Positions 1 to 41,534 of a stretch of 41,534 nt of DNA are shown piece after piece. Source of the DNA: Acidobacteriota bacterium (lineage in GTDB: Bacteria > Acidobacteriota > Terriglobia > Terriglobales > SCQP01); the NCBI GenBank assembly GCA_021826505.1, contig JAKAZV010000008.1:1-41534 (forward strand). Direction: 5' to 3'. The notes under the pieces were generated by a model, which saw only the letters and a list, made by a program, of their open reading frames with translations, did not search any database and was not told the origin of the DNA. A program made the position numbers and the translations under genes. Position 1 is the first letter of the stretch. The number at the start of each line of letters is the position of its first letter.

Positions 1-877
1 ATGCAAACAACGCCCGGCATCGCTGAGATCGCTTCGTTGTAGCGCCGCCGGCCCGTTTGCGGCCATTCAGGCCCAGCGGCGTAATGTGGCTGGGCAGCCG
101 CGGATCAAAGCCGTATGCCGGCTGAAGACGCCGGGTCAAAAACCGCTTGGCCACGCCTCGGGCCAATTCCGGAACGGGAAATAGATTGTCGTTGCAGCCG
201 GCCTTCCAGGGGTAAACCCGAAACTGCAGCGGCCAGTACCGGGCCGCGCTCGGCGCCGGTTTTTTCAGGAGCACAAGATGACTTCCCGCGGCCGTTTTCT
301 TCCAGAGCCGCTGATATCCGGCGGGGGATAACCGCGTGCGCCCTAATACAATCACTCGAACGGCGGCGCGGCCGAGACCATGCGAAACCGCAAAGCCGTG
401 AGCTCTTAAATAATTCCGCACATTTTCCGGCAGCCCCAGCGTGGCAACCGTCAGCACTCCGCCAAAATAGGGAACCGGCGGCTGCACGGCGGTCAGATTT
501 TGCCGCCAGTGTTTTTGCTCTACCCGTGCGCTGAAAACATAGTGTCCCGGCGCCGGCAGCGCAAACGGCTGCGCCGGTGAAAGGCATTGCCGGGGCATGC
601 CCGGCCGCGGCCGCGCGCAGCGCAGTCCCGCGAATTGTTTTTTCCAGATGAGCGCGCCGCGGGCATCGCGGATATGGAAGTGAATCGTTGCCTCAAACCG
701 GCCCGGGGCGGCGAGTTGAACCCATGCTTTTTCCCCGGCTTCCAGATGCCGGGCGCTGAGTGTAAGCTTCCAGTCCGTTCCCGCCGGCAGATGATGACGC
801 CGCCAATGCAGCCACAATCCGGCCAGGACCAGGATGGCCGCCGCTCCCAACCCCACCCGATAAAGCGCGCGCGGCAT
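1..877 (-). CDS. Membrane-anchored protein of unknown function, 3' end outside window
   Basis: An open frame of 292 codons runs from an ATG at 877-875 to the left edge without a stop, so the C-terminus is missing. An in-frame TAA lies four codons before the ATG, which fixes the N-terminal limit. Residues ~5-24 form one hydrophobic segment rich in Ala, Leu and Val, followed by Arg and His, as expected for a signal anchor. The part after it reads like a beta-sandwich (alternating hydrophobic residues, phrases such as FEATIHFHIRDARG and GHYVFSARVEQ), then a more mixed region with a lone cysteine (KAGCND). I do not recognise the family. It lies 90 bp downstream of the TPR membrane protein on the same strand and could be cotranscribed with it. 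The frame is supported by the anchor and by the lack of stops; the function is unknown. Confidence 0.6.
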   Translation of the reverse strand, partial: MPRALYRVGLGAAAILVLAGLWLHWRRHHLPAGTDWKLTLSARHLEAGEKAWVQLAAPGRFEATIHFHIRDARGALIWKKQFAGLRCARPRPGMPRQCLSPAQPFALPAPGHYVFSARVEQKHWRQNLTAVQPPVPYFGGVLTVATLGLPENVRNYLRAHGFAVSHGLGRAAVRVIVLGRTRLSPAGYQRLWKKTAAGSHLVLLKKPAPSAARYWPLQFRVYPWKAGCNDNLFPVPELARGVAKRFLTRRLQPAYGFDPRLPSHITPLGLNGRKRAGGATTKRSQRCRALFA

Positions 878-966
878 GAAGAAAAATTATCTCCCGCGAT
901 TGGGATGGCCGGCCCAGCTCTGCCATGGGGCGGATGATTGCAGTGATTTTTGGATGTGGCTCTGTT

Positions 967-1671
967 CTAAGGTTGCAGTTTTTTAATTTCCTGCGCCGCG
1001 GTCTGCGCGATCTGCCCCTGGGGATAGGTCTGCATCAACTGCCGGTACAGCGCCACTGCCTGGGCGGGTTGGGTATGGCTTTCCAGCCGTGCCAGCTCCA
1101 GCAGGGCCACGGCTTTCGGATAGGCTGGCGCGGAGTGGGCAATAATTTGCCGCAGATCGGCCGCGGCCTGGGCATTTTGTCCCTGGCTGACATGGTAGTT
1201 GGCCAGTGCGGCCCGGGCCAGCGCCGCCAGATTTGGGTCGCTGCCCTGGCGCAGCGCGCGCAAGCCCGCCAACCCGGCCGCGGTCTGCCCGGCATCGAGT
1301 TGTGCGAGGGCGACATAATAGGCCGCAATGCGGCCGGTGCGGCCGGAATAGCGCGCAGCCGTCTCCAATTTGGGCAGCGCCGCCAGCGCCCGCGCCTTGG
1401 CATTGGGGTAGAGCGTTTGTCCCGGCGCGGCGCTCGCCGCCGTGCTCAGCGGGGCATGATAAATTTGCATCCCGCTGGCCAATATGGCCTGGGCATGCTG
1501 CCGCCGCACCGTGCGCCAATGCCAAACGCCCCATCCCGCCAGCACCACCGCCAGCACCACGCCGGCTACGATCCATATCGTCTTCTGATGCTGTAAATAA
1601 TATTCGTAAGCGGCATCCATGCCGCTGACGAACTCATCGGTTTTCAATTCATGCCGGCTAATGCGTGCCAA
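967..1671 (-). CDS. TPR-repeat inner-membrane protein (YfgM-like architecture)
   Basis: 234 residues: a short cytoplasmic N-terminus starting MARISRHELKTDEF, one transmembrane helix at ~32-52, then a periplasmic helical region with at least three tetratricopeptide-like units (~85-230, with Ala-rich A/B helices such as ARAALANYHVSQGQ and AVALYRQLMQTYPQG). The layout and the opening KxDEF-type motif resemble YfgM/TPR_21 proteins, which bind the SecYEG translocon and periplasmic chaperones; whether this protein does so is inference. The start is a TTG at 1671-1669, supported by GGGAG eight bases upstream; the next Met is residue 18. It is divergent from the DksA/TraR gene and precedes the partial membrane protein at the left edge. 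Confidence 0.75.
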   Translation of the reverse strand: MARISRHELKTDEFVSGMDAAYEYYLQHQKTIWIVAGVVLAVVLAGWGVWHWRTVRRQHAQAILASGMQIYHAPLSTAASAAPGQTLYPNAKARALAALPKLETAARYSGRTGRIAAYYVALAQLDAGQTAAGLAGLRALRQGSDPNLAALARAALANYHVSQGQNAQAAADLRQIIAHSAPAYPKAVALLELARLESHTQPAQAVALYRQLMQTYPQGQIAQTAAQEIKKLQP

Positions 1672-1757
1672 GGGGGGTGCTCCCGAAATGAATTTGCGGC
1701 GCGATCACGCGCGGCGTATCTTTTCCGCCGCACCGTGCATCGTATTTGCTTGCGCAG

Positions 1758-1789
1758 TTGCCCGCCAACGGCGGCCAAACTGTTATAAT
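1758..1789 (+). promoter_or_regulatory. Probable promoter of the DksA/TraR gene
   Basis: A perfect -10 hexamer TATAAT lies at 1784-1789. The best upstream partner is TTGCCC at 1758-1763 with a 20-bp spacer, which is weak and too long, so the -35 assignment is doubtful. A start about seven bases after the -10 would give a 5' leader of roughly 36 nt with GCGAGG eight bases before the ATG at 1832. Confidence 0.45.
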
Positions 1790-1831
1790 AACAAGATTCG
1801 CCGAAACGAGGTTGAGGGCGAGGTTGCAGGC

Positions 1832-2191
1832 ATGGACAAACGCAAGCTGGAGCAGTTCCGCAAAAGACTCGAGCAAAAGCAGCAGGATTTGATGCGCACC
1901 GTCTCGCGCACGGAGCAGGATGGCCGCGTGGCTGACGAAGAAGCCACCCAGGACATCGCCGACAAGGCCATCAATTCCTATACCAAGGAATTTCTTTTCC
2001 ACCAGAGCAATGCCGACCGCGGTCTGCTGCAAATGGTGGATGAGGCGCTGCAGCGCATTCATGACGGCACTTACGGCCTATGCATCACCTGCGGTGAAGA
2101 GCTCAACCCCAAGCGGATTGACGCGGTGCCCTGGGCCCGCTACTGCATCTCCTGCCAGGAAAAGGTTGAACAGATGGGCGTGCTGCGCTAA
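1832..2191 (+). CDS. DksA/TraR-type zinc-finger transcriptional regulator
   Basis: 119 residues. The N-terminal half is a charged coiled coil (residues ~1-75, KRLEQKQQDL...), and the C-terminal zf-dskA_traR finger has four cysteines in the pattern C84-x2-C87-x17-C105-x2-C108 (CITC ... CISC). Members of this family insert the coiled coil into the RNA polymerase secondary channel and change initiation, often together with ppGpp. At 119 residues it is shorter than E. coli DksA (151) and fits the general TraR/DksA/YbiI group. The start chosen is ATG 1832 with GCGAGG at a good distance; the frame stays open upstream to 1619 but that part overlaps the promoter and does not look like the family. It is convergent with gyrA. 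Family assignment is firm; targets are unknown. Confidence 0.92.
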   Translation: MDKRKLEQFRKRLEQKQQDLMRTVSRTEQDGRVADEEATQDIADKAINSYTKEFLFHQSNADRGLLQMVDEALQRIHDGTYGLCITCGEELNPKRIDAVPWARYCISCQEKVEQMGVLR

Positions 2192-2312
2192 AAACCTCAC
2201 GTCCAACCTTTACGCTTCACAACTTTAAAGCCTTCGGCTCATCCCCACTCACCGCGAACGGCCGGGAGACAACTATCGTCTTGGCGGCGCCGCTGCTGCT
2301 TTTCCGCTGCGC

Positions 2313-4829
2313 TTACTTTCCGCCCAGCTCGCCCTGCTCCGATCCATTGTCTTTTTCTTCCGGCGGAATGGTCGAGGCCGCCGCGACCTTGTCGCTTTCC
2401 TCCATGCGCAGCAGCCGCACGCCTTGCGAGGCCCGCGCCACCTGCCGGATTTCCTCGCTGCCGACGCGAATGATTTTGCCTTGCTGGCTGATGAGCATGA
2501 TTTCGGTGTCTTCTTCCACCGCCATCGCCGCCACCACGCTGCCGTTGCGCTCGCTGGTGCGGATATTGATCACCCCGCTGCCGCCCCGGCTCTGCAGGCG
2601 GTATTCGCTCAGCCGGGTGCGCTTGCCATAGCCGTTTTCGGTGACCGACAGAATCAGTTGTTTTTCGTGGCGCGCGATCTCCATGCCCACAATGGAGTCG
2701 TCATCGGCCAGCGTCATGCCGCGCACCCCATATGCCGTGCGGCCCATGGCGCGCACGCCGGTTTCCTCGAACCGTATGCTCTTGCCTTCGCGCGAAGCCA
2801 GAAAAATCTGGTTATGGCCGTCCGAGAGCCGGGCGCTGATCAGCATGTCGCCCTCTTCAATCCCCATGGCGATAATGCCGCCGGCGCGGGGATTGGAAAA
2901 ATCGCTCACCGCGCATTTTTTGATCACGCCCCGGCGCGTGACCATCACGATATATTCGTTTTCACTTTGCAGATCGCGCACCGGCAGCACCGCCCGCATG
3001 ACTTCTCCCGGCTGCATGGCCACCAGATTGGCAATGCCCTTGCCTTTGGCGTTGGCGGCCGCGTCGGGAATCTCATAAACCTTCAGCCAGTACACCCTTC
3101 CGGTCTGGGTAAAGACCAGAATGTAGCTGTGCGTGGAGGAGATGAACAGGTGTTCCACGAAGTCCTCGCCCCGCGTGCCCGCGCCGATGCGCCCGCTGCC
3201 GCCCCGGCGCTGATGCCGGTAGGTGGAGACGGCGGTGCGCTTGAGGTAGCCGCCGTGGGTGACGGTAATGGCCACCGTCTCTTCCTGGATCAGGTCTTCC
3301 AGCGAAACTTCCTCGAGCGCGTTCTCGATCCGGGTGCGCCGCGGGTCGCGCTCGCCGCCGTAGTCCTTGCGGATTTCCTTGAGCTCGCTGGCGATCACGC
3401 CCCGCAGTTTTTTGTCGCTGGCCAGAATGGCCTCCAGCTCGGCGATGCGCAGCCGGATCTGTTCCAGCTCTTCCAGGATTTTTTTCCGCTCCAGCCCGGT
3501 CAGGCGATGCAGTTGTAAATCCAGAATCGCCTGCGCCTGCTTTTCGCTGAGCGCGAATTTGGCCACCAAACCCTCGCGCGCCTCTTTCGGGCTGGCCGCG
3601 GCGCGGATCAGCTGGATCACCGCATCCAGGTGATCGAGGGCGATCTTATAGCCTTCGAGCAGATGCTCGCGGTCGCGCGCCCGCGCCAGATCAAATGCCG
3701 TGCGCCGCCGCACCACCTCGGCCCGGTGCGCCACAAACAGCCGGATGGCTTCCACCAGCCCCAGCTCCTTCGGCTGGCCCTGCACCACGGCCAATAGGAT
3801 CATGCCGAAGCTCACCTGCAGGTTGGTGTGTTTATAGAGCTGATTGAGAATAATCTCGGCCTGTTCGCCGCGCTTCAGCTCGATCACGATGCGCATCCCG
3901 TCGCGGTCGCTCTCATCGCGGATATCGCTGATGCCCTCGATTTTTTTCTCCTGCGCCAGCTCCGCGATCCGCTCGATCAGTCTGGCTTTATTGACCTGAT
4001 AGGGAATCTCGGTAAAGATGATGGCCTGGCGGTCTTTGCCGATATCTTCCACCGCCGAACGCGCCTGTACGATAAACGAACCGCGGCCGGTGGCATAGGC
4101 CTGGCGAATGCCGGCCTTGCCGAAAATCGTGCCGCCGGTGGGAAAATCCGGTCCCTGCACGTGCTGCATCAGCTCGTCCAGCGTGGCCTGCGGATTGTTC
4201 ACCAGGATGAGCGCGGCATCGAGAATCTCGGTCAGATTGTGGGGCGGAATTTTCGTCGCCATGCCCACCGCGATGCCTTCGGAGCCGTTGATCAGCAGGT
4301 TGGGTATGCGGGTCGGCAGCACCGTCGGCTCTTCGGTGGCTTCGTCGAAGTTGGGCACGAAATCCACCGTGTCACGGTCAATATCGGCCAGCATCTCCTC
4401 CGCCAGTTTCGCCAGCCGCGCCTCGGTATAGCGGTAGGCCGCCGGCGGATCGCCGTCCACCGAGCCGAAATTGCCCTGGCCGTCAATCAGCGGATAGCGC
4501 AGATTGAAATCCTGGGCCATGCGCACCAGCGCGTCATAGACCGCCATATCGCCGTGCGGATGGTACTTTTTCAGCACTTCTCCCACCACGCCGGCGCACT
4601 TGGAGTATTTTTTGTTCGACAGCAGCCCTTCGCGGAACATGGCGTACAAAATGCGCCGGTGCACCGGCTTCAAGCCGTCGCGCACGTCGGGCAGGGCCCG
4701 GCCGATGATCACCGACATGGCATAGTCGAGATACGAGCGCCGCATCTCGTCTTCGATATTGATGGGCAGCAGGTTTTTGCCGCCTCCGTCATCGCTCAAA
4801 GGCAGGGTGAGATTGTCGTGATCGGCCAT
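2313..4829 (-). CDS. gyrA: DNA gyrase subunit A
   Basis: 838 residues, close to the usual size (875 in E. coli). GyrA makes the double-strand break in the A2B2 gyrase that introduces negative supercoils. The catalytic Tyr134 lies in [10 protein letters not shown], preceded by Arg133. The breakage-reunion domain is complete ([48 protein letters not shown]), and the C-terminal DNA-wrapping domain carries the GyrA box as QRRGGSG near residue 540 (QRRGGKG in E. coli). The box separates it from ParC. In the quinolone-resistance-determining region the residue equivalent to E. coli Ser83 is Met95 ([10 protein letters not shown]); the residue equivalent to Asp87 is kept (Asp99). It is a single-gene unit convergent with the DksA/TraR gene; no clear Shine-Dalgarno precedes the ATG. 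Confidence 0.98.
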
Positions 4830-4896
4830 AAAGTTTCGCTGATTTTTCGCCGCCGCGGGGGTTTGCGCGGCTTAAACGGTGTCAGGAGTAGCCTCT

Positions 4897-4905
4897 ATTA
4901 TTTTA
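4897..4905 (-). promoter_or_regulatory. Candidate gyrA promoter (-10 region)
   Basis: On the minus strand TAAAAT (4905-4900) and an overlapping AATAAT (4902-4897) lie in the 113-bp gap between the vapC stop and the gyrA start. TTAGAA 16 bp upstream is only a poor -35. A start here would give a gyrA leader of about 60 nt. The gap suggests that gyrA is not dependent on vapBC transcription. Confidence 0.35.
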
Positions 4906-4942
4906 CCCCGTTCCAGGCTGCTTCTAACCCTGAAACGTCAGT

Positions 4943-5377
4943 TTATGCGGGCGCCAGAGGATTCACCATGCGCAATCCGGGGAATCGCGCAAATCCCCGG
5001 TCCGCGGTGGCCAAAGTCGCGCCATGCTCCAGTGCCAGCGCGGCCAGATGGGCATCAGAAATATGCGAACTCAGGGCTTGGCCTTTCGCGGCGAGTTCAA
5101 GAAAAATTGGCCAGTGCCGCTCGGAAGGATTGAGAATCACGGCCTGCGGCAGTTGCAGCCACTCAGAGACAATTCCACTGGCTTCCTGAAAAGTAAAAGG
5201 CCGGCGCAGGGCCCGCGGATTCATCCCAATGCGCATAAATGCCAGGATCGCAATCCAGGCAAACGCAGGGGTCTCGGCGCCGGACAGGAGATCTTCCAGC
5301 CACTTTTTAGCTTCATGATGATGCAATGACGTGGAATCGTAGGCATATAAAAGCAGGTTTGCGTCAATCAGGGTCAA
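4943..5377 (-). CDS. vapC: VapC-type PIN-domain toxin (ribonuclease)
   Basis: 144 residues, typical VapC length. PIN acidic residues are visible: Asp5 (LIDANLL), Asp108 (SDAHLAAL) and Asp126 (TADRGF). The middle part reads WIAILAFMRIGMNPRAL, the sub-family pattern in which the usual central Glu is replaced by the Ala-Phe-x-Arg motif, and the C-terminus ARFPGLRMVNPL is typical of that same group. VapC toxins are Mg-dependent endoribonucleases held inactive by VapB. The start ATG (5377) overlaps the end of the antitoxin gene by four bases (ATGA), so translation is coupled. gyrA follows 113 bp downstream on the same strand. Confidence is high for family and pairing; the RNA target cannot be read from sequence. 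Confidence 0.92.
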   Translation of the reverse strand: MTLIDANLLLYAYDSTSLHHHEAKKWLEDLLSGAETPAFAWIAILAFMRIGMNPRALRRPFTFQEASGIVSEWLQLPQAVILNPSERHWPIFLELAAKGQALSSHISDAHLAALALEHGATLATADRGFARFPGLRMVNPLAPA

Positions 5378-5619
5378 CGATGAAAATCCCCTTCCAGCCG
5401 GGACAATAGCGCTTCTATGTTGTCGTATGACAATTCAGGAGCTAACCCCAGAGGTTTGGGTTGAACGCGGAATGAGGTCCTCGGCTGGGGGCGCGCGGAA
5501 ACATTTAAGCCCTGGCGCAGCAAATGATTCACGATCTGCTTGAATGGCAGGCCCGATTTCCGCGCCTCCAGCCGCAATTTGGCGGCAATATCATCGTCCA
5601 GAGTCAGGGTTGTGCGCAC
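5374..5619 (-). CDS. vapB: VapB-type ribbon-helix-helix antitoxin
   Basis: 81 residues. The N-terminus MRTTLTLDDDIAAKL is the beta-strand and first helix of a ribbon-helix-helix DNA-binding domain, followed by KSGLPFKQIVNHLLRQGL (helix 2). The C-terminal part (after ~45) is Pro-rich and ends in an amphipathic helix (SYDNIEALLSRLEGDF), as expected for the toxin-binding tail. The start is a GTG at 5619-5617; a TAG lies in frame four codons upstream, so no longer form exists. There is no Shine-Dalgarno, and a strong promoter sits so that transcription would begin at the GTG. The gene overlaps vapC by four bases. Confidence 0.85.
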   Translation of the reverse strand: MRTTLTLDDDIAAKLRLEARKSGLPFKQIVNHLLRQGLNVSARPQPRTSFRVQPKPLGLAPELSYDNIEALLSRLEGDFHR

Positions 5620-5625
5620 ATCATG

Positions 5626-5654
5626 ATGCTAATTGAATGCCATCAGGATGTCAA
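5626..5654 (-). promoter_or_regulatory. vapBC promoter, leaderless, with palindromic half-sites
   Basis: On the minus strand a perfect -35 TTGACA (5654-5649), a 17-bp spacer and -10 TAGCAT (5631-5626) are followed by six bases and then the vapB GTG (5619). The expected +1 is the G of that GTG, so the mRNA would be leaderless. The 10-bp palindrome CATCATGATG (5619-5628) covers the end of the -10 box and the start codon, and CATCA/TGATG half-sites also flank the -35. These are plausible operators for VapB autorepression; that part is inference. Confidence 0.65.
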
Positions 5655-5800
5655 TGATGCCTTTTCGCTGATTTGTTCTGCCGGCCATAGCGGCGGCCTG
5701 GTGGCAGTGACTGGCAGCATGAGGCCGGTCCTTCGAACGGCAAGACAATAACGTGGCCCCGCCATTTCCCCTGCCGCTTTGGCATGGTGCGTGTGGTGGC

Positions 5801-5919
5801 GGCTGTAGGTAGCTGTAGGTAGGCTGTAGGTAAAAAAAAGCGGCTACCTACAGCCTTAAGTTGAATGTATTCATGGATTTAGATCGTTCCTGTAGGTACT
5901 GTAGGTAAAAATTCAACTT
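5801..5919. repeat. Cluster of CTGTAGGTA direct and inverted repeats
   Basis: The 9-mer CTGTAGGTA occurs in direct orientation five times (within 5801-5811, 5812-5821, 5822-5832, 5890-5898, 5899-5907) and once inverted (TACCTACAG in 5845-5855). GGCTGTAGGTA (5822-5832) and TACCTACAGCC (5845-5855) form a perfect 11-bp stem with a 12-nt loop. AAGTTGAAT (5858-5866) is complementary to ATTCAACTT (5911-5919). The whole lies in a 350-bp gene-free gap between vapB (5619) and the secreted protein (5970). No coding frame, tRNA or IS end is seen here; outside this cluster and the vapB promoter the gap shows nothing. Confidence 0.85.
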
Positions 5920-5969
5920 TTTTGTATTTTGCTTCTTTGTGGCATTTAAATAGACAACGGCTGCGCCGT

Positions 5970-6980
5970 TTAGCTTTTTTCCAGCATTCCGTGGGTTGCC
6001 GCCGCGGGCGGTTGAGGCGATGAAAATCCCGGCAGTTTTTGCGGCGGGAATGCCACCGCGTGATAGCCGGCGGGAATCTGGAATAGCGCTGCCGGCAGTG
6101 GCCGCGATGATAATTTCGTCGCTGAACTGGTCATGCTCATGATCGGTCCGTTGGGATCGAAGCCGGCGGGCAGCGGTTTGTGCTCGCGCTGCAGAATCAT
6201 GGGCAGCAGCATCGTCAGCATGGGGGAATAAAACTTCATTTGCATGCGCAGCATCACGGTCTGTTGCTTCGCCAGTTGGGCATAAATATGGGTGATTTGG
6301 GTAAATTCCGGCGGCAAGCCGGGCAGACCCGCCAGCAATGAAGTGGGGTCAAATAATCGGGCGGAAGCGCGGCTGATGCGCTCCAGACTGGCCAGCGCGG
6401 GATGCGCGGCCACGGCATCCTGCCGGGCGAACCAAAATCGCATGACCATCCGCATATCCAGGCCAGATGCCATCGCCGCTGGCGGCGCCGGCGTCCCGGG
6501 CCTTGCGGGCAGAGGCATGGCCATGGTCATCATCAGTTTGCGTTCAATCACCGGAATGCCCAGGATCCGGGCCGGATGAGCGGCGATCCGGCTGAGTTCG
6601 GTATGAATCCGCATGTTTTTGAGCGCTGCCTGTCCGGCGGATGATTTTTGGGCTTCAACCTTCGCCAGGGCTTGATGCAGCATGGCGAATAGATGTGCTA
6701 TGGGAAGCTTCGTATAGGTTTTTTGGACCGGATTCAGCCAGCTGACTTCTTGTTTTTGCAAATTAAATAACATGACCATGGAGCCCATCTGCACCCGCGC
6801 ATGATGGCCATGCACTGCAATGAACTGAGTCGTGCCCAGGGCCAATTGGTGAGGAACTTTTTTCCCCGCCAGACTCATCAATATGGAATGGACATGGTTC
6901 GTATACTGAATCATCCCATCCTGACCCCATGCGGCCAGGGGCAGCAAAATCAGAACAATGAACCCGAATTTTATTTTCAT
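5970..6980 (-). CDS. Secreted protein of unknown function
   Basis: 336 residues with a standard signal peptide: Lys residues at the start, a hydrophobic core of FGFIVLILLPLAAW and a likely cleavage after AWG or GQD. The mature part is rich in Met, His and Pro and has no cysteine. One stretch (residues ~40-100) looks like a beta-rich carrier-type domain, with a line such as QEVSWLNPVQKTYTKLP that resembles DUF4412-like periplasmic proteins, but the match is by eye only. ATG 6980 is chosen because GGAG lies eight bases upstream; a GTG one codon earlier is possible. It is transcribed away from the DUF1800 cassette. Family not recognised. Confidence 0.75.
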   Translation of the reverse strand: MKIKFGFIVLILLPLAAWGQDGMIQYTNHVHSILMSLAGKKVPHQLALGTTQFIAVHGHHARVQMGSMVMLFNLQKQEVSWLNPVQKTYTKLPIAHLFAMLHQALAKVEAQKSSAGQAALKNMRIHTELSRIAAHPARILGIPVIERKLMMTMAMPLPARPGTPAPPAAMASGLDMRMVMRFWFARQDAVAAHPALASLERISRASARLFDPTSLLAGLPGLPPEFTQITHIYAQLAKQQTVMLRMQMKFYSPMLTMLLPMILQREHKPLPAGFDPNGPIMSMTSSATKLSSRPLPAALFQIPAGYHAVAFPPQKLPGFSSPQPPAAATHGMLEKS

Positions 6981-7284
6981 CACTCCGTCTCCGAGCGGCG
7001 GCCTACGAGTCCACCATCAAGAATATTAAAACCGCATCGAGTAGGAAGGCCGGGTTTGCCTGTTAGATCCCGGCCCTCCGCCGTCAAATGATGCTGCGCG
7101 CTCAGGGAAAAACGAGCAGAGCCAGGCGGAAGCTGCGAGGCGATGTTGATCCCTGAGCGTGATCTTTGGATACTTCGGCCAGAGTGTATCACTAAATACA
7201 TTCCATCTTTTTGACCCATCCGCATGAAATTTAAACCGCAACTTTTATTCAATCCGAGGGTTGCTGCATTACAGGCTCTGTTTT
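6981..7284. other. Gene-free gap between divergent genes, contains one repeat copy
   Basis: About 300 bp separate the secreted protein (minus) from the DUF1800 gene (plus). A 90-residue frame on the minus strand (6980-7252) has no family features, overlaps the repeat copy at 7058-7096 and is not called. GAGCGTGATC at 7154-7163 also recurs at 11168-11177 next to the second repeat copy. No convincing promoter was found. Confidence 0.6.
7058..7096 (+). repeat. Dispersed ~40-bp intergenic repeat, copy 1
   Basis: The stretch starts GCCTGTTAG, continues CCCGGCCCTCCGCCGTC and ends AATGATGCTG. It matches 11128-11168 in the same orientation with only two substitutions in the last third and a small length difference after TTAG. 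The two copies bracket the DUF1800/DUF1501/small-protein genes. A third, short match (CCTGTTAGGTCCCG) lies at 36019-36032. Confidence 0.8.
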
Positions 7285-9318
7285 ATGCAATTGCGGAATC
7301 AACGCTGGCCGGAAATATTGAAATGGACCGCCGTTTTGATCGCGGCCACTGGCCTGGGCCTGGCGCCCGCGCCACGCCGGCCTTTAGTCCCGGCGCTGAC
7401 CCGGCGCCAGCGCATCCGGCTGGCGCTGGATCGGCTGACCTGGGGACCGCGCCCCGGCGATATCCGGAGGGTGGAAGCTCTCGGCCTGCAAAAATGGATC
7501 GCCCTTGAGCTGCATCCTGGCCGGATCCGGCAAAATCCCCGCTTACGGCGGCAGTTGCGGCTTCTGACCACTCTGCGCATGTCTCCACGGCAATTGCTGC
7601 GCCGCTACCCGCCGCCGCAGTTCATCAAGCAAATGGCTCTGGGCCGGCGGCCTTTGCCCTCCGATCCCGCCGTACGCGCCCGGGTTCAGGTTCAAATAGC
7701 CCGCTTGCGCCGGCAAATTGCGCAAAAAAATCTCTCTCCCGCCGCGATCCAGGCCGCGCGAAAACTCCGTTTGCTCCGGCGCGGGCGCCGGCTGCGGGCG
7801 CTATTGGGCAGTCAATTTGCCGCTCTTACTCACGCGCCCTGGCCGCGTCGCGCCGCGGTTTATGAACAACTTCCCGCCCCGGTGCGGCGAAAAGTCATCG
7901 CCTTGCTACCACGCGGCCAGGCGCTGCAACTGGCGCTCTGGCTGCCCTTGCCACAGTCCCGGGCCATTGAGCAATTAAAGGCTCCCATGATGGTTCCGGT
8001 GACCGATCTGCAGCAGGCCAAAATGCTGCGCGCCATCTACGGCACGCGCCAGCTTCAGGACGTGCTCACCGATTTCTGGTTTAACCACTTCAATGTCTAT
8101 TTATATAAAGGCGCCGACCGTTACTTCACCACGCAATATGCCGAGCAGGTGATCCGCCCCCATGTTCTGGGGCACTTTTATACCCTGCTTTTGGCCACGG
8201 CCAAAAGCCCGGCCATGCTGTTTTATCTCGACAACTGGCGCTCGGTCGCGCCCGGCGCCGGCGCGCGTCTGGCCGCCTTTCGCGCCCGCATGCAAGCCCG
8301 CCGCCGCGCTCACATGGCGCGCATGGGCATCATGGCCGGCTTTCTGCCCGCTTCCCGCCCCGCGCCGCGGCGCAAAGTTAACCCTCCCGGCATCAACGAA
8401 AATTACGGCCGCGAATTGATGGAGCTGCATACGCTGGGCGTCAACGGCGGTTATACCCAGCGCGATGTGGATCAGGTCGCGCTTTGCCTCACCGGCTGGA
8501 CGATCCGCACGCCCTTCCGCAATCCGGCTTTTTTCTTTGCCCCGCGCCTGCACGCCCGGCGGCCCAAAACCGTACTGGGCCGACCGATTGATGCGGGCGG
8601 AGAGCAGGATGGCATCGCGGTCTTAAAGTTGCTGGCCAATAATCCCGCCACGGCGCGGCATATCAGCTATGAACTCGCCCAGCGCTTCGTCAGTGACCAT
8701 CCGCCGCATGCCCTGGTGGACCGGATGGTTGCGGTCTGGCTGCGCAGCCATGGCGACCTGCGGCAGGTAATGGCGGCCATGATCGCTGCGCCCCAATTCT
8801 GGAGCCCGCGCTACGCCGGCGATAAATTCAAGGCGCCGTTGCAAATGGTCGCCAGCGCGGTGCGTGCGGTTCAGGCCAGGGTTTATAATCCCGAGCATCT
8901 GGTACAGGTGGTGGCGCAAATGGGCGAACCGTTATATCTGGATCTCACGCCGAACGGTTATTCCAACCGCAATCCCGACTGGATCTCCAGCACCGGGCTG
9001 GTGGATCGCATGAACTTCGCCCTCGCCCTGGGCGCCGGCTGGGTTCCCGGCTTGCGCATGACCATGCCCGTACTTCCTTCTGCCGCGGAAGCAAGCCGGG
9101 CCGCGGCACTGATCGCCCTTGCGCATGTTTTAGAGCAGCCGGCTCCCGCGCCCGCGGTGGAAAAAAATATGCTCGTGAGTTTGCGCCGCCTGCCTCGCCC
9201 CGCTGGCGCGGGATGGCGTTCGTTCGCCTCATCCCGGCCGCTCTCCGGCTTCAGCCCGGCGCAGGAAAAACTGTCTCTCGGGCTGCTGCTGGGCGCGCCC
9301 GGTTTCCAGCATTATTAA
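7285..9318 (+). CDS. DUF1800 family exported protein
   Basis: About 677 residues from ATG 7285; a TTG eight codons earlier (7261) with GAGGG directly before it is an alternative start. The N-terminus has a hydrophobic segment (EILKWTAVLIAATGLGLA) that should act as signal peptide or anchor. The body carries the DUF1800 hallmarks: DVLTDFWFNHFNVY, KSPAMLFYLDN, NENYGRELMELHTLGVNGGYTQ and DVDQVALCLTGWTI. DUF1800 proteins almost always sit next to a DUF1501 gene, as here 31 bp downstream; the biochemical role of the pair is not established. The first ~100 mature residues are unusually Arg-rich. Expected location is the periplasm or outside. Confidence 0.9.
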   Translation: MQLRNQRWPEILKWTAVLIAATGLGLAPAPRRPLVPALTRRQRIRLALDRLTWGPRPGDIRRVEALGLQKWIALELHPGRIRQNPRLRRQLRLLTTLRMSPRQLLRRYPPPQFIKQMALGRRPLPSDPAVRARVQVQIARLRRQIAQKNLSPAAIQAARKLRLLRRGRRLRALLGSQFAALTHAPWPRRAAVYEQLPAPVRRKVIALLPRGQALQLALWLPLPQSRAIEQLKAPMMVPVTDLQQAKMLRAIYGTRQLQDVLTDFWFNHFNVYLYKGADRYFTTQYAEQVIRPHVLGHFYTLLLATAKSPAMLFYLDNWRSVAPGAGARLAAFRARMQARRRAHMARMGIMAGFLPASRPAPRRKVNPPGINENYGRELMELHTLGVNGGYTQRDVDQVALCLTGWTIRTPFRNPAFFFAPRLHARRPKTVLGRPIDAGGEQDGIAVLKLLANNPATARHISYELAQRFVSDHPPHALVDRMVAVWLRSHGDLRQVMAAMIAAPQFWSPRYAGDKFKAPLQMVASAVRAVQARVYNPEHLVQVVAQMGEPLYLDLTPNGYSNRNPDWISSTGLVDRMNFALALGAGWVPGLRMTMPVLPSAAEASRAAALIALAHVLEQPAPAPAVEKNMLVSLRRLPRPAGAGWRSFASSRPLSGFSPAQEKLSLGLLLGAPGFQHY

Positions 9319-9349
9319 TCGTTCTTTGAAGAAGACGAAGGAGAACCCC

Positions 9350-10630
9350 ATGCCCACTCGCCGTATTTTTCTTCGCAACTCCGCCCTGGCCATGGTGGGC
9401 GTGGGTGTTTTGCCCAGTTGGCTCACCCGCACCGCCTGGGCGGCGGAAGCCGCCCGGCGCGGCAAAATTCTGGTGGTGATCTTTCAGCGCGGCGCTGCGG
9501 ACGGACTCAACATCGTGGTCCCGCATGGCGAAGCGGCGTATTACCGTTATCGTCCCACCATTGCCATCCCGCGCCCGCGCGGCAAGACTCCGCGCACGGC
9601 TGCGGCTCTGGATCTGGACGGCTTTTTCGGCCTGCATCCCGCGCTCTCCGGCTTGCAGCCGCTCTGGAAGCAGCATCATCTCGCCATTGTGCATGCCGCC
9701 GGCTCGCCCGACCCCAGCCGTTCGCATTTTCAGGCCCAGGATTATATGGAAGCCGGCACGCCGGGCCAGCCCGACACCTCCACCGGTTGGCTCAATCGGG
9801 TTCTGCGGGCGCAATGTCCCGACTGCGAAGCCGGACATAACCACGGCCAATCGCCTCTGCGGGCCGTGGCCATGGACGCGCAAATGCCGCTCACCCTGCG
9901 CGGCGCCGCTCCCGCTGTCGCCATCAGCGACCTGGCCGCCTTCCGGGTTGGCTATGGCCCCCTCGGCGCCGCCGGCGCCGAAGCCCTGCAGTCGCTTTAC
10001 GACCAGGATGGCGGCGCGCTGCTGCAGCCGGCCGGCCGCGATACCTTCGCCGCTCTGAAGCTGTTACGGCATCTGAATCCGCATCAATACCAGCCCGCTC
10101 CCGGCGCCCATTATCCCCGCCGCGGTCTCGGCCATGGACTGCGCCAGATCGCGCAATTGATCAAGGCCCGCGTGGGTGTCGAAGTCGCCTTTGCCGATAT
10201 TGGGGGATGGGATAATCACGTCGCCGAAGGCTCAACCGAAGGCCAGCTTGCGGGCCGGCTGCGCGAATTCGGCGACGCTCTGGCCGCCTTCTGGACCGAT
10301 CTCGGCGATCGCGCCGAAGATGTTCTGGTGGTTACCATGTCGGAATTCGGCCGTACCGCGCATGAAAATGGCAGCGCTGGCACCGACCATGGTCATGCCA
10401 ATGTCATGTTCGTTTTAGGCGGTTCGGTGCGCGGCGGTAAGGTCTATGGCCGCTGGCCAGGGCTGGAACCTGAACAGCTCTATCAGGGACGCGACCTGGC
10501 CTTGACCACCGATTTCCGCCTCGTGCTTGCCGAAGCAGTGCGCAATCATCTGGGCGTGAGTGGCCTGGAGCCGGTTTTTCCCGGATTTAATGCCGATCCC
10601 CGGCAGTTTCGCGGCTTTTTATCAACTTGA
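9350..10630 (+). CDS. DUF1501 family Tat-exported protein
   Basis: 426 residues from ATG 9350, which has AGGAG six bases upstream; the frame extends to a TTG at 9326 but the Shine-Dalgarno decides for 9350. The N-terminus MPTRRIFLRNSALAM is a twin-arginine signal (Arg4-Arg5) with probable cleavage after TAWA. The fold belongs to the alkaline-phosphatase/sulfatase-like DUF1501 group: ILVVIFQRGAADGLN near the start, SRSHFQAQDYMEAG, DIGGWDNH and VVTMSEFGRTAHENG with GTDHGHAN near the end; these Asp/His residues are the likely metal ligands of the family. It follows the DUF1800 gene and the two are probably one operon. Substrate unknown. Confidence 0.92.
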   Translation: MPTRRIFLRNSALAMVGVGVLPSWLTRTAWAAEAARRGKILVVIFQRGAADGLNIVVPHGEAAYYRYRPTIAIPRPRGKTPRTAAALDLDGFFGLHPALSGLQPLWKQHHLAIVHAAGSPDPSRSHFQAQDYMEAGTPGQPDTSTGWLNRVLRAQCPDCEAGHNHGQSPLRAVAMDAQMPLTLRGAAPAVAISDLAAFRVGYGPLGAAGAEALQSLYDQDGGALLQPAGRDTFAALKLLRHLNPHQYQPAPGAHYPRRGLGHGLRQIAQLIKARVGVEVAFADIGGWDNHVAEGSTEGQLAGRLREFGDALAAFWTDLGDRAEDVLVVTMSEFGRTAHENGSAGTDHGHANVMFVLGGSVRGGKVYGRWPGLEPEQLYQGRDLALTTDFRLVLAEAVRNHLGVSGLEPVFPGFNADPRQFRGFLST

Positions 10631-10703
10631 AAGTGAGCGGTAAAAGACATTTGCCGTAGCTGCGCAGGTCTCCATTCTTATTTCCTGCCGCATCTATCCC
10701 CCT

Positions 10704-11126
10704 ATGGCAAATGATCATACTCAGAACCTGGCCGTGTGGGTCTGTCTGCTGGCCTGTTTATGGATTTGGCCGTTCTCAGGCGGCAAGCGCGAGACCCTGA
10801 CCGTCTCCCGCACGATTCCCGGCGCCTCGGCTTATGCCAATGTCGGTCATGATAAAAACGGCAACACCACCGTTGATTTGCACGTTAAATTTATGCCCAA
10901 TCCCAGCACTTTGACCCCGGCGGAAACGAACTATGTGGTTTGGGTCCAGCCGCGTGGACATGCCCCCGAAAACAAAGGTAAATTACGCGTAAATAGTAAT
11001 CATCATGGAAGCATTATGCTTCGTTCACCCTATCGGGTCTTAAACGTATTCATCACTGCTGAAGCCTCAGCCCAGGTGACCCGTCCCACCGGCCAGCAGC
11101 TCATCTACGGCCTCATCTCGCGCTGA
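10704..11126 (+). CDS. Small membrane-anchored or secreted protein, unknown function
   Basis: 140 residues with a hydrophobic N-terminal stretch (~9-25, NLAVWVCLLACLWIW) and a small beta-rich domain: TLTVSRTIPGASAYANVG, TTVDLHVKFMPNP, NYVVWVQPRG, GKLRVNSN, LNVFITAEAS. The order of these strands (a VVW..P.G strand, a short KGKL strand and a VFITAE strand ending with PTGQQL) recurs in small acidobacterial exported proteins of no known role, as far as I recall. LLAC resembles a lipobox, but the n-region has no positive charge, so a lipoprotein is unlikely. It follows the DUF1501 gene by 73 bp and ends just before repeat copy 2, so it belongs to the same cassette. Confidence 0.7.
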   Translation: MANDHTQNLAVWVCLLACLWIWPFSGGKRETLTVSRTIPGASAYANVGHDKNGNTTVDLHVKFMPNPSTLTPAETNYVVWVQPRGHAPENKGKLRVNSNHHGSIMLRSPYRVLNVFITAEASAQVTRPTGQQLIYGLISR

Positions 11127-11127
11127 A

Positions 11128-11168
11128 GCCTGTTAGGTGTCCCGGCCCTCCGCCGTCGAATGACGCTG
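11128..11168 (+). repeat. Dispersed ~40-bp intergenic repeat, copy 2
   Basis: Same orientation as 7058-7096: GCCTGTTAG, then CCCGGCCCTCCGCCGTC and AATGACGCTG, with similarity continuing in GAGCGTGATC (11168-11177). It overlaps the 3' end of hemY: read on the minus strand the repeat encodes the last ~13 residues (QRHSTAEGRDT) and supplies its TAA stop. Confidence 0.8.
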
Positions 11169-12545
11169 AGCGTGATCCTTTTGGGCAGCCATCCGTCCGG
11201 CTTGCAAACACGCCGCCACGCTGGCGCCATGAACCCCATTGCACGCCAGCGCTAAATTTGAATATTTTTCCGCCCGTTGCAAAACTTCCCGTGTCCGTTC
11301 CAGATGTCCGGCTTGCAGCAAAGGGGCGGCGCGGTGCCAGCGTTGCACGTGGCTCAGGCAGGGCTCATCTTTAACTCCAAAGATTGCGCCGAGTTCATTT
11401 CGCGCCATGAGAATGATTTGGGCCTCATTGAAATCCCGTAATTTGCTGGCATCCATCGCCAGGCGCAGCAGGGCCGCGCCGGCCGGCGCCCGGTGGGGAT
11501 ATTTTCGGTGGACAAAAGTAATGGCCCGGGTCGCGGTTTTCACCGCCGCGGGCACAAACAAGGCATGGCCCGGAGTCAGCCGCGGTTCTTTTTCAAAACC
11601 CAGATGAACCAGACAAGCGGGTGCGTATGCAATGCCCCGCAGCGCCCCGGCCAGCTCCGGATCGAAATTTTCGGTCATGGCCGCCGCGCTCCAGGCCGGC
11701 GCCGCCAGAATCAGACGTTCGCATTCTGCCGCGCCGCGGCTGGTGCGCAGGCGAAATCCCTCCTTGCGGGGCGCAATGCTTTCAATGCGCAGATGGCATT
11801 GCAGCTGTCCCGGCCGCAGCTTCGCAGCAAGCGCATCCGTCAGCCGCGCCATCCCGCCTTGGATTCCCACCCGCCCCGGGTTTGGATGGGTGCGCGCTCG
11901 CGCCTCGCGCCAGAGCGCGCGGCTCACGCTTTTGCTTCCGGCATATTCCCATAGTTTCGGAAACAATGCGCGCAGACTGGCTTCTTCCGGACGCAGATGA
12001 AACAGCGCCCCCAGAATGGGCTCGGCCACTTGTTCCGTAAATTCCCGCCCGTACCGGGGGTTAAGAAAATCCGCCACGGATTCATCCGACCTGGTGCCCG
12101 CGCGTTTGCCGTTCGGCTTTTCGCCCCATAGAAATTCCCGCGCCATGCGCGCCTTGACGGGCCAGGATATGAGTTGTGTCGTCAGAACTTCCGTGACCCT
12201 TTCCGGCGCCATGCGCAGCCAGCCCCGGGGCAGGCGCAGTGCCCGCCCCTGCTTCCATATATATGTTGTCGAACCCTCTTTTTGCGGAGGAACTTCCTCC
12301 TGCAGCTTCAGCTCCGGCAAAATATGGCCGGCCCGGGGATCGTGGGCCAGAAATGCATCGGGCCCAAGTTCCAGCAGAAATTCTCCCGCGGCCAGGGTTT
12401 GAATCACGCCTCCGGGCCGGGCTTCGCCTTCCAGCAAAACAAAATCTTCTTCCCCGCGCCGCGTCAGCTCCCACGCCGCGCTCAGTCCGGTCACGCCCGC
12501 GCCGATAATAGCGGTTTTCGCCTTCACGCCTATATATTCTGACAT
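11133..12545 (-). CDS. hemY: FAD-dependent protoporphyrinogen/coproporphyrinogen oxidase
   Basis: 470 residues from ATG 12545 (the frame extends to 12686, but the family's FAD-binding strand begins right after this Met). The N-terminal dinucleotide-binding motif is KTAIIGAGVTGLSAAWELTRRG with ELLEGEARPGGVI-type residues following (LLEGEARPGGVIQT). Downstream are the family's substrate-domain phrases (EPILGALFHLRPEEASLRALFP, GIQGGMARLTDAL) and a C-terminal ACNGVHGASVAACLQAGR that corresponds to the second FAD-contacting region. The enzyme oxidises a porphyrinogen to the porphyrin late in haem synthesis (HemY/HemG/CgoX naming varies). The last ~13 residues come from a dispersed repeat. It is divergent from hemD, with 120 bp between the starts. 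Confidence 0.92.
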   Translation of the reverse strand: MSEYIGVKAKTAIIGAGVTGLSAAWELTRRGEEDFVLLEGEARPGGVIQTLAAGEFLLELGPDAFLAHDPRAGHILPELKLQEEVPPQKEGSTTYIWKQGRALRLPRGWLRMAPERVTEVLTTQLISWPVKARMAREFLWGEKPNGKRAGTRSDESVADFLNPRYGREFTEQVAEPILGALFHLRPEEASLRALFPKLWEYAGSKSVSRALWREARARTHPNPGRVGIQGGMARLTDALAAKLRPGQLQCHLRIESIAPRKEGFRLRTSRGAAECERLILAAPAWSAAAMTENFDPELAGALRGIAYAPACLVHLGFEKEPRLTPGHALFVPAAVKTATRAITFVHRKYPHRAPAGAALLRLAMDASKLRDFNEAQIILMARNELGAIFGVKDEPCLSHVQRWHRAAPLLQAGHLERTREVLQRAEKYSNLALACNGVHGASVAACLQAGRMAAQKDHAQRHSTAEGRDT

Positions 12546-12665
12546 CGGTGTGCGCGGCCGTTTTCGTGCGAAACCCGCCGGACTCACAAAGCCGGGCCGC
12601 GGCCGGAACCTTTGTGAATGCCGTGATTTATACTGGCTGAACCCGAACCTGCGCGGTGTTTTCCC

Positions 12666-13520
12666 ATGACCAGTCCCGCTTTCCAAGGCTTGCGCGTGCT
12701 TTCGCTGGAATCCCGCCGCGCGGCGGAAATGGCGAAATTGATCTCACTTCTCGGGGGACAGCCGGTTGCCGCTCCCGCTCTGCGCGAGGTCGCCTTCGAA
12801 AATCAGGCTGAGGTCAGGGAATTTCTGGGCCGGCTCTGCGGCGGCGAACTCGACTGGATGATTTTTTTAACCGGGGCCGGGCTGCGCCGCACGCTGGAAT
12901 TGGCGGGGCCGGAATATTCTCCCGCCCAGCTCGCCCACGCCATGCGCCGCATCCGCGTATTGGCGCGTGGCCCCAAACCCGCGGCTGAATTGCGCAGGCT
13001 GGGAGTTGAACCCACCCTCATTGTGCCCGAACCCCATACCTGGCGGGAGGTGATTTCGAGCCTGGATGCCGCAGTGCCTTCCTGGCCGGGGTTGCGCGTG
13101 GGGGTGCAGGAATATGGCCAGCCCGCTGACGACTGCCTGCGGGAACTGGAGCGGCGCGGCGCCCGCATTCATGTCCTGCGCCTGTACTCCTACCAGTTGC
13201 CGGAAGATCTGGCGCCGCTGCGCGCCGCAATTCAGGAAATTGTGGCGGGAAATATTGCCGTTATCCTGTTCACCAGCTCCCAGCAGGCCATTCATCTGCT
13301 GCGGGTGGCGGCGGATATGGGCCTGGAAGCCGCGCTCCGGCGGGCGCTCGCGCGTTGCGTGCTGGCTTCCATCGGGCCCACCACCTCCCAGACCCTGCGC
13401 GATCACGGCCTGATTCCCGATCTGCAGCCCAGCCATCCCCACATGGGTTTCCTGGTCCGGGCCGCCGCCGAACAAGCGGAAGCCATCTTGCGCGGTAAAC
13501 GCGGAGCCATCGAATCTTAG
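12666..13520 (+). CDS. hemD: Uroporphyrinogen-III synthase
   Basis: 284 residues with the two-lobed HemD layout: lobe 1 begins GLRVLSLESRRAAEMAKLI and contains DWMIFLTGAGLRRTLEL and VLARGPKPAAELRRLGV; lobe 2 begins LRVGVQEYGQP and contains VLRLYSYQLPED, IAVILFTSSQQAIHLL and LASIGPTTSQTLRDHGL, followed by PSHPHMGFLV. HemD closes and inverts ring D of hydroxymethylbilane to give uroporphyrinogen III. Low overall conservation is normal in this family, but the sugar-lobe order and the IGPTT..L motif are diagnostic. It lies divergent to hemY and its stop codon (13518-13520) overlaps that of tamB. No clear Shine-Dalgarno precedes the ATG. Confidence 0.9.
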   Translation: MTSPAFQGLRVLSLESRRAAEMAKLISLLGGQPVAAPALREVAFENQAEVREFLGRLCGGELDWMIFLTGAGLRRTLELAGPEYSPAQLAHAMRRIRVLARGPKPAAELRRLGVEPTLIVPEPHTWREVISSLDAAVPSWPGLRVGVQEYGQPADDCLRELERRGARIHVLRLYSYQLPEDLAPLRAAIQEIVAGNIAVILFTSSQQAIHLLRVAADMGLEAALRRALARCVLASIGPTTSQTLRDHGLIPDLQPSHPHMGFLVRAAAEQAEAILRGKRGAIES

Positions 13521-16500
13521 CGGGCCCGCTGGCGAAAATGAAAGCTGATGCCGTAAATGCCAAACTGATTCCGGCTCATCAGAATGCTGAAATGTGAGTT
13601 GATGTTCCAGCTCACGCGCACAATGTTCTGCGAGCTGGAGCTCAGGTTTTGCGTGTAGGTAAAGCTCAAGCGGGGCGAAATCTGCTGCTCAATCGTAATC
13701 GCCCCGCTGCTGGCGCCGGTATAAACATTCGCCGCATTCGGGTTCACGCTGATGCGGGTAATGCCGAAAATCCGCCGCACCCGGCTGGCGGCGACATTTT
13801 CCAGGGCGGCGCTCAATAACTGCTCCGACTGCCCCATGAAGCCGCTCGAAGCCTGCTGCGACATGCTGGCATAGGTGCTTTGCTCCGCCGTCTGGCCGGT
13901 GGCCAGCAGGGCGATGATATCGGAATTGGAAAGCGGCGGGTCGCTGCGATAACTCACATTCAGCTTATCCATGGGCCCGGAAATGCTGAGCGTGATGTTG
14001 TAATACTGCACCGTGGTGCTGAGCACAATATTGAGCAGGGGGTTGATGGCAAACGGATCTGCGAACTCTATATTGGCGCGATCCACGCTGAACCGGTTGC
14101 CGGCGAAGCGCAAGCTGCCTTCGGTTCCGGAAATATGGCCCAGCAGTATGGGATCCGCCAGGGTTCCCTGGACCCGCAGATCGGCCTGCGCCTGCAGTTG
14201 CGCGCTGGAGCTGGCCACCTGCAGTCCGGGCCCGGTAATCAGATGGATCGCCAGCTTCAGCCGCCCCAGCGAGCTCGGACCCGTGGAACCGGTTTCACTT
14301 CCGCGCTGGTTGGCGAGAAAGACCGCCAAATCGAAATTCGGGGTCAGCGCCATCCGGTTGAGCACAATATCTCCGCTCAATAATCCGCTCTTGCCGGTGC
14401 CGGCCAAATGCAGCCGCGCATCGCCCGAGGCGCTGATGCCGGTGTAAAGCACGCGCAATTGGCTCCCCGTCAGTGAAAAATCATAGTTCAAGCCCGCCGG
14501 GGTATACGCCGCGAACCCCGAGGCCTTGAGCATGCCGCCTCCGGCATGAGCGGTGAACTGTTCCAGGGTTGCGCGATTCCCGCTCAGCCGGATGCGACTC
14601 TGCACATGATCGAAGGCGATCGGCACTCCCGTTTCCGCCAGGCTGCCATTCCGGATCTGGACCGTCCCCTCGGGCCGGGGATGGCTCAGATCGCCCTGCA
14701 GGCGCGCCTGGATCAGCAAACGTCCCGCGCTTTGCACATGATGATTCAGCACATGCAGCAGCGCCAGATTCACATCCCCCTTGAGCGATGCCTGGATGGG
14801 CCGGACGCCATGCAAGCCGATCGTGCCCGCGGCCCGCAGATCGGTGTCGGTGCCCAGCAGATGAAACTGATTGACGGTGAACACGTCGCGATCAAGTGAA
14901 AACTCGAGCGGACCGGCATTGAAAAGCGCCATCCCCTCCGCTTCAATGCGCGCCTGGGTAAAGCTGGCCTGCGCGACCAATGCATTGGGCTGCCGGAGCG
15001 GCCCCTGGAGCGTGAGCGCGCCGCTGAACTGGCTGTGCCCGGTCAGATGCAGCGGAGTAAAGCGCCGCAGCCAGGCATCGGCGTCATAGTGGTTAAGCTC
15101 GACCCGGGCATTGATTAAATATTGCGGTCCCATGCCCAGCACCGCGGTCAAATGCAGGTCTCCGCCCGGCAGCGTATCGGTGCCGTCCAGGCGCGCGATC
15201 TGGTGGGCCAGAATGAAGCTGGCGTGCAGCTGTCCCATCGGTTCGCCGTTGCCGCGCATATCCACGCCTTCCACCTGAAGCTGGCCGGAGGGGTGCGCCA
15301 GCGTGCCCGCGCCGGACAGATGAAACCGCAGCAAGCCGCTGACATGCAGCCGCGCCGATTGCAGCGGCGGCAAATCCTGCAGTTGAATGCCCGCTGAAGC
15401 CAGTGCCACCTGATAGCGCTGCCGGCTCAGGTTATAGCTGATCCGGCCGTTGATCGCGGCGGCGGGCAATATGATTTGCAGGGGCGCCGCCGTGAATGTC
15501 CCCGCCCGCAGCCTGAGTCCGGCGTTGATGGAGCGAATGGGCTGGCCCCATGCGGCGGCCTGGGTAATTTGCAGGCGCCCCTGTCCTTTCGGATGCGCCA
15601 GATTGCCCCGGACCCGCAGTTGCATATTGATCAGCCCCTTGACCGGATCATGGCGGCGCAGCAGGGCTTCGATCTCGCTGACCGGTAATTGCCGGGCCGC
15701 GGCCGTGAACGCCACTGCTCCTGCGGGCAGGGGATGATATCGGCGTAAGGCCAGCGAGCCCTGCGCCGTGACGCGGGCCTTGCCCAGGCGCAGTTCCGCG
15801 GCTGCGATCTGCATGCGGTTGGAATTCAGCCTGCCTGTGATCGAGGCCTCGTCCAATCGCCAGCGTCCCAGGGCGAAATGGTGAGCCTGCAAGCGGCCCG
15901 ACAAGGCAGGCGCGCTGGGCTTGCCGCTCAGGCTCCCGCTGAATTGCAACTCTCCGTTCATCGCGGGCAGGTGGAGACCGGCAATCCGCAGCCAGCCCGG
16001 CCACGCCCGCACATGCCGGCTTTGCAGTTGAATCCCTATCCGCATCCCGGCTCGCCGCCAGGCCCCCGCGGCATGCAGGCGGGCGCCCGGGAGCGCCAGC
16101 CTTATCTGGCGGATTTTGCCGGTTCCAAATCCCGGGCCCAGCCGCAGTTGGATGACGCCCCGCAGCGGAATCGGGACATGGGCGCGGCTCGCCTTATATT
16201 GGGCCGCCACCGGCACGGGATTCCGGGACGAAACAATATGGACCGCCATCTGGCCCCGCAGGCTCCGTGCGACATCGGCGCCCGCGCGAAAAGCAAAGCT
16301 GCCGCTCATGCGGCCGGTCAACCGCGGCATGGCGGGTAATGGCCCCGCATGGGATTTTGATTTCCGGTTTTCCGCCAGCGCGAACGCGCTTTGCGCCAGC
16401 GGCCCAATGCGCAGGCCCGTCATCTCGCCCTGTGCCCGGTATTTCCCGCGACCCGCTCTCAGGCCATAGCGCACGCTGAGCCGGGCTTGCCCGGCCAGGC

Positions 16501-17539
16501 CGTGCACGATCAAGGGTGCGATCTTCACCCGGCGGGGATTGGCATTGAACTGCGCCAGGGCCGACCAGACGCCCAGCTCCGAGCTGCGAGCGGACGGGCG
16601 CAATCCCTGCGCCGCCAATCCCCCGCTCGCCGACCATGTCCCTGCTTGCCAGGTAAAAAGGATATGCGCCATGGCGGCGCCCGCGGCCAAAGGCGCCGGG
16701 CGCGTTCCGGACCACTGCTGCCATAACTGGCGCAGCTCCAGTTGCGCCCAGGCCTGCCCGCTGATATGCGGATGGGTTAAGTTGCTCACCATCACCGTTC
16801 CGTGAGCTTGCCATCCCGCTCCGTTCAGCTTCCAGCGGCGTAGTTTCAGGTCATTGGGCCATAGCGAAAATCGCAAACTCGCCTGCAGCCGTCCCAGTCC
16901 ATGCTGGCCGTAACGCCACTGCCTCCCGCTGAAACGCAGCCGGCCGCGGTAATGTCCTCGCGCATAATGCATCCGTAAATGCAGATGGCGCAGCCGGGCC
17001 GAAAACGGAATCCGCTGGTTGCGCAGATACAGCATGCCTTGCCGCACCAGCAATCGCCGCACTCCCATTTGAAATAAGCCTGCGGCCGGTGCTCCGTGAG
17101 CGCCGCCGGTTGGATGCGGCAGGTTGGTGCCTCCGGACGCAAGCCACTCAATATGAATCGCGGGCCGCTCAATCTGGACCGTGGTTAAATCCACTTGGGC
17201 GCTCAGCAGCGAGCGCACCGTCAGGCCCAGCCGCACGGCGCCGATGCGCGCCAGCGGCGGCTGACCCGCTCCTTCCCGCCCATGCAGGACCAGCCCCCGC
17301 ATTTCAATCGCCAGCGGCCGCAAGCGGAGATGAAAATACTTCATCTCCACTCGCGCCCCTGTCGCCGCCGTGATCTTGTTCTGGACCAGGGCCTGCATCT
17401 GGCGCTGAAATTTCTGCGTATGCACGTACCACCAGACGCATGCTGCCAGCGCGAGCAGTATCAGGGCCAGCCCCGTCAGCCACCAAAGCCATCGGGGCCG
17501 GTGACGGTGTGCGGGCGCGGGCTGGAGTTCTTCCTTCAT
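13517..17539 (-). CDS. tamB: TamB-like translocation and assembly protein (DUF490)
   Basis: 1340 residues. A short cytoplasmic start is followed by one transmembrane helix (~15-38, WLWWLTGLALILLALAACVWW), then more than 1200 residues of repetitive beta-strands with alternating polarity, the AsmA/TamB-type groove that is thought to carry lipids or help outer-membrane insertion. The C-terminal ~350 residues hold the conserved TamB domain (GTEGSLRFAGNRFSVDRANIEF, INPLLNIVLSTTVQYYNITLSISGPMDKL, RSDPPLSNSDIIALLATGQT, VNPNAANVYTG). It is the last gene of the operon with the Omp85 protein and the SurA-like protein; its ATG overlaps the preceding gene by four bases. E. coli TamB has 1259 residues, so the length is normal. 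Confidence 0.93.
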   Translation of the reverse strand: MKEELQPAPAHRHRPRWLWWLTGLALILLALAACVWWYVHTQKFQRQMQALVQNKITAATGARVEMKYFHLRLRPLAIEMRGLVLHGREGAGQPPLARIGAVRLGLTVRSLLSAQVDLTTVQIERPAIHIEWLASGGTNLPHPTGGAHGAPAAGLFQMGVRRLLVRQGMLYLRNQRIPFSARLRHLHLRMHYARGHYRGRLRFSGRQWRYGQHGLGRLQASLRFSLWPNDLKLRRWKLNGAGWQAHGTVMVSNLTHPHISGQAWAQLELRQLWQQWSGTRPAPLAAGAAMAHILFTWQAGTWSASGGLAAQGLRPSARSSELGVWSALAQFNANPRRVKIAPLIVHGLAGQARLSVRYGLRAGRGKYRAQGEMTGLRIGPLAQSAFALAENRKSKSHAGPLPAMPRLTGRMSGSFAFRAGADVARSLRGQMAVHIVSSRNPVPVAAQYKASRAHVPIPLRGVIQLRLGPGFGTGKIRQIRLALPGARLHAAGAWRRAGMRIGIQLQSRHVRAWPGWLRIAGLHLPAMNGELQFSGSLSGKPSAPALSGRLQAHHFALGRWRLDEASITGRLNSNRMQIAAAELRLGKARVTAQGSLALRRYHPLPAGAVAFTAAARQLPVSEIEALLRRHDPVKGLINMQLRVRGNLAHPKGQGRLQITQAAAWGQPIRSINAGLRLRAGTFTAAPLQIILPAAAINGRISYNLSRQRYQVALASAGIQLQDLPPLQSARLHVSGLLRFHLSGAGTLAHPSGQLQVEGVDMRGNGEPMGQLHASFILAHQIARLDGTDTLPGGDLHLTAVLGMGPQYLINARVELNHYDADAWLRRFTPLHLTGHSQFSGALTLQGPLRQPNALVAQASFTQARIEAEGMALFNAGPLEFSLDRDVFTVNQFHLLGTDTDLRAAGTIGLHGVRPIQASLKGDVNLALLHVLNHHVQSAGRLLIQARLQGDLSHPRPEGTVQIRNGSLAETGVPIAFDHVQSRIRLSGNRATLEQFTAHAGGGMLKASGFAAYTPAGLNYDFSLTGSQLRVLYTGISASGDARLHLAGTGKSGLLSGDIVLNRMALTPNFDLAVFLANQRGSETGSTGPSSLGRLKLAIHLITGPGLQVASSSAQLQAQADLRVQGTLADPILLGHISGTEGSLRFAGNRFSVDRANIEFADPFAINPLLNIVLSTTVQYYNITLSISGPMDKLNVSYRSDPPLSNSDIIALLATGQTAEQSTYASMSQQASSGFMGQSEQLLSAALENVAASRVRRIFGITRISVNPNAANVYTGASSGAITIEQQISPRLSFTYTQNLSSSSQNIVRVSWNINSHFSILMSRNQFGIYGISFHFRQRAR

Positions 17540-18288
17540 CCGTGGATTCGCGCCGTCACCCGTTGCCGCGCCGTCTTTCCATCGCCATAATGGCCGAGTT
17601 TGCCAATCCGGGCATGATGGCGCAATTGCATGATCCAGGCTTGTTCCCTCCGCCCCAGCGCTTGTTGCCGCAGAATGGTGCGGATCAGCGGCCGGACTCG
17701 CATCAGCGCCGCTGCCGGCTCATGCTTCCTGCGGCACATCGGCAGATAAATCTGCTGATAATATTTCCGCTCCGCGGCCGCGGAAATGTGAATTTGCGGG
17801 TTGAACTTGCCATCCATGAACCTGAGCATCGCGTATTGCCGGCCCGCCAGCCGGCGCAGTTGGCCGGTTGTTAAGTGGTATTTTCGTGCCTGCGCCCGCA
17901 AATGCTCCATTCCGCCCATTTGCCGCGCCCATGCCCTCCATTGCGGCTCCGGCAGCGGACTGGAAGCTCCTCTCGGCATGGCTTGCGCGATCAGCCGCTC
18001 CAGGATGAGATGATGCAGCGCCGCGCGGCAGTCCAGATTGCGCAGAGCCGTTCTGTGCTCATTCGGGGTGGAAAAAAGGCGATACCACGCCGCCTGCCGC
18101 ACCTGGCTGTCGAGAATGGGCCGGCGGTTCACCACCGCGACGACCCGGTCCAGGGTCTTCCCATGTGCGTTGTTCTGTGATCGCCGCCGGGGATGAAATG
18201 CGCACTGCCCGGCCGCGGCCGTGGTGAGCAGGATGATGGACGCCGGCAGCCAGTAATGTACAAATGCGGATGGGCGTCTTGGGTTCAC
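17536..18288 (-). CDS. SurA N-domain-like periplasmic chaperone without PPIase domain
   Basis: 250 residues from a GTG at 18288, one base after the stop of the Omp85 gene. A hydrophobic segment (LPASIILLTTAAAGQCA) should be a signal peptide. The mature part opens with LDRVVAVVNRRPILDSQVR, the characteristic first strand and helix of the SurA N-terminal domain, followed by ALHHLILERLIAQ and, after a helical linker, ISAAAERKYYQQIY; the C-terminal helix RPLIRTILRQQALGRREQAWIMQLRHHARI corresponds to the SurA C-helix that packs on the N-domain. No parvulin (PPIC) domain lies between. Its place between the Omp85 gene and tamB suggests a chaperone for outer-membrane substrates. A Cys pair is absent. 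The function is inference from fold and context. Confidence 0.8.
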   Translation of the reverse strand: MNPRRPSAFVHYWLPASIILLTTAAAGQCAFHPRRRSQNNAHGKTLDRVVAVVNRRPILDSQVRQAAWYRLFSTPNEHRTALRNLDCRAALHHLILERLIAQAMPRGASSPLPEPQWRAWARQMGGMEHLRAQARKYHLTTGQLRRLAGRQYAMLRFMDGKFNPQIHISAAAERKYYQQIYLPMCRRKHEPAAALMRVRPLIRTILRQQALGRREQAWIMQLRHHARIGKLGHYGDGKTARQRVTARIHG

Positions 18289-18289
18289 T

Positions 18290-21268
18290 TTAAAAGGTTT
18301 GGCCTATGCTGAAAAAGAACTGAAAATGCGAAAGTTGTTGCTGCACCAGCTTGGTTTTATTGTAGGTTTGAAACGCCGGCGGGTTGAGCAGATAGCCAAA
18401 GTCCAGCCGCACCGGCCCCACCGGCGTTTTATAGCGCAAGCCGAAACCCAGCGTGTCGGAGGTGTAGTTCAGATCCGTCAGTGAGGGCGGATGATATCTT
18501 CCCAGACCGCGCAGCAGAGACCGGAATGAGCTGTAAACGTTGCCGGCATCATAAAACCAGACTCCGCCGATGTCCCGCCCGATCAGCGGAAACCGCAGTT
18601 CCAGATTGTTGATGAACAGCGCCGTCCCGCCCACCGGCACGCCCGTCACCGGATCGCGCGGCCCGGCCTGGTCAAAGGCGAAGCCGCGCAGCGAATCGGC
18701 TCCGCCGGAAAAAAACCGCTCCGGCAGCGGAATATCATAAACCTGCGTCGTCACCGGCTTCTGCCCGGGAATCGCCAGCGTGCTCGGCTCGCGGGCGCCG
18801 AAGGGCAGCTCTTCCCCCACGCGCGTGGCGTTGGCCAGTATCCAGTGCCGACGCGTGTCGAGCGGAATATAGAACGCATGCTCGCCCATCAGGCGCACAA
18901 AATTCGATGCCCCGTAGCTTTTGGCGATGGCCACCGAGGCGGTGTCGTAGGTTCCCGCATGGGTATCGGTGGGATTGTCGCGCCGGTCGCGCACCAGGCT
19001 GGTTTCCGCGATCGCCAGCTCGGCGGGCCGGCTCAGCAATGGCACCTGCTGGGCTGAAAAGGAGCCCGGCGATATGATGGCCTGCACCCGGCGGTACACC
19101 AGCCGGTATAAAACCTGCAAATCACTCGCCGGCTGGGTCGAGAGCTGGGCCGCTGTCTGCTCGCGAATGGCGCGAAAGGTGACCAGATCGTACCGGTCGT
19201 CATAGAGCGCGCTGAGATCCAGCTTCCATTTGCGGTGGGTCAGAAAATACGGGAGCCGGTAATCCAGACCGGCCCGGCGCTCGATTGAGCCATACAGGGT
19301 GTCGAGCGAGAGCGTCTGCGGCCGCCCGGTAACCGCCAGCCGGGTCAACTGAAACGATACATCCGGACTGAATCCGCTGCCGCTGATCGAGGGAATCTGG
19401 TTGACTCCCGTCCCGCCCTGAAACTGCATCCCCACGCCCTCGCTGAAGGAATAGCGCGGCGCCTCATGCACCACCACCAGCACATCCTTGGCCGGCAAAT
19501 CGCTGCTCGGGTTCTGCACCGCCACGCTCACGCCGGTGAACAGATCCATGTCATAGAGCCGGCGCTGGGTCGCCAGCAGCTTCGTCTGGCTCAGCGGCTG
19601 CCCGGGCTTGACCTGTATCTGGCGTGCAATCACCGCCGGTTTGACGAAGCGCTCGCCGCTGATATAAACCTGGTGCACGCTGTCTACCGGCCCTTCATAA
19701 ATCGTAAAAGCCACATCTTCGAATGGCCGGCCGGCAACGGCATGGATTTGACTGCGGCATTGCGCCTGCAGATAGCCGTGATTGTAATAGCGCTCTAAAA
19801 TGCGATTGCGGTCGGCGGCCACGGTGTACGGCGAATAGGGCTCTCCCGGCGCGGTATTCAGCCAGCTCTCGATGCGGGCCACGCTGAATCGCCGGTTTCC
19901 CGTGATCGTCAGCCGCCGCACCACCGTCTGCCGGCCTTCCTGAATATCAAATCGCACCGCCAGATGCCCGGGCTGGCCATGGTAACGGCGTAGAATGACG
20001 GGCGTGACCCGCGCCTGCGCAAACCCATTGGCATGATAGAGCGAGGTGATGGCGCGCGCATCGCCTTCCATCAGGCGATGCGAAAATCGCCCCCGCACGC
20101 CGGGAATGAAATTGGGCAATAAGGGCGCGGTGGGCCGTTCGGCCAGTTGGGGCTCAAGCTGATCTTTGGAAAAATAATGATTGCCGCGAAATAGAATAGC
20201 CCGAAGTTCTTCTTTAGGCCCGGTATGAACGGTATACAGAACTTCCAGCCAGCCCGGTTTGGGATGTATGCGGCGAAACTCCACCCGGGCTTCGTAATAG
20301 CCTTTGCCCTGCAGATAATCCCGCAGATTGCGCCGGCCTTCGTTCATTAATTCTTCATCTGCGGCATGCTCCTGAAAAATCGGGACTTCCCGCCGCAGCA
20401 CGCTATGGGAAATCACGTTCCCTTCGACTGCCACGGTAACCAGGGGGCCGGGTTTGATTTCATACTTCAGATCCAGCCGATTGGCCGGGGCATTATAGGA
20501 AGTGAGCAAACGCAATTGTGCCGTCAGCCGGCCCAGCCGGGCGAATAGCTTGCGCAGACCGGCCCGCGCCTGCAGCAGGCGTTTTTGCGTCAGCCGTTCT
20601 CCCGGACGCAATTTCACTGCTTTGCGCAGCAGTTTCGGCGCCACCAGGCCATAGCCGGTAAAACTCAATTGGCCGAGCCGGGCCAAAGGGCCGGCCTGTA
20701 AAATCAGCGTGATCTGCACCCCCGCCTGTCCCGGGTGCCGTGCGATTTCGGGCTGAACTTTTGCCTGCCGGTACTGGTAATTCGCCATGCGGTCAAGAAT
20801 GCGTCCGGCGGCCTGCTTCAGGCGGGCGCGGGTGTATAGTTCTCCGATCTGCAATCCGCTGATGTCGGCCAACTCGGTATCGCTGGGCGGATTAGGCCCG
20901 TTTTTGACCCTGACCAGGGTAATAAAATAATTCGGCCGCGTGCGAAAGTATAATGCCACTCCTCCCGGCGCCTTTTTTTCCCGGACTTCCACGCTGGCGA
21001 AGACTCCGGTCGCAAACAGGTTCTGAATGCTTCGCCGCACCGCGCGCTGGCTGAGCGGCTGACCGGACTTTTGCGTGATATACGGGAGAAATGTGCTGGC
21101 TTTCCGGCCGGGCGCGGGCTGCACATGAATCGCGCGCACCATGGGCTGCTTCGGCCTGGCGGCGCCGGCGCCGGCCACAAAAAAAAATCCGGCCAGCCCG
21201 AGGGCGCACTGCGGGCGCCCAGGGGCCATCCTGACAAAGTGCCGTAATTGCCGCTGAAATTCCCGCAT
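18290..21268 (-). CDS. bamA: Omp85 outer-membrane assembly protein with ~7 POTRA-like repeats
   Basis: 992 residues. After a signal peptide (GLAGFFFVAGAGAARP, ~22-38) the periplasmic part divides by eye into seven POTRA-like units: ~44-112, 114-194, 196-275, 276-351, 353-446, 448-527, 529-604, with the usual helix-glycine-strand ends (NLFATGVFASVEVR, YLQGKGYYEARVEF, RYYNHGYLQAQC, RLYDMDLFTGVSVAV). The rest is a 16-strand barrel with the lid motif LRGF (FSGGADSLRGFAFD), GPVRLDFGYLLN and a C-terminal beta-signal ending in Phe. BamA has five and TamA three POTRAs in E. coli, so the symbol is tentative; linkage to tamB makes a TamA-like role possible. A second start at Met14 (21229) exists. Confidence 0.93.
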   Translation of the reverse strand: MREFQRQLRHFVRMAPGRPQCALGLAGFFFVAGAGAARPKQPMVRAIHVQPAPGRKASTFLPYITQKSGQPLSQRAVRRSIQNLFATGVFASVEVREKKAPGGVALYFRTRPNYFITLVRVKNGPNPPSDTELADISGLQIGELYTRARLKQAAGRILDRMANYQYRQAKVQPEIARHPGQAGVQITLILQAGPLARLGQLSFTGYGLVAPKLLRKAVKLRPGERLTQKRLLQARAGLRKLFARLGRLTAQLRLLTSYNAPANRLDLKYEIKPGPLVTVAVEGNVISHSVLRREVPIFQEHAADEELMNEGRRNLRDYLQGKGYYEARVEFRRIHPKPGWLEVLYTVHTGPKEELRAILFRGNHYFSKDQLEPQLAERPTAPLLPNFIPGVRGRFSHRLMEGDARAITSLYHANGFAQARVTPVILRRYHGQPGHLAVRFDIQEGRQTVVRRLTITGNRRFSVARIESWLNTAPGEPYSPYTVAADRNRILERYYNHGYLQAQCRSQIHAVAGRPFEDVAFTIYEGPVDSVHQVYISGERFVKPAVIARQIQVKPGQPLSQTKLLATQRRLYDMDLFTGVSVAVQNPSSDLPAKDVLVVVHEAPRYSFSEGVGMQFQGGTGVNQIPSISGSGFSPDVSFQLTRLAVTGRPQTLSLDTLYGSIERRAGLDYRLPYFLTHRKWKLDLSALYDDRYDLVTFRAIREQTAAQLSTQPASDLQVLYRLVYRRVQAIISPGSFSAQQVPLLSRPAELAIAETSLVRDRRDNPTDTHAGTYDTASVAIAKSYGASNFVRLMGEHAFYIPLDTRRHWILANATRVGEELPFGAREPSTLAIPGQKPVTTQVYDIPLPERFFSGGADSLRGFAFDQAGPRDPVTGVPVGGTALFINNLELRFPLIGRDIGGVWFYDAGNVYSSFRSLLRGLGRYHPPSLTDLNYTSDTLGFGLRYKTPVGPVRLDFGYLLNPPAFQTYNKTKLVQQQLSHFQFFFSIGQTF

Positions 21269-21364
21269 GCCCAGCCGATGCGCCGCTCCACTTCCGCACT
21301 TCTGATATTAGTGGAGAACCTGCCTGATAAAAGGTGCGATTTGGTTTGGCAGGGTGGTCCGCGG

Positions 21365-22621
21365 CTATGGCATGCCGGCGTGGTCGGGCTGTTTGATCTC
21401 CGCCATAAGACTCAGGCTCTTGGCTAAGGGCGCGGCGTGCAGCAGTTCGAGCGCGCGGTTCAACTGCAGATCCCGCCGGGGTGGCAGCACGCCTAAAGGC
21501 GGCACATCAAAGTCCGGCAGGGCGCCGGGGTAACGTACTTGCTCGATATTGGGGGTGACGGCCGTGGTCTCGAATGGCTTGCCGTTCGGCGCTTCATACT
21601 GCGCCACCGTCAGCAACAGGGCGCCGCCCTGGGGCAGGGGAAATAATTTCTGCACCGCGCCTTCTCCAAACGTCTTATCTCCCACCAGATTGGCGCGGTG
21701 ATTTTGCAGCAGGGCCGCGGCCAGCGCCTCGGCCGGTCCGGACGTGCCCGCATTCACCAGCACCGCCATGGGGATTTTGGGCCATAACGTCTGCGCCGGG
21801 CTGGCGCGGAAGATCTGTTCCGGAAAATGGCGCCCCGCCAATCGCATCATAATGCCCTGGCGGAGAAAATCATTGGCCAGCGCGGCCGCCGCGGCGTAGC
21901 TTCCCGAGCCGCATCCGCGCAGATCCAGAATCAGGCCGCGGACGCTCCGCGCCCGCAGCCGGCGAAACCGGGCAGCGAATTCAGCCGGCCGCGCCGGACT
22001 CAAATCCGGCAGCCGCAGATATGCGATCGCGCCGTCGAGCCGCTGCGCCAGAATCGGCCGCGGGTTGCGGGCGATGAAGGTCAGCGTCAGGCTCTGTGGC
22101 TGCGTGCGGCGCAGGTGAACCGCCCGCAGGGTAACCGCTTGCCCCGGCGCTCCGCTCAGTAGATGACGAATTTCATACAGCGATAAATACCGCGCTCGCT
22201 GCCCGGCGATGGTTTCTAATATATCGCCGCGGTGCAGTCCGGCGCGGGCCGCCGGGCTGCCGGGTTCAACGTCCACCAGATAGGCGTATCCGCCGCGCTT
22301 CGAAACCACCAGCCCCAGCGTTCCGGCTTGCCTGGGCTGCGCCCGCGTGGCCTCATATTGCTGATATTCAGACGGCGATAAATAACTGGAATCGGCATCC
22401 AGGGAATTCAGCAAGCCATGCAGCGCGCCATTCGTCACTTTGCGCAGATTGGGTGGGCTGACATAATCGCGCTGAATGTGTTCCAGCACTTCCGCATACA
22501 CTCCCATCTGCCGGTACGGGGTGTGATGATGCGGCTTGCCCGCGATCACGGCCCCGGCCACCACGTAGCCGGCCACCAGCAGGGAAATGCACAAAATGAT
22601 CCACGCGCGCGGACGCCGCAT
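21365..22621 (-). CDS. S41/Ctp-like PDZ protein without the catalytic Ser-Lys dyad
   Basis: 418 residues: an N-terminal membrane anchor or signal (~7-27), a helical region with YVSPPNLRKVTNGALHGLLNSL..SYLSP that is typical of carboxy-terminal processing proteases, a PDZ domain (~100-190, with GSPAARAGLHRGDILETIAG), then the S41 core (VRGLILDLRGCGSGSY, PMAVLVNAGTSGPAEALAAALL, VGDKTFGEGAVQK). In active Ctp proteases these last motifs read NxxSASASE and TFGKG; here Gly295 aligns with the catalytic Ser and Glu320 with the catalytic Lys, with the same 25-residue spacing as E. coli Prc Ser452-Lys477. It is therefore probably not an active peptidase of the usual type; Ser294 one residue away could be a substitute. 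It lies 96 bp upstream of the Omp85 gene on the same strand. Confidence 0.85.
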   Translation of the reverse strand: MRRPRAWIILCISLLVAGYVVAGAVIAGKPHHHTPYRQMGVYAEVLEHIQRDYVSPPNLRKVTNGALHGLLNSLDADSSYLSPSEYQQYEATRAQPRQAGTLGLVVSKRGGYAYLVDVEPGSPAARAGLHRGDILETIAGQRARYLSLYEIRHLLSGAPGQAVTLRAVHLRRTQPQSLTLTFIARNPRPILAQRLDGAIAYLRLPDLSPARPAEFAARFRRLRARSVRGLILDLRGCGSGSYAAAAALANDFLRQGIMMRLAGRHFPEQIFRASPAQTLWPKIPMAVLVNAGTSGPAEALAAALLQNHRANLVGDKTFGEGAVQKLFPLPQGGALLLTVAQYEAPNGKPFETTAVTPNIEQVRYPGALPDFDVPPLGVLPPRRDLQLNRALELLHAAPLAKSLSLMAEIKQPDHAGMP

Positions 22622-22675
22622 GCGAAACTCCTCGTCTGGCTTCCATTATATTTCTTTTCCCGGCGGCGCAGCCGT

Positions 22676-23890
22676 TTACAGCAGAATGCCCGCGGCCTGC
22701 AGTTCATCAATGACTTCCGGACTCAGCCCCAGCTCGGTCAGGATTTCGCGGCCGTGTTCGCCCAGCCGGGGCGGGGGCTGGTTGGGAGTTTCGCCGCGCG
22801 CGAGCGGGCTGGCCACCGTCTGAAACGCGCCCAGCTCGGGGTGGTCCAGGGTTTGGATCATCTCCCTTTGCCGCACGTGCGGCTGGCGCAGGACTTCGGG
22901 CAGCGGCGTCACCGCCGCCGCCGGCACGCCGGCGGCGCGCAGTTTTTCCAGCCACTCGGCCGCCGGGCGTTGCCGCAAAATTTCTCCCAGCCGCGCCGTG
23001 ACCCTGTCGCGGTCCCGGCAGCGGGCCTCGTTGCCCGCATAGCTCTCGCCCCACTCCGCGCATTCCAGCGCCTGGCACAATCGCCGCCACAGCTCCTGAT
23101 TGCTGGCGGCGATGACAATGCGGCCCTCGGCGGTGGCAAATTCCTGATACGGCGTGATCTGCGCATGCACATTGCCCAGCCGCGGCGGCTCGAATCCGGA
23201 AGCCAGCACGGCCGGCGCCAGCGTGCCCATCATGCCGAAGATGGAATCGAGCAGCGCCACATCCAGCCGGCTGCCGCGATCAGCGGCCGCCTGCGGGTCT
23301 TTCAATCCGCGCCTGCCCTGCAGCGCGGCTAGGATTCCCACCGCGGCATGGAGCCCGCCCGCCAGATCGGCAATCGCAATGCCGACTTTGGTCGGCGGAC
23401 CGTCCGGAAAGCCGGTCATCTCCATGAGCCCGCTCACCGCCTGCACGATCAGGTCGTAGCCTTTCCAGCGGCTCCAATCCCCCGTCTGCCCGAAAGCGGT
23501 GATGGAACAGTAAATCAGGCCGGGGTTCAGCGGACGCAAGCGTGCTTCATCCAGCTCCAGCCGCTCCATCACCCCGGGGCTGAAGTTTTCCACCAGCACA
23601 TCGGCCCGCGCCGCGAGCTGGCGCGCAATGTCCCGCCCTTCCGGCCGGCCGAGGTCAAGCGCCAGCGAGCGTTTGTTGCGGTTCACTCCCAGAAAATAGG
23701 AGCTGACCGCGGCCCCGCCCGAGCGCACATGCGGCGGCGCCCAGGCGCGGCTTTCATCGCCCTTCGGCGGCTCGATCTTGATCACCTCCGCGCCCTGATC
23801 GGCCAGTAGCAGCGTGCAGTAGGGTCCGGCCAGGGCGCGCGTGAAGTCCAGCACCCGCAGACCGCGGAGCGGCAGGGAAGCGGCAGACAT
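22676..23890 (-). CDS. Class III CoA-transferase (CaiB/BaiF family)
   Basis: 404 residues from ATG 23890; the open frame continues to 23956 but that part has no family similarity. Typical opening GLRVLDFTRALAGPYCTLLLADQGAEVIKIE, then GVNRNKRSLALDL, ADVLVENFSPGVMERL and ITAFGQTG. The nucleophilic Asp is Asp146 in GYDLIVQAVSGLM, followed by PPTKVGIAIADLAGG. The family transfers CoA between carboxylic acids through a covalent Asp-CoA anhydride/thioester path (formyl-CoA, succinyl-CoA:mesaconate or bile-acid CoA transferases); the substrate cannot be read from sequence. It is divergent from acetyl-CoA synthetase with only 64 bp between the two starts, so a shared regulatory region is likely. Confidence 0.9.
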   Translation of the reverse strand: MSAASLPLRGLRVLDFTRALAGPYCTLLLADQGAEVIKIEPPKGDESRAWAPPHVRSGGAAVSSYFLGVNRNKRSLALDLGRPEGRDIARQLAARADVLVENFSPGVMERLELDEARLRPLNPGLIYCSITAFGQTGDWSRWKGYDLIVQAVSGLMEMTGFPDGPPTKVGIAIADLAGGLHAAVGILAALQGRRGLKDPQAAADRGSRLDVALLDSIFGMMGTLAPAVLASGFEPPRLGNVHAQITPYQEFATAEGRIVIAASNQELWRRLCQALECAEWGESYAGNEARCRDRDRVTARLGEILRQRPAAEWLEKLRAAGVPAAAVTPLPEVLRQPHVRQREMIQTLDHPELGAFQTVASPLARGETPNQPPPRLGEHGREILTELGLSPEVIDELQAAGILL

Positions 23891-23954
23891 GTTTTCAGGG
23901 TAATGGCATTTGACTTCCCCGCCCCGCGGTTTCAAAATAATGCGGGTATAAATC

Positions 23955-25907
23955 ATGATGGATGAATCGTTTGCTCCTCCCGCCGCGTTTCAGGCCCAGG
24001 CTCGCGTGTCTGGCATCGCGGCATATCAGAAGCTTTATGCGGAGGCGCTCGCTCATCCGGAAGCCTTCTGGGGCGATCTGGCCCGCCGCCAGCTCGACTG
24101 GCTGCAGCCCTTCACCCGCGTGCTCGACTGGGATTCGCCCCATGCGCAATGGTTTGCAGATGGCAAAATCAACGCCTGTTATAACTGCGTGGACCGCCAT
24201 CTCGCCGGCTGGCGCCGGAACAAGGCCGCCATTCTCTGGGAAGGCGAAAATTTCGAGCAGCGCATCCTGACCTATCAGGAGCTGCATCGCAAAGTCGCCA
24301 AATTCGCCAACGCCCTCAAAAAACTCGGCTATCGGGCGGGCGACCGCGCCATCATCTATCTGCCCATGATTCCCGAGGCCGCCATCGCCATGCTGGCCTG
24401 CGCCCGCATCGGCCTCATCCACTCCGTGGTCTTTGCCGGCTTCTCCGCCGAGGCGCTCAAAACCCGCATTGACGACCTCGAAGCCACGCTCGTCATCACC
24501 GCCGACGCCGGCCGCCGCCGCGGCCGCGAAATCCTGCTCAAACGCAATGTGGATGCGGCCCTGGCCGACTGCCCCGGGGTGCGGCGCTGCATCGTCTACC
24601 AGCATCTGGGCGCCGGCATCGAAATGAAGCCGGAGCGGGACCTCTGGTGGAACGATCTCATGTTCGGCAGCTCCGAGGTGTGCCCGGCCGAAGCTTTGCC
24701 CAGCGAGCATCCGCTCTATGTCCTCTATACCAGCGGCACCACCGGCAAACCCAAAGGCGTGGTGCACACCACCGCCGGCTATCTGCTGCAATCCCAGATG
24801 AGCATGCAGTGGGTCTTTGATCTGCGGGAAGAGGATATCTACTGGTGCACGGCCGATATCGGCTGGGTCACCGGCCATTCCTATATCATTTATGGCCCCC
24901 TGGCCGCCGGCGCGACCACCTTGATGTACGAGGGCGCGCCCGACTGGCCCGAACCCGATCGCTTCTGGCGCATCATCGAAAAATACCGCGTCAATCTGTT
25001 CTACACCTCGCCCACCGCCATCCGCAGTTTCATTCGCCAGGGCGATAGCTGGCCTCAAAAACACGACCTGTCCAGCCTGCGCCTGCTCGGTTCGGTGGGC
25101 GAGCCGATCAATCCCGCGGCCTGGAAGTGGTACCACGAAACCATCGGCGGCGGCCGCTGTCCGATTGTGGATACCTGGTGGCAGACCGAGACCGGCAGCA
25201 TCCTGATCGCTCCTCTGCCCGGCGCGGTGGCGGCCAAACCCGGCTCCGCTACCCTTCCTTTGCCCGGCATTGTTCCCGATGTGGTGGATGCGGCCGGCCA
25301 ACCCGTGCCCGCCGGCCAGCAAGGGTTTCTCATCCTGCGCCAGCCCTGGCCTTCCATGTTCCGCACGCTCTATCGCGACGACGAGCGTTTCCGCGAAAAT
25401 TATTGGGCTCGGTTCCCCGGCGCCTATTTCACCGGCGACGCCGCCCGCCGGGATGCCGACGGCTATTACTGGGTGCTGGGCCGCGTGGATGACGTCATCA
25501 ACGTCAGCGGCCATCGCCTCAGCACCATGGAAGTCGAATCCGCCATGGTGCGCCATCCCGCCGTGGCCGAAGCCGCGGCCGTGGGCCGGCCGCACGAGCT
25601 CAAGGGACAGGCGCTGGTCGTCTTCGCCACCGTCAAAGGCCATGTCCAGCGCTCGCCCGAGCTGGCCGAGGAACTGCGCGGTTGGGTGGGCCAGGAAATC
25701 GGCGGCTTTGCCCGTCCCGATGAAATTCGCCTGGTCGAGGCCCTGCCCAAAACCCGCAGCGGCAAAATCATGCGCCGCCTGCTGCGCGAGCTGGTGACCA
25801 GCGCGCGGGTTGCGGGCGATACCACCACGCTCGAAGACTATGCGGTGATTTTGCAGTTGAGCCAGCAGGGCAAGGAAGAAGAAGAGCTGCTGCAAAAATC
25901 CGAATAA
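23955..25907 (+). CDS. acsA: Acetyl-CoA synthetase (AMP-forming)
   Basis: 650 residues, the usual Acs length (652 in E. coli). It activates acetate to acetyl-AMP and then acetyl-CoA in the cytosol. Visible landmarks: N-terminal ACS domain ([17 protein letters not shown]), [12 protein letters not shown]-loop [19 protein letters not shown] near residue 257, [42 protein letters not shown], and [16 protein letters not shown] with the acetylatable Lys near residue 605. Both the first ATG (23955) and the second (23958) are possible starts. A TATAAA at 23947-23952 leaves five bases before the second ATG, so a leaderless mRNA beginning there is possible; no Shine-Dalgarno is present. Confidence 0.97.
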
Positions 25908-25919
25908 AATTCCGTCTGG

Positions 25920-25948
25920 AAACGCAGCTCGCCGCTAAATCTGCGTTT
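25920..25948 (+). terminator. Possible terminator after acsA
   Basis: AAACGCAG (25920-25927) and CTGCGTTT (25941-25948) form a perfect 8-bp stem with a 13-nt loop, 12 bp after the acsA stop, followed by TATC. The T tract is short and lies partly in the stem, so efficiency is uncertain. Confidence 0.45.
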
Positions 25949-25985
25949 TATCAATCCGGCCTTTTCCCGTCCGCTGTTTTCTTGT

Positions 25986-25991
25986 TATAAA
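25986..25991 (+). promoter_or_regulatory. -10 element of the GH28/kinase operon, possibly leaderless
   Basis: TATAAA at 25986-25991 ends six bases before the ATG at 25998, which places the expected +1 at the start codon. No good -35 is seen 16-18 bp upstream. GGGA directly before the ATG is too close to act as a normal Shine-Dalgarno. Confidence 0.4.
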
Positions 25992-25997
25992 ACGGGA

Positions 25998-27368
25998 ATG
26001 CGAATCTGGCCCTCCGCCCTGGCGTGCTCCATTCTGGCCGTAACGGCATGGACCGCGCCCCGCCCTCGTATCTGGGCCAATCGCTATGGCGCGCGCGGCG
26101 ACGCCCGCACCCTCAACACCCTGGCCATCCAGCGCGCGCTCAACGCCGCGGCGCTCAGCCATGGGATTGTCGAGTTTCAACCCGGCATCTACTTGACCGG
26201 GGCGATTTTTGTCCGCTCCCATACCTGGCTGCACATCGGCCGGGGCGTGACCTTGCGGGGCGTGGATGATCTGGCCGCCTACCCGATTCTGCCCACCCGC
26301 GTCGCCGGCATTGATATGCGCTGGCCGGCCGCGCTGCTCAACGTCTATCGCCAGCGCCGGGTGCGCATTTACGGTCATGGCGTGCTCGATGGCCAGGGCA
26401 ACTATTGGTGGAAACGCTATTGGCAACTGCGCCGCAAATATACTCCTCTCGGCCTGCGCTGGGCCTCCGACTACGACTGCCGGCGTCCGCGCCTGGTGCA
26501 GATCTACCGCTCCCATTGGGTGCGCTTCAGCGGGCTGCGGCTCATCCGCTCCGGTTTCTGGACGGTGCACGTCTGCTACTCCCGCCATGTCCGCGTCTCG
26601 AACCTCACCATCCGCAACAATATCGGCGGCCGCGGCCCCAGCACCGACGGCATTGACATTGATTCTTCCTCCCGCGTCCGCGTCCTGCGCTGCGATATTT
26701 CCGACAATGACGATGCCATCTGCCTCAAGGCCGGCCGCGATGCCGACGGTCTGCGCGTCAACCGCCCCACCACCCACATCACCATCCGCGACTGCGTGGT
26801 GCGCGATGGCGCCGCCGGTTTCACCATCGGCAGCGAAACCTCCGGCGGCTTCCGCGACGTTCTGGTGGACGGCTTGCGGGTCTACGCGCCGGTGCCGGCC
26901 GGCATCAAATTCAAATCCGCCCATACCCGCGGCGGGCTGGCTCATGGCATTCAGATTCGCAACCTGATCCTGCGCGGCGTGCGCACGGTCTTCGACTTCA
27001 ATATGAATTGGGACCCCAGCTACAGCTATGCCAAATTCCCCGCCGGCTGGAAGCATATCCCGTTCTACTGGCGCATCATCACCCAGCCGGTGCTGCCCGC
27101 CCGGCGCGGGCTGCCGCAGTTCCGCGATGTCCGCATCGCCAACCTGCGCGCCCTCAACGCCGGACGCATTTTCGCGGCTTCGGCCTACGCCGCCGCCCCG
27201 CTCCGTAATTTTTCCTTTCGTCATCTCAGTCTGACGGCCCGCGCGGCCGGCTTCATCCGCCATGCCCGCGGCTGGAAATTCAGTCATATCCGGGTCAAAA
27301 CCACCAGCTCGGCCCCGCTCCAGTTGCGCGATGTGCGCCGGCTGCGCGGCTGGCCCGGCATAAAATAA
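25998..27368 (+). CDS. GH28 family glycoside hydrolase (polygalacturonase-like), exported
   Basis: 456 residues. Residues ~1-20 (WPSALACSILAVTAWTAP) form a signal peptide. The rest is a right-handed parallel beta-helix: the opening IWANRYGARGD..TLNTLAIQRALNAA and GIVEFQPGIYLTGAIF is the classical start of GH28 enzymes. Catalytic motifs are STDGIDIDSS (Asp217), DNDDAICLKAG (Asp238-Asp239), GFTIGSETSGG in place of the G-H-G motif, and GIKFKS (303-307) in place of R-I-K. The three aspartates fit an inverting hydrolase; GSE instead of GHG is usual among bacterial exo-type or rhamno/xylogalacturonan-type members. The 17-bp gap to the KDG-type kinase suggests use of pectin-derived sugars, but the exact substrate is inference. 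Confidence 0.9.
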   Translation: MRIWPSALACSILAVTAWTAPRPRIWANRYGARGDARTLNTLAIQRALNAAALSHGIVEFQPGIYLTGAIFVRSHTWLHIGRGVTLRGVDDLAAYPILPTRVAGIDMRWPAALLNVYRQRRVRIYGHGVLDGQGNYWWKRYWQLRRKYTPLGLRWASDYDCRRPRLVQIYRSHWVRFSGLRLIRSGFWTVHVCYSRHVRVSNLTIRNNIGGRGPSTDGIDIDSSSRVRVLRCDISDNDDAICLKAGRDADGLRVNRPTTHITIRDCVVRDGAAGFTIGSETSGGFRDVLVDGLRVYAPVPAGIKFKSAHTRGGLAHGIQIRNLILRGVRTVFDFNMNWDPSYSYAKFPAGWKHIPFYWRIITQPVLPARRGLPQFRDVRIANLRALNAGRIFAASAYAAAPLRNFSFRHLSLTARAAGFIRHARGWKFSHIRVKTTSSAPLQLRDVRRLRGWPGIK

Positions 27369-27385
27369 AGATTCGAGCCACTTCC

Positions 27386-28474
27386 ATGTCTTCCTCTCTT
27401 TCGCTTCTCCCTGCCGCGCAATCCCGTCTCGATTTCCTCGCTCTGGGCGCGCTGGTGCACCGGCTGGATCCCGGCATTGTTCCCTTTCCCAAGGCCCACG
27501 CCTGTCAGATCCACGTGAGCGGGGGGGAATTCAACGTCGCCGCGAATCTGTCCGATTGCTTCCGCCTGCGCACCGGACTGGCCAGCGCCATGGTGGACTA
27601 TCCGATCGGCGATCTCATCGCCGAACGGGTGCGAGCCATGGGAGTCCAGCCCTATTACCGGCATTTTGCCCACAACGGAGTCACCGGACCCAATATGGCC
27701 ACCGTCTATAGCGACCGCGGCCAGGGTCCGCGCCCGCCCGTGGTTTTTTACAACCGCTCCAACGAGGCCGCGGCCCAGCTCCGGCCGGGTGACTTTGACT
27801 GGAAAAAAATCTTCTCCGGCGGGGTGCGCTGGTTTCACAGCGGCGGCATCTTTGCCGCCTTGTCCGAATCCACCGCCGCGCTCATCGAAGAAGCCATGCG
27901 GGCCGCGCACGACGTCGGCGCCGTCACCTCTTTTGACCTGAACTACCGCGCCAAGCTGTGGAATATCTCCGGCGGCCACGCCCAGGCTCTCGAACGCCTC
28001 GGCCGCATCGTGCGCCACGTGGATGTGCTGGTGGGCAATGAAGAGGATTTACAGCTCGGTCTGGGACTGGAGGGGCCGGAAACCTCCGCCGCCTCCAAGC
28101 TCGACCCCAGCGCATTTTTTGCCATGATGGCCCAGCTCCGCCAGCGCCATCCTCAGATTCAGATCGTCGCCACCACTCTGCGCGAGGTGTTCTCCGCCAA
28201 CCGTCATCGCTGGAGCGCCGTGGCCTGGCTGCAGGGCCAGACCTGGCAGGCGCCGGTGACCGAGCTCGACGTCTATGACCGGGTGGGCGGCGGAGACGGC
28301 TTTGCCGCCGGCTTCTTTTACGGCCTGCTCGCGGGCGAAAGCCCGGAAGCGGCGCTCCGGCTGGGCTGGGCCCATGGCGCCCTGCTCACCAGCTTTCCCG
28401 GCGATACCACCATGGCCTCGCTCGAACAGGTGCGCGCCCTCGCCGCCGGGGGTTCGGCCCGCATCCAGCGCTGA
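27386..28474 (+). CDS. kdgK: PfkB-family sugar kinase, probable 2-keto-3-deoxygluconate kinase
   Basis: 362 residues with a complete ribokinase fold: substrate-side motif VSGGEFNVAANL (44-55), RSNEAAAQL, FHSGGIFAAL, FDLNYRAKLW (183-192, a phrase typical of KDG kinases), VGNEEDL, and the ATP/catalytic motif DRVGGGDGFAAGFFYGLL with catalytic Asp304. KDG kinase makes 2-keto-3-deoxy-6-phosphogluconate, the common intermediate in the breakdown of galacturonate and other uronates. This agrees with the GH28 hydrolase 17 bp upstream. Other PfkB substrates (fructose, ribose, tagatose) cannot be excluded. It ends three bases from the convergent HAD gene. Confidence 0.88.
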   Translation: MSSSLSLLPAAQSRLDFLALGALVHRLDPGIVPFPKAHACQIHVSGGEFNVAANLSDCFRLRTGLASAMVDYPIGDLIAERVRAMGVQPYYRHFAHNGVTGPNMATVYSDRGQGPRPPVVFYNRSNEAAAQLRPGDFDWKKIFSGGVRWFHSGGIFAALSESTAALIEEAMRAAHDVGAVTSFDLNYRAKLWNISGGHAQALERLGRIVRHVDVLVGNEEDLQLGLGLEGPETSAASKLDPSAFFAMMAQLRQRHPQIQIVATTLREVFSANRHRWSAVAWLQGQTWQAPVTELDVYDRVGGGDGFAAGFFYGLLAGESPEAALRLGWAHGALLTSFPGDTTMASLEQVRALAAGGSARIQR

Positions 28475-28477
28475 TAT

Positions 28478-29065
28478 TTAGCTAACTGTCGCGCGGGTTC
28501 TCGCTTCCCATCGTTCGATCGCCGCCTCTGCCGCCGCTTGCCCCTGAAACAGTTCGGCTTGCCAGCCGCGCTCGCGCGCCGCGGCGATGAATTCCGGAAT
28601 GTCGTCAAAATATAAAATCCGCTCCGGCGGGCACTCCGCCTGCCGCTCCGCCGCTTCATATATGGCGGCCGCGGGCTTGGCCGCGCCGGTGGCAAACGAG
28701 GTAATAAAAAAATCAAACGGCGCCAGCAATTCCTCATACTGCCGGCGAATATAGCTGAAATGAATGGGATCGGTGTTGGATAGCAGCCCCATCCGGTGGC
28801 GCTGGCTCAACCCCCGCAGCCAGCTCGCCTCCACCAGCGGCTCTGCCGCGAAGATTGAGCACCACCAGGTGTCAAAATCTGCCGGTGGGGAGGGTAATAT
28901 TTTCCCCATGCCGGCGCGAAATGCCTCCGCGCTTATTTCGCCCCGCTCGCACGCCCGGGCCAGCTTCAGAATGGGCTCCCGGTGGGTCAGATAAATATCA
29001 CCCCAGCCGGCATGATCGAAATCCACCAGCGTGCGCCCGAGATCAAATATCAATGTGGAGGACAT
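28478..29065 (-). CDS. HAD-superfamily hydrolase (YihX-like)
   Basis: 195 residues from ATG 29065; the longer frame to 29182 overlaps low-complexity upstream DNA and lacks similarity. HAD motif I is FDLGRTLVDFD with the nucleophile Asp8; the second Asp of the usual DxD is Gly, as in the YihX/epoxide-hydrolase-like branch (DLGxV/T). Motif II is LLSNTDP, the Lys of motif III lies in FATGAAKPAAAIYEAA and motif IV is YFDDIPEF. The cap is the small helical type (C1, residues ~20-85). YihX of E. coli dephosphorylates alpha-glucose 1-phosphate, but substrate is not predictable here. It lies convergent to the sugar kinase with a gap of three bases. Confidence 0.88.
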   Translation of the reverse strand: MSSTLIFDLGRTLVDFDHAGWGDIYLTHREPILKLARACERGEISAEAFRAGMGKILPSPPADFDTWWCSIFAAEPLVEASWLRGLSQRHRMGLLSNTDPIHFSYIRRQYEELLAPFDFFITSFATGAAKPAAAIYEAAERQAECPPERILYFDDIPEFIAAARERGWQAELFQGQAAAEAAIERWEARTRATVS

Positions 29066-29174
29066 TCGCATTCTTTCTATTATGAGATTTGGCATGCTTA
29101 TGATCGAGTGGATATGCATGGATGTACATGAGGAATGCGGAGCGCCAAACAACGCAGCTATGCGAAGCTTATCC

Positions 29175-29227
29175 CTTTGCATTCCAAATAATGCAAAGGC
29201 CCTTTCAACGCAAGCTGAAAGGGCCTT
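29175..29227 (-). terminator. Terminator of the zinc-ribbon gene, with a second overlapping hairpin
   Basis: AAGGCCCTTTCA (29196-29207) and TGAAAGGGCCTT (29216-29227) form a perfect 12-bp stem with an 8-nt loop, 27 bp after the zinc-ribbon stop. On the minus strand it is followed by TTTGCATTATTT, a broken T tract. A second perfect 9-bp inverted repeat, CTTTGCATT (29175-29183) and AATGCAAAG (29190-29198), shares three bases with it. Confidence 0.7.
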
Positions 29228-29254
29228 CGCGGGTATGAATTGTATAATGACGGA

Positions 29255-29479
29255 TCAGGCGGCGCGACGGCCGCCCTTGCTGACCGGAGCAGGCTCGGGC
29301 AGTAATTCCAGCACATAACCGGCATCAAGCGATGCATGGCAGCGGAGACACTTCTGGCCGGGCATCACCCGCAGCCGGGAACGGCCCAGACGTACTTCCG
29401 GAATTGCCAGTCCATCCACTGTCCGGGTGCACATCGGGCAATGAATTTTCGCTTTCAATCCTTCCAATACCGCAGGCAT
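29255..29479 (-). CDS. Small zinc-ribbon protein, unknown function
   Basis: 74 residues with two CxxC knuckles, C14-x2-C17 (IHCPMC) and C44-x2-C47 (KCLRC), 26 residues apart, which should bind one zinc as a ribbon. The linker (LAIPEVRLGRSRLRVMPGQ) is basic and the tail ends GGRRAA. ATG 29479 is chosen because GGAG lies eight bases upstream; longer readings of the frame go through unrelated DNA. It is a single-gene unit with its own strong hairpin downstream. I do not recognise the family; similar small CxxC proteins occur as nucleic-acid-binding or assembly factors. Confidence 0.7.
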   Translation of the reverse strand: MPAVLEGLKAKIHCPMCTRTVDGLAIPEVRLGRSRLRVMPGQKCLRCHASLDAGYVLELLPEPAPVSKGGRRAA

Positions 29480-29839
29480 GGCGTTTTCTCCTTTCTTCAT
29501 CATTTTTGCTCCCCAACTCTTTACGATCTTGCTGCTGGAACGGTTGCACCGGCGCTTCTTGCCGTGGGTCCGCCAGCAATTTTCATCCTCACCGCTTCCT
29601 GGAGCAATTTGGCTTCCATTCCGGCAGATTGGACGCTTCAAGTCCTGGAAAAGTTTCAGAACCTGGTGCTGCTTTTTCGGCCTTTGTTTTCAATCGCAAA
29701 CATTCCCAACCACCCCGCTGGGCGGTTCGAAAAGAGGAAGGAAAGCCAGCATTGTAGCCCATCAGGGGCCAACACTCAAGCCGTCTGTTCTTTTTTTTGT
29801 GTTGCTTAGTTTGATACCCCATACAATGAGGAGTTTAAG
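29480..29839. other. Gene-free divergent region between zinc-ribbon and acyl-CoA dehydrogenase genes
   Basis: About 360 bp with several frames open on both strands, none with protein-like content or a ribosome-binding site. It holds a T-rich run (29788-29800) near the acyl-CoA dehydrogenase start and GGAG of the zinc-ribbon gene at its left end. GAGGAG at 29827-29832 is the Shine-Dalgarno of the acyl-CoA dehydrogenase. A TTCGAA-containing stretch at ~29716 was examined as a tRNA T-loop and rejected. No promoter could be placed with confidence. Confidence 0.55.
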
Positions 29840-31009
29840 ATGGCCGATACCCCCTCCCACCCCCCGCTGACCCAGTTGAGCGATGAAGAAGCCCTCCTGC
29901 GGCAAAACGTCCGCGACATTGCGGAAACCCGGCTCCGTCCGCTCGTCCGCGCCATGGACGAGGCCGCGCATTTTGATCCCGGCCTGCTGACCGAATTTTT
30001 TCAGCTCGGCTTCATGGGCATCGAGATTCCCAGCGCCTGGGGCGGAGCCGACGGCAGTTTCTTTGATGCCGTTCTGACCGTGGAAGAGCTCTCCCGCGTG
30101 GATCCGGCCGCCGGGGTGATCGTGGATGTGCAAAACACGCTCGTCAATCGCGCCCTGCTGCGCTGGGCCACGCCCGAGCAGCAGCAGCGGTATTTGCCCG
30201 CTCTGGCCACAAAATATCTCGGCGCCTATGCGCTGTCTGAGGCTGGCGCCGGCAGTGACGCCTTTGCCCTCGCCACTCGCGCCGTCCCGGCCCAGGGCGG
30301 CTATCGCCTGGAAGGCCGCAAGTTGTGGATTACCAACGCCCTTGAAGCCGGATTGTTCATCGTTTTTGCCACGCTCGACCCCGCCGCCGGCTACCGCGGC
30401 GTAACCGCGTTTCTGGTCGAGCGCTCCACCCCGGGTCTTGAAGTTGGCAAAAAAGAAGATAAATTGGGTATCCGCGCCAGCAGCACCTGCGAACTGATTC
30501 TGCAGAACTGCTTCGTGCCGGACGTCGCTCTGCTGGGCGAAACCGGACAGGGCTATAAAATCGCCATCGAAACCCTCAACGAGGGCCGCATCGGCATCGG
30601 CGCCCAGATGCTGGGCCTGGCCGCCGGGGCCCTCGCCGCGGCCATCGGCTATGCCCGCCAGCGCCGCCAGTTTGGCCAGCCCATCGCGGAATTCCAGGCC
30701 GTGCGGTTTCAGCTGGCGGAAATGCATACCGAGCTGGAAGCCGCCCGCCTGCTGGTCTACAACGCCGCCCGCCGCCGTGATGCGGGCCTGGATTTTCTGC
30801 GCGAAGCCGCCATGGCCAAGCTTTTTGCTTCCCGCGCCGCCGAGCATATCGCCTCGCAAGCCGTGGAAGTTCTGGGCGGCCTGGGTTTTACCCGCGACGC
30901 GGGAGTGGAAAAACTCTATCGCGACGCTAAAATCGGCGCCATCTACGAAGGCACGACGAATATGCAGCTCCAGACCATCGCCAAAGCCGTCCTGCGCGAC
31001 CCATGCTGA
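29840..31009 (+). CDS. Acyl-CoA dehydrogenase
   Basis: 389 residues, usual length for the short/branched-chain group. Start ATG 29840 has GAGGAG upstream. FAD- and substrate-binding signatures are YALSEAGAGSDAFAL and KLWITNALEAGLFIVFA in the middle domain, GIRASSTCELILQNC, and in the C-terminal helical domain RQFGQPIAEFQAVRFQLAEMH and QAVEVLGGLGFTRD. The catalytic base is Glu370 in AIYEGTTNMQLQTIA, the position used by short-chain and glutaryl-CoA-like enzymes. It oxidises an acyl-CoA to the 2-enoyl-CoA and passes electrons to ETF. It overlaps mutY by seven bases, although the two functions are unrelated. Confidence 0.95.
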   Translation: MADTPSHPPLTQLSDEEALLRQNVRDIAETRLRPLVRAMDEAAHFDPGLLTEFFQLGFMGIEIPSAWGGADGSFFDAVLTVEELSRVDPAAGVIVDVQNTLVNRALLRWATPEQQQRYLPALATKYLGAYALSEAGAGSDAFALATRAVPAQGGYRLEGRKLWITNALEAGLFIVFATLDPAAGYRGVTAFLVERSTPGLEVGKKEDKLGIRASSTCELILQNCFVPDVALLGETGQGYKIAIETLNEGRIGIGAQMLGLAAGALAAAIGYARQRRQFGQPIAEFQAVRFQLAEMHTELEAARLLVYNAARRRDAGLDFLREAAMAKLFASRAAEHIASQAVEVLGGLGFTRDAGVEKLYRDAKIGAIYEGTTNMQLQTIAKAVLRDPC

Positions 31010-32016
31010 GTTCTTCGCACTCATCCCGCATTCGGAAAAATTTATTGCGCTGGTACGACCGGAATCACCGTGTTCTGCCCTGGCGCGCGCCCGAGTTGCG
31101 CGGCAATGCCTACGCCACCTGGGTCTCTGAAATCATGCTGCAGCAGACCCGCGTCGCGGTCGTCGTCCCCTATTTCCAGCGTTTTCTGGCCCGTTTTCCC
31201 AGCCTTTCCTCCCTGGCGCGCGCTCCTATCTCCGAAGTGTTGCGGCACTGGAGCGGTCTTGGCTATTACCGCCGCGCCCGCCAGCTTCATGCCGGCGCCC
31301 AGTGGCTGCTGACGCAGGCGAATGGCGAGTTTCCCCGCGATTATGCCGCCGCGCTGCAAATTCCCGGCGTGGGCCGCTACACCGCCGGCGCCGTGCTCAG
31401 CATCGCCTATGGCCAGGCCTTCCCCGCCGTGGATGGCAACGTGCGGCGGGTTCTGCAGCGGCTGGCCGGCCGCTCCCTGTCTCCGGCCCGGCTGGAAGCC
31501 GAGGCGCAAAAATTACTTTCCCCGCGCCGCCCGGGCGATTTCAATCAGGCTCTGATGGAATTGGGCGCGCTCATCTGCCTGCCCGCCCGCCCGCAATGTT
31601 CCGCCTGCCCGCTCCGCCGTCTTTGCCGCTATAAACTCGGCGCCCGCAAACGCCCCGGCGCCGCGCCGCCGCGTTCTCCCGCGGCGCCGGTTTTCGAACC
31701 GCTGAACTTGCACTACGGGCTGCTGCAAAATCGCCGTCGTATCTGGCTGACCCAGCGTCCATCCACCGCGGACTGGATGCCGGAATTATGGGAATTGCCG
31801 GCCATAACCGACGGCGCCCCGCACCCGGTGCTGTTGCGGCTGCGCCACTCGATCACCCGGTATCGCATTGATGCCCGCGTCTATGCCGCTACCCGCCGCC
31901 AGCTGCTTCAGCCCGCGCCCGGCGCCTGGTTTCTGCCCGCCGAGGCCGCCGCGCTTCCGCTCACCGGCCTGACCCGCAAAATTCTCCGTCGTTTGCTGAT
32001 TCTCAAGCCGGCTTAA
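31003..32016 (+). CDS. mutY: A/G-specific adenine glycosylase MutY
   Basis: 337 residues. MutY removes adenine opposite 8-oxoguanine. The helix-hairpin-helix glycosylase domain has LPWRAPELRGNAYATWVSEIMLQQT-type opening with catalytic Glu43, the HhH motif LQIPGVGRYTAGAV, and catalytic Asp144 in AVDGNVRRVLQRL. The 4Fe-4S loop is complete: C192-x6-C199-x2-C202-x5-C208. A C-terminal NUDIX-like domain (from ~residue 225: LHYGLLQNRRRIWLTQRP, WELPAI) recognises 8-oxoG. Its ATG overlaps the preceding gene by seven bases, so it is translated from the same mRNA. Its stop codon overlaps that of the convergent sigma-54 activator. Confidence 0.95.
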   Translation: MLSSSHSSRIRKNLLRWYDRNHRVLPWRAPELRGNAYATWVSEIMLQQTRVAVVVPYFQRFLARFPSLSSLARAPISEVLRHWSGLGYYRRARQLHAGAQWLLTQANGEFPRDYAAALQIPGVGRYTAGAVLSIAYGQAFPAVDGNVRRVLQRLAGRSLSPARLEAEAQKLLSPRRPGDFNQALMELGALICLPARPQCSACPLRRLCRYKLGARKRPGAAPPRSPAAPVFEPLNLHYGLLQNRRRIWLTQRPSTADWMPELWELPAITDGAPHPVLLRLRHSITRYRIDARVYAATRRQLLQPAPGAWFLPAEAAALPLTGLTRKILRRLLILKPA

Positions 32017-33146
32017 ACCGCTTCCGCTGCGCCGCCAGCCGCATCCATTTTGCGCAGCTTATTCAACAGCGATTTATAGCTGATGCCCAGCCGGTGCGCC
32101 GCTTGCCGCCGGTTCCAGCGAGTGCTTTCCAGCACCCGCAACATGACTTGCGTTTCGGTTTGCCGCGCGGCCTCGCGGCTGAGATATGGCAGTGAAGTTG
32201 TTTTCGGCCATGCCCCGTTGGCGGTCAGGGGCACGGACGCCGGACCTGTTTCCAGCGCCGGTTCCAGCCAGCCGGCGGCTTCCGCTTCGCCGAGAGCAAT
32301 CCACCGCTGGGCAAAATTTGCCAGCTCCCGCACATTCCCCGGCCACGCGTAGCCGGCGCATCGTTCCGCGATCTCCCGCGTCATCACCGGTTCCGGCTGG
32401 CGCAGCTGCGCCGCGTAGTGGCTTAATAAATGCGCCAGCAGCAGCGGAATATCCTCCCGCCGCTCCCGCAGCGGCGGAATCCTGATCTCAATCACCCGCA
32501 GCCGGTACAGCAGATCGGCGCGAAAACGTCCCTCCTTCACCGCCTGGGCCAGGCAGATATTGGCCGCGGCCACAATCCGCGCATCGCTATGCACCGGCTG
32601 AATGCCGCCCAGCCGGTAAAACTCGCCATCCTGCAGCACTTGCAGCAGTTTGGCTTGCAGATGCGACGGGAGTTCCGAAATTTCATCCAGCAGCAGTACC
32701 CCGTGGTGGGCGGCTTCAAATTTCCCCGCCTGCCGGCGCTGCGCCCCGGTGAAGGCGCCGGCTTCATAGCCAAACAGCTCGCTTTCCACCAGTTCCTGCG
32801 GCAGCGCCGCGCAGTTAATCCGCACCAGCGGCCCCGCCGCCCGTGGCGATAGCCGGTGCAGCCAGCGCGCCGCCACATCTTTGCCCACCCCGGTTTCACC
32901 CGTCAGCAACACCGGAGTATCCACTCCCGCCAGCCGCCGCAGCCGCCCCCGCAGGCCGATGATGGCCTCAGAATTTCCTCGTAGTGGAGGCAGTCCGGCA
33001 TCCATCCCGTCGCTCTCCGCCGTTCCGGGTATGTCCCGCGGTGCCTCCGGCCGGGCTGTCAATGCGGCGGCCTCGGCCCCTGTCTCCGGCAGACTGCGGA
33101 ATCGCGTAATTTTGCGTACCGGTTGCAAATAAATGGTTTCTGGCAT
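32013..33146 (-). CDS. Sigma-54 dependent transcriptional activator without receiver domain
   Basis: 377 residues from ATG 33146, with GGGGA six bases upstream. An N-terminal ~50 residues has no recognisable sensor or receiver domain. The AAA+ domain is complete: Walker A GETGVGKD (83-90), the sigma-54 contact loop GAFTGA (130-135), Walker B LLLDEI (151-156), sensor and arginine-finger region RFRADLLYRLRVIEIRIPPLRERREDI, and WPGNVREL. The C-terminus carries a Fis-type helix-turn-helix (RRQAAHRLGISYKSLLNKLRKM). It therefore activates sigma-54 promoters at a site recognised by the C-terminal HTH; regulation would depend on its own level or on a partner protein. It lies divergent from the GGDEF gene and convergent with mutY. 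Confidence 0.93.
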   Translation of the reverse strand: MPETIYLQPVRKITRFRSLPETGAEAAALTARPEAPRDIPGTAESDGMDAGLPPLRGNSEAIIGLRGRLRRLAGVDTPVLLTGETGVGKDVAARWLHRLSPRAAGPLVRINCAALPQELVESELFGYEAGAFTGAQRRQAGKFEAAHHGVLLLDEISELPSHLQAKLLQVLQDGEFYRLGGIQPVHSDARIVAAANICLAQAVKEGRFRADLLYRLRVIEIRIPPLRERREDIPLLLAHLLSHYAAQLRQPEPVMTREIAERCAGYAWPGNVRELANFAQRWIALGEAEAAGWLEPALETGPASVPLTANGAWPKTTSLPYLSREAARQTETQVMLRVLESTRWNRRQAAHRLGISYKSLLNKLRKMDAAGGAAEAV

Positions 33147-33283
33147 GGTTGGTCCCCGGATACTCCGTACCCGTAGTGCAACCCTATCCCGGCCGGTTTT
33201 CGATTGCAATTCCCCTAAAAGGGGGGGGTGGGTTCGGAAGCAAGTGGCCGGAAATGGCCGTGGCTGAAATCTGAAACGGCGAT

Positions 33284-33330
33284 GTTTTATTTTTCGTCTC
33301 CCTTAAGTCGTCCTTAAGGCGAAATAAAAC
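33284..33330. repeat. Nested inverted repeat between sigma-54 activator and GGDEF genes
   Basis: GTTTTATTT (33284-33292) pairs with AAATAAAAC (33322-33330); inside it CG/CG pairs again after a TT bulge, and CCTTAAG (33301-33307) pairs with CTTAAGG (33313-33319) around a 5-nt loop. The element lies in the 278-bp gap (33147-33424) between two divergent starts, so it is unlikely to be a simple terminator. The same gap has a run of eight G at ~33222-33229 and a small TCGCT/AGCGA hairpin after 33334. Confidence 0.8.
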
Positions 33331-33424
33331 AGAATCGCTCCCAAAGCGACACGATTGTTTTTACTCTGACCGCCGGCATTCAAAGCTGATTGCGGTATGC
33401 AAAAATCCCCCATGGTCTTCCGTA

Positions 33425-34591
33425 ATGTCACTGCCGTACCAGCATCCAAATCCCATGGCCATAGGGCTTTCCCTGAATCAAGGCATGCCGCCGGATCTAA
33501 ACGTCAGCCCCGAAATCATTCCCCCGCAATTGCTGGTTGAGGTCTTCAGTGAACTGCGGCCGGAAATTTTTGCCCAGCGGCTGCCGGCGCTCAACAGCTT
33601 GCTGCGCATGGCCTTGCTGGGCGGCATGGAAATGAGTTTCCCCGTCCTGGCCCAGTTGGTGCTCGATATCGCCGACGGCATTACCGCGTCCGACCGTCAG
33701 TTGGTTCTGCTTGGCCATCCCTCCGATCCGCATCTGCCCCATCTGCAGATTCCCCGTCAATGGCCGCAGGAGCCTCCGCCGCGGGAAGAAAACCTCTTGC
33801 ATCACTGGGCCATGGCGGCCGGCCAGCCAATTCTGGCCCGGCCCGGAATGGAGGAACGGCTCGATCGCTTTTTATCCCGCCTGGGCATGGCCCATGCTGT
33901 CGCCATCCCTCTTTTTAGCGGCCACGGTCCGGCCGGCTCTCTGCAGTTATACCGGCTGCGGCCGCCGGCCTTCGAGCCCGCCGATGCCCACCTGCTCTGG
34001 ATCGTCAGCCTGCTGGCCGAAACTCAGATCGCGCATTCGCAGGCCCTGCAGCACCTGCTGCGCTTCGCCTTTAATGATTATTTAACCGGACTCAAAACCC
34101 GGCGCTATTTCGAGCAGGCGCTCGAACAGGAAGTCAAACGCGCCCTGCGCAACCGCTCCAGTTGCGCTCTGTTGTTGCTTGACCTTGATGATTTCAAGCA
34201 GATCAACGACAGCTACGGTCATCATATCGGCGATGAAACTCTGCGCCAGTTGGCCCGCATCCTGACCCGCGATATGCGGGAAATTGACACCGTCGCCCGT
34301 TTTGGCGGCGATGAATTCGCCGTCATTCTGCCCGATACCGATCACGAAGGCGCCCGCTTTGTCGCCACCCGGCTGCGCGAGGCGGTCCGCCAGACCCCCA
34401 TCCAGGCAGCCGGCACGCCCGGCTTGGAACAGCCGCTTCATCTCGATCTGAGCCTGGGCATCGCCCTGGCGCCGCGGAACGCCACTTCGCCCGTGGCCCT
34501 GCTGCGTGCCGCCGATACGGCTCTCTATCAGGCCAAGCGCAACGGCAAGCATCGCTATTTTTTCAGCCAGGATCGCCGCTTAATTAGCTAA
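33425..34591 (+). CDS. Diguanylate cyclase (GGDEF) with N-terminal sensory region
   Basis: 388 residues without transmembrane segments. Residues ~30-205 form an alpha/beta region that looks like a GAF domain (HAVAIPLFSGHGPAGSLQLYRL). The GGDEF domain follows: DYLTGLKTRRYFEQAL, LLLDLDDFKQINDSYGHHIGD, and RFGGDEFAVILPD with an intact GGDEF at 294-298. An inhibitory RxxD site lies just upstream (Arg285-Glu-Ile-Asp288), so product inhibition by c-di-GMP is expected. The enzyme makes c-di-GMP from two GTP. It is divergent from the sigma-54 activator; c-di-GMP and sigma-54 control are often linked in motility and exopolysaccharide regulation, but a link here is inference. No Shine-Dalgarno is evident. 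Confidence 0.93.
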   Translation: MSLPYQHPNPMAIGLSLNQGMPPDLNVSPEIIPPQLLVEVFSELRPEIFAQRLPALNSLLRMALLGGMEMSFPVLAQLVLDIADGITASDRQLVLLGHPSDPHLPHLQIPRQWPQEPPPREENLLHHWAMAAGQPILARPGMEERLDRFLSRLGMAHAVAIPLFSGHGPAGSLQLYRLRPPAFEPADAHLLWIVSLLAETQIAHSQALQHLLRFAFNDYLTGLKTRRYFEQALEQEVKRALRNRSSCALLLLDLDDFKQINDSYGHHIGDETLRQLARILTRDMREIDTVARFGGDEFAVILPDTDHEGARFVATRLREAVRQTPIQAAGTPGLEQPLHLDLSLGIALAPRNATSPVALLRAADTALYQAKRNGKHRYFFSQDRRLIS

Positions 34592-34636
34592 ACCCGGCAG
34601 GGCTGGATGTAAGTGTGGATTTATTCTTAATTTTGT

Positions 34637-34912
34637 TTACGATTCGTTATCCGGCGACCATTCCTGCGCCGTCATCTGGCCATTGCGTTTGAGCAGAATT
34701 TCCATCTTGCCTTCCGCCGCCTCAAGCTGCTTCCGGCATTGATCGGAAAGCCGCATCCCCTCCTCGAACAACCGCATGGACTGCTCCAGCGGCAGCTCCG
34801 GCTTCTCCAGCTCATTCAAAATGGCCTGCAGCCGCGTCAGGCACTGCTCGAAACTGTTTTCAGCGTTTTCATTGCCGGCCGGCGGCGATGTGCCAGGATT
34901 GGTTTTCGGCAT
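34637..34912 (-). CDS. xseB: Exodeoxyribonuclease VII small subunit
   Basis: 91 residues from ATG 34912. The conserved XseB core is FEQCLTRLQAILNELEKPELPLEQSM followed by RLFEEGMRLSDQCRKQLEAAEGKMEIL, two helices that form the coiled coil of the ExoVII complex. XseB subunits decorate XseA, which degrades single-stranded DNA; xseA is not in this window. The frame extends to 34957 but those residues lack similarity. There is no Shine-Dalgarno; a -10-like TATGCT (34924-34919) ends six bases before this ATG. A C-terminal NGQMTAQEWSPDNES tail is usual in length. Confidence 0.9.
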   Translation of the reverse strand: MPKTNPGTSPPAGNENAENSFEQCLTRLQAILNELEKPELPLEQSMRLFEEGMRLSDQCRKQLEAAEGKMEILLKRNGQMTAQEWSPDNES

Positions 34913-34951
34913 GTTGCCAGCATAAACCATTGGGCTTGAACCAGCGGCCGT

Positions 34952-34982
34952 TTGCAAAATCTCGGGTTGAGCGCACTATAAG
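34952..34982 (+). promoter_or_regulatory. Candidate promoter of the SDR gene
   Basis: TTGCAA (34952-34957) and TATAAG (34977-34982) with a 19-bp spacer lie just upstream of ATG 34992. The expected +1 leaves a leader of only a few bases; the AAAGAAAG stretch could also serve as a weak Shine-Dalgarno. It would share the 79-bp gap with the xseB start on the other strand. Confidence 0.35.
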
Positions 34983-34991
34983 AAAGAAATC

Positions 34992-35780
34992 ATGGATTTA
35001 GGCCTCAAAAATCGCGCCGCTATCGTGGCCGCCTCCAGCACCGGACTGGGCCGCGCCATCGCCGAAACCCTGGCCGCCGAAGGCGTTCATCTGGCCTTAT
35101 GCGCCCGCGACAACGCCCGCCTGCAATCCACCGCCGCGGACCTGGCCCGGACCTATGGCATCCCGGTATGGGCGCGGGCACTTGACGTCACCGATAGCCC
35201 CGCGGTCACGGACTTCGTGCAAGCCGCGGCGGAAAAATACGGCCGTCTCGATATCTGCGTCAGCAATGCCGGCGGCCCTCCCGCGGCTCCCTTTGCGCAG
35301 ACCACGCTCGGCCAGTGGCGCGCCGCCTGCGAGTTAAATCTGATCAGCCATGTCGCCTTTGCCCAGGCCGCATTGCCCCTCATGCAAAAACGCCAATGGG
35401 GCCGGTTTTTGATGATCACTTCGATGAGCGTGAAGCAGCCCATCGAAAACATGGTGCTCTCCAATACCGTCCGCGCCGCCGTTCTCGGCCTCACCCGCAG
35501 TCTGGCCAACGAATATGGCGCCAACAACATTCTGGTGCACAATCTGGGTCCGGGCTATACGCTCACCGACCGGCTGCGGCAATTGGCGAAGGGCCGGGCC
35601 GCGGCCGGAGCCGGAACCGAAGCCGCCATACTGGCCGAATGGGCCGGCCGCACCGCCCTTGGCCGTCTGGGCGAGCCGCGGGAATTTGCCGCCGCGGCGG
35701 TATTTTTATGTTCCGAACTGGCCAGCTACATCACCGGCCAGACGCTCTTGGTGGATGGCGGCATGTATCGCGGCCTTTAA
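34992..35780 (+). CDS. SDR-family protein with an atypical active site
   Basis: 262 residues, normal SDR length. The nucleotide-binding turn is AASSTGLGRAIAETLAAEG, where the first Thr-Gly of the usual TGxxxGIG is missing; ARDNARL, ALDVTD and the structural NAGGPP (92-97) follow. The catalytic Ser144 is kept (MITSMSV), but the usual Tyr and Lys are Ser157 and Arg161 (LSNTVRAAVLGLTRSLANEYG). GPGYTLTDRL and a normal C-terminus (ITGQTLLVDGGM) show that the gene is intact. This matches a known SDR side-branch resembling 3-oxoacyl-ACP reductases but lacking the standard catalytic tetrad. Activity and substrate are therefore uncertain. Confidence 0.9.
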   Translation: MDLGLKNRAAIVAASSTGLGRAIAETLAAEGVHLALCARDNARLQSTAADLARTYGIPVWARALDVTDSPAVTDFVQAAAEKYGRLDICVSNAGGPPAAPFAQTTLGQWRAACELNLISHVAFAQAALPLMQKRQWGRFLMITSMSVKQPIENMVLSNTVRAAVLGLTRSLANEYGANNILVHNLGPGYTLTDRLRQLAKGRAAAGAGTEAAILAEWAGRTALGRLGEPREFAAAAVFLCSELASYITGQTLLVDGGMYRGL

Positions 35781-35799
35781 TGATTTTGGTCCCGCCGCT

Positions 35800-35970
35800 T
35801 CAGATTTCTTCTTCCTGCCGCTGCCGTTTAGGATGTTTGGGCGGACCCGGTTTGTGTTTGCGCCCGGCAACTTTGCGCGTCGTCGGCGGCTGCATGGCCT
35901 GGCTGCGCGAGCGCAGTTTCTGCCGTTTGATTTCTTCTTTCGTCATACAGCGTTCACGGTCGAGTCGCAT
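35800..35970 (-). CDS. Possible small, very basic protein
   Basis: A 56-residue frame from ATG 35970 (or 48 residues from ATG 35946) made almost only of Lys, Arg, Glu, Gln and Pro: RLDRERCMTKEEIKRQK, then RSRSQAM, TTRKVAGRKHKPGPPKHPKRQRQEEE. The composition differs from random antisense frames in this GC-rich DNA. TATACT lies three bases upstream of the first ATG, too close for a normal leader, which argues for ATG 35946 or against the gene. No family recognised; it is convergent with the SDR gene (19-bp gap). Confidence 0.35.
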   Translation of the reverse strand: MRLDRERCMTKEEIKRQKLRSRSQAMQPPTTRKVAGRKHKPGPPKHPKRQRQEEEI

Positions 35971-36249
35971 TGTAGTATAAATGCGAGATCCAAGGCCGAA
36001 GCGTGGGGGTTTCGGTTTCCTGTTAGGTCCCGCGCCTATGAACAACAATAGAATTCCAGCCTCCATCAGGGTTCGTAAACCCCGGCCGGGGTCCCTATCC
36101 TGCGAAGCAGGATGGGGCGGGTAGGAACAGCCCATCCTTATTCTCAGGCAGGATATATTTGCGAAATGGTTTCGTCTTAAAGAAAAACGGCTGTGCCGTA
36201 CCGGCAGCTTGTTAGTCTTATTCCGGGTGTGCATAAATCCTTATTGTCT
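35971..36249. other. Gene-free region before the glycosyltransferase, with hairpins and a repeat fragment
   Basis: No supported gene. It holds a partial copy of the dispersed repeat (CCTGTTAGGTCCCG, 36019-36032), a GC palindrome and two mutually exclusive hairpins (36079-36137, listed separately) and an AT-rich stretch (36151-36185) before the glycosyltransferase start. Confidence 0.6.
36079..36137 (+). repeat. GC palindrome and two competing hairpins upstream of the glycosyltransferase
   Basis: ACCCCGGCCGGGGT (36079-36092) is a perfect palindrome. ATCCTGC (36097-36103) pairs with GCAGGAT (36107-36113) around a GAA triloop. GGATGGG (36110-36116) can instead pair with CCCATCC (36131-36137). 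The last two stems share GGAT, so they exclude each other. The glycosyltransferase ATG is 113 bp downstream. Confidence 0.75.
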
Positions 36250-37470
36250 ATGCCGCGGATTCAATTATTTTACGTGAATGCCGGCGGTGGCCATCGCGCC
36301 GCCGCTGAGTCGCTGGCCGCGGTCCTGCGTTCCGCGTCCCCGCCCTCCGGCCAGGCGCCCGCTGCGGTCGAGCTCTGCGACCTCCAGGAAATCCTCCGCC
36401 CGGCCGACCTGTTTCATCGCTATCTCCATCTCGATACCCAGGGCATTTACAACCAGCTTCTGGCCCGTGGCTGGACCTGGGGCATGGGCGCCATGGTGCC
36501 CATACTGCAGGCTTTAATCCGCTGGCGCCAACCGCAACTGGTCCGCTATCTGGCGGAGTTTTTTCAATCCCATCCCCCCGATCTGGTGGTAGTGCTGATG
36601 CCGCATTTTAATTGCTGCATTGCTCAGGCCCTGGCGCGGGCCGCGCCGCAAGCCCGCTGGGCCGTGGTGCTGACCGATCTGGCCGATACTCCGGCTGCGC
36701 CGCCTCCAGGTCGCGCCGCGCCCCGCGATTACGCCTGCCACGCCCCGCGTTCGCGCCGTACCGCCACTTTCTGGCTCGCCGGCCCGCCGCCCTGGGTCGC
36801 CTGTGGCTCCCCGCATGCGGTCGGTCAGGCCCGCGCCGCCGGCCTTCCCGAAACCCGCATCCTGGCCGCTTCGGGCATGATTCTGTCGCCCCGGTTTTAC
36901 GATTTGCCCCCGCTCGATCGCGAGGCCGAACGCCGCCGCCATCATCTCGACCCCGGTCTGCCCCTGGCGCTGGTATTTTTTGGCGGCCAGGGCTCGCGCG
37001 CCATGCCGGAAATCGCCCGCCATCTCGCCCGCGCGCCCCAACCCTGGCAAGCCGTCTTTATCTGCGGCTACAATGAGCCGGTTGCGGCCAGGCTGCGGCA
37101 GATGTGCTTGCCCTATCCTCACTGTGTTCTCGGCTTTACCCGCGAAATTCCCTACTGGATGCGCCTGGCCGACGTCCTGTTCGGCAAACCCGGTCCCGGC
37201 GTTCTGCAGGAAGCCACGCATCTGGGCTTGCCGGCCGTGGTCACGGTGAACTCCGCCACCATGCCCCAGGAACGCTTCAATGGCGACTGGCTTCAGGAAC
37301 AGGGTTCGGGCTTGGTTTTACGAAGTTGGCGCCAACTGCCTGATCTCTGGCCGCGCCTGACGCTCAGCCACTTGGAGCGTATGCGCCAGTGCGCCCGGTC
37401 GGTTTCCAATCAGGCGGTCTTCGAAGTCGCCGCATGGCTGCGCCGGCTGTTGCCGGCGGCGGATGAATAA
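36250..37470 (+). CDS. MGDG-synthase/MurG-like glycosyltransferase
   Basis: 406 residues from ATG 36250; the open frame begins at 36193 but similarity starts right after this Met. N-terminal FYVNAGGGHRAAAESLAAVL corresponds to the SAGGGHRSAAE motif of monogalactosyldiacylglycerol synthases and the processive diacylglycerol glucosyltransferase UgtP. YNQLLARGWTWGMGAM, PDLVVVLMPHFNCCIAQALA and a C-terminal GT-B donor site (LALVFFGGQGS, VLGFTREIPYWMRLADVLFGKPGPGVLQEATHLGLPAVVT, QERFNGDWLQEQG) complete the fold. It probably adds a sugar to a membrane lipid at the cytoplasmic face. The region between residues ~165 and 195 is an unusual Pro/Arg-rich insert (PAAPPPGRAAPRDYACHAPRS broken into runs). 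It is convergent with the histidine kinase, nine bases apart. Confidence 0.87.
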   Translation: MPRIQLFYVNAGGGHRAAAESLAAVLRSASPPSGQAPAAVELCDLQEILRPADLFHRYLHLDTQGIYNQLLARGWTWGMGAMVPILQALIRWRQPQLVRYLAEFFQSHPPDLVVVLMPHFNCCIAQALARAAPQARWAVVLTDLADTPAAPPPGRAAPRDYACHAPRSRRTATFWLAGPPPWVACGSPHAVGQARAAGLPETRILAASGMILSPRFYDLPPLDREAERRRHHLDPGLPLALVFFGGQGSRAMPEIARHLARAPQPWQAVFICGYNEPVAARLRQMCLPYPHCVLGFTREIPYWMRLADVLFGKPGPGVLQEATHLGLPAVVTVNSATMPQERFNGDWLQEQGSGLVLRSWRQLPDLWPRLTLSHLERMRQCARSVSNQAVFEVAAWLRRLLPAADE

Positions 37471-37479
37471 TGCGGGCAT

Positions 37480-39018
37480 TTACACTTCTGGTAAAAATAT
37501 GTGAAATGTCGCGCCTTGTCCCGGTTCGCTTTCCACTCCTATATAGCCGCCGCTCTGCCGCACAATGCCATGCACCATGGCCAGTCCCAGCCCGTTGCCG
37601 CGTTGGCCCTTGGTGCTGAAAAAAGGTTCGAATATATGCCGCATCGTCGCCGCGTCCATGCCGATGCCGTTGTCGCGCACCTCGATTTCGGCATAGGCTC
37701 CCGCGAGAATGATATCGGGCGTAAGCGCCAGATGGGCGGTTAATTCCCGCCGCCGCAGCGTCATCCACAATGTGCCGCCATTCGGCATGGCGTCCCGGGC
37801 ATTCGCCGCCAGATTCAGCAGCACCTGCTCCAGTTGCAGTGGATCGGCCAGCACCGGCCCCGGCCGGCTTTCTGCCTGCCAGATCAGTTCAATCCCGTCT
37901 TTCAGCATGCGCGTGATCATCTCGCACATGCCGGACAGGGTTTGCTCCAACTGCAATTTTTTGGGGTTTAAAACCTGTTTCCGGCCAAAAGCCAGCAATT
38001 GCTGGATCAGGGCCGAAGCCTTGGCCGCGGTGTCCGCGATGTGACGTACGGATTTTTCCGCTTTGCCGTCAAGCCTTCCCGGCTTGAGCAGCATCTCGCA
38101 ATAGCCGCTGATCACGGTCAGAAAGTTATTGAAGTCATGCGCCAGTCCGCTGGCCAGCCGGCCCACGGTCTCCGCCTGCTGCGCTTCGCGCAGCTTTTCT
38201 TCCATCACTCGCCGGTGCCGCAGGTCATGCACCACCACGCACATGATCTTGCGCGCATCCAGCTCAATAATGCGGGCTTCCCGCTCTACTTCGATCGTGC
38301 TGCCGTCTTTATGCCGGAAGTTGCGCCGTTCGAGCGGCATATATCCGGTCCGTTGGGCTTGTTCGCCCCGCTCGCGAATCTCTTCGCGTGTGTCTGCAAT
38401 AATGTCGAAAATCGTGAGGTTCAGTATTTCCTCGGCTCGATAGCCCAGCAGCTTCAGCAGAGCGGGATTGGCATCATGAATTTTCCATGTGTCAGGCTCT
38501 ACCAGCATGATGCCTTCTGTAATCTGCTCCACTACGCTGCGGTAGCGCAGTTCGCTGGCCTGCAGAATCTGCTCGGCCTGTACACGTTCCGTCACATCCC
38601 GGGTAATGCCCAGCAGGCCAAATATTTTCCCCTGCCCGTCGCGCAGCGGCATTTTTGAAACCTGGGCGTAACTGACGTGGCCATCTTCCCAACTCTCCTT
38701 TTCTTCGCTCAGGAATACCGGAATTCCGGTGCGCAGAATCCGGTCTTCAACCTGGGTGAAATGTTCTGCCATCGCGGGCGTGAAAAAATCGCGGTCGTGC
38801 TTGCCGATGACCGCGTTCCGGTCAAAAACTCCCAGTTTGCGGGCGCAAGCCGTATTAACCCAGAGAAACACGCCCCGGCGGTCTTTGATATAAACCGAAT
38901 CGGGCAGACCCTCCAGTACCTGATCGATGGGCAGGGAGTTAATATCCACCACGGGAAGGGCGGCTGCCGGGTGTGCAACCGGGTTTTCTTTTGCCTTCAC
39001 TGTTTTACTGTTTGGCAT
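37480..39018 (-). CDS. Cytosolic PAS-PAS sensor histidine kinase
   Basis: 512 residues without transmembrane segments. Two PAS domains (~31-145, with VYIKDRRGVFLWVNTACARKLG; ~155-270, with ITEGIMLVEPDTWKIHDANPALLKLLGY) precede the kinase core. Phosphoacceptor His294 is in SGLAHDFNNFLTVISGYCEM, the variant found in hybrid-type kinases. N-box NLAANARDAM (402-411), G1 DNGIGM (449-454), F-box FEPFFSTK (463-470) and G2 GNGLGLAMVHG (474-484) are intact. There is no receiver domain and no adjacent response regulator; the receiver-less sigma-54 activator is not a direct partner by domain content. The start ATG sits in a 7-bp inverted repeat. Confidence 0.95.
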   Translation of the reverse strand: MPNSKTVKAKENPVAHPAAALPVVDINSLPIDQVLEGLPDSVYIKDRRGVFLWVNTACARKLGVFDRNAVIGKHDRDFFTPAMAEHFTQVEDRILRTGIPVFLSEEKESWEDGHVSYAQVSKMPLRDGQGKIFGLLGITRDVTERVQAEQILQASELRYRSVVEQITEGIMLVEPDTWKIHDANPALLKLLGYRAEEILNLTIFDIIADTREEIRERGEQAQRTGYMPLERRNFRHKDGSTIEVEREARIIELDARKIMCVVVHDLRHRRVMEEKLREAQQAETVGRLASGLAHDFNNFLTVISGYCEMLLKPGRLDGKAEKSVRHIADTAAKASALIQQLLAFGRKQVLNPKKLQLEQTLSGMCEMITRMLKDGIELIWQAESRPGPVLADPLQLEQVLLNLAANARDAMPNGGTLWMTLRRRELTAHLALTPDIILAGAYAEIEVRDNGIGMDAATMRHIFEPFFSTKGQRGNGLGLAMVHGIVRQSGGYIGVESEPGQGATFHIFLPEV

Positions 39019-39037
39019 TGAGTGTTCGCGCTCAATG
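39016..39037 (-). promoter_or_regulatory. Inverted repeat covering the histidine kinase start codon
   Basis: CATTGAG (39016-39022) and CTCAATG (39031-39037) form a perfect 7-bp stem with an 8-nt loop. On the mRNA the AUG of the kinase is the last three bases of the 3' arm, and the place of a Shine-Dalgarno is inside the loop. No Shine-Dalgarno is present. Confidence 0.55.
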
Positions 39038-39300
39038 AGGGTGGCTATGGATTTACAGCTTAATATACAGTGTTTTATCTTAAAACCAGATCATTCTAAA
39101 CGGTTTCAGCCATTGCAAGTCATAAAACATGAGCAGGTATTCAATTAGTTAACCTCGGTTTTTTTAACTCATATAGCATGGGCGTGCGCGTTACGCTATG
39201 GCGCAAGGATCAATAATTTCCAGGAAATTGCCGGGGGGCTTTGCAAATTCTGTCGTGATGTGGTCGCGTTGTGAAGCCAGCGGGCGCTGATCATCTGGCG

Positions 39301-39306
39301 CATAAT
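39301..39306 (+). promoter_or_regulatory. -10 element of the B12-binding protein gene, possibly leaderless
   Basis: CATAAT at 39301-39306 ends six bases before GTG 39313, so the expected +1 falls on the start codon. No -35 of quality is seen. The surrounding gap (39038-39300) is AT-rich for this chromosome, holds GTTAA/TTAAC repeats near 39148-39168 and no gene. Confidence 0.4.
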
Positions 39307-39312
39307 TGCATT

Positions 39313-39780
39313 GTGGAATCCGCCCGCCGCATCCGCGTTCTGGTGGCCAAACCCGGTCTGGACGGCCACGACCGCGGTGCTCGCATCGTGGCTCGCGCCC
39401 TGCGCGACGCGGGCATGGAAGTTATCTACACCGGCCTGCGCCAGACGCCCGAGATGATCGTCTCCGCCGCCCTGCAGGAAGACGTGGACTGCATCGGACT
39501 CTCGATCCTCAGTGGCGCGCATAATGCCCTGGTGCCCCGTCTGCTGCGGCTCATGCGGGAGCGGCATCTCACCGATGTGTTGCTGGTTCTCGGCGGCATC
39601 GTCCCCGGCGAAGACGCCCGCGAGTTGCGCCGCCAGGGCGTGGCGGAGGTCTTTTCTCCCGGCACGCCCACCTCCGGAATTGTCGAATTCATTCGCCGGC
39701 ACGTGCGCCCCGCGCCCAGCCTGGCATCGCTTGGCGAAGAGCGCTCAAACTGCGACTCTGAGTCAAAAATGGAATTATGA
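39313..39780 (+). CDS. Stand-alone cobalamin-binding subunit of methylmalonyl-CoA mutase type
   Basis: 155 residues from GTG 39313; a GTG at 39271 would add 14 residues with no similarity. The protein is the C-terminal B12 domain of the mutase: [20 protein letters not shown] with the cobalt-ligand motif DxHxxG (His19), [60 protein letters not shown]. It binds adenosylcobalamin and must pair with a separate large subunit (as in methylmalonyl- or 2-hydroxyisobutyryl-CoA mutases), which is not in this window. Its stop overlaps the dapB ATG by four bases, so the two are translated together. Confidence 0.92.
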
Positions 39781-40448
39781 ATTTACTCTTGATCGGCTAC
39801 GGCAAAATGAATCGCTTGGTCGAGGAGCTGGCGCGTGAGCAGGGCCATGGCATCGCCGGCATCATTCGCCGGCCGGCGGACTGGGCCGCGGTCCCGCCCG
39901 GATCTGCCGTGGGCATTGATTTCAGCGTCCCCGCGGCGGTCATGGACAATCTGGCCGCGGCTTTCAAAGCGCGCATTCCGCTGGTCATCGGCACCACCGG
40001 CTGGCTTGAGCATTTGCCCGCCGTGCGCGCGCAAGTGGCCGCGGCGGAAGCCGGCGTGGTCTATGGCGCCAATTTCTCCCTCGGCGTGCAGGTCTTCTAT
40101 CAGGCCGTAAACGCCGCCGCGCGGGCGCTGCCCGCGGAATATCAGGCTTACATCATCGAGCATCATCATCGCCACAAACTCGATGCTCCTTCCGGCACCG
40201 CGCGCGAGCTGGCGCGGCGGCTGGCCGACGCCGGGCGCCCCCAGCCGCCGGTGGCCAGTGTGCGCGCCGGCGCCCAGCCCGGCGAGCATACCGTGGGCTT
40301 CGATGCCGAAGCCGACAGCCTGATCTTCACCCATCGCGCCCGCTCCCGCCGCGGCTTTGCCCAGGGCGCCCTGCACGCGGCGCAGTGGATTGAGCATCGC
40401 CGCGGCCTGCATGAGTTTTCCGAAATTTTTGCCGCCGCCGAAGGCTAG
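39777..40448 (+). CDS. dapB: 4-hydroxy-tetrahydrodipicolinate reductase, short form
   Basis: 223 residues; the E. coli enzyme has 273. The Rossmann start is unusually short ([18 protein letters not shown], with GxGxM), then [23 protein letters not shown] and NFSLGVQVF. The substrate and catalytic motif is [15 protein letters not shown] (His and Lys residues of the DapB signature), followed by [14 protein letters not shown] and [19 protein letters not shown]. DapB makes tetrahydrodipicolinate for lysine and diaminopimelate. Short DapBs of ~220-240 residues are known in some phyla. It overlaps the B12-subunit gene by four bases and precedes hpt by 39 bp. Confidence 0.92.
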
Positions 40449-40487
40449 CCGGAAACTTTGAATCATCTTCAATTATGATCATTGGAT

Positions 40488-41042
40488 ATGACTGCTCCGG
40501 CTATGGCGCCCACCACCGATTTACGCGTCCTGATCGGCCGCGAGCGCATCGCCGCCCGGGTTCAGGAGCTGGGCGCGGAGATCGCGCGTGACTTCGCCGG
40601 CCAGGAAATTCTGCTGGTCGGCATCCTGAAAGGCGCGGCGGTCTTTTTGGCCGATCTGGCCCGCGCCATCCCGCTGCACGCCAGCTTCGACTTCATGGCC
40701 GTCACCAGTTACGGCCGCAAATCGCAGAGTTCCGGCGTGGTGCGCCTGCTCAAGGACTTAAACGAAGATATCGCCGGCAAAAACGTCGTTCTGGTCGAGG
40801 ACATTCTCGACACCGGACTGACGCTTTCTTATATCCGCGACCTGCTGCTCGACCGCCAGCCAGCCCGCTTGCGCATCGCGGTGCTGCTCGATAAAACCTC
40901 GCGCCGCCAGGTCCCGTTGCGCGCCGATTACACCGGCTTTGAAATTCCCGACGAGTTCGTCGTCGGCTATGGCCTCGATTATGCGGAAAAATACCGCAAT
41001 CTGGGCGATGTCTGCGTGCTGGCGCTGCCGCCGGGAAAATAG
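40488..41042 (+). CDS. hpt: Hypoxanthine phosphoribosyltransferase
   Basis: 184 residues from ATG 40488 (a TTG two codons upstream and a later ATG at 40503 are alternatives). Typical type I PRTase: LLVGILKGAAVFLADL, DFMAVTSYGRKSQSSGVVRLLKDL, the PRPP-binding loop VVLVEDILDTGLTL, LLDKTSRRQ, IPDEFVVGYGLDYAEKYRNL at the C-terminus. It salvages hypoxanthine (and usually guanine) to the nucleotides. TATGAT at 40474-40479 ends eight bases before the ATG. The RpiB-type gene follows 10 bp downstream; PRPP and ribose-5-phosphate make a metabolic connection between the two. Confidence 0.94.
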   Translation: MTAPAMAPTTDLRVLIGRERIAARVQELGAEIARDFAGQEILLVGILKGAAVFLADLARAIPLHASFDFMAVTSYGRKSQSSGVVRLLKDLNEDIAGKNVVLVEDILDTGLTLSYIRDLLLDRQPARLRIAVLLDKTSRRQVPLRADYTGFEIPDEFVVGYGLDYAEKYRNLGDVCVLALPPGK

Positions 41043-41052
41043 TCTCAATCTC

Positions 41053-41534
41053 ATGGGTAAGCATTTCATCACCGCCGATGATCTGGAGGGCCTGCCCGAA
41101 GGTAGCGAGCTGGTCATTCCCTCCGGCGCCGAAATCACCGATTGGGCCCGCGAGCAGGCTGCCCGCCAGGGCATACGCATGCGCCGCGCCGCTCCCGCCG
41201 AAGCCGCCACCGCGTCCCGCGCCGCGCGGACGCGGATAGCGCTGGCCAGCGATCATGGCGGCTTCGAGCTCAAGCAGAAGCTGCTGCCGTTTCTCAAAGA
41301 TCTCGGCTATGTGGTTCTGGATCTGGGCCCGAACGAGCCGCGCACCCTCGACTATCCCGATCAGGCGCTGGCGGTGGCCGAAGCCGTGCGCGCGGGCCAG
41401 GCAGACTATGGCATTGTGATTGACGGCGCCGGGATCGGCTCGGCGATGGCGGCCAATAAAGTCCCCGGCATCCGCGCCGCGCTCTGCTACGACCTGGCCA
41501 CGGCGCGCAACAGCCGCGAACATAATCACGCCAA
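41053..41534 (+). CDS. RpiB/LacAB-type sugar-phosphate isomerase with extra N-terminal domain, 3' end outside window
   Basis: 160 codons to the right edge. Residues ~1-45 (FITADDLEGLPEGSELVIP, GAEITDWAREQAARQGI) resemble the ethanolamine/microcompartment-type small N-domain that precedes some RpiB proteins. After an Ala-rich linker the RpiB core begins: RIALASDHGGFELKQKL (61-77), VLDLGP, LDYPDQALAVAEAV, IVIDGAGIGSAMAANKVPGIRAALCYDLATARNSREHNHA. In E. coli RpiB the catalytic Cys66 lies in CGTGIG; here that position is Asp124, and the Cys found in some related proteins after GIGS is Ala. The fold is clear, the reaction (ribose-5-phosphate to ribulose-5-phosphate) is therefore less sure. Confidence 0.85.
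   Translation, partial: MGKHFITADDLEGLPEGSELVIPSGAEITDWAREQAARQGIRMRRAAPAEAATASRAARTRIALASDHGGFELKQKLLPFLKDLGYVVLDLGPNEPRTLDYPDQALAVAEAVRAGQADYGIVIDGAGIGSAMAANKVPGIRAALCYDLATARNSREHNHA

Follow-up and report, generated by a model that had tools for sequence, protein, structure and literature searches.

The four consecutive minus-strand genes for an S41-like protein, an Omp85, a SurA-like protein and a TamB/AsmA-like protein probably represent two functional units, a TAM-type Omp85-SurA-TamB operon and a CtpA-derived pseudoprotease, which became neighbors in the genus from which the window comes. The window is the whole stretch of DNA that was analyzed, with a length of 41,534 nucleotides. All four open reading frames of an earlier sequence-only reading were recovered (Table 1), and the coupling that it described for the last three was confirmed: Omp85 and the SurA-like gene are separated by 1 nt, and the SurA-like and TamB genes overlap by 4 nt. 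The gap between the S41-like gene and Omp85 is 96 nt. Because a CoA-transferase gene lies only 54 nt from the S41-like gene, distance alone ties the latter no more to Omp85. A consensus scan for promoters and terminators was uninformative overall, returning 7 promoter-like sites where 3.1 were expected and 23 terminator-like sites where 9.2 were expected, none of them in the gap between the S41-like gene and Omp85. Since this gap holds no terminator-like site, co-transcription of the two genes is possible in the window's genus. In Pfam searches with the window proteins, S41 (6e-32) together with PDZ, Omp85 (3e-40) with six POTRA stretches, and TamB (3e-41) were matched, and SurA_N stayed below the Pfam cut-off with the single SurA-like sequence (0.021). 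Elsewhere in the window, a DUF1800 and a DUF1501 gene adjoin each other on the plus strand (7261-10630).

TABLE 1. Features of the locus, with positions counted in the window
Feature	Position	Strand	Remarks
S41/CtpA-type pseudoprotease with PDZ	21365..22621	-	418 aa; N-terminal signal/anchor segment
Omp85, six POTRA stretches and barrel	18290..21268	-	992 aa
SurA-core-like protein (N-domain and putative C-terminal helix, without parvulin domain)	17536..18288	-	250 aa; GTG start
TamB/AsmA-like protein	13517..17539	-	1340 aa
Gly295 codon, place of the catalytic Ser	21737..21739	-	Alignment to CtpA 7rpq
Glu320 codon, place of the catalytic Lys	21662..21664	-	Alignment to CtpA 7rpq
CoA-transferase, upstream of the S41-like gene	22676-23956	-	54 nt from the S41-like gene

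Gene order was compared in 100 genomes, the window's own genome and 99 relatives, which were searched with all four proteins; families, orders and classes of the compared genomes are given as codes from the genome search. This survey had been set beforehand as the refuting test of the claim, made in the sequence-only reading, that the four genes form one unit, and the S41-like gene proved to be unlinked to the other three. Omp85 adjoined TamB in 96 of the 99 relatives and the SurA-like gene in 91, and all three were found together in 89. An S41-like ortholog was present in 97 relatives (missing in G008 and G093), and in none of these 97 did the 20 kb on either side of it include the best match to Omp85 or to TamB. 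Where the S41-like gene and Omp85 shared a contig (28 genomes), the smallest distance was 76.5 kb. The sole exception was G001, from the same genus, where a second Omp85 piece follows the S41-like gene at the contig end, so that linkage was restricted to the window and this one relative. Among 60 loci read around the S41-like gene, 59 were without the Omp85-SurA-TamB trio; two of the 59 stop at the contig edge and are uninformative (L042 and L061), and two have a short downstream flank (L038 and L070). As the S41-like gene is unlinked elsewhere while the other three stay together, the window appears to hold two units side by side. A dedicated four-protein outer-membrane module, with the S41-like protein binding the C-termini of outer-membrane proteins, would fit the common strand and adjacency in the window and G001, the 96-nt gap without a terminator-like site, and the conservation of C-termini among outer-membrane proteins. 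Nevertheless it is very unlikely, given that no other relative with an S41-like gene and sufficient flank showed the linkage and that the S41-like gene elsewhere often adjoins peptidoglycan genes, and on the strength of the synteny the four-gene module was rejected. Binding of C-termini by the S41-like protein is possible, more likely for clients other than those of outer-membrane assembly.

For the SurA-like protein, a profile of 24 family members was compared with E. coli SurA. The profile matched the N-domain (1.4e-14) and, weakly, a second stretch at SurA 383-411, the last helix (7 bits), and gave no match over the two parvulin domains. SurA_N_3 was matched by 21 and SurA_N by 17 of the 24 members, and Rotamase by none of them; elsewhere in the window's own genome, Rotamase is matched three times. 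The chaperone without a parvulin domain described from the sequence alone was thereby borne out, and because Rotamase is absent across all 24 members, the loss is a trait of the family and not a quirk of one genome. Profile comparison thus makes the SurA-like protein a probable SurA core. A structure prediction for the protein alone was unusable (mean pLDDT 43.5). In E. coli SurA, in vivo chaperone activity is reported to reside primarily in the core formed by the N and C domains, with PPIase domains that are not wholly expendable (PMC2556385). The family profile resembles this core module in its match to the N-domain and perhaps also in the weak stretch at the C-terminal helix; the E. coli core is a laboratory truncation (PMC2556385), whereas here a probable natural stand-alone core is encoded in an Omp85-TamB operon.

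TamA-type Omp85 proteins have three POTRAs. The window Omp85, with six POTRA stretches and 60.9 bits against a TamA model cut-off of 625, is not of this type, yet it is encoded together with TamB, as expected for a TAM, in the window and in nearly all relatives. With the BamA model NCBIfam TIGR03303 it scored 296.8, just under the cut-off of 297.15. This score would fit a reading in which the trio is the organism's BAM complex, with the Omp85 as canonical BamA and TamB and SurA as ordinary partners. We consider that reading unlikely, because two Omp85 genes were found in the window's own genome, the second on contig C116, and because canonical plus duplicated BamA has been published for Acidobacteria (PMC4494059). 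The same paper by Heinz et al. (2015) describes BamA-TamB operons and extra POTRAs in this phylum, so that the acidobacterial Omp85-TamB pair as such is known; the word SurA is absent from its main text. The locus in the window resembles the published system in that Omp85 and then TamB stand in one operon, with many POTRAs, and in that a further Omp85 gene lies elsewhere in the genome, and differs from it by the parvulin-less SurA-like gene between Omp85 and TamB (PMC4494059). A literature search for TamA and TamB with a SurA-like protein gave no description of such a unit among the matches listed.

The trio is widely conserved. Junctions of -1/-4 nt were common among the loci examined, and a SurA-like gene was present in 39 of 40 loci fetched around Omp85; the fortieth (L139, from G005) is a different Omp85-TamB pair without a SurA-like gene. 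Outside the order, 42 genomes were picked, not at random, from 64 searched. Ten of them represent other families of the class, and all 10 have the order Omp85-SurA-TamB. The remaining 32 belong to other classes; 19 of these show a reordered version, TamB-Omp85-SurA, and among the 32, Omp85 adjoins TamB in 28 and the SurA-like gene in 22. By analogy with SurA, BAM and TAM, the coupled trio is likely an old Acidobacteriota outer-membrane assembly unit with its own stripped-down chaperone, which upholds, as likely, the assembly role proposed from the sequence alone. With this gene content, coupling and conservation in hand, we infer from E. coli SurA, BamA and TAM how clients might be handed over: the PPIase-less SurA core would hold unfolded outer-membrane clients for delivery to the Omp85 of the same operon, at its long POTRA arm, and TamB would span the periplasm. 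If the SurA core does belong to the TAM, it would show how an Omp85-TamB machine could obtain clients without BAM-type helpers, and it would bear on the origin of the TAM. Several relatives carry a second, divergent Omp85-TamB pair without a SurA-like gene (G002:C38, G088:C56, G005:C2 and others). In G005 and G011 this divergent pair is the only one, and no SurA-like match was found.

To characterize the S41-like protein, its catalytic positions were compared with those of P. aeruginosa CtpA. Relative to 7rpq, the Ser is replaced by Gly295 and the Lys of the FGKG motif by Glu320; chain 7rqh of the same protease has Ala at the 7rpq catalytic Ser. An S41 paralog in the window's own genome (contig C138), with 31% identity to the S41-like protein, has both Ser and Lys intact. 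The loss of the dyad noted from the sequence alone extends throughout the order: it is absent in all 61 sequences (the window and 60 orthologs), with Gly at the nucleophile position in each and a mixture at the Lys position (E 36, D 8, V 5, I 5, S 3, L 2, Q 1, A 1). Other families of the class, sampled at 40 loci, gave 38 without an intact dyad, and the nucleophile position at the 40 was occupied by Gly in 33, Ser in 5, Asn in 1 and Ala in 1. Over the ortholog alignment, Gly stands at the nucleophile place in 94 of 99 sequences, the two intact ones set aside, and the Lys place varies freely (entropy 2.64 bits). Compared with the same-genus copy, the S41-like gene gave dN 0.050 and dS 0.297 (dN/dS ~0.17); together with the conservation, this value ruled out a decaying pseudogene. 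Of the features of active CTPs (S41A, CtpA/Prc), the protein thus has the S41 and PDZ domains and lacks the Ser-Lys dyad. It is a conserved CtpA-family pseudoprotease under purifying selection, dead by sequence. A peptidase with rearranged catalytic residues is highly improbable. In its favor, Thr293 and Glu298, close to the lost nucleophile, show little or no variation; in the CtpA alignment, however, they belong to a loop motif common to active CTPs (G-S-A-S-A-A-E), and the Lys position is not conserved. Structure prediction of the S41-like protein with one relative was also unusable (mean pLDDT 35.2), and the fold and PDZ groove are therefore assigned from homology alone. A literature search for dead CtpA/S41 proteins in bacteria found no class-wide case among the matches listed, a result that argues weakly for absence.

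The surroundings of the S41-like gene in other genomes often point to the cell wall. In the sister family, which supplies 49 of the 60 loci read, a class A PBP is the next gene on the same strand at 44 of the 49, and at 39 of the 44 the two genes are 18-360 nt apart. PBP linkage was rejected as the ancestral state, since the PBP family occurred at 0 of 40 loci from the other families of the class. At 12 of these 40 the next gene encodes a PF04748 deacetylase of the YibQ/SddA type, -4 to 8 nt away in ten, and of the 64 genomes searched, 12 had PF04748, directly after the S41-like ortholog in 11. In P. aeruginosa, ctpA is described within the operon envC-ctpA-PA5135, where PA5135 is the yibQ/sddA ortholog (PMC12569750), and E. 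coli SddA is reported to deacetylate peptidoglycan and to be co-expressed with EnvC (PMC12440217). The S41-like protein has the domain architecture of Pseudomonas CtpA, PDZ plus S41, and a PF04748 deacetylase gene comes after its gene in a number of Acidobacteriota; it differs by the replaced Ser and Lys (PMC12569750). Because the deacetylase gene follows as in envC-ctpA-PA5135, the S41-like gene resembles a ctpA that once belonged to an old locus for the cell wall. No EnvC-like gene was recognized upstream among the neighbor families examined, and in the window's order the S41-like gene is no longer beside the deacetylase in the loci read. Other neighbors count against a strict cell-wall rule: an ABC-F gene follows in families f4 and f9, a gene that we take to be FmdB-like follows in f6, and in three loci of the window's own family (L035, L036 and L041) the product of the next gene has ~600 aa and weakly matches SpoIVB/S55 peptidases. 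Overall, gene order suggests that the S41-like gene probably belongs to cell-wall growth.

Since the PDZ and S41 domains are kept and a conserved Gly replaces the nucleophile, the S41-like protein most likely binds clients without cutting them; we infer this from its sequence, dead site, selection and peptidoglycan neighborhood. It would descend from the CtpA of an envC-ctpA-yibQ(sddA)-type locus. Its clients would most likely be peptidoglycan enzymes such as hydrolases, SddA and class A PBPs, bound by way of the PDZ domain at their C-termini or at exposed tails; it would serve them as a scaffold, or would shield them by competing with active CTP proteases. In a different role, the S41-like protein would regulate the active CTP paralog on C138, as its adaptor or decoy, through mixed assembly or substrate delivery. 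That paralog, with its intact Ser and Lys, would be the partner, and P. aeruginosa CtpA is described as hexameric and under the control of a partner protein (PMC8764530, PMC11021448). The paralog is distant and unlinked, however, and we regard the adaptor or decoy role as rather improbable. Tentatively, and with considerable doubt, the non-cutting pseudoprotease can be joined with the trio in a broader picture, in which Acidobacteriota have an ancestral three-part TAM with a stand-alone SurA core as its third subunit, and in which the cell-wall protease CtpA has become, in the window's class, a standing regulator that controls peptidoglycan enzymes without cutting them, in place of proteolysis. 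If the class-wide dead CtpA is real, nearly all members of a major soil lineage would have this bacterial pseudoprotease, often still at peptidoglycan loci, and it could be used to test directly whether cell-wall enzymes can be controlled by binding alone. The sister-family genome G093 (99% complete), without a close S41-like ortholog, provides a natural loss for comparison.

The history of the dyad was examined in a tree of 73 of 102 rows, for which 29 of 49 sister-family rows were dropped for speed and the two dyad columns were removed. The only two of the 40 class loci with intact Ser-Lys (L204 and L205), both from family f9, are nested among dead relatives, on weakly supported branches and with one distant outgroup. 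There may have been one regain or several losses, or f9 may be misplaced; all three fit the tree. In family f10, two loci (L189 and L195) have kept the Ser, carry Ile in place of the Lys and have a PF04748 deacetylase gene downstream, and they possibly represent an intermediate.
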